DNA of 33,453 bases, taken from contig JAHFJL010000003.1 of assembly GCA_023245855.1 (NCBI GenBank), positions 14,424-47,876 of the forward strand, given 5' to 3'. Within the stretch, counting starts at the first letter, position 1. Each line of letters begins with the position of its first letter. Position numbers and translations under genes: made by a program. Shown here one piece after another: positions 1 to 33,453 of this stretch. The DNA is from a bacterium. Its GTDB lineage: Bacteria > Patescibacteriota > Gracilibacteria > Absconditabacterales > Absconditicoccaceae. The notes beneath the pieces are model-generated. The model was not told the origin of the DNA. It made no database searches and saw only the letters and a list, made by a program, of their open reading frames with translations.

Positions 1-1304
1 GCACGAGTAATGATTGTCTTTACTTCGTGGGGAGTAAGATTTTGCGCTTCATCAATAATGAATATCGTATTGTTGAAACTGCGTCCTCGAATAGAAGCCA
101 GAGGTTGAATTTTGATCTTCCCCTCCATTTTGAGTGCTGAAATGAAATCCACTCTGTCTGTGGAAGGCTCTTTTTTCGTTTTTCTAGCTTTTGCTGAATG
201 AAGGTCTTCTTCGTTTACTACCTGTACTTTGGGGCCTTTCATCTGACTTTGGATAAAAGCCAAATTATCATATAAGCCTTGCATGTAGGGTGATACCTTT
301 TCATTAGCATCACCAGGAAGCGCTCCGATATCTTTGTTACTCAAAGGTACCATAGCCGCTGAGACAATAATTCTTTCATATAGGCATTCCTTAATTTGTT
401 GAACACCCGTAGCCATAGCCAATAACGTTTTTCCAGTTCCTGCTTTCCCACGTAATGCAACCAGACTTATATCCTGTTGCATCAATGCATGGACAGAAAA
501 TGCTTGTTCAGAATTTTTTGGCGTAATACCCGAAACAGTAACTTTCTTTATCCTGTGGAAATATTCCATCTTTACATCTACACGGACCAGGATGCTCTTA
601 CTTTTGCATTTGAGAGCAAAATACATGTTCGGCTTTATGATTTCCTTATTGATACATGCAGAATATTCTGCATTAAAAATGGGAGCTTTCCCAGCTTCGT
701 ACAAAAGTTCAATCAATGGCGACAAACTTTCATCAACAATTTCTCCTTTTCCGGTATTGAGATCGGATATAGAATGAGGGATTTTATCGTTTTGATAATC
801 CTCTACTTCGATACCGAGTGCACCCGCTTTGATACTCAGGTTGATGTCTTTGGTAACAAGAATCACTCGTCTTTTTTGACCTTTAAGCTCTTCAGCCTTG
901 ATACTGAATATCGCACTCAATATCCTGTGATCCGGGATCTCATCATAGAACAAATCTTTTACTTTGTTGTCTAATTTCCGAGACACCGGTTTAATCTCGA
1001 TAGTACCTAAGCCTTCTCCTAATGAAACACCCCCATGAAATAATGCAGATACCGTTTTGTGTATTGCATTGGGACCTTTTCCATGCGTGTAACTTTTGGT
1101 GGTAGCACGGAGTTTGTCCAGGATACGGTGAAATTCACGAACGTTGACGTTTTTGGTCTCATTCCCTTTCTTGAATTTATCTAATTCTTCAAGGACGGTT
1201 GTGAGGATGCAGACGTCATGTTCCTGAAAATCATAGATAGAATTAAACTTGTGCATAATCACATTCGTGTCAGGTACGAATAATTTTTTTTCTGGATGTG
1301 TCAT
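1..1304 (-). CDS. PhoH-like protein: N-terminal PIN domain plus PhoH ATPase (C-terminus off window)
   Basis: The frame starts at ATG 1304 and runs off the left edge after 434 codons. Residues 1-150 look like a PIN nuclease domain: PDTNVIMH at the N-terminus, an EELDKFK segment, then VTKDINLSIKA. A PhoH-type P-loop ATPase follows, with Walker A GKAGTGKT near residue 285 and Walker B IFIIDEAQNLTPHE close to the window edge. This PIN-PhoH order is that of the YlaK/PhoH2 family, thought to couple RNA unwinding to cleavage in the cytoplasm. About 28 glycines are visible and none is TGA, unlike most neighbours. The remaining ATPase sensor region should lie left of the window. Family assignment is firm; the RNA substrate is not known. 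Confidence 0.93.
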   Translation of the reverse strand, partial: MTHPEKKLFVPDTNVIMHKFNSIYDFQEHDVCILTTVLEELDKFKKGNETKNVNVREFHRILDKLRATTKSYTHGKGPNAIHKTVSALFHGGVSLGEGLGTIEIKPVSRKLDNKVKDLFYDEIPDHRILSAIFSIKAEELKGQKRRVILVTKDINLSIKAGALGIEVEDYQNDKIPHSISDLNTGKGEIVDESLSPLIELLYEAGKAPIFNAEYSACINKEIIKPNMYFALKCKSKSILVRVDVKMEYFHRIKKVTVSGITPKNSEQAFSVHALMQQDISLVALRGKAGTGKTLLAMATGVQQIKECLYERIIVSAAMVPLSNKDIGALPGDANEKVSPYMQGLYDNLAFIQSQMKGPKVQVVNEEDLHSAKARKTKKEPSTDRVDFISALKMEGKIKIQPLASIRGRSFNNTIFIIDEAQNLTPHEVKTIITR

Positions 1305-1417
1305 ATTTATTTTATTTTTTTGTTTATTTAAAATAAACCATATATATTACCTACAATAAAACAATATCATTTTCTGTAAAATATATCTTTTGGGAGAAAC
1401 ATTAAATTCTAAAAAAA

Positions 1418-1445
1418 TAAAAAAAAATCTGAATTTACGTCAGAT
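1418..1445 (-). terminator. Intrinsic terminator after tRNA-Lys
   Basis: Read on the minus strand, ATCTGA, a 7-nt loop and TCAGAT are followed directly by a run of T. It lies just downstream of the tRNA 3' end and upstream of the PhoH-like gene, so it should separate the two transcripts. Confidence 0.75.
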
Positions 1446-1467
1446 CTTATTTTTTTATATCTGTGTA

Positions 1468-1544
1468 TGGTGGGCAAGCGGGGAATCGAACCCCGAACCT
1501 TATCCTCAAGAGGGATCTGCTCTAGCCAATTGAGCTACTCACCC
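1468..1544 (-). tRNA. tRNA-Lys (anticodon CTT), CCA encoded
   Basis: The 77-nt cloverleaf has a seven-pair acceptor stem (GGGTGAG with CTTGCCC, two G-U pairs), D arm GCTC/GAGC, anticodon loop CTCTTGA, a 5-nt variable loop, T arm CGGGG-TTCGATT-CCCCG, discriminator A and an encoded CCA. The anticodon CTT lies at 1508-1510 and reads AAG, and the body resembles bacterial tRNA-Lys. Two oddities: position 37 is G rather than the A expected beside a U36 anticodon (the t6A site), and pair 27-43 is G-A. Confidence 0.93.
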
Positions 1545-1632
1545 ATATATTATTCTGATACACAAAAAACGGATGTGAAATATATATATAGAAAAATCAT
1601 TCAAAAAAGCAATTGAAAATCCTATTTTTTTT

Positions 1633-1656
1633 AAAAAAACTAGGAAATACTCCTAG
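1633..1656 (-). terminator. Intrinsic terminator of the small gene at 1668-1892
   Basis: On the minus strand CTAGGA-GTATT-TCCTAG is followed by seven T. It begins 11 nt after the stop codon of the small ORF, which supports that ORF being a real transcribed gene. Confidence 0.8.
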
Positions 1657-1667
1657 CTCTGAGATTA

Positions 1668-1892
1668 TTATCAATTGTAATATATTTTAGTATTGGGTGC
1701 TAATGCACCTTTGTTCGTGGGACTTGAGCTATACATACATCTTCCACATGATGCATATGCCACTAATTTACCAACAAGTCCACAACCTCGTTGTTCTTGA
1801 TCCTGGCAAATATATACGGTTTCTATCAAACTTGCTTCGACATGAAATGTATATTCAGGTTTTTTTTGGTGATTGGTATTTTGGTTGTTCAT
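1668..1892 (-). CDS. Small Cys-containing protein, 74 aa, function unknown
   Basis: ATG at 1892, one TGA (Gly) as the last sense codon, then TAA. The product is hydrophilic at its N-terminus (MNNQNTNHQKK) and carries four cysteines, including CGLVGK and ASCGRCMY, a possible small metal or redox site. No signal peptide or membrane segment is seen. It is monocistronic with its own terminator and is divergent from the tRNA nucleotidyltransferase across a 156-bp gap. I do not recognise the family; the terminator and the clean frame are the main reasons to call it. Confidence 0.55.
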
Positions 1893-1990
1893 AACATTTT
1901 ATTTTAATTGTTTTTTTATTATGGCATTGTCATATATAAAAACTAAAAAAAATCAATTCATTCTATTCCTTGGCAATATTTTTTCTTTGC

Positions 1991-2020
1991 TTGAAAGTAT
2001 GGGCACTTTGCATATATATA
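1991..2020 (+). promoter_or_regulatory. Possible promoter of the tRNA nucleotidyltransferase gene
   Basis: TTGAAA at 1991-1996 and TATATA at 2015-2020 are 18 bp apart, with the start codon 28 nt downstream. The region is AT-rich, so chance matches are likely. Confidence 0.35.
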
Positions 2021-2048
2021 TTCATATTATTTATCTTATAGCTTCTGG

Positions 2049-3911
2049 ATGCTTTTTTTCGATTATCTCAAGAACCTTGATACGCATATCAATTTTCTCA
2101 AAAAAAAGATCAAAGACAAACATACTCTCTTTCTCGTGTGATGATGTGTCAGAGATCTCCTTTTGGGTATAGAAAAAAAACCGATAGATATCGATTTTAC
2201 GATGAGCGGAGAACCGAAAACGCTTGAAAAACTCATAGATAAAACAGGGATGTCGTTTTTCATGACAGAGAAATTCTGAACTATGACGCTTATAGCTCAG
2301 CCCATACAGTCCATAAAGTCAAAAGTCAAAAGTCAAAATACTTCTACGAACTCAAAATCTGACCTTATGGACATTGGACTTGATGGACCTTCGACTATTA
2401 AGTATGAATTGACGCCCCTGAGAACTGAAGGCGATTATAACGATTCCCGCCATCCCGACACCATCAATCGAAGCAATGATATTCTCCTAGATTCGCAGAG
2501 AAGAGATTTTACGATCAATTGCATCTACTACGCAAATGAGCAACGGAAAAAAGAATACACTCCTCTCCTCAAAGATAAGCATATCATCAAATATACTGAC
2601 GACGAAATCTTTTTGAAAAAACTCGATGATCATGGATATTTACTTATCGCCGATCTCAACCTCCTTATCGTCCAAGATCATACACATATCAAGAAACTTT
2701 TTGATGATGGGATGTACGATGATAAACATCTTATGACTATGCTAAAATCAGTCACTCTATTTTCTCTCGAAAAACAGCCGAAAGCCAAAAGCTTAAAGCC
2801 AAAAGCCATAAGTATCATAATTGATCCGCAAAAAGGTATCCAGGACTGCATCAGAAGAAAATTGAAAGCCGTCTGAGATCCAGATAAAAGATTTATTGAA
2901 GATGCATTGAGGATTATCAGAGCGTTAAGATTTGTAAACGTTTTGAATGAGAAAATAAAAATCAATAAAAATCCATGAAAATCTACAAAAATCGATGAAA
3001 AAATCAGTCTTTTTGATTTTCAGAAAGAGACATGGAATAGCCTCAAAAAGAATCATGCATTAGTAAAAAATGTAGCTAAAGAAAGGATCAAAGAAGAAAT
3101 CATGAAAGCGTTCACCGATGGAAATCCATTTGGATTTGTCGCACTCATGGACGAAGCACAATTATTGGAACATCTGTTTCCTGCGTTATATGCGACAAAA
3201 AATATAGAACAACCAATCAGATATCATCCATTCGATGTCTACGCTCACACCCTATTGACGCTGTTTGAATTACAAAAGATAAATAAAAATCCGCTGGTGA
3301 GATTAGCGATGCTCTATCATGATGTAGGTAAAGTTGATCAATTCGGTGCCTATGCCGACAATCTCAGCAAAGAAGAGATCAGAGCTATCCTCGCTGGACC
3401 GCTCAATCATAGGAGAAGTTCACCTGAATATGCGAAAAAAGATTTCAAAGCGCTCGGATTTTCCAGCAAAGAGATTGCTGACATCGCTCGATATATCGCT
3501 CATCACCATACACCCGAAGAAATGATTTTCGCCAAGGAAGAAAATAAAGAAAAAAAAGTGAGATCTTTTTTCAGCGAGGCAGGCTACGAAAGAGCTATGA
3601 ATGTGTTGGATATCGCGATGGCTGATAGATTAGGGCAGTACAACCCTTTGCAAAATAGTTCTGATATTTCCGATGTAGACGATATAAGAAAAATCCTGAA
3701 AAAACTTCAGAAGGAAGAATGACAATTCACGATGAAGGAATTATGTATCGACGGTTGAGATATCATGAAAGAATTAAAATTGCCTGCATGACCTGCTATC
3801 GGGAAATTATTACAAAAAACACTTGATTGGGTTATGACAGATATCAAATGAAGGAATAACAAGAAGCAGATAGTAGGGTTTCTGAAGATACAATTGAAAC
3901 ATTTAAAATAA
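2049..3911 (+). CDS. cca: tRNA nucleotidyltransferase (CCA-adding / poly(A) polymerase family) with HD domain
   Basis: This 620-aa cytoplasmic enzyme adds or repairs the tRNA 3' CCA. Motifs in order: FLVGGCVRDLLLG (both Gly of VGG are TGA), catalytic DIDFT, KYELTPLRTEGDYND, RRDFTINCIYY, the RNA-binding RFIEDALRIIRALRF, an HD domain with HDVGK near residue 423 and HHRR, and a C-terminal PGPAIGK-type tail. ATG 2049 gives a normal lead-in to the VGG motif; no ATG lies just upstream in frame. Two insertions disturb the family layout: about residues 80-117 and about 160-255. Each contains a period-7 DNA repeat. The gene spans at least seven in-frame TGA codons and ends at TAA 3909-3911. The neighbouring tRNA-Lys already encodes CCA, so repair may be its main job for that tRNA. 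CCA-adding versus poly(A) activity cannot be told from sequence alone. Confidence 0.95.
2315..2335 (+). repeat. Heptamer tandem repeat (AAAGTCA)x3 inside cca
   Basis: Three perfect copies of AAAGTCA. The 21-nt length keeps the frame and encodes a Lys/Ser/Val-rich stretch within the first insertion of the tRNA nucleotidyltransferase. Confidence 0.85.
2781..2808 (+). repeat. Heptamer tandem repeat (AAAGCCA-type)x4 inside cca
   Basis: Four 7-nt units: AAAGCCA, AAAGCTT, AAAGCCA, AAAGCCA. They lie in the second insertion of the enzyme, in a Lys/Pro/Ala-rich peptide just before the conserved IIDPQKGIQD segment. Confidence 0.8.
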
Positions 3912-3922
3912 TTATTTTTTTT

Positions 3923-4043
3923 GTAGAGACATGCTATGGCGTGTCTCTTTTTTTTTATTTTATAGATAAGACGCGATTAATCGTGTCTCTACGAATTATT
4001 TTATTTTATCTTCAAAAAAGACACACGATCGTGTGTCTCTACG
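3923..4043. repeat. Left cluster of AGAC...GTCTCTACG palindromic repeats (3 units)
   Basis: Three units lie at 3923-3947, about 3966-3992 and about 4018-4042. All share AGAC/GTCT outer arms and a TCTCTACG (or CGTAGAGA-type) flank, but their palindromic cores differ: ATGC/GCGT, CGCGATTAATCG and the perfect AGACACACGATCGTGTGTCT. The third unit is followed by GTGTACGATTAACTA, nearly repeated after the last unit of the right cluster. Confidence 0.8.
3926..3956 (+). terminator. Terminator of cca formed by a palindromic repeat unit
   Basis: GAGACATGC-TATG-GCGTGTCTC followed by nine T begins 15 nt after the TAA of the tRNA nucleotidyltransferase. It is also the first unit of the dispersed palindrome family described next, so a repeat copy seems to serve as terminator. 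Confidence 0.75.
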
Positions 4044-4099
4044 GTGTACGATTAACTACTCGCTCCGCAATACTGCGAATAAAAATAATCAACCCCCAC

Positions 4100-4711
4100 T
4101 TAGGCGGACTTGAGACAACGAACGGACAAACCATAATACTCACCTGATTCGTCATCATACCATTCATCCTTGTGTCCGTAGAAGTTAGAACCATCGGCGC
4201 AACGTAGATCAAACATATTATCAATATCCTCGAATTCCTCGTCATTTGGAGTACGCCAACCAGCAAAAATCATTTTTTCTCATTTTAAGAAATTTTGATA
4301 ATTTCATTTATATTTTTTCTCAATGATATCTCTATAGGTAGTCCATGAAGCTGGTAATTTTTTTCCTGCTTTATTTGCCTCTCTCTTTGCCGATTCATCG
4401 GTGAATAACTGTTCTCATTTGTAATTTCCTTCTAGATATTCTCGCACATCTCCTTCTGGATTTTCTTTGACTTTCACTCAGTTTGGATCAGTAATTTCTT
4501 TCCAGTTTGTGCTATCTATCCTAAAATTTTCTTTTTCCAATTTTGGAATCTTTTCTATGGTTTCTTTCTTTTCTGCTTTAGTTCATATCTTCTTATTCAA
4601 GGCGTCAAAAAGTTTTTTTCTTTCTTGTTCATCAATAGTATTAACAATGCTTTTCGCTTGTTTCTCTGTTTTGATTTTCTTTTCAAAAGATCATTTAATT
4701 GGAGATACCAT
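4100..4711 (-). CDS. FISUMP-like protein (Fibrobacter succinogenes major paralogous domain), 203 aa
   Basis: ATG 4711 to TAA 4100, reading through six TGA (Gly) codons. The N-terminal half is Lys/Glu-rich and probably helical (EKKIKTEKQAKS, EQERKKLFDALNKK). The C-terminal half is the recognisable part: LPASWTTYRDIIEKKY, MIFAGWRTPNDEEFED, DGSNFYGHKDEWYDDE and the final EYYGLSVRCLKSA. The last resembles the Y-x-L-S-V-R-C-[LV]-K ending of FISUMP domains, which are abundant in CPR and Fibrobacter and of unknown role. No signal peptide is seen, although many FISUMP proteins are secreted. A promoter at 4792-4819 and a 7-bp hairpin (4753-4769) in the leader lie upstream. Palindromic repeat clusters flank the gene on both sides. 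The domain call is moderately sure; the function is unknown. Confidence 0.75.
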
Positions 4712-4791
4712 GATGATAAAGTTAGTAGGTAAAGAATTGTATAATATAAGACTCTCATTAAAAATGAGAACTTTTATTGTATTTCTTTTAT

Positions 4792-4819
4792 ATTATATGT
4801 ATTTACTATTAAAAGTCAA
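4792..4819 (-). promoter_or_regulatory. Promoter of the FISUMP-like gene
   Basis: On the minus strand TTGACT, a 16-bp spacer and TATAAT lie about 80 nt before the start. The leader then carries TCTCATT-TTT-AATGAGA (4753-4769), a possible attenuator or RNA-stabilising hairpin. Confidence 0.6.
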
Positions 4820-4833
4820 ATAATCATTTTTTT

Positions 4834-5076
4834 GTAGAGACATGCCATGGCGTGTCTCATTTTTTGTTTTTATAAATCAGACGCGATTAATCGCGTCTCT
4901 ACGATTTATTTTGTTTTATTTTTTCGTAGAGACGTCCATTTACCCACCTTCGTGGACTAGTGGCGTCTTTTTTTTTTATAAATAAGACGCGATTAATCGC
5001 GTCTCTACGGTGTATTTTGTAAACCTGCCTGTGCATAGCACAGCAAGACATTTCATGAAATGTCTCTACGATGTAC
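4834..5076. repeat. Right cluster of AGAC...GTCTCTACG palindromic repeats (5 units)
   Basis: This fills most of the 400-bp gene-free stretch 4712-5111; the rest holds the FISUMP promoter and leader. Units at about 4834-4858 (core CATGCCATGGCGTG), 4880-4904 (AGACGCGATTAATCGCGTCT), 4925-4970 (longer, imperfect, T-tract after it), 4985-5009 (same GATTAATC core) and 5046-5070 (AGACATTTCATGAAATGTCT). Arms and the TCTCTACG flank are kept while cores change together on both sides. The last unit is followed by ATGTACGGTTACTA, matching the flank of the left cluster. Confidence 0.8.
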
Positions 5077-5111
5077 GGTTACTAATATTCTCCATCACTC
5101 AGATGCAAAAT

Positions 5112-5570
5112 CTATTTTTTTCTTGCATCGCTAATTTGTTTTTCACATTCTTCCTTCAAAACTCCTGTCTCGATATATAGAGGGTTTTTTGAATATTTAG
5201 CTATATCTTGTACGGTAATATATGGGTTACTATCACTTTCTATTGAAGCACCAAAAATGAAATATTGAATATTTGTTTTGATAGCTGCGGTCATACACAT
5301 CGGACAAGATTCTGCATTACTGATAAGACAATACTCCTTCAAATCTCTTGTCCCTAATTGTTTACATAATTTTCTGATAGCATTTATTTCTGCGTGAGCA
5401 GTAGGATCTTTTTCTGTATATGATGTATTATGGTCAGTCATCACAATATTTCACTTGAGATCAGCAATGACTACTCAGAAAGGAGAATTTCATTCACTGA
5501 CCGCATTTTGCGCTTCATCCATAGCTGTTCTCATCAAAGATTCTTTGAATATTGTCTCCATAGCAAACAT
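5112..5570 (-). CDS. Nucleoside / guanine-type deaminase of the CDA fold, 152 aa
   Basis: A zinc-dependent hydrolytic deaminase of the cytidine/guanine/tRNA-adenosine deaminase superfamily. Zinc and catalytic residues are H59 and E61 in TAHAEINAIR, and C89 and C92 in SCPMC. The N-terminal GNSPFGVVIAD and DHNT segments fit the guanine deaminase/TadA branch. Three TGA codons (Gly) lie in this N-terminal third, so the standard code would truncate the protein. The start could be ATG 5570 or 5561; 5570 is the first ATG after an in-frame TAA. It is the last gene of a tight run miaA-HAD-deaminase (15-nt gap). A tRNA role as TadA is possible, but the sequence after SCPMC looks closer to guanine deaminase; substrate unproven. 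Confidence 0.9.
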
Positions 5571-5585
5571 AGTGATGAATAAAAT

Positions 5586-6260
5586 TTATGACAATATATT
5601 TTTTAAATCTTTTAATGAATCTATCTCCATAGTAGAATAAATATTATTCACTTTTTCCTTTTTCAAATAATTAAATCGTATCGTTTTCGCTCATGCCTTA
5701 TATCATCATTCCATATCAGATCGACCATCTCAGATTACATAGGTGATTTCTGGATTCCCATATAATTTTTCAAGCTTTTCAAAAGAAGCTAGGAAAACAT
5801 CTGGGTGTGGTTTTTTACGTTCGACTTCATTAGCGCTCGTACTCGCCGTAATAATATTTCCTATATTAAAATATTGTATAATTTGTTCTATAAGTTCTTT
5901 AGAAGATCATGAAGAAATTCAAATTTTATATCATTTATCGTATAAATATGTGAGAATCTCAGCTGTATATGGCATAAGATCTATTTTTCATGCATATAAC
6001 AATGATAGGATTATATCCTCCTTCCCGTCTGCGAATCTATTTACCTCTTCCTGGGTGAAATCTATTTTTTTAGTGGCTAAAAATTCTGGTATTCGCTCTT
6101 TGGGAGTCCTTCAAGCATATTTTATTCAAATATTCTTTGGGCTAATAATCGCTCATTTCTCTTTTAGAAAATCAGATTCTATTTGTTGATGAATCTTTTG
6201 CGTGTCAGTCAATGTTCAGTCTAAATCAAATACTATATGTATATTCATTTTATGTTTCAT
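5586..6260 (-). CDS. HAD-superfamily phosphatase, beta-phosphoglucomutase-like
   Basis: A haloacid-dehalogenase hydrolase of 224 aa (220 aa if ATG 6248 is used). Motif I VFDLDGTLTD near residue 11 carries the nucleophile Asp, ISSGSS is motif II, the KKPHPDVF segment supplies the motif III Lys, and IGDGRSDMEGGYKAGAKTI is motif IV. The helical cap between motifs I and II fits subfamily IA (PgmB/Gph-like). About 15 of some 20 glycines are TGA, the heaviest use in the window, including the Gly of DGT. It sits 10 nt after miaA and 15 nt before the deaminase, so it is probably cotranscribed. Sugar-phosphate or nucleotide phosphatase activity is likely; the exact substrate cannot be read. Confidence 0.9.
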
Positions 6261-6270
6261 ACATTAAAAT

Positions 6271-7353
6271 TTACGACAATTTCCAAACTTTATAGGTAAC
6301 ATTCGGTCTAGGCGATTGGATACCCTCAGCAATATATCTGCGGAATCGGCTCCTCTGTTTTTTTGCGAGCTGATGCGTTGTTATTTTCATAAGATCTTCC
6401 ATCTCTTTGGAAGAATATTCAGCATCTATATATTTTACGACTTCCTTGTATCCGATCCCCTGCATAGATTGCAGATCTTTTGTATATACCGATTCGCTTT
6501 CGAAATCTGCAATCATTTCATTTCATTTATGCTTGCAGCTTCTCAAGTCGTCGGTATAACTCAATCATCCAAAAAAACTTCATTTCACTTGTTTTTTTGG
6601 CGGTTGAGAATATCACTGTTTGAGCAATCCCTGCACTTCTTCTACGAGCCCGCCAGCGATCATCTCTTTGATCCTTGCGTTAATTCTCAGGTTGGTATCT
6701 TCTTTATCTCTTCGCAGACCAAGCATAAGCAACGGCCATTGCGGTGGCTGAGAGATGAACGAATCTGTTTTTGTCTTCCCGCTTTTATAATAAATTTCTA
6801 ATGCACGAACGATATATCTCGTGGATTTTGGATGGAGTTTGCTCGCTTCTTCTGGGTCAACTTTCATCAGTTCTCTGTGTAATATTCCCGGCTCTTTTTC
6901 TTCCTTTGCGAAGAGTTCGTCTCTGAGCTGCATATCTGGCTGTACATCCGGCATCGAAAAATTTTTGTATACGGTATCGATGTACAATCCTGTCCCTCCG
7001 ACAATCATCGGTAATCTTTTTCTTGCTTGGATCTCTGGGATTAGCTTGTAGACGTCATTTTTTCGTTGTCATGAAGTGTAGGTCTGATCTGGATCTACGA
7101 TATCTATCTGATGATGAGGGATACGTTGAATGATGTCAGAAGAAATTTTGTCTGTTCAGATATTCATGTACCTAAAAATCTGTCTGCTATCCGCAGAGAT
7201 AACTTCGATGTCGAAATATTCTGACAGTAAAACTGAAAGTTTGCTTTTCCCTGTAGCGGTCGCTCATCGGATAATAACTACTCCATCGGGATGCTTTTTG
7301 CGGAAAGATTCTATTTCTTGTCTCGCTTCTTGGACGATATCTTGGACTTCCAT
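6271..7353 (-). CDS. miaA: tRNA dimethylallyltransferase
   Basis: MiaA puts a dimethylallyl group on A37 of tRNAs that read codons starting with U. P-loop GATATGKS is near residue 30 (first Gly is TGA), followed by ISADSRQIFRYMNIGTDK, the DPDQTYTSGQ region and IVGGTGLYI. The RALEIY segment and the C-terminal MQGIGYKEVVKYI, TTHQLAKKQRSRFRR complete the fold. At 360 aa it is slightly longer than usual. ATG 7353 gives a long leader before the P-loop (about 28 residues); the next upstream sequence is a heptamer repeat. The gene reads through at least seven TGA codons. It heads the miaA-HAD-deaminase run. Confidence 0.96.
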
Positions 7354-7388
7354 ACTAACAACTAACAACTAAAAGTTAACAACTAACA
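7354..7388. repeat. Heptamer tandem repeat (ACTAACA-type)x5 upstream of miaA
   Basis: Units ACTAACA, ACTAACA, ACTAAAA, GTTAACA, ACTAACA run directly against the miaA start codon. A GTTGTTAG / CTGTTAGTT stretch at about 7420-7452 is partly complementary, so the 93-bp gap up to the next gene could fold. Confidence 0.75.
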
Positions 7389-7446
7389 ATTTCGGAATTT
7401 CTAAAACAAAAAATTTCATTCGTTGTTAGGTATTCACTGTTACCTG

Positions 7447-8268
7447 TTAGTTATTTTTGTATTTGTCTGGGTTGAAAAATGGCATAGTAGAACATCATTT
7501 CGTTTGGCACATGATCTGTCAGATCTTTCGTTCTTCCCCTTTTTTGATAAGTACAGCTGACCGTTCTTCTGTGTATTTCTGGTTATTGCTGGCAAGCATA
7601 TATTCGAGCGTATAATCAAAATTTTTGATATTCGGATTTGCCGTATTTGTTGTTTCTTGGATATTCGTAACCACCACTTTCGGCGCAGTGATTATCGCTG
7701 AGAACTTAGATAACCGGTTTTTGCTGAAGTAGGTGATAAAGACGTTGGATGTTTTGAGGTGTGCGTCAGTCATAGCATTAAGCGTAGCCGTATCAATACC
7801 GTTCACTGCCTGATAAAAATTTACGATTATCTGCTGTTCCGCAGAAAGATTTTGCACTGTCGGTTGCACTGCAGCAGGGGAAGGATTCACATTTTCTGTA
7901 GGTGGAGTCTGTACCGAAGTATCTGTATAATCGATATTTCCTGTATCTATATTCGTTATCTGAGCGATCTCTGAGGGTCAGAGATCTTTTTCTTTCTTGT
8001 CTCTTATAAAAGTGAAATATATAGAAGCGAGAAACAAGCCAAATGAGAGAATAAATAAGAGCAAGATAATAAGATCTTTTTTCTTGGACTCATCCACTGA
8101 GTTTGCGACAAACGAAGAAACCTCAGGAGTAACCTGTGCTTCTGTCTTGTGTGGTCTATCATGTTTTCTTGGTCTGCCTGGTCAGTCCTGTATTTTTGTC
8201 TTCGGTTTTTTGGAGACGAATTCTTTTTTTGGTCTGCCTGGACTCTTTTTTTTGTTTTTTGACATCAT
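7447..8268 (-). CDS. Single-span membrane protein with two AT-hook-like motifs, 273 aa
   Basis: The N-terminal 60 residues are basic and hold two GRP cores flanked by basic residues, SPGRPKK (residues 9-15) and GPGRPRK (29-35), matching the AT-hook pattern for minor-groove DNA binding. One transmembrane helix follows at about 65-88 (LIILLLFILSFGLFLASIYF). After it come a Pro/Thr-rich linker and a C-terminal domain with SAEQQIIVNFYQAVNGID, which resembles NTF2-like or lipoprotein-type domains; this is a weak impression. Topology would place the hooks in the cytoplasm and the domain outside. The start is ATG 8268 or 8265. The upstream peptidoglycan-binding protein ends 23 nt away. No family name is certain. 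Confidence 0.75.
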
Positions 8269-8291
8269 ACATATAAGAAGCTAAATTATTT

Positions 8292-9851
8292 TTATTTTAA
8301 TACATTATTCATCGCTTTTCTGGTCGCAGGTCAAAAGAATCACCATACCGAAGGTTTCTTTTCATATCCTTTGAGCAATCCTTTGCTTAGCTGAAATTGA
8401 TATACTGCAGCTTTGGTCACTTTGCTGTATATGCCATCGATGGCTCAGCTATAGAGTCCAAGGCTTGTAAGCGTAGTTTGGAGCGTTTTGATATCAGGAC
8501 TGTATGCATTGTCTTGGAAAGCTTTTTTGAATGCAAACGTTGCTGCTTTCTGGATAGTAGCAACCACCTGGGTAATGCCTGTGGTCACTGCAGCAACTGT
8601 TGTAGATATCGCTGAATTTGTGAGATTTCTCAATGCTGTCGCCAAATAATCGTTAATGAAGCTCAGATATTCATTGTATCTTTGTTTGTATTGCTGGATG
8701 TATACCGTTTGGAATCCACTGAATAATTGATTTTTGAAATCAGCTGAAACACCGTTTGCTGTGATATTCGCTAATCCCGAGCTTACTGCTGTATTCATGA
8801 TCGCTATCTTGGACAATAGTCATGCACTGGTATCTGCAGAGCTGAGAATACTTGAACAATTGAGTATGCCATTTGCGGTATAGAATGTCGATTGGAAATT
8901 ATTTACCTGAGATTTAAGATCGTTGTATGCTGTACGATTGTATCGGTTTTGTAAGTTATTGCTAAGATATCAGTTGAGATCTGAACTGTATTTTCCGATA
9001 ACCAACGCCTTTTGCTGGATTAATGCGTCTTCGAGATTCTGAAGCTTCTTGTATTTTTTTACATTCGTATCTATAAACGGTTGGAGAGTCATATTGAGCA
9101 GACCGATTCCCTTGGATTTTGTATCGTCCATCTTCTGGATGAGATCATCGAGTCCGGTTATTTTGGAATTAATGGATTGGACTATAGCATCCACCCCACT
9201 GAACGCATCGATGACTTGCTGAACTCCTGCCATCTTGTTTGTTATCCCTTGGATTAAATTCTGGTTGGCTGCAATGTATTGCAGATATGTAGAAAGAAAA
9301 TCAGCGTTTTTGGTTGCATAATTGCTTTGAAAGTTATTTATCAATCCTTTATAAATTTGCACTTTGGTATCGATAGTGTCTTTGATCCTCGTTTTTTCCG
9401 TATCATAGGTTGTCCCTGAATCGAAGACAATCACTCCATTTTGTGTTTGAATACGATTTTTTTCTTCTAATCCGAGTATCTGACTTTCTAGGTCGACGAA
9501 ATCTTTATTGAACGCTATCTTGAATGAGGTCTTGTCGTTTTGGAGCTGAGAGATCAATGAATCGCTTTTTATCGCTCATAAACACACCAAACTTTGATAC
9601 CCTATACTCCTCATGATATTGAGTCCCGTTTGGGTGAAGTCAGTATAAATTTTGTTGTACGTAGCATCAAAAAGGTTGCTTACTCGTATCTTTTGTCCTG
9701 TGAGATATCCCATGATATCACCTGAGTAGAGCGTAGCTCCTGTACTCACTGTTCCCGTACCTACACTATCTCCTGTAGCTGCTTTCGTAGAAAAACCTAT
9801 AAAGAGAGAGAGTATCACTACACTCGTCAAAAATTTTGAGAAATTTTTCAT
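8292..9851 (-). CDS. Secreted peptidoglycan-binding (PGB-domain) protein, 519 aa
   Basis: A signal peptide (MKNFSKFLTSVVILSLFIGFSTKA) begins the protein. A long Gln/Asn/Lys-rich, probably helical body follows (LQNDKTSFKIAFNKDF, GLDDLIQKMDDTKSKG), with Val/Ala/Thr-rich helices near residues 400-440. The last 65 residues form a PG_binding_1 domain: LQTTLTSLGLYSGAIDGIYSKVTK, then AVYQFQLSKGL and WGFFGPATRKAM. Such domains bind the stem peptides or glycan of cell-wall peptidoglycan. No catalytic domain is seen, so it is probably structural or anchoring. Several conserved glycines (SGAIDG, WGFFGP) are TGA. Divergent from clpP; a TATAAT at 9911-9916 on the minus strand may be its -10 box. Confidence 0.88.
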
Positions 9852-9967
9852 ATCACTTTTTATGTAAAAGTAAAGACCTTAAGCTGGATTACTCAATTTT
9901 TTATAGTTTTATTATATAAATTCAAGTTGATTTTGGTTGTGGAAATGACTAAATTATCGATGCTCAT

Positions 9968-9996
9968 TTGCAAATCTACTTATATTGACGTATAAT
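9968..9996 (+). promoter_or_regulatory. clpP promoter
   Basis: TTGCAA (9968-9973), a 17-bp spacer and perfect TATAAT (9991-9996) lie about 70 nt before the clpP start. The same TTGCAA-17-TATAAT layout is seen at the TrmB-type gene promoter (22391-22419). Confidence 0.75.
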
Positions 9997-10003
9997 TAGC
10001 TTA

Positions 10004-10031
10004 AAGCACTAAGCCAAAAGCTTCAAGCTCA
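10004..10031 (+). repeat. Heptamer repeat in the clpP leader
   Basis: Degenerate period-7 units AAGCACT, AAGCCAA, AAGCTTC, AAGCTCA begin near the expected transcription start of clpP, so they would form part of its 5' untranslated RNA. Confidence 0.6.
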
Positions 10032-10066
10032 TCAAAAAAATAATTTTAAATTTTAAATTCAAAAAA

Positions 10067-10642
10067 ATGACCCTAATCCCAAGCGTAATTGAAAAAACTA
10101 AATGATGAGAAAGATCATATGACATCTATTCAAGATTACTTGAAGACAGAATCATTTTTGTCGGAGAACCCGTACAAGCACATATGGTCAACAGTATCGT
10201 TGCTCAACTCCTCTTCCTAGAAAAAAAAGATCCAGAAAAAGATATCATCATGTATATCAACACTCCTGGTGGAGAAGTCTATAGCGGAATGGCTATCTAT
10301 GATGCTATGCAGTATGTGAAATGCGATGTCTCAACCATTTGCATCGGACTTGCAGCTTCTATGGGATCCATTATCCTCGCTGGATGAACTAAGGGAAAAA
10401 GATTTGCGCTTCCTCACGGCAAGATCATGATCCATCAACCGCTCGGGGGTATTGAAGGGCAAGCCTCAGATATCATCATCCAAGCAGAAGAGATCTTGAA
10501 AGTAAAAAATATGTTCATCGACTTGGTTGTAGGTCACACCTGACAAAAACGTGAAACTGTAGCCAACGATATGGATAGAAATAAATGGATGAATGCTGAA
10601 GAAGCATTGAAATACGGTATCATCGATAAGATTATCAAATAA
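10067..10642 (+). CDS. clpP: ATP-dependent Clp protease proteolytic subunit
   Basis: ClpP forms the double-ring serine protease chamber that works with a Clp ATPase. The 191-aa length matches the family. Motifs: [35 protein letters not shown] with nucleophile Ser98, and [14 protein letters not shown] with His123. The third triad position falls in NDMDRNKW: D170 and R171 are kept but residue 172, Asp in most ClpPs, is Asn (codon AAT). Four glycines (13, 14, 107, 159) are TGA. No Shine-Dalgarno; A-rich leader. Its promoter and terminator are well defined and it is monocistronic. The Asn substitution is known from some second ClpP copies such as Listeria ClpP1; whether this genome has another clpP cannot be seen here. 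Confidence 0.97.
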
Positions 10643-10650
10643 CATAGAGA

Positions 10651-10679
10651 AAAAACTCCAAATTATTGGAGTTTTTTTT
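10651..10679 (+). terminator. clpP terminator
   Basis: AAAAACTCCAA-ATTA-TTGGAGTTTTT with a following T run, 8 nt after the clpP stop. The A run on the other side may let it also end transcription from the converging ParB-like gene. Confidence 0.88.
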
Positions 10680-10701
10680 AAGAAATAAATACTACTTGCT
10701 C

Positions 10702-12048
10702 TTATTTATTTGCGGGATCACGATTTGAAGAAAGTGCGATAGTTAACTCTTTTTTTCATTCTTTGATATATCGATCTTTTTTTGATTTCATTTTATAATA
10801 CTCCTGTTCCAATCTATTGATATGATCAAGTGTTGCCTTTCTTATTCTCTTTGCATTATCTTCATTTATATAGTCCTTGATATCAAAGAGTACATCCTCT
10901 ATCTTTTCCTTCTTCGCTATAAAGCTATCTGGGATATTCACTAATCTATGCAATATCTCCTCTAATTTCTCTATATCAGATTGTTTTGTCTTCTTTATTA
11001 TCTGTTTATTCATATTTCTGCGTGTAGCATGAAAATCTGTATACAATATTTTCTTCTTGTCTCTGATTTCTGCTAATAATTGGTAATATTGACGCATTGC
11101 ATAAGAAAGATCCTGGATCTTCAAAACATTTAATTTGTTATTGGGCAGAAGTTTTTGTGTCGCTCTCAGATATTCAATATGTACGGTCATTATCTTTTCA
11201 AACTGGCTCTGACTATTGATCTGGTCTTTCCTATTTCCATATCATCATTTATTAAAAAGCCGATCAAAAAGTTCGTTTTCATGCAAATCACTCAGATCCT
11301 GATTTTTTTGCCTCAAATGCCCTATCCATTTGGCGACTCTTTTGATGACATGACTTTCATCATGATTAGACTCAAAACGGTCAATCGAAGTTATAGGCAA
11401 TCCGTCAGGATTGAGATATGAATATGCTTTGATCCTTTGCCGATTGTTCTTTTCGCATTTATGTCCGAACTCTTCGACAAATGTATGAGATTTTTCCATC
11501 TCCCTAAATGACCTATATACCTCTGCTCTCTCTGTATCGGATTCTACCGTAGCTAATGCATTACTCATCAATGCGATGAATTTTGCATTTTCAAAACCGA
11601 TATCATCCATGATCAATGATTGTATTTTTGTGAAATCGTATCCGTATTGCTTAAAAAATTTTTTGACCATAGGATGATCTTTGTATTTTGTAGATAATTT
11701 TTTAAATGATTCATATCTAGAATGTCCCGATAAGATATATAGTTTTTGTGTTTTCTGATCCCTTCGTATGATAATCGGATTAAAAATCCTGAGATCGAAT
11801 TCTCCACGAAGAACGGCATCTACGATATTTTGTGCACTATGTTCGCTATAGGGTTTTTTTCTATTCTGAAAATTCTTCAGATCATGAGAAATCAGATCCA
11901 AAGGCATTTTTCTGGGTGCATAATCGATATCTACCACAAATCAAAGTGCGTCTACAATTTCATGTGTCTTTTTCAAATCAGCAATCTTGATAGTTTTTTT
12001 CTTATTTTTATGCGTTAATGAGTGTTTAGGTTGTTCGTGTTTTTTCAT
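10702..12048 (-). CDS. ParB/Srx-like nuclease-domain protein, 448 aa
   Basis: After a Lys-rich N-terminus, residues 38-130 resemble the ParB/sulfiredoxin fold. Visible parts are an N-terminal LISHDLKNFQNRK strand-helix, FNPIIIRRD, then the signature SGHSRYESFKKL, equivalent to the G-x-x-R-x-x-A box that binds nucleotide in ParB. A helical middle follows (ESDTERAEVYRSFREMEKS, FGHKCEKNNRQRIKAYSYL), which may act as a helix-turn-helix like the ParB centre. The C-terminal 180 residues are coiled, Lys/Glu-rich. TGA occurs singly and in pairs. There is no parA next to it, so chromosome partition is not implied; phage-type or adenine-methylase-linked ParB-like proteins are alternatives. Two inverted repeats lie upstream. 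Confidence 0.8.
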
Positions 12049-12089
12049 CAAATAAACATCGCTAAAAACATATTTCCTTGTATATATTT

Positions 12090-12120
12090 AATAGATTATG
12101 TCAATCTTAATTAATCTATT
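12090..12120. promoter_or_regulatory. Inverted repeat upstream of the ParB-like gene
   Basis: AATAGATTA and TAATCTATT are perfect 9-bp arms separated by 13 bp. On the minus strand a TTGACA lies between the arms, 42 nt upstream of the start region, so this could be an operator over a -35 box. No good -10 at 17 bp was found. Confidence 0.45.
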
Positions 12121-12155
12121 TATTGTATTGGCAAGTATCTCATATGTTTTTATAA

Positions 12156-12176
12156 ATAGTTTGTTAAATAAACTAT
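12156..12176. promoter_or_regulatory. Second inverted repeat upstream of the ParB-like gene
   Basis: ATAGTTT-GTTAAAT-AAACTAT, 7-bp perfect arms. It lies between the ParB-like gene and the terminator of the next operon; it has no T tract, so it is more like a protein-binding site than a terminator. Confidence 0.35.
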
Positions 12177-12232
12177 AATTTCGACGTCATAAAAAACCTC
12201 ATTTCATTTCAGTCTTTTATTGCGTCTTAATT

Positions 12233-12263
12233 AAAAAAAACTCCCTGGGAAATACCCAGGGAG
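12233..12263 (-). terminator. Terminator of the barrel/membrane-protein pair
   Basis: On the minus strand CTCCCTGGG-TATTT-CCCAGGGAG and eight T. It is the most GC-rich hairpin in the window, 24 nt after the stop of the 157-aa membrane protein. Confidence 0.92.
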
Positions 12264-12287
12264 CAATATTATTTTTCCTCCTTTAGT

Positions 12288-12761
12288 TTAGTCTTTTTGC
12301 ATGATCCAATTTATAACTAATTCTTCCCAACTGATTGGTATCTTCCTTATCAAATAAAGAATAGCTGTTACAACTAATAGATCTATAATACATACAATAT
12401 ATCCTATTAATATATTCATTCCTACTATCAACGAAGCAGTTATACACATAGATACCATAAAAAAGAGCATAATTATTATAAACAATGTACCCTCCAAGTA
12501 TCCGTTCGGACATTTATTCCAGATATTTTTGAAGGGAAAATTATGTATACTAAATACAAATAAAAACACTCCTAATGTATCACACCACCTGCTTATCAAA
12601 AATCCAGGAAGTATCTTGTATAACCAATATATCAAACTATGATCATTAACATAATATATAGAAGGGAGTTTTCCGTTTTGAAACCAAACAACGATCCATA
12701 TCAATGCATGTATCAGACTTAGCAATAATGCCAAGCGCCAATAAATTTTTTTTGTTTTCAT
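12288..12761 (-). CDS. Small multi-span membrane protein, 157 aa, no TGA codons
   Basis: Four or five hydrophobic helices are visible: about residues 8-27 (LALLLSLIHALIWIVVWF), 45-85 in two parts, 90-112 (TLFIIIMLFFMVSMCITAS) and 115-138 (NILIGYIVCIIDLLVVTAILY). Charged residues sit at the ends. No enzymatic motif is seen. It follows the barrel-like gene by 37 nt and shares its terminator, so the two are one transcript. All eight glycines are GGN; with so few this is only suggestive of foreign origin. Family unknown. Confidence 0.75.
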   Translation of the reverse strand: MKTKKIYWRLALLLSLIHALIWIVVWFQNGKLPSIYYVNDHSLIYWLYKILPGFLISRWCDTLGVFLFVFSIHNFPFKNIWNKCPNGYLEGTLFIIIMLFFMVSMCITASLIVGMNILIGYIVCIIDLLVVTAILYLIRKIPISWEELVINWIMQKD

Positions 12762-12798
12762 GATTTCTTATTTTTAAGTTTTTGTTAATAATTCTGTT

Positions 12799-13662
12799 TT
12801 AGAGATGAATAAACAAATACCCTTTAATGGCTCTATTTTCGTAATTATATCCCAAACAAGGCAGAACACTGAAATGCTTTGAAGTGAATACTTTGTAGAT
12901 GCCCCACTCTCCACGAACCCATTTCTTGGTTTCTAAATTATATCCCATATCTGTATAGACAAGGATATTGTGTTTTTTGGAAATTTTGCATCCGAACATA
13001 TTCGCTACCACTTTATCCTGTTTCCAGACGAACGTAGTCCAAACATTTGTGCCTTTATAGCTCAACGCCATTCCTGTTTTCTCATCTTGGACACCGTAAT
13101 ATCCTGATACTGTCAGCTTTTTGTAGCTGATGTTTGCATGATATTCCGGATATTGTCGACGAGCAACGACACCAAGACCAAAAGATAGATTGTCATTGGG
13201 AGCGTATGTGGTTTTTGCACCAAGTCCGCTTCCAGGAATCTGTGATTCTGTCCAGGTTTCAAACTGACCGCCTGCACTTACTGGATGAGGACGTTGCTGA
13301 CTAGAAAGTGTTGCCATTTGACCGATTTGAAGTGACCATCTCTTGCAGGGCGCAATTTTTAAAAAAAATTGATTTAATCCCCAAGATTGATCTGTCTCCA
13401 ATTGATACATAGAGCAGGCATTCAACATCAGCCACTTCGTTATATTCCAATGGATTGCAGCACCAAAACGGACATTACCGTAATTGCTTACGTGAATGCT
13501 GTCTGTGCTGAATTTTGAAATACCCAACATGCCTCCATACACTTTTTCTACTACAAGAGAACTATCGCTAGTCATCTTGATGTTTTCAAGTTGTGCGTAA
13601 CTTGTTTTTGTGCAGCAAAATATCGTTACTACGATAATGCCAATTGCTAATGACCTTTTCAT
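12799..13662 (-). CDS. Secreted beta-barrel-like (outer-membrane-type) protein, 287 aa, no TGA codons
   Basis: An N-terminal signal peptide (MKRSLAIGIIVVTIFCC) ends at TSYA-QLE, a cleavage site style common in Bacteroidota outer-membrane proteins. The rest alternates polar and aromatic/hydrophobic residues with Gly turns, as in barrel strands: NVRFGAAIHWNITKWLMLNA, WSLQIGQMATL, LSFGLGVVARRQ, KLTVSGYYGV, NVWTTFVW. It closes with a strand-like YLFIHL. All 25 glycines are GGN. The base composition also looks richer in G+C than the flanking genes. Code-25 bacteria of the CPR lack an outer membrane as far as known, so transfer from a diderm partner is a reasonable inference. The PhoH-like gene also lacks TGA, so codon evidence alone is not proof. 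Barrel fold is inferred, not shown. Confidence 0.75.
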   Translation of the reverse strand: MKRSLAIGIIVVTIFCCTKTSYAQLENIKMTSDSSLVVEKVYGGMLGISKFSTDSIHVSNYGNVRFGAAIHWNITKWLMLNACSMYQLETDQSWGLNQFFLKIAPCKRWSLQIGQMATLSSQQRPHPVSAGGQFETWTESQIPGSGLGAKTTYAPNDNLSFGLGVVARRQYPEYHANISYKKLTVSGYYGVQDEKTGMALSYKGTNVWTTFVWKQDKVVANMFGCKISKKHNILVYTDMGYNLETKKWVRGEWGIYKVFTSKHFSVLPCLGYNYENRAIKGYLFIHL

Positions 13663-13737
13663 GGATAGTGATTTTTTATTTGTTTATTTGCCTCACCTTT
13701 CTGGCGTTCGACTCCTCCCATACTAATTACCGTAAAA

Positions 13738-13914
13738 TTATTCTTCATGTATTTCGATAAACCCGACTCATTTCTCCTCATCATATCAGATTTTAACTTC
13801 CGTACCTCCAGAAGAAAAATAGATTTTTTTATTTTTCAGATTCTGTTTCTTGGTATCTAAGATTACCTGATGTTGTTTTTCTGAGCGACTCTCTTTATTT
13901 TCTCTTGTAAACAT
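13738..13914 (-). CDS. Small hypothetical protein, 58 aa
   Basis: ATG 13914 to TAA 13738, with two TGA (Gly) codons in the C-terminal VKIGYDEEKGVGF. Basic first half (MFTRENKESRSEKQHQ), then two likely strands (KIYFSSGGTEVKIGY, GVGFIEIHEE). The start lies 26 nt after the end of the 750-aa gene, so it may be the last gene of that operon. Its TGA use marks it as native, in contrast to the barrel-like gene 75 nt downstream. No family recognised. Confidence 0.6.
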
Positions 13915-13939
13915 TGATGAAAAATAGGATATAAAACCA

Positions 13940-16192
13940 TTAATCTGATTTCTGTTGTAGTTCCTGTAATGTCTGATATTGCTTTATGATGTCTTGCAGT
14001 TTTGGTTCATTCCAAAGTTCATATATATCAAGTATTTCTTTTATTCATTTACATCCATTTTTTTCTTTCAATCAATCTTTTGATTGATACCAAACATTAG
14101 CTATGATAATATCACGCATATCATCCATAGAGATATTAAAAGCCTGTAAACATTTTTGTAATGCATCTCCTGTGAGACCCATTTGTATTACTGGATAATA
14201 TGTATCTTCTGCCCACGGTGTGCTAAATGAAGATCAATAATTATGTTCATTCCTGTATTCATTATAACATATCAGCTCTATGATTTTTTCTTTGGAGATA
14301 GCATATTTTTGTATAATCTCTTGTGCATTTGCAGGATATTTTTCGTTATTTATTTTTTCACATATCTCCTTCTCTGCTAATGCTAGCATATGTCTTTCTT
14401 TATTTGCTATTTTTAGTGTGTCAATCCATGCCTCACCTTTAGAGAGGTTCCATTCACCAACATATCACAATGTTTCTATTTTTTCATCATCAAGAAAAAG
14501 ATGTGCATTTTTTTCTAAATAGTCGAGAACTACTCTTTTTTCCCCATAGTTCAAACTTTCTCGCTTGCGTTTATATCTTACAACGTTGTCTACAAGTAAT
14601 TTTACATAACGATGTTTGAGATCATCAGTAGGTTCATATCACAACATCTTTCATAGTTGGAACACAAATTCTGCTTTATGATGTTGATCGTGTCCATGAT
14701 CAGAAAATTGTTTAAATCTTCGTTGCATCCACTGTTCATCTATTCCAAATTTCTCTTTTACTTTTAGATAATCTAAACGCATATATCTGACTCATTCTCC
14801 ATTATTTTCAGTATTGTTTTCTGCTTTCTGTTTCTCGTTTAATGTTGATTCATATTGTTCTATTTCTTCCTGAGTACATAAACTATAGGGTATGGTTAAA
14901 TTTTCACTGCAATCATGAAAAGCACTCCATATCATATCATCCAATATCTTTTTGATATAAAAGTCAGGCAAATGTTTTGCTGCCATATCTAATGCAAGCG
15001 TATACCTATAATACCTATTCATATCATTATTTTCGCAATATTTATAATGACCGTTTAGCATATTATGTACCATGTATTCTGCACATAGAGTTGCATCTTC
15101 CTTGTCTTTTTTGGCTGCCAACTCATATATCGTCTTATCCGAAAACAAAGATCCATATTTAGCTTTTATTCATCCATATTGTTTTTCTAATCAATCACGA
15201 ATAATCTCTTTGTATAATATATTCGCTTTGACCATAGCAGAAACAGCAGGATTATTCATTAGATCCTCCAATATCAAACAATTATGTGCATTCACATCTT
15301 CTTCTTTACTTGAACTAAATGCATTGTACATTAGATTACTTGCAACATCTACAGAAATGCATTTAGATCACGCAATAATCATTTTTCTTTCAAGACTATC
15401 GGCATTGAGATAATAATGTTCTGCAAATTTATCTACATCTTCTGGAGTTGTTTCTCATTGTTTGACAAGATAAGTTAACCAATCGATGTTTGCTATTGGC
15501 TTCTGTTTATCTTCATATTTTGGATAATTATATTTTTCATAATACTTAACTTTGGTCGCATATTTTCCTAGAACTGTAGATAATTTTTGTATCTGCTCCT
15601 TTGATAGCACTTCTGGCAATATCTGATTATTGAGATCTTCTTCAGATATTTGTAAAAGATCGGTGATCACTGAGATAATTTCTTTAGTGTTTTCTGACAG
15701 AACTATTTCTTCTTGTTGGTCCTCTACGACCTCTTTATTTTGTAATAAGAAATTTTTTATAGGCTCTATAGAGATATTATATTGTATATTTCTCTGTTGA
15801 TAATACTCATCGTCATCGTCATCATCATTATTTTCTTCTTCATATTGTTCTATAAGAATGCTCGTATCCTTGATGGAATTTAATACTGTTGTTTTAAATT
15901 GCATCTTACCGATGCAATTGATAAGATCTTGATTACATAGATCATATACCTTTTCTATAAGCTGTTTTTTTTGTTCGGAGATATGTTTCTCTTGTAAGCG
16001 ATCTTGTATCGCCTCATAAAAATCTTTTTTTTCTTCCTGAGTAAAATCTTTCATCTTCAAAAAGATATCCAGCACTCTTTTGGTCGTCTCTGAAGCAAAT
16101 AATTCTTGCATATTGGTACATACCCTTTGTGGTGTTCTTTGGATTTTATTTAATCCAGAAGATCATTTCAATCATTTTTTAGTCATTAGCAT
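13940..16192 (-). CDS. Large hypothetical protein, 750 aa, probably all-helical
   Basis: One code-25 frame with about ten TGA codons, ending at TAA 13940. The sequence is rich in Lys, Glu, Asn and Tyr, with long amphipathic helices (FTQEEKKDFYEAIQDRLQEK, LINCIGKMQFKTTVLN) and an acidic run NNDDDDDDEYY. The second half has repeat-like helical segments (AEHYYLNADSLERKMIIA, MVHNMLNGHYKYC) suggesting an alpha-solenoid; no catalytic motif was seen. Start choices are ATG 16192 (MLMTKKGLKGSSGLNK), 16186 or 16111 (MQELFASETTK); 16192 leaves a 43-nt gap after the upstream gene. No signal peptide, so cytoplasmic. Function unknown. Confidence 0.75.
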
Positions 16193-16235
16193 ATGTATAA
16201 GTGTATAAAAAAACATTATTTTCTGGAACATTGCA

Positions 16236-18758
16236 TTATCTATCCATACCAAACACCCTACAGGCGTTTTTCTGTTCAATTTTAGTAAATGGTTTTACCT
16301 TCATTGTTTGGCCTACTTTGATATCTTTTCAGTGATAATCTTCGGGATATAATAATAATTTAGCATCTATATCTTGGACTTTCAATACTCGGAACTTATT
16401 TTCCTTTCCTTCGACAACTGCAGTATAGAACGTTCATAATTTTATATCATTAAGTTTTCCTTTTTCTTGTTTTACCTGCTCTTTTGCCGTTTCTATCAGC
16501 GATAATTTTAATCGATCCGCTCTTTTCTCGTTTTGTCCATTAAACATCACATTAATTTTACTTCCAATGTTATATGTATGATCCGTAGGTATTTTTATCC
16601 TTCCTGAATGTTTATCTGTGAGTGAAACTCGCATATAATGCTGGTTATCATTAATATTATTTATCACTCATGTATAGGTATCACCAGGGACAAAGTCGTT
16701 GATGCTTTTTTTGTTTTCTGTGTAAAATTTTATGACGGTGTGATATCCATGATATTTTTCAATCAAAACTTTGGTGAATTTATCAAAATCATGCACAGCA
16801 AAAACTGATATATGCGACCCCATGCCTACAGAGATATCCGATCAAAAAGATCGTTTATAAAGTCTTATTTCTTTATCATACCCGGGTATTTTCAATATTC
16901 GAAAATTTTCTTTTATTTCTCCTACAATTTGCGCATTATGCAATTTGTAATGCATATCATCAAATGATAATTTTTTTTCAGTTTCTCCTACTGTTTCTTT
17001 TTTTTCTTCTATTTTTTTGGTATCTTCTTTTGTTTCATTTTTTTTTGTTTTATCATTCTTTTCTGGTATTTTGCTTTTTACATATGTTTCTTCTTGTATC
17101 CGATTATTTTCATACTCTGCGATTTGTTTTACAAGTGCCCTATATTCCATTGTATCTGTCGTTTTCTTTTCAAGACAACAAAACTTAGATCGAAGCAGCT
17201 CTTGGTACTGTCTATTGTTGCTTCCTACATATCCTCATAACCAGAATGTCAACGTACGTGAATACAAAGGGACATCGGCTCCTGTGATTTTTTTCAACAT
17301 CGCTTTCCTTTCTTCTTGAGATTTTTTTTTGATAATTTCTGCATCATTTGTATCAAATCCTATCTTCAATAACGATAATATCCATGATTCATATCTCACC
17401 ACACCTAGATGTTCATTGGGAAGAAAATCGGCAAAACTTATCAATCTCTGAATAGATTTTTTGATATTTTCATCATTACGAAATGATTTTTTGTTCGTAT
17501 CCCTTATAGTACATTCCTTATTTTCAAATATATTTTTTTTTATAGACAAAGTCTTTGCTTGCGCTGGTATTCAAAGAAGCGATGTATTTCCTTGTAATGT
17601 TTCCCTTAACAAATACTTAGTATCAGGACGTGCATTATATTGCTTGATGAATTCCATATATCTAGTACTATCCAATGTATCTAGAGTAAAGTTTTCTTTG
17701 ATTATCTTAACAAACTCTATTTTATCTGTGATAAGTGTTTTTGTTGGTGCTTCTTCTTCATTTGGTTCCTGTAATTTCGATCGTGAAGATGGATTCTCAT
17801 CTAATATCTCATCGACCCTTCTTGCTCGACCGTCAGTATATATTATCCTTTTCCCTTGCATTCCTCCCAACGCTTCTTTGGTTAAAGGACTATCTGAAAG
17901 AATAGGCCCTCTAACAATATATGTAGCATCTTTAAACTTATTATTACAAGTAATATCTGATACAATAATGCTAATATTCTTTTCTAGGAGATAGATATAT
18001 ATCCTTCCTTTTGGATCCAAAAATACCTGATAATTGGAAGGTAGTGTCGTGTTTTTTATATTTTTTATAATATATCCTATCTTTTTAAAGGTAGGCATTT
18101 CTTCAGGAGATGGCATTGAAATGCCTCTTGGTCCTTGGGATCAATATCTGTCTTTTCCATTAGGTTCTGCCAAAAGATCGTATTGTTTTTTCTTAAATCC
18201 TATTCATACATTTTTAAATAATTCTTCTGGATGACTATATTCCTCATACATATCCTTACATTTTGATTTTGCTTCAGACAAAGCAATTTCCAGCTGTTTG
18301 ATAATTACATCCCCTTCCTGTTTGAGTTTTGCTACAGCGAGCGTATAATAGTCGTGGATAGGTGCATATCCTTCCTCCAGATCACTTTCCTTGAATTTTT
18401 TGTTTTCTACAGGTCTGATAAAATATCTATTATCTTTTTTTACAAAAGTTTTTTTGATGATTCTTTCTTTGATTTTTTCCCGATTATGATCTCTCAGTTG
18501 CTCCAATCTTTTCACTTCTAATTCTGGGCGTCTCTTGAGTCTTTCTTGATATCTTTCTTCTGATTCTATCAATGCCAACTCTATATCTTCTCCGATATCC
18601 TTAATGATCTTTTTATACTGATCATATCAATCAATAGTAAAATTCTGCAATCATTGGTGAGTCACTTCTACACGATCTAAAATTTTTTTGATGGATACAT
18701 GATTTTTTTTGTTCATGGCAATAGGGGTATGTAAAATATCAATACTTGACATTTCCAT
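16236..18758 (-). CDS. Large hypothetical protein with C-terminal OB/S1-like repeats, 840 aa
   Basis: A single frame through at least eight TGA codons. The N-terminal 200 residues are basic and coiled (ERLKRRPELEVKRLEQLRDH, REKIKERIIKKTFVKK). The middle has PSPEEMPTFKKIGYIIKNI and a mixed alpha/beta region. A Lys/Glu linker of low complexity lies near residues 550-600 (KNETKEDTKKIEEKKE). The last 230 residues seem to hold three modules of about 80 aa, each with G-x-x-Y/I, a strand pair, then V-G-x-x-[IM]-x-V: for example SVGMGSHISVFA, YNIGSKINVMFNG and DIKVGQTMKVKPF. This is the rhythm of OB-fold/S1 RNA-binding repeats. S1-like assignment is an inference. It lies 43 nt upstream of the 750-aa gene, likely the same operon. 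Confidence 0.75.
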
Positions 18759-18828
18759 AAATAAACAAAAGTAGATAAATATCAATATCTACCTAGCAAA
18801 AACTGTTGTCGGAAAGTTACGACAGAAG

Positions 18829-18858
18829 AAAAAAAGAGCTTATCAGCTCTTTTTTTTA
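18829..18858 (-). terminator. Terminator after the methyltransferase-fusion gene
   Basis: AGAGCT-GATA-AGCTCT on the minus strand followed by seven T, about 40 nt after the TAA at 18889. T runs on both sides make it potentially bidirectional. It separates the TrmB/methyltransferase operon from the 840-aa gene. Confidence 0.88.
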
Positions 18859-18888
18859 TGTATATATCCAACTATAAAAAATATCTAT

Positions 18889-21558
18889 TTATATATTTTT
18901 CAGATTAAAAAAATCTTTAACTACTTCTTTTCCACGACTCAGATAATAATTTACAGAAACAATATCTATTCATTCTGAAGTAGCGTATGAATCTTTATCT
19001 TCATCAATATTTCTTGCAAAAATATATTTTTTTCCATTGATTGTCATCTCTGCTATATCATATTCAATACCTCCTTTGGTGTAATATTTCCCTAAATATT
19101 GATAATCGTATTTTTGCTGTGCATGATAGGGTATCACTTCGATAAGATTAGTTTCTTCAATTTTAGCTGTATTTTCAAACGCTTCTTTGTGATTTTTTCG
19201 ATATACATCATAAGGCGTTACGCTTATTCATTCTTTTTCCAAAAAACTAGCATTTCTTTTAACAAAGGATTGGAGATATTTCATAATCACTGCATCATTC
19301 TTTGAAGGCAAATTATCCAACAATCAGGTCTGCAATAAATCCTTGGTAATCATCATTAGTACTGAATCTTTCTTCCATCGATAGTTCTCTGTTTTTTCTC
19401 GATTATGATTTTTTGACATATCCCGATATATTGCACCAAATTTTTTATATATATCATGAATTATCGGCCTGCTTTGATAAAAGTAATCATATGCTACGAT
19501 AGCAGGATCTATGATTTTCTTTTCCAGATATCCATGAGCGCTTGCGGTAATATAATTATATTTATCCGTATCTATCCATTTTTTTACATAGAGATATCCA
19601 TCTTTTATATAATGATCTTGTATGTACACATCTGAATTTAGATACGTCCTGACACGAGGGTCATCTTCATTTTCTACTGGCACTGTTCTTATTTCTTTTA
19701 ATTCTGTTTTTTTTCCGTCTTTTATACCTACTAAATCTATATCAGCATACAGTCACTGATTATTATACCTAGGATCAAGCTTATACATTTCGTTTGATTT
19801 TATTGTTCCTTGATCTCCATGAAGTACTGTTTTTTCCTGGAGTAGAATATTAGGATCTATGATAATGTCTTTGAAATATTGTTCGTACTCTTTGAGATGT
19901 TCATACGGGACTTTGTCGATCCCTCTCTCTAAAAAGACATCTCCGTACTTTTTCACAAAACTATCGCCAGTTTCGAAGATATTGTAGGTATGATTTTCAG
20001 AATTTGCAAATCTTCTAAGTATTTCACTATCTTTTATATATGATCTGATCAGCTTTTTTACTTCATCTTCGTTTCCTTGTACATCATAACGCACCAAGAT
20101 ATTTTCAAAAATTTCATCCTTCAACTTATCTATATATTCAATCTTGTCAGCGTCAGTTTTGAGTTCATAATATCAATGATCACCATAAAAATATATTTTC
20201 TGTTTGTTCGTAAAATCTACATCCATCTTTTCTTGTTGTTTTTGGATTTCCTTTTGATGCAAGATATGTTTAGCAGAGAATCATCACGTCAATAGCGTAG
20301 CTCATATCAATATTCAATACGATACATTCCTTGCTTTCTTAAATTTATCATAGATCCCCAATTTACTTTGGAGAACCGCTACTGCAACCCCATTATCAGA
20401 TTTTTGATATTTGACGGTAAATCATCAGTCATGGGCTATTTTTTGAAACATTTCTTTACTAAACCTTTGGGATTTGATGGCCCAAATACTCTGACCTTTT
20501 TCTTTAACGATAGTATTGTTTCCTATTTTTATTTCTGTTTTTTCAGTAAATTTTGCTCCAAGCTTTATCATAGCTGGAGAAATTTTATCATCATACTCTA
20601 CAAGAAATTCTAATTTTGATCTATCCAATCATAAAGCTTCAAAACCGGAAAGTATAAAATCGGACAAGGCATGGTGTGTTTTTTCGTCATAATATGTTTC
20701 GCTCTCTTTGGATCAATATATTGCTTTCAATTTAGCTACCTTATCTTGATACTCTGCATCATTCTTATCTGGTGCTTCATAATATGTAAGCACTACCGGC
20801 GTACTAGACAACGGTTGATTTGATCTCATGCGTTTCAAAAGATTTATGATGGTTTTTTCTTTATTTTGATATATAGCATCTGTCACATCTCCTACATCTA
20901 AATTACATATACTGCCACCGAAAAAATAATATATCTGATTTTTTTCTGTTTCAAATACACTATGTTCGAACCAATCTCCTGGAACCGATTCACAAACCAT
21001 TCCTATTTTTTTGACATTTTTATTGGCCATATCTACATAGACTCCACTTACATCAACTCATATATACTTTTTACCTTGGAGATGCAGATGTTCTGGATCT
21101 CGTTGATTTGAATACTGGATAAATTTTTTTCCACTTTCTGGTCATAATTCTATATGCGTTGTTTTATTTCTACTGATATTTGATATATATGCATCCAATT
21201 GATTATCTTCATAAAGAGCTTCTTCATTTTTGTTGATATTTTCATGATAGAGAGGTGAATGCGCTATAGCAGAAAATTTTGTTGATCAGTTTTCCCTACC
21301 CTTAGCATCCTGCTTATTCCACGCATAAAGAAAACTTCCATCAGATATCTTTTTCCCCAAGAGCATGTCTTCTAAAATTTTTTCAACCTCCTGTATAGAA
21401 AGTCCGTAATCATTTATTTTTTCTGAATTTTTTTCTTCATCATTTGCGAGAACATTAAAAATATCCATCTTAACATCTTTTACCATTTTTCTTGGTTCTA
21501 GACCTAATTCTGGAGTTTTTATGAGTTTGTTTTTTTGTAGGAATTGTTTTAATCCCAT
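18889..21558 (-). CDS. EgtD-like SAM-dependent methyltransferase fused to a membrane helix and C-terminal domain, 889 aa
   Basis: Residues 1-400 follow the plan of the histidine-specific methyltransferase family (Methyltransf_33, EgtD). The SAM-binding motif is THIELGPESGKKF, then KYIGVDVSGVYVDMANKN, then YYFFGGSICNLDVGDV, matching the F-x-G-G-[ST]-I-G-N hallmark. TPVVLTYYEAPD and a YDEKTHHALSDFILSGFEALG segment correspond to the YDD...FN...LN region. A basic helix KFKKARN leads to one transmembrane span at about 410-430 (VSYGILIGATLLTGGFSA, three TGA glycines). Some 460 residues follow with no known domain (YGDHGYYELKTDADK, KKWIDTDKYNYITASAHGYL). The N-terminal enzyme would be cytoplasmic and the C-terminus outside. 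The gene starts 3 nt after the TrmB-like regulator, so they are coexpressed. Substrate unknown; EgtD activity is not implied. Confidence 0.82.
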
Positions 21559-21561
21559 CAA

Positions 21562-22305
21562 TTATTTCGATTTCCAGATAAAATTGAATATGCTTTTGAG
21601 ACTATCGTGCATGCTTGTACTATGGATAATGATTCATGACATTTCCTTATCATTGAACATGGCTATAGATACTCTATTCTCTCAATAAATATTGATCTCA
21701 CCACGCAAAGAAAAAAGCGGCGTTTTGATGATATGAGTCTCTTTAAACGCTTTTTTATCTAATTTTTTATAATCTACATTCGCTTCTTGGTTGCTTACGA
21801 TAACTTTTGCAGGTATTTTTAATTTTATTCTTTGGGGAAGAAATCATTCGAACAAACGTTTTTTGAGCGTAGGCTGCATATCCTCAAGCCCTAAAAACGA
21901 ATGAATAGGTTCATGGGTAGAACTCAACATATCATCATACATTTTGACTATTCCTTCCAATCATTCAAAAAATTGGACCTTTATTTTATTGCCGAACTTT
22001 TCAGCCATGGCTAATAATTCAGGAACCTTTTGTTTGAAACTTTCATACTTTTGTTCAAGTTGTTTCAAAAGGATATCAGGACTGATAACACTGTAATATT
22101 TTACACCTTCTTTTGTGGTTTCGTTGACGATACCATCTCGTTTCAAATCTTCGAGCAAAGTATAGGTCGTCACTCTATTGAGTTCTGCACGTCTAGCGAT
22201 AGTGCTTGCTATCGAAGTTCCCAATTCCAAAACCGTGAGATACACTCTCGCTTCTTTCTCAGAAAGTCCATAATTTTGGAGGGTGATCAATAAATTTGCG
22301 TCCAT
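21562..22305 (-). CDS. TrmB-family transcriptional regulator A, 247 aa
   Basis: The N-terminal winged helix-turn-helix spans residues 1-75: MDANLLITLQNYGLSEKEAR, YLTVLELGTSIASTIARRAE, LNRVTTYTLLEDLKRDGIV. A coiled linker follows (LLKQLEQKYESFKQKVPELL). The C-terminal domain (EGLEGIVKMYDDMLSSTHEP through SMHDSLKSIFNFIWKSK) matches the effector-binding half of TrmB-like regulators, which usually sense sugars or other small molecules. The start ATG 22305 is shared in context with paralogue B (24843-25616), whose first 20 residues are nearly identical. An in-frame upstream ATG would give a longer N-terminus but would fall inside the conserved promoter/leader. It is the first gene of the operon with the methyltransferase fusion. 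Confidence 0.9.
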
Positions 22306-22360
22306 AATAATAGGATGAAATGATAAAGCGATTAAACGTATAAACGATTGTTTTTTTGTT

Positions 22361-22403
22361 TGATCGTTTGTCTGTTTAGTCCTTATAATAATTATACCCG
22401 GAA
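22361..22403 (-). promoter_or_regulatory. 43-bp shared promoter/operator element, copy 1
   Basis: Identical over 43 bp to 25672-25714. It spans the -10 box (in the palindrome TATAATTATTATA) and the first transcribed bases (AAGGACTAAACAGACAAACG). Downstream leader bases in both copies hold repeated ATCGTTT / ATCGCTTT / ACGTTT units. Likely binding site for the TrmB-like regulators. Confidence 0.75.
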
Positions 22404-22419
22404 ACGTCTTTTTTTGCAA
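22391..22419 (-). promoter_or_regulatory. Promoter of the TrmB-A / methyltransferase operon
   Basis: TTGCAA, 17-bp spacer, TATAAT on the minus strand, about 85 nt before the start of regulator A. Confidence 0.75.
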
Positions 22420-22500
22420 ATTTTTGCGTAAGTGTTTTTTGCAATAAATATAGTGAATCTGCCTATCATTTCTCTTTTATCAGAACAATTTACACTGAAT

Positions 22501-22524
22501 AAAAAAAGAGCTATTTAAAGCTCT
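22501..22524 (-). terminator. Terminator of the TrmB-B operon
   Basis: AGAGCT-TTAAAT-AGCTCT followed by seven T on the minus strand, about 33 nt after the TAG of the 210-aa gene. Nearly the same stem is used at 18829-18858. Confidence 0.85.
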
Positions 22525-22556
22525 TTTTTACTGACATATTTTACGGTTCATATTTC

Positions 22557-23189
22557 CTATTCTTCTACGAAAAACTCATTTTGATGGGTCATATTGATCG
22601 TAATAGTATATCACTGATTTTTATATTCTTGCAACATCCATTCCACCATCTGATTTGAACATGATCCATAACTACCCGAATCATCACGGATATTCAACAC
22701 TTTTTTTTCATGATCTATATCTATCCAAGCTCATCAGATGATATTGGTTTCTCATATGATTCCTTGCAATCCTACTTTTTCTGCTATTTTGGAATGCATA
22801 TCATCACCTGTAGATACCAGAAAAAGGACATTCGTATCTTCGTCTTTACATTCAGTATCTGTTGTTTTACGAAGCAACATATGCGGCAATGAGGTTACGA
22901 TAAATTTGTATGATCAGCTCTTGTTTGGGAGTATCACCTTCTTTTGAAGTGGTAGTTTATCTACGTTGCCATATACCACAAAAGAGAGTTTCACGAGATC
23001 CTGCAATATCTTTTGCGAAGTATTGAATCCATATTTTTTGGACATTGCACAGATCTCTGCGAATCACTCGATTCATAATGCAGTGAATAATTGTTTTGAT
23101 GCGGGAGACAATTCTCTGTTTCCTCAGAGAAAGAGCTCGTCAAATCAATCTCTTATGTTTTGGATAATCGGATTTTCTGTATTTTCCAT
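22557..23189 (-). CDS. Hypothetical protein with a DDSGSY motif, 210 aa
   Basis: ATG 23189 to TAG 22557, with about nine TGA (Gly) codons out of some 18 glycines. The N-terminal half is mostly helical (SPASKQLFTALGIEGFAEI, SQKILQDLVKLSFVVYGNV). The C-terminal half is beta-rich: DTNVLFLVSTGDDMHSKIAE, IGETNIIGGAWIDID, then VLNIRDDSGSYGSCSNQMVE and YTITINMTHQNEFFVEE. The segment DDSGSYG...MVEWMLQEYKNQG recalls the NDSGHYRP-type ending found in several predicted toxin or virulence-linked domains, where a strand is followed by a helix. This resemblance is tentative. Third gene of the TrmB-B operon, 40 nt after the HAD-containing gene. No signal peptide. Confidence 0.7.
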
Positions 23190-23229
23190 GAAAAAATAAT
23201 ATCAACAAAATAAATATATATAAACATAA

Positions 23230-24735
23230 TTATATCTTTATATGCTGTTCTGCTTTCAATTTTGCATTAGCGAACATCACTTCCGGTGAATCGTTATCTA
23301 TCGCGATCTCAACCGTTCCTCATTTATAATCAGTTTTGCTTTTTACCTCATATTTCAATCCTGCTTGATCCAAAAGATTCTGTTTCAATTCAAGATTTCC
23401 TTGAGTCCATATAATTATTTTCTTACCCTCTTTTTCATATTTTTGCATCATATCAACAATATTCTGGTTGAATTGGAGCTTATCATTATCATACAATGTA
23501 CCGTCTCGATCTATAAAAACACCTTCAAACCTTGTGTCTTCAGGCAACACTTGCGCACGGATATATTTGTATGCATCTATGATTCATTGGAAATTATTTT
23601 CTCTTGGTAATTTTTTGAAGCTAGGATGCTGGAATTGAAGCAATCCAATCAATTTATCTTCGAAATCATTGAGCTTTTGTGTTTTTTCTCAACGTGGTTT
23701 TGCAAAAATCATTTCTAATTGTTTTTCGTATGGATATTGTAAAATATCCTTCACATCATATTTTGCATCATGAAGAAAATGATTTATCTCACTTTCCAAA
23801 ATTTTCTGAAAAGCTGTTTCACCTTCTACATCTGATATTTTTGATTCTGATTTTTTTCCATCAAAGAGATGTTCCATATTTTTTGGATCCTCGCCATATT
23901 CAAAAAATCTTACATTCTTACCGCTGCGAATAAGATCAAATTTATCTTTCTTGTTTACACGAATAACAAGTTTTTCCATAGAGTCGTTATCTAACAAAGA
24001 AAAGACAACAATTTTTTTCTCTGGATTTTTTCTGAGTTCGTCCAATACCGCTTCTATCCCATTGAGTTGTTGTAAATATTGGCCTTCCTTAAATCTTGCT
24101 ATAAGATCTATAAAAACAGCATCCTTTAATCATGCAATCTCTAATTTTCTGAGAGATTTTTTTAGCTGATCTTCATACCCATCTCATCTACTAATTCCCA
24201 TTTTAAATGTTATCGTTTTCAGGATTTCTTCCTTTTCTTCTTGAGATTCTTGGGGTTTGAATGCATTAATCAAATCTTGTGGTACCAATGGTAATCTGAC
24301 AAATTTTACATTGGGTTTGGACATCAAGAGATTAATCTTATCACTCTTTTCGTTTAAAGATTTACTCTGTATATCATATGTACTCGTAAGAATTATTTTT
24401 GCATTAGGATTTTTGATGATTATATCTAATGCTACATCTATTCCTTTAAATTCTGTCATACGATCACCTTCTTTTGGTGTATATTCCAAACATATAACCT
24501 TTACTCAGATGAGATTCTTAGCATCCATAGTATTCAAAACTGACTTTATTTTATTAACATATCACTGCCAAGATTCTGATGCTCCTGGAAAATAAAATTC
24601 CATAGTATCTCCTACGTTGGGAGTATCTAAATTTTCTTGGAGATCTGATTTTGTGTTTTCTGTTTCTTTGGAAATTCACGACTGATCTTGCTCATCAGCT
24701 GAAGTGTTTGGTGTAGTGATTTTTTTTGCTGTCAT
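23230..24735 (-). CDS. Three-domain protein: two receiver-like domains and a C-terminal HAD domain, 501 aa
   Basis: After a disordered N-terminus (TTPNTSADEQDQ) come two alpha/beta segments with the rhythm of response-regulator receivers. The first has KNLIGVKVICLEY, MTEFKGIDVALDIIIKNPN, AKIILTSTYD, then VKFVRLPLVPQDLINAF. The second has LKDAVFIDLIARF, LNGIEAVLDELRKNPEKK, IVVFSLLDND, then NVRFFEYGEDPKNMEHLF. In neither is the usual phospho-acceptor Asp setting clear, so they may be pseudo-receivers. The C-terminal 100 residues begin GVFIDRDGTLYDNDK, a HAD motif I (DxDGT, with Arg in between), followed by KKIIIWTQGN and VEIAIDNDSPEVMFANAK, like motifs II and IV. Second gene of the TrmB-B operon. 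Receiver-like assignment is inference; the HAD call is fairly sure. Confidence 0.75.
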
Positions 24736-24842
24736 GATAATATCGTTAGAATTAAAACTGTATCGCCGTATGTACTCAAAATTCACAAAATGTCAATTCA
24801 TATGCTGATTTTACTGTTGTTGAACAATAACAACACACTGAT

Positions 24843-25616
24843 TTATTTTTTCTTTTTTATGACTTTTTTGGTATGTGATACTCGGAGATATTCAAAGATA
24901 CCAACCATTGTCGTATACACCTCATTATTTTCTATAATCAATGCATGAGGAATATTGTCTTTATCAAAAAATACGATCGCTACTTTTCCTGGGCCATAAA
25001 TATTCACATCGGCATGAATTGGCAAAGGGAAATCATTGATAATCACTGTTTTTCTACCATGGAGTTTATCATCCGCTAGTTCCTTTTTTACATCTACATT
25101 ATCAGCAGTTACGATTCTTCTGGAGATTAATCATTTCTTTTTTCTCATCATACGATAAGGTCACGCATAGAGTGAAAATGTTTTTTTGTGTCTTTGTGGA
25201 GTTCATAGAATCACTCTCATATCCTCGGTCGTAGTAGCAAAATCAGCGAACAACTTTTCGAGCGATGATATCCCTTCCAGATAATTTATCTTTGGTGCAG
25301 TACCTATTTTTTCAGTAAGCAAAAGGAATTCCGGCACCTTTTCTTTGAACTGCAAAAATTTCTGTTCTAGTAATTCTGCAAGTATTTTTGGAGAAACTAC
25401 AGAAAAATATTTTGTATCTTTTCTTTCCAATACATTGACTATTCCTTTATTTTTTAGTTCTTTGAGAAGAGAATACACGGTCACTCTTTTTTCATTAGTG
25501 TATCTTGCAATAGTGCTTGCTGGTCCTGATCCAAGCTCCAAACAAGAAAGATATATCTTTGCTTCTTTCTCAGAAAGTCAGTAATTTTGGAGGGTGATCA
25601 ATAAGTTTGCGTCCAT
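24843..25616 (-). CDS. TrmB-family transcriptional regulator B, 257 aa
   Basis: Paralogue of regulator A. Its winged HTH (MDANLLITLQNYGLSEKEAK, YLSCLELGSGPASTIARYTN, EKRVTVYSLLKELKNKGIV) is nearly the same at the start and diverges later. The linker (LAELLEQKFLQFKEKVPEFL) and the C-terminal domain (KGLISRRIVTADNVDVKKE, DFPLPIHADVNIYGPGKVAI) are clearly different, so the two may sense different signals. It ends in a run of lysines before TAA 24843. It is the first gene of a three-gene operon (107-nt gap to the HAD-containing gene). The gap holds a small inverted repeat GTTGTT-N7-AACAAC at 24816-24834. Confidence 0.9.
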
Positions 25617-25671
25617 AATAATACGATGAAACGGTAAAACGTCAAAGCGATGAAACGATTGGTTTTTTATT

Positions 25672-25714
25672 TGATCGTTTGTCTGTTTAGTCCTTATAAT
25701 AATTATACCCGGAA
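25672..25714 (-). promoter_or_regulatory. 43-bp shared promoter/operator element, copy 2
   Basis: Exact copy of 22361-22403, placed at the same distance from the start of regulator B. The following leader is similar but not identical, with ATCGTTT, ATCGCTTT and ACGTTTT units. Confidence 0.75.
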
Positions 25715-25730
25715 TCAAAAAAAATGCAAA
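25702..25730 (-). promoter_or_regulatory. Promoter of the TrmB-B operon
   Basis: TTTGCA, 17-bp spacer, TATAAT on the minus strand. The sequence beyond the 43-bp core differs from copy 1, so conservation stops just upstream of the -10 region rather than covering the -35. Confidence 0.65.
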
Positions 25731-25763
25731 CTTTTAGACTAAAGTTCATAAGCAATTTTTTCT

Positions 25764-25790
25764 ACCTGTTGTTAATTTCTGACAACAGGT
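25764..25790. repeat. Inverted repeat between the TrmB-B promoter and the + strand membrane gene
   Basis: ACCTGTTGT-N9-ACAACAGGT, perfect 9-bp arms with weak T tracts on both sides. It may be an operator or a weak terminator; it lies in the 261-bp divergent gap that also holds both promoters. Confidence 0.45.
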
Positions 25791-25805
25791 TTTCCTAGGT
25801 AAGGA

Positions 25806-25833
25806 TTGATTTTTTACATGTTTTATATACAAT
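25806..25833 (+). promoter_or_regulatory. Possible promoter of the 137-aa membrane protein
   Basis: TTGATT, 16-bp spacer, TACAAT, about 45 nt before the start codon and followed by an A-rich leader. Confidence 0.4.
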
Positions 25834-25877
25834 GACAAACATCAAAAAAACAAAAAACTAACCTAAAACTCAAAACT

Positions 25878-26291
25878 ATGAAAAATTCTTATACAATTGC
25901 TCTAATTATTATCACTATTCTTATTATCACTGATTTTGTATGGTTACAATCCCTTACTTATGTCAGTAGCATCCATGCTATAATATCACTTATTAATTTT
26001 ATTATCTTTGGCATACTGTGCGGGATACCATTATCAAGAGACACTATCGATATTTTTAGACTTTTTATAAGTACGATCACCAATAGCGTCTATATTCTTT
26101 TTGCAATAACAGGTCTAAGTGGAATACTTTTTATCTTATATACTTGGTTTATATGCGGGCAAAAGATCCCTGGATCTGCAATTGCCTTCCTGGGGTATTT
26201 CATATCTATAACTATCGTGAGAGTGATAGTATCTATTAAAAACCTGATATATATCAAACAATATAAAAAAGACAATGCAGTAATAGTATAA
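25878..26291 (+). CDS. Small multi-span membrane protein, 137 aa, no TGA codons
   Basis: About four hydrophobic helices: residues 6-24 (TIALIIITILIITDFVWLQ), 28-52 (SSIHAIISLINFIIFGILCG), 64-95 and 105-125. It ends with a basic tail (KNLIYIKQYKKDN). No catalytic motif. All eight glycines are GGN. In size, hydrophobicity and A-rich leader it resembles the 157-aa membrane protein at 12288-12761, though I see no clear sequence match. Monocistronic with its own terminator and flanked by native code-25 genes. Family unknown. Confidence 0.75.
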   Translation: MKNSYTIALIIITILIITDFVWLQSLTYVSSIHAIISLINFIIFGILCGIPLSRDTIDIFRLFISTITNSVYILFAITGLSGILFILYTWFICGQKIPGSAIAFLGYFISITIVRVIVSIKNLIYIKQYKKDNAVIV

Positions 26292-26299
26292 CATCTGAC

Positions 26300-26327
26300 C
26301 CATCGGTATCTCCGATTGGTTTTTTTT
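26300..26327 (+). terminator. Terminator of the 137-aa membrane protein gene
   Basis: CCATCGG-TATCT-CCGATTGG (one bulge) followed by eight T, 8 nt after the TAA. An all-AT palindrome just beyond, at about 26322-26350, could end the converging giant gene. Confidence 0.75.
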
Positions 26328-26367
26328 ATATATTTTTTAAAAAATATTTACATACTTATTTTCTAAT

Positions 26368-29300
26368 TTACAAACTAGGAAGCGTGATAATAAGCGTACC
26401 AGAATATTGACCTAATGCTTGATATGCAGAAATATCTATTCTAAGCTCTACTTGAGAAGTTTCTATCTTACATATATTTCCTGTACTTGCTGACTTTCCA
26501 AGGACGACAGTATCTGTACCGATGCTTGTTCGTGCATCCAATGATGATCATGAATTCGCAATACATATTCATGAGCTCACTGTTGCTGCAGGATTCTTAA
26601 TAAAGATATTGCTGCTTGGGATAGTATGTGCGGGGATATTTGTGGTGATATTGAGAAGATCACTTGATTGGATGCTCAAAGTTCGAGGAGCAGCTCCTTG
26701 AATATCGTTACAGAACCATGCGTTGTTGCCGCTCATCGTTATAAATGATCAGGTGATTGATCTTCCTGATGATGCATATATTATGGTACCGAAATCCAAT
26801 GTTTTTCCATATTCACAATATCCAATACCACTCGCACCTGTATAATTGATGCTGTCATTGGTATATGCTTCTACGGTACCAGTTATTCCGTCAGTGTCAA
26901 ATTGAGCTCGTACGGTCTTCATTCCGAATCCTGTGGAGAGTGTCCATGCTTTGGTAGGATCATATCCTTCCCAATCGCTTCGTGATCCACTTGCGCCTGT
27001 ATTGGAGAAACTCATATTTTGTATTCACGTAGCATTGATATTTAGTGTAACTGAATCGCTCGTTGTGGAAGGAGCATCGTTGTTGATGACGAAAGTACCC
27101 GTTGAAATCCCAATTGCGAATAGAGTGAGATGATTAGTATCTATTGATACATAGGGATGTTCATTGATATTTATGACATTAGTTGGAGTTGAGGCGGTCC
27201 ATGTGGATCCATCGTCATGAGAATAATAAACCGAAACAAAATCTCCTATCGCAGCTCCTGGAACCGGTATTCTCAGCTGTACGTTTACAGGATGATCTGA
27301 TATATCTGTAAAATGGATTGATTCGTTTTGATTGTTACCGAAGTCTACTACAGCAAGAACATTAGGGATCCCTGCTTGTGTAGCGAGTGAAGTCGATTGT
27401 TCGATTGGAGTGTCGAGAATTCCAAGAAATGGACTATTATCTTGCTTCTTGACTACGATGCCAGCAGGTGCTTGCATTTCTATTTTGTCAGCTCCCGTTG
27501 ATTGCATGATAAAAGGGATTAATATCTCTCCATCACTGAATTCACTCCTGATTCTTCTGCTTCCTACATAGGTTCCATTTTGGATGTTTTCTAAAGTGCC
27601 TGTTCCATTGATGTATCTCTTACGAGTAAATTCATCAATAATAGTATTTTGATCTGATCTATTTGACGGGATATCTACGGTGTACGTCAAACAATTCGCA
27701 TCACAATAGAGTCATAATCTATTATTTGCTCCATTGTCGCATTGTTCACCTGTTTCTATGATTCCGTTTCCACAGACTGCTGGTCCTGGTACACATGCAG
27801 CATCACCTGCAGGCACAGGAGGTATAAATTTCTGGATACGATTATTACTTGAATCTGCAACATAAGTATCTCATTGTACATCTGCTTTTATATCACCAGG
27901 TCAATTAAGTTGTCCGTTATCAGGACCTAGCAATCCCCATTTTCTTACAAATGTATATGCACCACTTCAACCACAGATAGTGTTATTATTCATATCATTT
28001 CCTGTAGTACAGATATTGTCAGTATAACAATCACAGCCATCACCAATACCATTGGTATTCACATCGGCTTGATCAGGATTGATCACTAACGGACAGTTAT
28101 CGATAGAGAATCCCGAGCTTTGTGCAGGAGCTCCAACTTTTCATGATTGAGATACGGGAGTGACTTCAAATATGAGGGTTGTATTATCTGTAGGAGTTAC
28201 CGTATAGGTTCTGCTTGTCTCTCCAGGAATCTCACTATTATTGAGATATCGTTTGAATGTAGAAGTAGCTTGAGGATCAGTTCAGAACTTCATTACGGTA
28301 GCTTTGTTATTGTTTGTGCTATCCGTGTATGCAATGTAAGGAAGGTCGCTGATAGGATTGATAGTGAGTGAAGTATATAGTGTTCAACTTGTAGAAGCTG
28401 GTGTACCACCGAGAAATTCTCGATCAGTTCCGTTGAATTTTTGTACAGTAGCTTTGTTGCTAGTAGTAGCATCAACATAAGCAACATAAGCCACTCAACT
28501 ACTATTTATAGCAAGTGAGACTGCGTCATTGATACCATCAGCGATTGGTGATCCTACAGCAACCCAAGAAGCGCCATCGAATTTTTGTATGGTAGTGGTC
28601 TGTTGATTGGTATTGCCTTGGTAATTTTGGTAGACTACATAAGGAGTATTGTTATTACCTATAGTAATCGAAGAATCAAATGCTTGAGTATTGGAGAATC
28701 CTTGAGTACCGACAAATTCCCAACTGCTTCCATTAAATTTTTGTACGGTGATTGCATATCCAACTGCTCCATCTGCATAAGCAATATATAGGATATGATT
28801 AGCATCTATAGCAAGCGAAGGCGATCCTGCATAATTATCGGACAATCCTGGAACACCCACAAATTCTCGATCAGTTCCATTGAATTTTTTTACGGTAGCT
28901 TTGTAGCTATGTCAATCATCTCTATAAGCAAGATAAGGAGTACCATCCGAATCTATAACAAGCGATGGATAATATACTGAACCACTAGAGAATGCTGAAG
29001 TACCGACAAATGCTCGATTACTGCCATTAAATTTCATGACGGAAGATCCATATCAATTGGTATATGCTACATACGGTTTATTGGTGGTTGGATTGATGGC
29101 GAGCGAGATATTGCTATTTACACCATCAACGGAAAATTGTCCTGAGCCTATGGTAGTCCAAGAAGATCAGTTCCATTTCATTACGGTGATATTACTTACG
29201 TTATCTATACAATTTGGAGGATCAAGCCAATTGCTGCAGAAATCATCTTTGTATGCTATATAGGGAGTTCAGCTGCTATCAAACGCAAGAGAGGTGTATG

Positions 29301-32300
29301 ATGCTGGTCCTCTTGAGACCGCTCCGCTCGCAAGCCCTTGGATACCTACGGGTATCCAGAAGTCATTGAAGTAGGTGTAGTTGCCTGTGAGTGTTTGCCC
29401 GTTGACTATTGTACCTGAGATAGAAACATTTTGTGCAACAGGAATATGTTCGAGAGTACAAGTAGCGGAACATCAGTCACCACTTGTATTATTTCCATCG
29501 TCACATTGTTCACCTGTTTCTACAATACCGTTACCACAGGTATAACAAGCTGTAGTATCTTGGACATTTTCCCGATTATAATAGAATGAATATCCATCAT
29601 TGTATGACGCTTTGCTATCCAAGAAAGAGATAAGATCAGAACTCAAAGTATTTGTACATATCTTATTATTTTGTAGCGAGAGAGAATATGCGAGTCAATC
29701 CATTCCCACATAGTATGTCCCTGGCAGTCCCGCAAGTTCAGTGATAAGGCTCTCAGGAAGCGTAGCTAATTGATTGTTTTGGAGATAGAGATTTTGAAGA
29801 ACAGAGAGTCCATTGAAAGCACCGGTCGAGATATCCGTAAGAAGATTATTCTCTAGATGAAGATTTAATAGACTAGATAATCAATTAAAAGAATCAGCTC
29901 AAAGAGTTGTTAGTTGATTATTCTGGAGAGATAAATTTTGAAGAACAGATAATCAATTAAAGTCATTACTAGATATATTTGTAATGTTGTTGCTGCTGAG
30001 ATTAAGAGTGGTGAGATAGGCCAATCCAGAAAGAGAAGGTAATTCTCACGAGAGATTGTTGGTTGATAGATTTATCGAAGTCACATGTCCAGCACTACAA
30101 GAGATCCCGTTCCAACCATTGTTGGCATCATTACAGATAGTCCATCCATTAAGCCAGCGACCTGTAGTAGTCCAATGGTCTCCATCTGTTCCCGTATATA
30201 GTCTCACTAACGCTTCACATTCAGCTGGAGAGATATCAACCGTATCACAAGAGAACACTGGTGGTGTACAATTATCTGGAGTTTGTAAAGATTGCCAGTA
30301 TATTCAAAAATTGGTATTAATGAAGTTAAATGTGTCTGTATTTAATGAATAGATACATATCTTATTATAGTTTAAAGTAAGATATGTCAGACTAGGTAAA
30401 TCGGAAACACTGGCAAAACTGGAAATATGATTATTTTCTAAATCAAGACGATCCAAATAATTTAATCCGGAGAGCGAAGGCACGGTTCATGAAAGATTGC
30501 TTGAGTGGATACTCAATTTCGTTACATGTCCACCGATACAACTAACATCAAACTGCATACATACATCAGGGATTGTGGTCTTTGCACAATATACATCATA
30601 TCGATTACAAATTCCTGTTGTAGTTCACCATTGCTTTCCAGTGCCAGCGGTTCCATAAATAGGAGAATATCCACCCCCTAGATACAAATTCCAGTTGTCT
30701 CCATTGGTAGCGTTATAGAATCTCGCTAAAGCTTTACATTCTGTTACAGGGACATCCAAACTTCACGAATTGAAATCACACCAGGTGTCGTTGAATCCAG
30801 TCACTACTAGAGGTACTGGACATGCACTAGTATCTTGATGCAATGACCAATTATAACCAAAATTCATAAAGCTGTAATTACTTTCATTAAGGAAATTAAT
30901 CATTGGTGTACTTAATGAATCTATACAAAGACTATTGTCTCCGACGAATAAATGTCAGTCAGGCCAAGCTCGAGTCGTATACAATCCAGAAAGCGTATCC
31001 TGTGTTATATTTCCTATTTGATTATATTTTACATCGATATAATATCCGCTAGACAACCCAATAAACGCATTATCTCCTATACCTGCTATCCTATTCATTG
31101 CTAAATGGATTGTCTGAAGGCTATAAAGTCCAGCAAATGCACCTGTAGCAATACTTGTTATATCATTCTGATCTAAATTAATAAAGGTAAGTCCCGTCAG
31201 TCCAGTAAAATCCGGTATGTCTGTGAAAAAATTATTATTTGCATAGAAAGAATAAAGGCTAGAAAGTCAGTTCAAACTAGGTAGATTTGTTAGTTGGTTA
31301 TAATCTAGGTATATATATTCAAGATGAGTCAATCCAGAAAAGGAATCATTCGTGATACTTGTCAGATAATTATTTGATAAAGAAATATTCATTAGATCGG
31401 ATAATCACGTAAGCGAAGGTAAAGTTCATGAGAGATTATTATTGGAAAGATTGATTATACTCACATGGTTATTACAGACGATTCCGCTCCAACCACCGCT
31501 ACAAACCGTTGGTGAAGATAGCCATCCTCCTGTATTCGTCCATCCGGATCAATTTGTAGAATCATATATACTGACCAAATTTTCACATTCAGATTGAGGG
31601 ATGTCAGTGACTGTACTACAATCGAATCCAGCTGGTGCTGAACAAGCGCTAGAGTCTTGAGCAGATGGCCAACTCCCGCCTAATGTACTATTCAAAAACG
31701 CCATAACATCCATACTCAAAGATCAGGTACAAATTTTATTAGTGAAGATTTGCAATACAGATAGAGCATTAAGTGATGTGAAGCTATCAGGAATCGTAGT
31801 GAGCTGGTTGCTATCTAAATACAGATAATGAAGATTAGGGAATCCTGCAAAACTAGGAAGACTGGTAATCTGGTTGCTAGATACATAAAGCTGCTGAAGA
31901 TTAGAAAGTCCAGCGATATTAGGTATATCTGTCAGAAGATTGCTAGATACATCCAGTTTGTTAAGATTAGATAATCCTGTAAAACTAGGGATATTTGAGA
32001 TTGTGAGTTGATTGTTTGATAGATCAAGTTGCTGAAGACTAGTTATCACGTTAAGATCGGGTACGCTTGTCAATCAATTATGATCTAAACTAAGATATCG
32101 AGGAGTGCTTCCAGCAAACATTTCGTTTCTGACAGGCAATCCAGGATTGTTGCCCAGAAAAAGAAATTTTGCATTTGTTCCATCAAGTGCGTTGTCTCCT
32201 ATATCCGTCAATCCATTATTATTGAGATAGAGATAAGCGAGACTAGTCAATCCCGTAAGCGAAGGAATAGTTCATGAGAGATTATTATAAGCGAGATTGA

Positions 32301-32637
32301 GATTATTTACATGGTTATCAGTATTACAATTGATACCATGCCAAACACCACAGACTGTAGTTGAAACAAACCATCCTCCCGTATTGGTCCACCCCGATCA
32401 ATTGGTAGAAGTATATAATCTGACTAAATTTTCACATTCATCTCCAGAAATATCCAGACTTCAAGAATTATCACTACACCATGATTCTCTCATATCTGCA
32501 TGTGGAGAATTTTGAAACAAGAGAAATCAGGTTAGCGAAATAGCTAGCACTCAAAGCAGATATTTAAATCCGTGTTTGTGCATATGATGCTTTACCTTGG
32601 TATGGATATGTTGTGGTTTTTTTTTGGGTATTTTCAT
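26368..32637 (-). CDS. Giant surface protein: LRR modules, beta-propeller and Cys-rich repeats, 2089 aa
   Basis: One uninterrupted code-25 frame. It starts MKIPKKKPQHIHTKV, with a membrane/signal helix at about 25-44 (KYLLGVLAISLTGFLLF). Residues 50-1025 hold four LRR modules. Each opens with an N-cap like plant receptor LRRs (ECENLVRLYTSTNGSGWTN, then GGW and C-x-W-x-G-I-x-C) and ends in a C-cap (NKIC...FLN). A Cys-rich DUF4215-like unit follows at 1031-1060 (CGNGIVETGEQCDDGNN). About seven 50-aa units at 1089-1452 suggest a beta-propeller. Then come a thrombospondin-3-like DNCPLVINPDQADVN, one NHL-like unit (DTYVADSSNNRIQKF), a second DUF4215-like unit, and a C-terminal beta domain ending GQYSGTLIITLPSL. 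No LPXTG motif. Likely an adhesin exposed on the cell surface. Promoter at 32695-32722. Confidence 0.92.
28283..29372 (-). repeat. About seven 50-aa propeller-type repeats within the giant gene
   Basis: Each unit follows the pattern S-L-A-I-[DN]-x-x-x-x-P-Y-[IV]-A-Y-x-D, a short loop, then ATVxKFNGxxWEFVG. Examples are DGTPYLAYRDD, KATVKKFNGTDREFVG and NTPYVVYQNY. Seven units would close one propeller. DNA identity between units is visible (GTACGGTAGCTTTGT-like words), so they arose by recent tandem duplication. Confidence 0.8.
29560..32510 (-). repeat. Four N-/C-capped leucine-rich repeat modules within the giant gene
   Basis: Modules start near 32510, 31640, 30770 and 30250. Typical LRR units are LSNLNKLDVSSNLLTDIPNI and LSVLQNLYLQNNQLATLP, the 22-24-aa bacterial/plant pattern. 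Module 3 is short (about two LRRs) and its N-cap carries an extra Cys-rich insert (ICNRYDVYCAKTT). Confidence 0.85.
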
Positions 32638-32694
32638 GGAGAATTGTAACGAACTTTATGGGATAATGTAAAAAAAATATTTTATATTATGATA

Positions 32695-32722
32695 ATTATA
32701 CTCGCCATAGGCATTTTGGCAA
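32695..32722 (-). promoter_or_regulatory. Promoter of the giant surface-protein gene
   Basis: TTGCCA, 16-bp spacer, TATAAT on the minus strand, 58 nt before the start codon. No repressor-like palindrome is evident. Confidence 0.65.
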
Positions 32723-32856
32723 ATTCTGACTGCATTTTTAATGGATTTTTAGTGGACTTTTTACAAAAATTAATTCTAGTAATTTTTGAGAGCTTTTTAG
32801 GCATATATATCCAAAAAATTGCCGATTATTTATTTTTCCCTGTATTAATTTTTTTT

Positions 32857-32884
32857 AAAAAAAAGTACCTATGGATATAGGCAC
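32857..32884 (-). terminator. gltX terminator
   Basis: GTGCCTAT-ATCC-ATAGGTAC (one G-T pair) followed by eight T on the minus strand, about 32 nt after the gltX stop. It separates gltX from the giant gene. Confidence 0.88.
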
Positions 32885-32915
32885 TCATTTATATGTTTTT
32901 TTTATTGAAATTGAT

Positions 32916-33453
32916 TTATTTTACTATTGAAAGTCTCTTGCTTACTCTCTCTTTTCCCATCACTTGCATCACTGAATACAAGTCAGGAGTCTTACCGGTA
33001 CAGCATAATTGCATTCTCATAAACATAGCAATATCACCTATTTTTCAGATATATCCTCACTCTTTAAATTCTGCATTATTACTGGCAAAACCATATTTTT
33101 TTCAGATTTCTTTCAACTGATTGAACCACTCTTCTACGGACATCGTTAAATCGAACGATTGACTATACTCATCAACGAATTTTTTCATTATTTCAGCAGT
33201 AATAGTTGAAGGAAGTAGTTCTTCTCGTTTTCCTTTTCCCTCATTCCTAAGTTTAGTTCGTTCGTCGTCAAAAAAGAAAAGTAATTGCGTCTCGATATCT
33301 GCGTAGGTAGCGAATCTCTTTGGATCTTTTTGTGTATGACGTTCGATATTCAATGCCGCTTTTACATAAGCAACATCGGACTGCATCAATTTCGCTAGTT
33401 CTGAATTATATTTTCCTGCTCGAGCCAAACTCTGCTCGTAAAGCTCATCAGTA
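32916..33453 (-). CDS. gltX: Glutamyl-tRNA synthetase, C-terminal part (5' end off window)
   Basis: About 178 codons of the anticodon-binding half of a class I GltX, which charges tRNA-Glu (and in many bacteria also tRNA-Gln). Family features: YADIETQLLFFFDDE, a helical TAEIMKKFVDEY segment, VEEWFNQLKEIGKKYGF, then GDIAMFMRMQLCCTGKTPDL and YSVMQVMGKERVSKRL at the C-terminus. The last corresponds to the conserved SPDLY-x-V-M-x-x-L-G-x-E-x-x-x-x-R-L ending. Three TGA glycines occur in the final 60 residues (LKEIG, KEG, YIG). The catalytic HIGH/KMSKS half must lie right of the window, so catalytic integrity cannot be judged. Confidence 0.92.

Follow-up and report, generated by a model that had tools for sequence, protein, structure and literature searches.

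RAYTs (REP-associated tyrosine transposases) are HuH enzymes, and pairs of inverted REPs are known as REPINs; small palindromic repeats are also known from cyanobacteria. The described systems closest to the elements considered here are those of TnpAREP subclass 2.4. According to the accessible part of their description (PMC6006769), the REPs of this subclass possess a GTAG foot and a long stem and also occur in "double foot" forms, an in-frame REP lies within the transposase gene between the HuH and Y motifs, and the transposases carry WQ and YIxNNP motifs. We present a group of palindromes from a stretch of 33,453 nucleotides, which is called the window below. With a probability of about 0.85, these palindromes are GTAG-tagged REP elements of the subclass 2.4 type, targets of RAYTs that would have moved or copied them, in which the foot and the lower stem would be recognised and the upper stem would be free to change as long as it remained paired.

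The initial annotation described eight palindromes of the form AGAC...GTCTCTACG. Seven units that match GTAGAGAC-N12-GTCT exactly were found in the window, compared with none in 100 shuffles of the window, and the eighth proved to be a longer, irregular and interrupted hairpin, located at 4926-4968 on the plus strand, that forms no simple palindrome. The form as first written fits five units on the plus strand, the other three being in the opposite orientation. A GTAG tetranucleotide is located at the foot of the hairpin in all seven regular units and in irregular unit 6, and the units are one-footed, in that none carries GAGAC on both of its sides. When oriented by this tetranucleotide, units 1-2, 4-5 and 6-7 form outward-facing pairs, and units 3 and 8 are single. 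The pairs have an A+T-rich middle, and in each of them the partners have unlike cores. Four types of core are present: ATGC(T/C)ATGGCGT, (A/G)CGATTAATCGC, ACACGATCGTGT and ATTTCATGAAAT. The suggestion that cores are exchanged while staying palindromic is correct insofar as pairing is largely kept, with the qualification that the cores fall into these four types and that three of the seven regular units contain one non-Watson-Crick pair (T-G at 3923 and 4834, A-C at 3969). An Rfam scan of the window gave a single match, to a tRNA. The features are listed in Table 1.

Table 1. Palindromic units, duplicated segments and enclosed gene, in window coordinates; units are stranded by their GTAG foot.
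Feature	Position	Strand	Remarks
REP unit 1	3923..3946	+	GTAG foot; core ATGCTATGGCGT; followed by T run; candidate cca terminator
REP unit 2	3969..3992	-	core ACGATTAATCGC; outward-facing partner is unit 1
REP unit 3	4019..4042	-	core ACACGATCGTGT; followed by T run; terminator candidate for the 4100-4711 gene
REP unit 4	4834..4857	+	core ATGCCATGGCGT, found exactly within the RAYT gene of relative G022
REP unit 5	4879..4902	-	core GCGATTAATCGC, found exactly within RAYT genes of G014, G062 and a Bacteroidales MAG (L223)
Unit 6	4926..4968	+	irregular longer hairpin; GTAG foot; T run; outward-facing partner is unit 7
REP unit 7	4985..5008	-	core GCGATTAATCGC
REP unit 8	5046..5069	-	core ATTTCATGAAAT; outer flank common to units 8 and 3
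Left copy of 107-base segment	3906..4012	+	surrounds units 1-2; blastn, 95/107 identical to 4818-4922
Right copy of segment	4818..4922	+	surrounds units 4-5
Gene flanked by both clusters	4100..4711	-	203 aa under code 25; FISUMP-like, weak

The left and right clusters are direct copies in the same orientation. Their relationship is indicated by the identity of the segment (95 of 107 bases) together with the flanks on the outer side of units 3 and 8, for which the further common flank reported in the initial annotation was confirmed at 19 of 21 bases. Units 3 and 8 therefore occupy matching places in the two copies, yet their cores differ.

Covariation, which had been proposed as a check, is evident across genomes. 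Among 39 distinct 12-base cores, 88% of the pairs are of Watson-Crick type, compared with 40% on average and 54% at most in 5000 shuffles. A comparable relationship is found at one homologous site: in five RAYT genes that are 54-70% identical, the place of the palindrome is constant and its core changes in step with its arms. Paired changes that preserve the fold, as originally asserted, are present in both settings. The further idea that RNA in particular is selected did not gain support, since mismatches of the G-T type (12) and the A-C type (8) are similar in frequency, as expected if the DNA matters; this comparison includes two-footed units, which have no defined strand. Core differences inside a genome comprise one-sided steps in 11 pairs and paired steps in five.

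The arms behave differently from the cores. On a tree of 66 RAYTs, the distinction between AGAGAC and GGG-type arms requires three changes, compared with 20.3 when arms are shuffled (0 of 500 shuffles were as low). There is an exception to this agreement, the sister pair L223 and L224, which have the same core and an altered arm. That the arm follows the RAYT tree and the cores turn over suggests that the arm probably serves the transposase as its address and that the core would only have to fold. A rule of this kind, in which the arm follows the transposase and the core drifts, would lead to a direct reading of the bases that a RAYT recognises. It is tempting, with more doubt than confidence, to extend this notion: the outer arm may be a heritable address that a clade of transposases has in common with its palindromes, in different phyla and on both sides of a genetic-code boundary. 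Cores would then be exchanged at their sites by a process that preserves the palindrome (conversion or copying from a hairpin template), and the in-gene palindrome might serve as the master copy.

Many RAYT genes, though not all, hold an in-frame palindrome between the HuH and tyrosine motifs; the raw count is 49 of 74 RAYT genes from named genomes, with one run of N left out. Two cores of the window occur exactly within such genes (Table 1), so that exact cores are common to different phyla. The RAYT gene of G022 (L137) contains two inverted palindromes with unlike cores, one identical to the core of unit 4 and the other resembling unit 3. The core of an internal palindrome recurs elsewhere in its own genome in five of 12 RAYT genomes, compared with seven of 132 pairs of different genomes (p 0.00015); in the other seven of the 12 it was not found elsewhere in the genome. 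No exact copy of the unit 3 or unit 8 core was present elsewhere among the matches listed, and a search of viral contigs for these cores gave no match. The core of unit 5 is present in 24 stretches of viral contigs, in which a simple motif scan using the standard code detected no RAYT frame.

We also compared the distributions of units and RAYTs among 99 genomes. The loose pattern AGACN{6,18}GTCTCTAC has matches in 58 of these, mostly at the level of the control and with high counts in some. PF01797 was detected in 35 of the 99, and a profile built from nine relatives (A1) detected RAYTs in 36, including the genome of the window. At least six copies of the pattern are present in 17 of the 36 genomes with an A1 RAYT and in two of the 63 without one (p 1.6e-7); these genomes share descent, so that the points are not independent, and a reversed control pattern is also slightly commoner in the A1 genomes (mean 2.5 versus 1.6, p 0.04). 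No RAYT was found in G073, with 17 matches to the pattern, or in G041, with four. Adjacency between GTAGAGAC units and PF01797 genes seems poor unless the copies inside the genes are taken into account. In another genome (G083:C70:4663-4791), five GTAGAGAC units, four of them identical, lie in the same direction with their starts 26 bases apart.

The identity of these genes is supported by the residues that are invariant in profile A1, namely H83, H85, W155, Q156, Y176, N180 and P181, which belong to the HuH, WQ and YIxNNP motifs. All six RAYTs scanned matched NCBIfam NF047646, five of them under its cut-off, and the only match of the RAYT profile in the PDB was 4er8, TnpArep. For the conserved tryptophan of the WQ motif, all 11 RAYTs from TGA-reading genomes (loci L140, L137 and L134 among them) use CGA or CGG, and all 13 others use TGG. 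The use of CGA and CGG as Trp has been published for Absconditabacteria, as stated in the accessible part of PMC8629427; our codons fit this reassignment and help to place the organism of the window. The RAYTs of TGA-reading genomes are not monophyletic, as at least three changes are forced and a tree with a single clade was obtained in 0 of 200 bootstraps. Since there is no single clade, RAYT genes appear to have passed between genetic codes on more than one occasion. At one locus (L090, G056:C83), a RAYT fragment follows a long run of repeated peptide (REPREHELS-like), which is perhaps a tandem expansion of an in-gene REP.

The host assembly comprises 1.11 Mb in 70 contigs and is 90.6% complete. 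Its long genes are open only when TGA is read as glycine; a very long frame at 26368-32637 of the window encodes 2089 aa under code 25. The initial annotation proposed a search for a REP-type transposase, and one is indeed present in the host as well as in relatives. Pfam PF01797 alone missed the host gene, which was found with profile A1 at C24:7476-7958. This RAYT carries two identical 33-base palindromes, one inside the gene and one just upstream (L140, G000:C24:7476-8037), and they belong to a class that differs from that of the window. REPs frequently, though not invariably, have a member of their class in or beside a RAYT gene of their genome. This holds for the host's other class and not for the window class: the sole RAYT found in the assembly, which is 90.6% complete, carries the other class, and no RAYT of the window class was found there. 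Because of this difference in class, the window units look orphaned in their host. The other class is dispersed over 12 places in the genome, and the window class is found at this locus and at one more clear place, on C56, where it faces a GTAG-footed partner. The matches on C34 and C43 lack a clean palindrome; the control pattern gave five matches.

The order of genes at the locus is cca (2049-3911), left cluster, the 203-aa gene, right cluster, cytidine deaminase, HAD hydrolase and miaA. The units sit between convergent and same-direction genes. The FISUMP label given to the 203-aa gene is weak, as PF09603 matches it with E 0.03, under the family cut-off, and matches three paralogues in the same genome with a best E of 0.085. 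Five further matches to the gene lie in its own genome, and its closest relative is in G007 (78%). The distance between cca and the facing miaA is about 140 bases in G005 and G007; in G008 the gene opposite cca is HAD, followed by miaA, at about 370 bases. In all three the 203-aa gene is absent from this site. No GTAG-type unit was found downstream of cca in the available flanks of G001, G003-G008 or G010, the last of which has one such unit upstream of cca. Since the cca sites of relatives lack both, the units and the gene are extra in the genome of the window. Empty orthologous sites had been named in the initial annotation as evidence that would refute its reading; they do exist in relatives, yet they are no refutation because mobile elements predict them.

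Might the palindromes be immobile RNA elements, that is, terminators or mRNA stabilisers under selection at the level of transcription alone? Their location between convergent and same-direction genes agrees with such a role, as does the structure of several units. Unit 1 is a terminator-like hairpin followed by a T run, 11 bases past the cca stop codon, and is a candidate for the cca terminator named in the initial annotation. Three terminator-like sites were found in the window, units 1 and 4 among them, with 0.9 expected in shuffles, and units 1, 3, 4 and 6 form good folds that run into T. However, units 2, 5, 7 and 8 lack T runs, relatives lack the units at the same site, palindromes also occur in frame within transposase genes and exact cores are common to different phyla. 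The mismatches, moreover, have no clear strand bias, which argues against selection on RNA only. Taken together, these data make an origin as RNA elements alone highly improbable. That the units are the ends of a miniature element (MITE) of a DDE-type transposon is scarcely credible: the inverted pairs do surround an A+T-rich middle, but the foot and stem are REP-like and match those in RAYT genes, and the unit is the palindrome itself rather than a long terminal repeat.

A further proposal would add to the REP reading rather than replace it. The homologous clusters may have carried the 203-aa gene between cca and HAD/miaA as a REP-bounded, composite-like cassette. The direct repetition of the clusters and the absence of the gene from the cca-miaA and cca-HAD-miaA sites of relatives are in accord with this. 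Nevertheless, the cytidine deaminase gene, which is likewise missing in those relatives, lies outside the bracket formed by the clusters; the available upstream flank of the 78% relative in G007 contains no REP (its other side ends at the contig end); and no REP was found near the same-genome paralogues. We consider the cassette unlikely.

Several points weigh against the preferred reading, that these are GTAG-tagged REPs: the host assembly yielded no RAYT of the window class, which is almost restricted to this locus; G073 and G041 have pattern matches and no RAYT that could be found; the internal core did not recur in seven of the 12 RAYT genomes; the genomes compared are related; and the cores of units 3 and 8 had no exact counterpart among the matches listed. 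Under this reading, a clade of RAYTs would recognise the foot and lower stem (GTAGAGAC) of a single-strand hairpin and copy or move the unit. The upper stem would only need to pair, and would drift both by paired change and by replacement. A RAYT active in the lineage may have placed units as outward-facing pairs behind cca, the segment of about 107 bases with one outward pair would have been duplicated afterwards, and some units may now be used as ready-made terminators.

The window contains three inverted pairs, comparable with REPINs except that the partners here differ in core. The units resemble the GTAG-tagged REPs described in PMC3733652 in having GTAG at one end, complementary changes in the stem and outward-facing dimers, as well as clusters that take in flanking DNA and sites between convergent and same-direction genes; the phyla named in the accessible part of that paper do not include Patescibacteria. 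In the open literature, we found no paper that joins REP palindromes with Patescibacteria or RAYTs with candidate phyla. The likeness to TnpAREP subclass 2.4, as far as the accessible part of PMC6006769 describes it, extends to the foot, the stem, the in-gene REP and the WQ and YIxNNP motifs of the RAYTs. The present case differs in that the window units are one-footed and form pairs of mixed class, that the assembly contains no RAYT of their own class and that the host reads TGA as glycine. The kind of element is therefore known and the host is new for REP/RAYT; such systems are thereby placed in genomes of candidate-phyla type that are both reduced and recoded.

Follow-up and report, generated by a model that had tools for sequence, protein, structure and literature searches.

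The window analysed here, a stretch of 33,453 nucleotides from a 1.1 Mb, 90.6% complete genome of the Absconditicoccaceae (Gracilibacteria), raises the question of why a CPR bacterium that reads TGA as glycine should carry a gene of outer-membrane-barrel type in which TGA is absent. The gene lies in a pair on the minus strand, and the features on which the argument depends are as follows.

12799..13662, minus strand: predicted porin-like 16-strand outer-membrane barrel protein, 287 aa, with a Sec-type signal peptide and 0/25 TGA glycines (open reading frame, AF2 with family alignment, Foldseek)
13594..13662, minus strand: signal peptide region, predicted cleavage SYA/QLE (sequence; helix 2–16 in the AF2 model)
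13228..13317, minus strand: long loop joining strand 5 to strand 6, modelled with low confidence, residues 116–145 (alignment and model strands)
13663..13692, minus strand: A-rich leader of the barrel gene (...AAATAAACAAATAAAAAATCACTATCC-ATG), without the native TTTA (leader analysis)
12288..12761, minus strand: small membrane protein, 157 aa, 0/7 TGA glycines, 37 bases downstream of the barrel gene
12762..12798, minus strand: A-rich leader of the 157-aa gene, without TTTA (leader analysis)
12233..12263, minus strand: intrinsic terminator of the pair, a 9-bp GC-rich stem CTCCCTGGG/CCCAGGGAG followed by a T-run (sequence)

The 287-aa frame is open under both genetic codes and stops with TAA; its N-terminal hydrophobic stretch ends ..KTSYA/QLEN and all 25 glycines are GGN, which confirms the signal peptide and codon count of the first-pass annotation. 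The pairing with a small membrane protein, which matched no family, and the GC-rich terminator after the pair were likewise borne out, and the two genes are probably cotranscribed. In window genes of at least 150 aa, with the pair left out, TGA encodes 162 of 595 glycines (27%), and the chance of finding none is 3.5e-4 for the barrel gene alone (0/25) and 4e-5 for the pair together (0/32). The absence of TGA from the pair is modest by itself and decisive only together with its relatives. A PhoH-like gene in the window (3–1304, 0/25) had been correctly listed as equally free of TGA, as is its counterpart in a second species (L011 1381–2976, 0/33); since the PhoH-like homologue in G007 has a native-type TTTA leader, this gene seems to be of another class, its lack of TGA probably having a different cause. 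Elsewhere in the window, positions 26368–32637 encode a 2089-aa protein that combines leucine-rich repeats with DUF4215 and NHL stretches, in which 38 of 194 glycines are TGA and the GC content is above that of its neighbours.

A single-sequence AF2 model of the 287-aa protein was useless (pLDDT 33), and prediction was redone with an 11-sequence family alignment, giving 16 antiparallel strands with a pLDDT of 78.1 and a pTM of 0.71. The best Foldseek match of this model is OmpF (E 2.5e-8, TM 0.63, probability 1.00), and the top 50 PDB matches are almost all OmpF/OmpC/OmpU-type porins, with OmpM1 and designed derivatives also present (TMq 0.53–0.66). The proposal of a barrel is therefore supported by the prediction, although with 16 strands and not the 8–12 originally envisaged. 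The protein resembles the OmpF/OmpC-type general porins in its 16 predicted antiparallel strands and in the long loop that joins strand 5 to strand 6, but shares only 9–14% identity with them, is about 50 residues shorter and reaches no Pfam family cut-off, the best porin family being BBP2 (PF07642) at 16.4 bits against a cut-off of 26.2; no match was found in NCBIfam. BBP2 and DUF2490, both below cut-off, were rejected as its family, and as modelled the protein is porin-like in fold rather than a member of a named porin family. The best-conserved stretch of the family is the loop of residues 116–145, which carries the motif RPHPVSGxGQFE and invariant R124, P125, G132, F134, E135 and G144. In 16-strand porins the constriction loop L3 lies between strands 5 and 6, and this conserved low-confidence loop sits at the same place in the model and may be its equivalent.

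Homologues of the barrel protein, at 24–47% identity to the window copy, occur in 13 of the 49 genomes of this code-25 family; the remaining genomes sampled from the same class yielded none. Almost all the homologues are free of TGA, the copies in G015 and G016 being ones that contain it; they adjoin TGA-using genes, and several head islands of small TGA-free genes. The region around the gene is a variable hotspot, and the G005 and G022 proteins are 68% identical across genera; from such sequence comparisons the barrel gene seems to move between lineages, vertical descent being shown for its T9SS sister genes (see below) and not for the barrel gene. No relatives were found in viral contigs, plasmids or phages, nor in one short-peptide scan of Bacteroidota. 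The first-pass annotation had held that closest homologues restricted to CPR genomes would speak against its reading, and this is partly what was seen, in that every homologue found belongs to one Gracilibacteria family, with Bacteroidota covered by the short-peptide scan and the plasmid and phage searches only. Misassembly or contamination was rejected as a source of the gene, because homologues occupy similar places in other assemblies and T9SS genes lie inside large code-25 contigs, the single-contig genomes G017 and G033 among them. Some TGA-free genes of the islands have a canonical GGAG/AGGAGG Shine-Dalgarno sequence (L010 9121, L014 1505, L018 10045, L002 199, L119 10370), which is found in only 4 of 536 native genes and suggests that these island genes arrived recently from donors using such sequences.

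The relatives that give the codon pattern its weight are genes with a T9SS type A sorting domain. This domain is a trait of the Bacteroidota group. It was found over its curated cut-off in 29 of the 49 family genomes, in proteins with a signal at the N-terminus and the sorting domain at the very end of the C-terminus, the same arrangement as in the T9SS cargo of Bacteroidota (TIGR04183 / PF18962). Of 60 such genes in the 29 genomes, 52 contain no TGA and two have it as the stop only, so that 54 lack sense TGA, while in their flanks 3561 of 11,247 glycines (32%, up to 88%) are TGA. In G061 the counts are 0 of 76 glycines against 182 of 208 in the flanks, and in 252 kb of G022, where 66.5% of glycine codons are TGA, discrete genes stand out with 0/64, 0/57, 0/42 and 0/25, two of which carry the sorting domain. 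Reassignment of the codon is supported in G022 by the presence of a tRNA with anticodon TCA together with a prfB (release factor 2) below cut-off; prfB was also below cut-off in G000 and G008, the other two genomes tested, with control matches in 10. A few T9SS proteins use the native dialect, and the parasite can apparently make some of them itself. T9SS-domain genes also occur in relatives of families f7, f10, f12 and f15 (L127–L142), whose loci look standard-coded, so that TGA content is uninformative there; several of these genes have AGGAG-type or A-rich leaders unlike those of their neighbours, in small numbers and with uncertain starts.

Omp85/BamA gave no match over cut-off in any of the 49 genomes, with control matches in 7, and SprA matched neither a family genome nor any control genome. 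Unlike the OmpF/OmpC-type porins and the T9SS cargo of Bacteroidota, then, the barrel protein and the T9SS sisters are encoded in CPR genomes where no Omp85 was found with a working control, and the parasite's own envelope offers no evident use for either the porin or the T9SS cargo. The suggestion of a foreign, diderm-type gene with a new role is supported by these companion genes with T9SS sorting domains. Among open-access papers, none was found that links CPR bacteria to T9SS cargo.

The two groups of genes also differ in how translation appears to begin, all gene starts being predictions. TTTA occurs at −25 to −6 in 406 of 548 native genes (74%) of the sampled family loci and in only one of 63 TGA-free T9SS and barrel genes (P 1e-31), and operon position does not account for this, as native genes with an intergenic upstream still have TTTA in 77%. 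In the window it precedes nine of ten native genes tested with an intergenic upstream and is missing from the barrel gene and its partner. The leaders of the TGA-free T9SS and barrel genes are instead A-rich (A-runs in 65% versus 12% of native genes), with peaks at −14 to −11, −6 and −3 and no Shine-Dalgarno sequence. These are the positions at which A is enriched in the non-Shine-Dalgarno initiation regions of Flavobacterium (PMC6847099); unlike in Flavobacterium, the A-rich leaders here stand in an organism whose own genes use TTTA and whose 16S tail lacks CCTCC. Sense TGA is found in seven T9SS or barrel copies, of which six have TTTA leaders and one has an uncertain start; both T9SS genes with a TGA stop have A-rich leaders. 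Code and leader type change together. In the 16S 3' tails of G000, G022 and G008 (L124, L125 and L126), ACCACCATTCTAA or ACCACCACTCTAA replaces the CCTCC anti-Shine-Dalgarno core and the ends read ...GACCACCATTCTAA or GACCACCACTCTAA; the TTTA leader may be an altered Shine-Dalgarno pairing, and a TTTA–TAAA pairing with this tail is our guess.

The signals for transcription do not divide the genes in this way. Promoters of the TTGACTTTT...TATAnT type are common to both dialects (40% and 35%, versus 10–11% in shuffled sequence), whereas the Bacteroidota −33/−7 elements, which a hand-over of DNA would lead one to expect, are not enriched upstream of TGA-free genes; no clear promoter could be matched to the window barrel gene itself. 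A perfect 18-bp palindrome, TGTTGA-N6-TCAACA, occurs at 10 sites in 1.2 Mb against 0.14 expected (L011 10818 and 11668; L012 10736 and 13128; L014 6882; L045 18873; L119 12035; L002 1613, 3166 and 5052), all in barrel hotspots; eight of them precede a TGA-free gene and two a TGA-using gene, at a distance of about 80–120 bases, and the window has no perfect copy. Native-type promoters and a palindrome before genes of both dialects argue for transcription in the parasite. Two TrmB-like regulators adjoin large TGA-using proteins in the window (21562–22305 and 24843–25616), and related sets sit near the barrel gene in G008, G015, G022 and G034; the palindrome is a candidate operator, perhaps of the TrmB-like regulators from the same hotspots. 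An intrinsic terminator stands after 39% of the host-type genes, compared with 10% of the native genes.

Since the signals for translation of these genes belong to one kind of cell and those for transcription to another, a division of labour suggests itself in which the parasite makes the transcripts and a host translates them. Our preferred reading, to which we give a probability of roughly 0.55, is that the genes form a host-dialect class, kept and transcribed by a code-25 Gracilibacterium and translated by a standard-code host, most likely a diderm of the Bacteroidota. Its bolder form, that parasite mRNAs are delivered to the ribosomes of a bacterium using another code, which then equips its own outer membrane with pores and surface proteins encoded by the parasite, we hold more tentatively, at somewhat under an even chance. 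In such a scheme the parasite would transcribe the TGA-free genes from native-type promoters, and mRNA, or less likely DNA, would reach the host cytoplasm, where a standard-code ribosome would read the TGA-free message from its A-rich leader. The barrel protein would be exported by the host Sec system and inserted by the host BAM as a pore, which might leak host solutes or act as an attachment site, and the T9SS-tagged sister proteins might be displayed on the host surface as adhesins. We know of no host for the code-25 Gracilibacteria family. In the related Vampirococcus, TEM found no bridges to its host (PMC8080830).

By analogy, the nearest precedent for host-dialect genes would be the code-11-compatible phages of Gracilibacteria described by Liu et al. 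(2023, PMC10746230), which also lack in-frame TGA though their presumed host translates that codon to glycine; Bacteroidetes spacers also target some of these phages, and the authors inferred an advantage in host range. Unlike those broad-host-range phages, the TGA-free genes considered here sit in the chromosome, keep their synteny from species to species and code for surface proteins of Bacteroidota type.

The main rival to host translation is repeated import from standard-code diderm donors, in which genes come in with donor codons and leaders and then either disappear or gradually take on TGA and TTTA, no host translation being involved; this we consider unlikely as a general account. It would explain the coupling of code and leader as a difference between young and old genes as well as the higher GC content (0.368 versus 0.275 in G022), and it fits the patchy barrel family and its cross-genus similarity. 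Apparently imported genes are indeed present: purB (in G022), a radical SAM gene, a UPF0182 gene and a phage-like block in G007 are TGA-free and look like ordinary recent transfers, and the 126 transferred genes reported for Vampirococcus (PMC8080830) count on the same side. The G007 block (L079 1824–13002) surrounds a T9SS-domain gene, includes several genes unlike those of related loci, and resembles a mobile element or a phage compatible with code 11. What repeated import does not explain are the syntenic T9SS groups, and the native look of the promoters also speaks against it. Five T9SS ortholog groups are conserved between species; the three largest share one place beside rpsL, as a three-gene set upstream of it in G000, G003 and G008 with 54–72% identity, and further groups are found again next to pth and at other sites. 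Their dS is about 1.0–2.9 (native genes 0.8–2.4) and their dN/dS 0.15–0.25, so the idea of recent acquisition does not fit these companion genes, which are old, in the same place and under purifying selection. Among their pairwise conserved glycines the codon differs in 357 of 570 cases and none of the differences involves TGA, against 500 of 981 in native genes, where 252 of the differences do; counted by conserved column, TGA appears in 0 of 213 in the T9SS groups and 132 of 244 in native genes (P 9e-47, indicative only, as the cells are not independent along the tree). The rpsL-side set holds no TGA in 138 conserved glycine columns despite a dS above 1, and equally old native genes accumulate it. 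For the barrel gene itself, repeated import could still be the explanation.

A special translation state within the Gracilibacterium, in which its own ribosomes would read these messages while the UGA-reading tRNA is scarce or another mode of initiation operates, like a rare-codon developmental switch, appears less probable again. It would agree with the native-type promoters and shared operator, and the TAA or TAG stops of nearly all T9SS-domain genes would suit the parasite's own release factor. Two genes, however, end in TGA (L081 near 7050 and L098 near 6880), each running from sorting domain to TGA to intrinsic terminator; these stops would be respected only by a standard-code ribosome and are left unexplained where release factor 2 was not found. 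Nor does such a state account for T9SS tags and a porin where no BAM could be detected, or for leaders that match those of Flavobacterium. That TGA is selected against only when a gene is highly expressed is very improbable and was rejected as the cause, for although some ribosomal genes of genus g1 are TGA-poor (rpsG 0/9 in G000), they still have the TTTA leader, and those of G022 use TGA freely (13/17, 5/5) where T9SS and barrel genes have none.

Even if the genes were acquired by transfer, the coupled switch of codon and leader would provide a clean clock of gene domestication in recoded genomes. If host translation is correct, one genome would hold two translation dialects, its genes sorted by the cell that reads them, and to our knowledge there is no earlier case in which two bacteria divide the expression of a gene between them. 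CPR genes that act in a host could then be recognised from sequence alone, by their TGA content and leader type, which would also point to the host group of uncultured Gracilibacteria.
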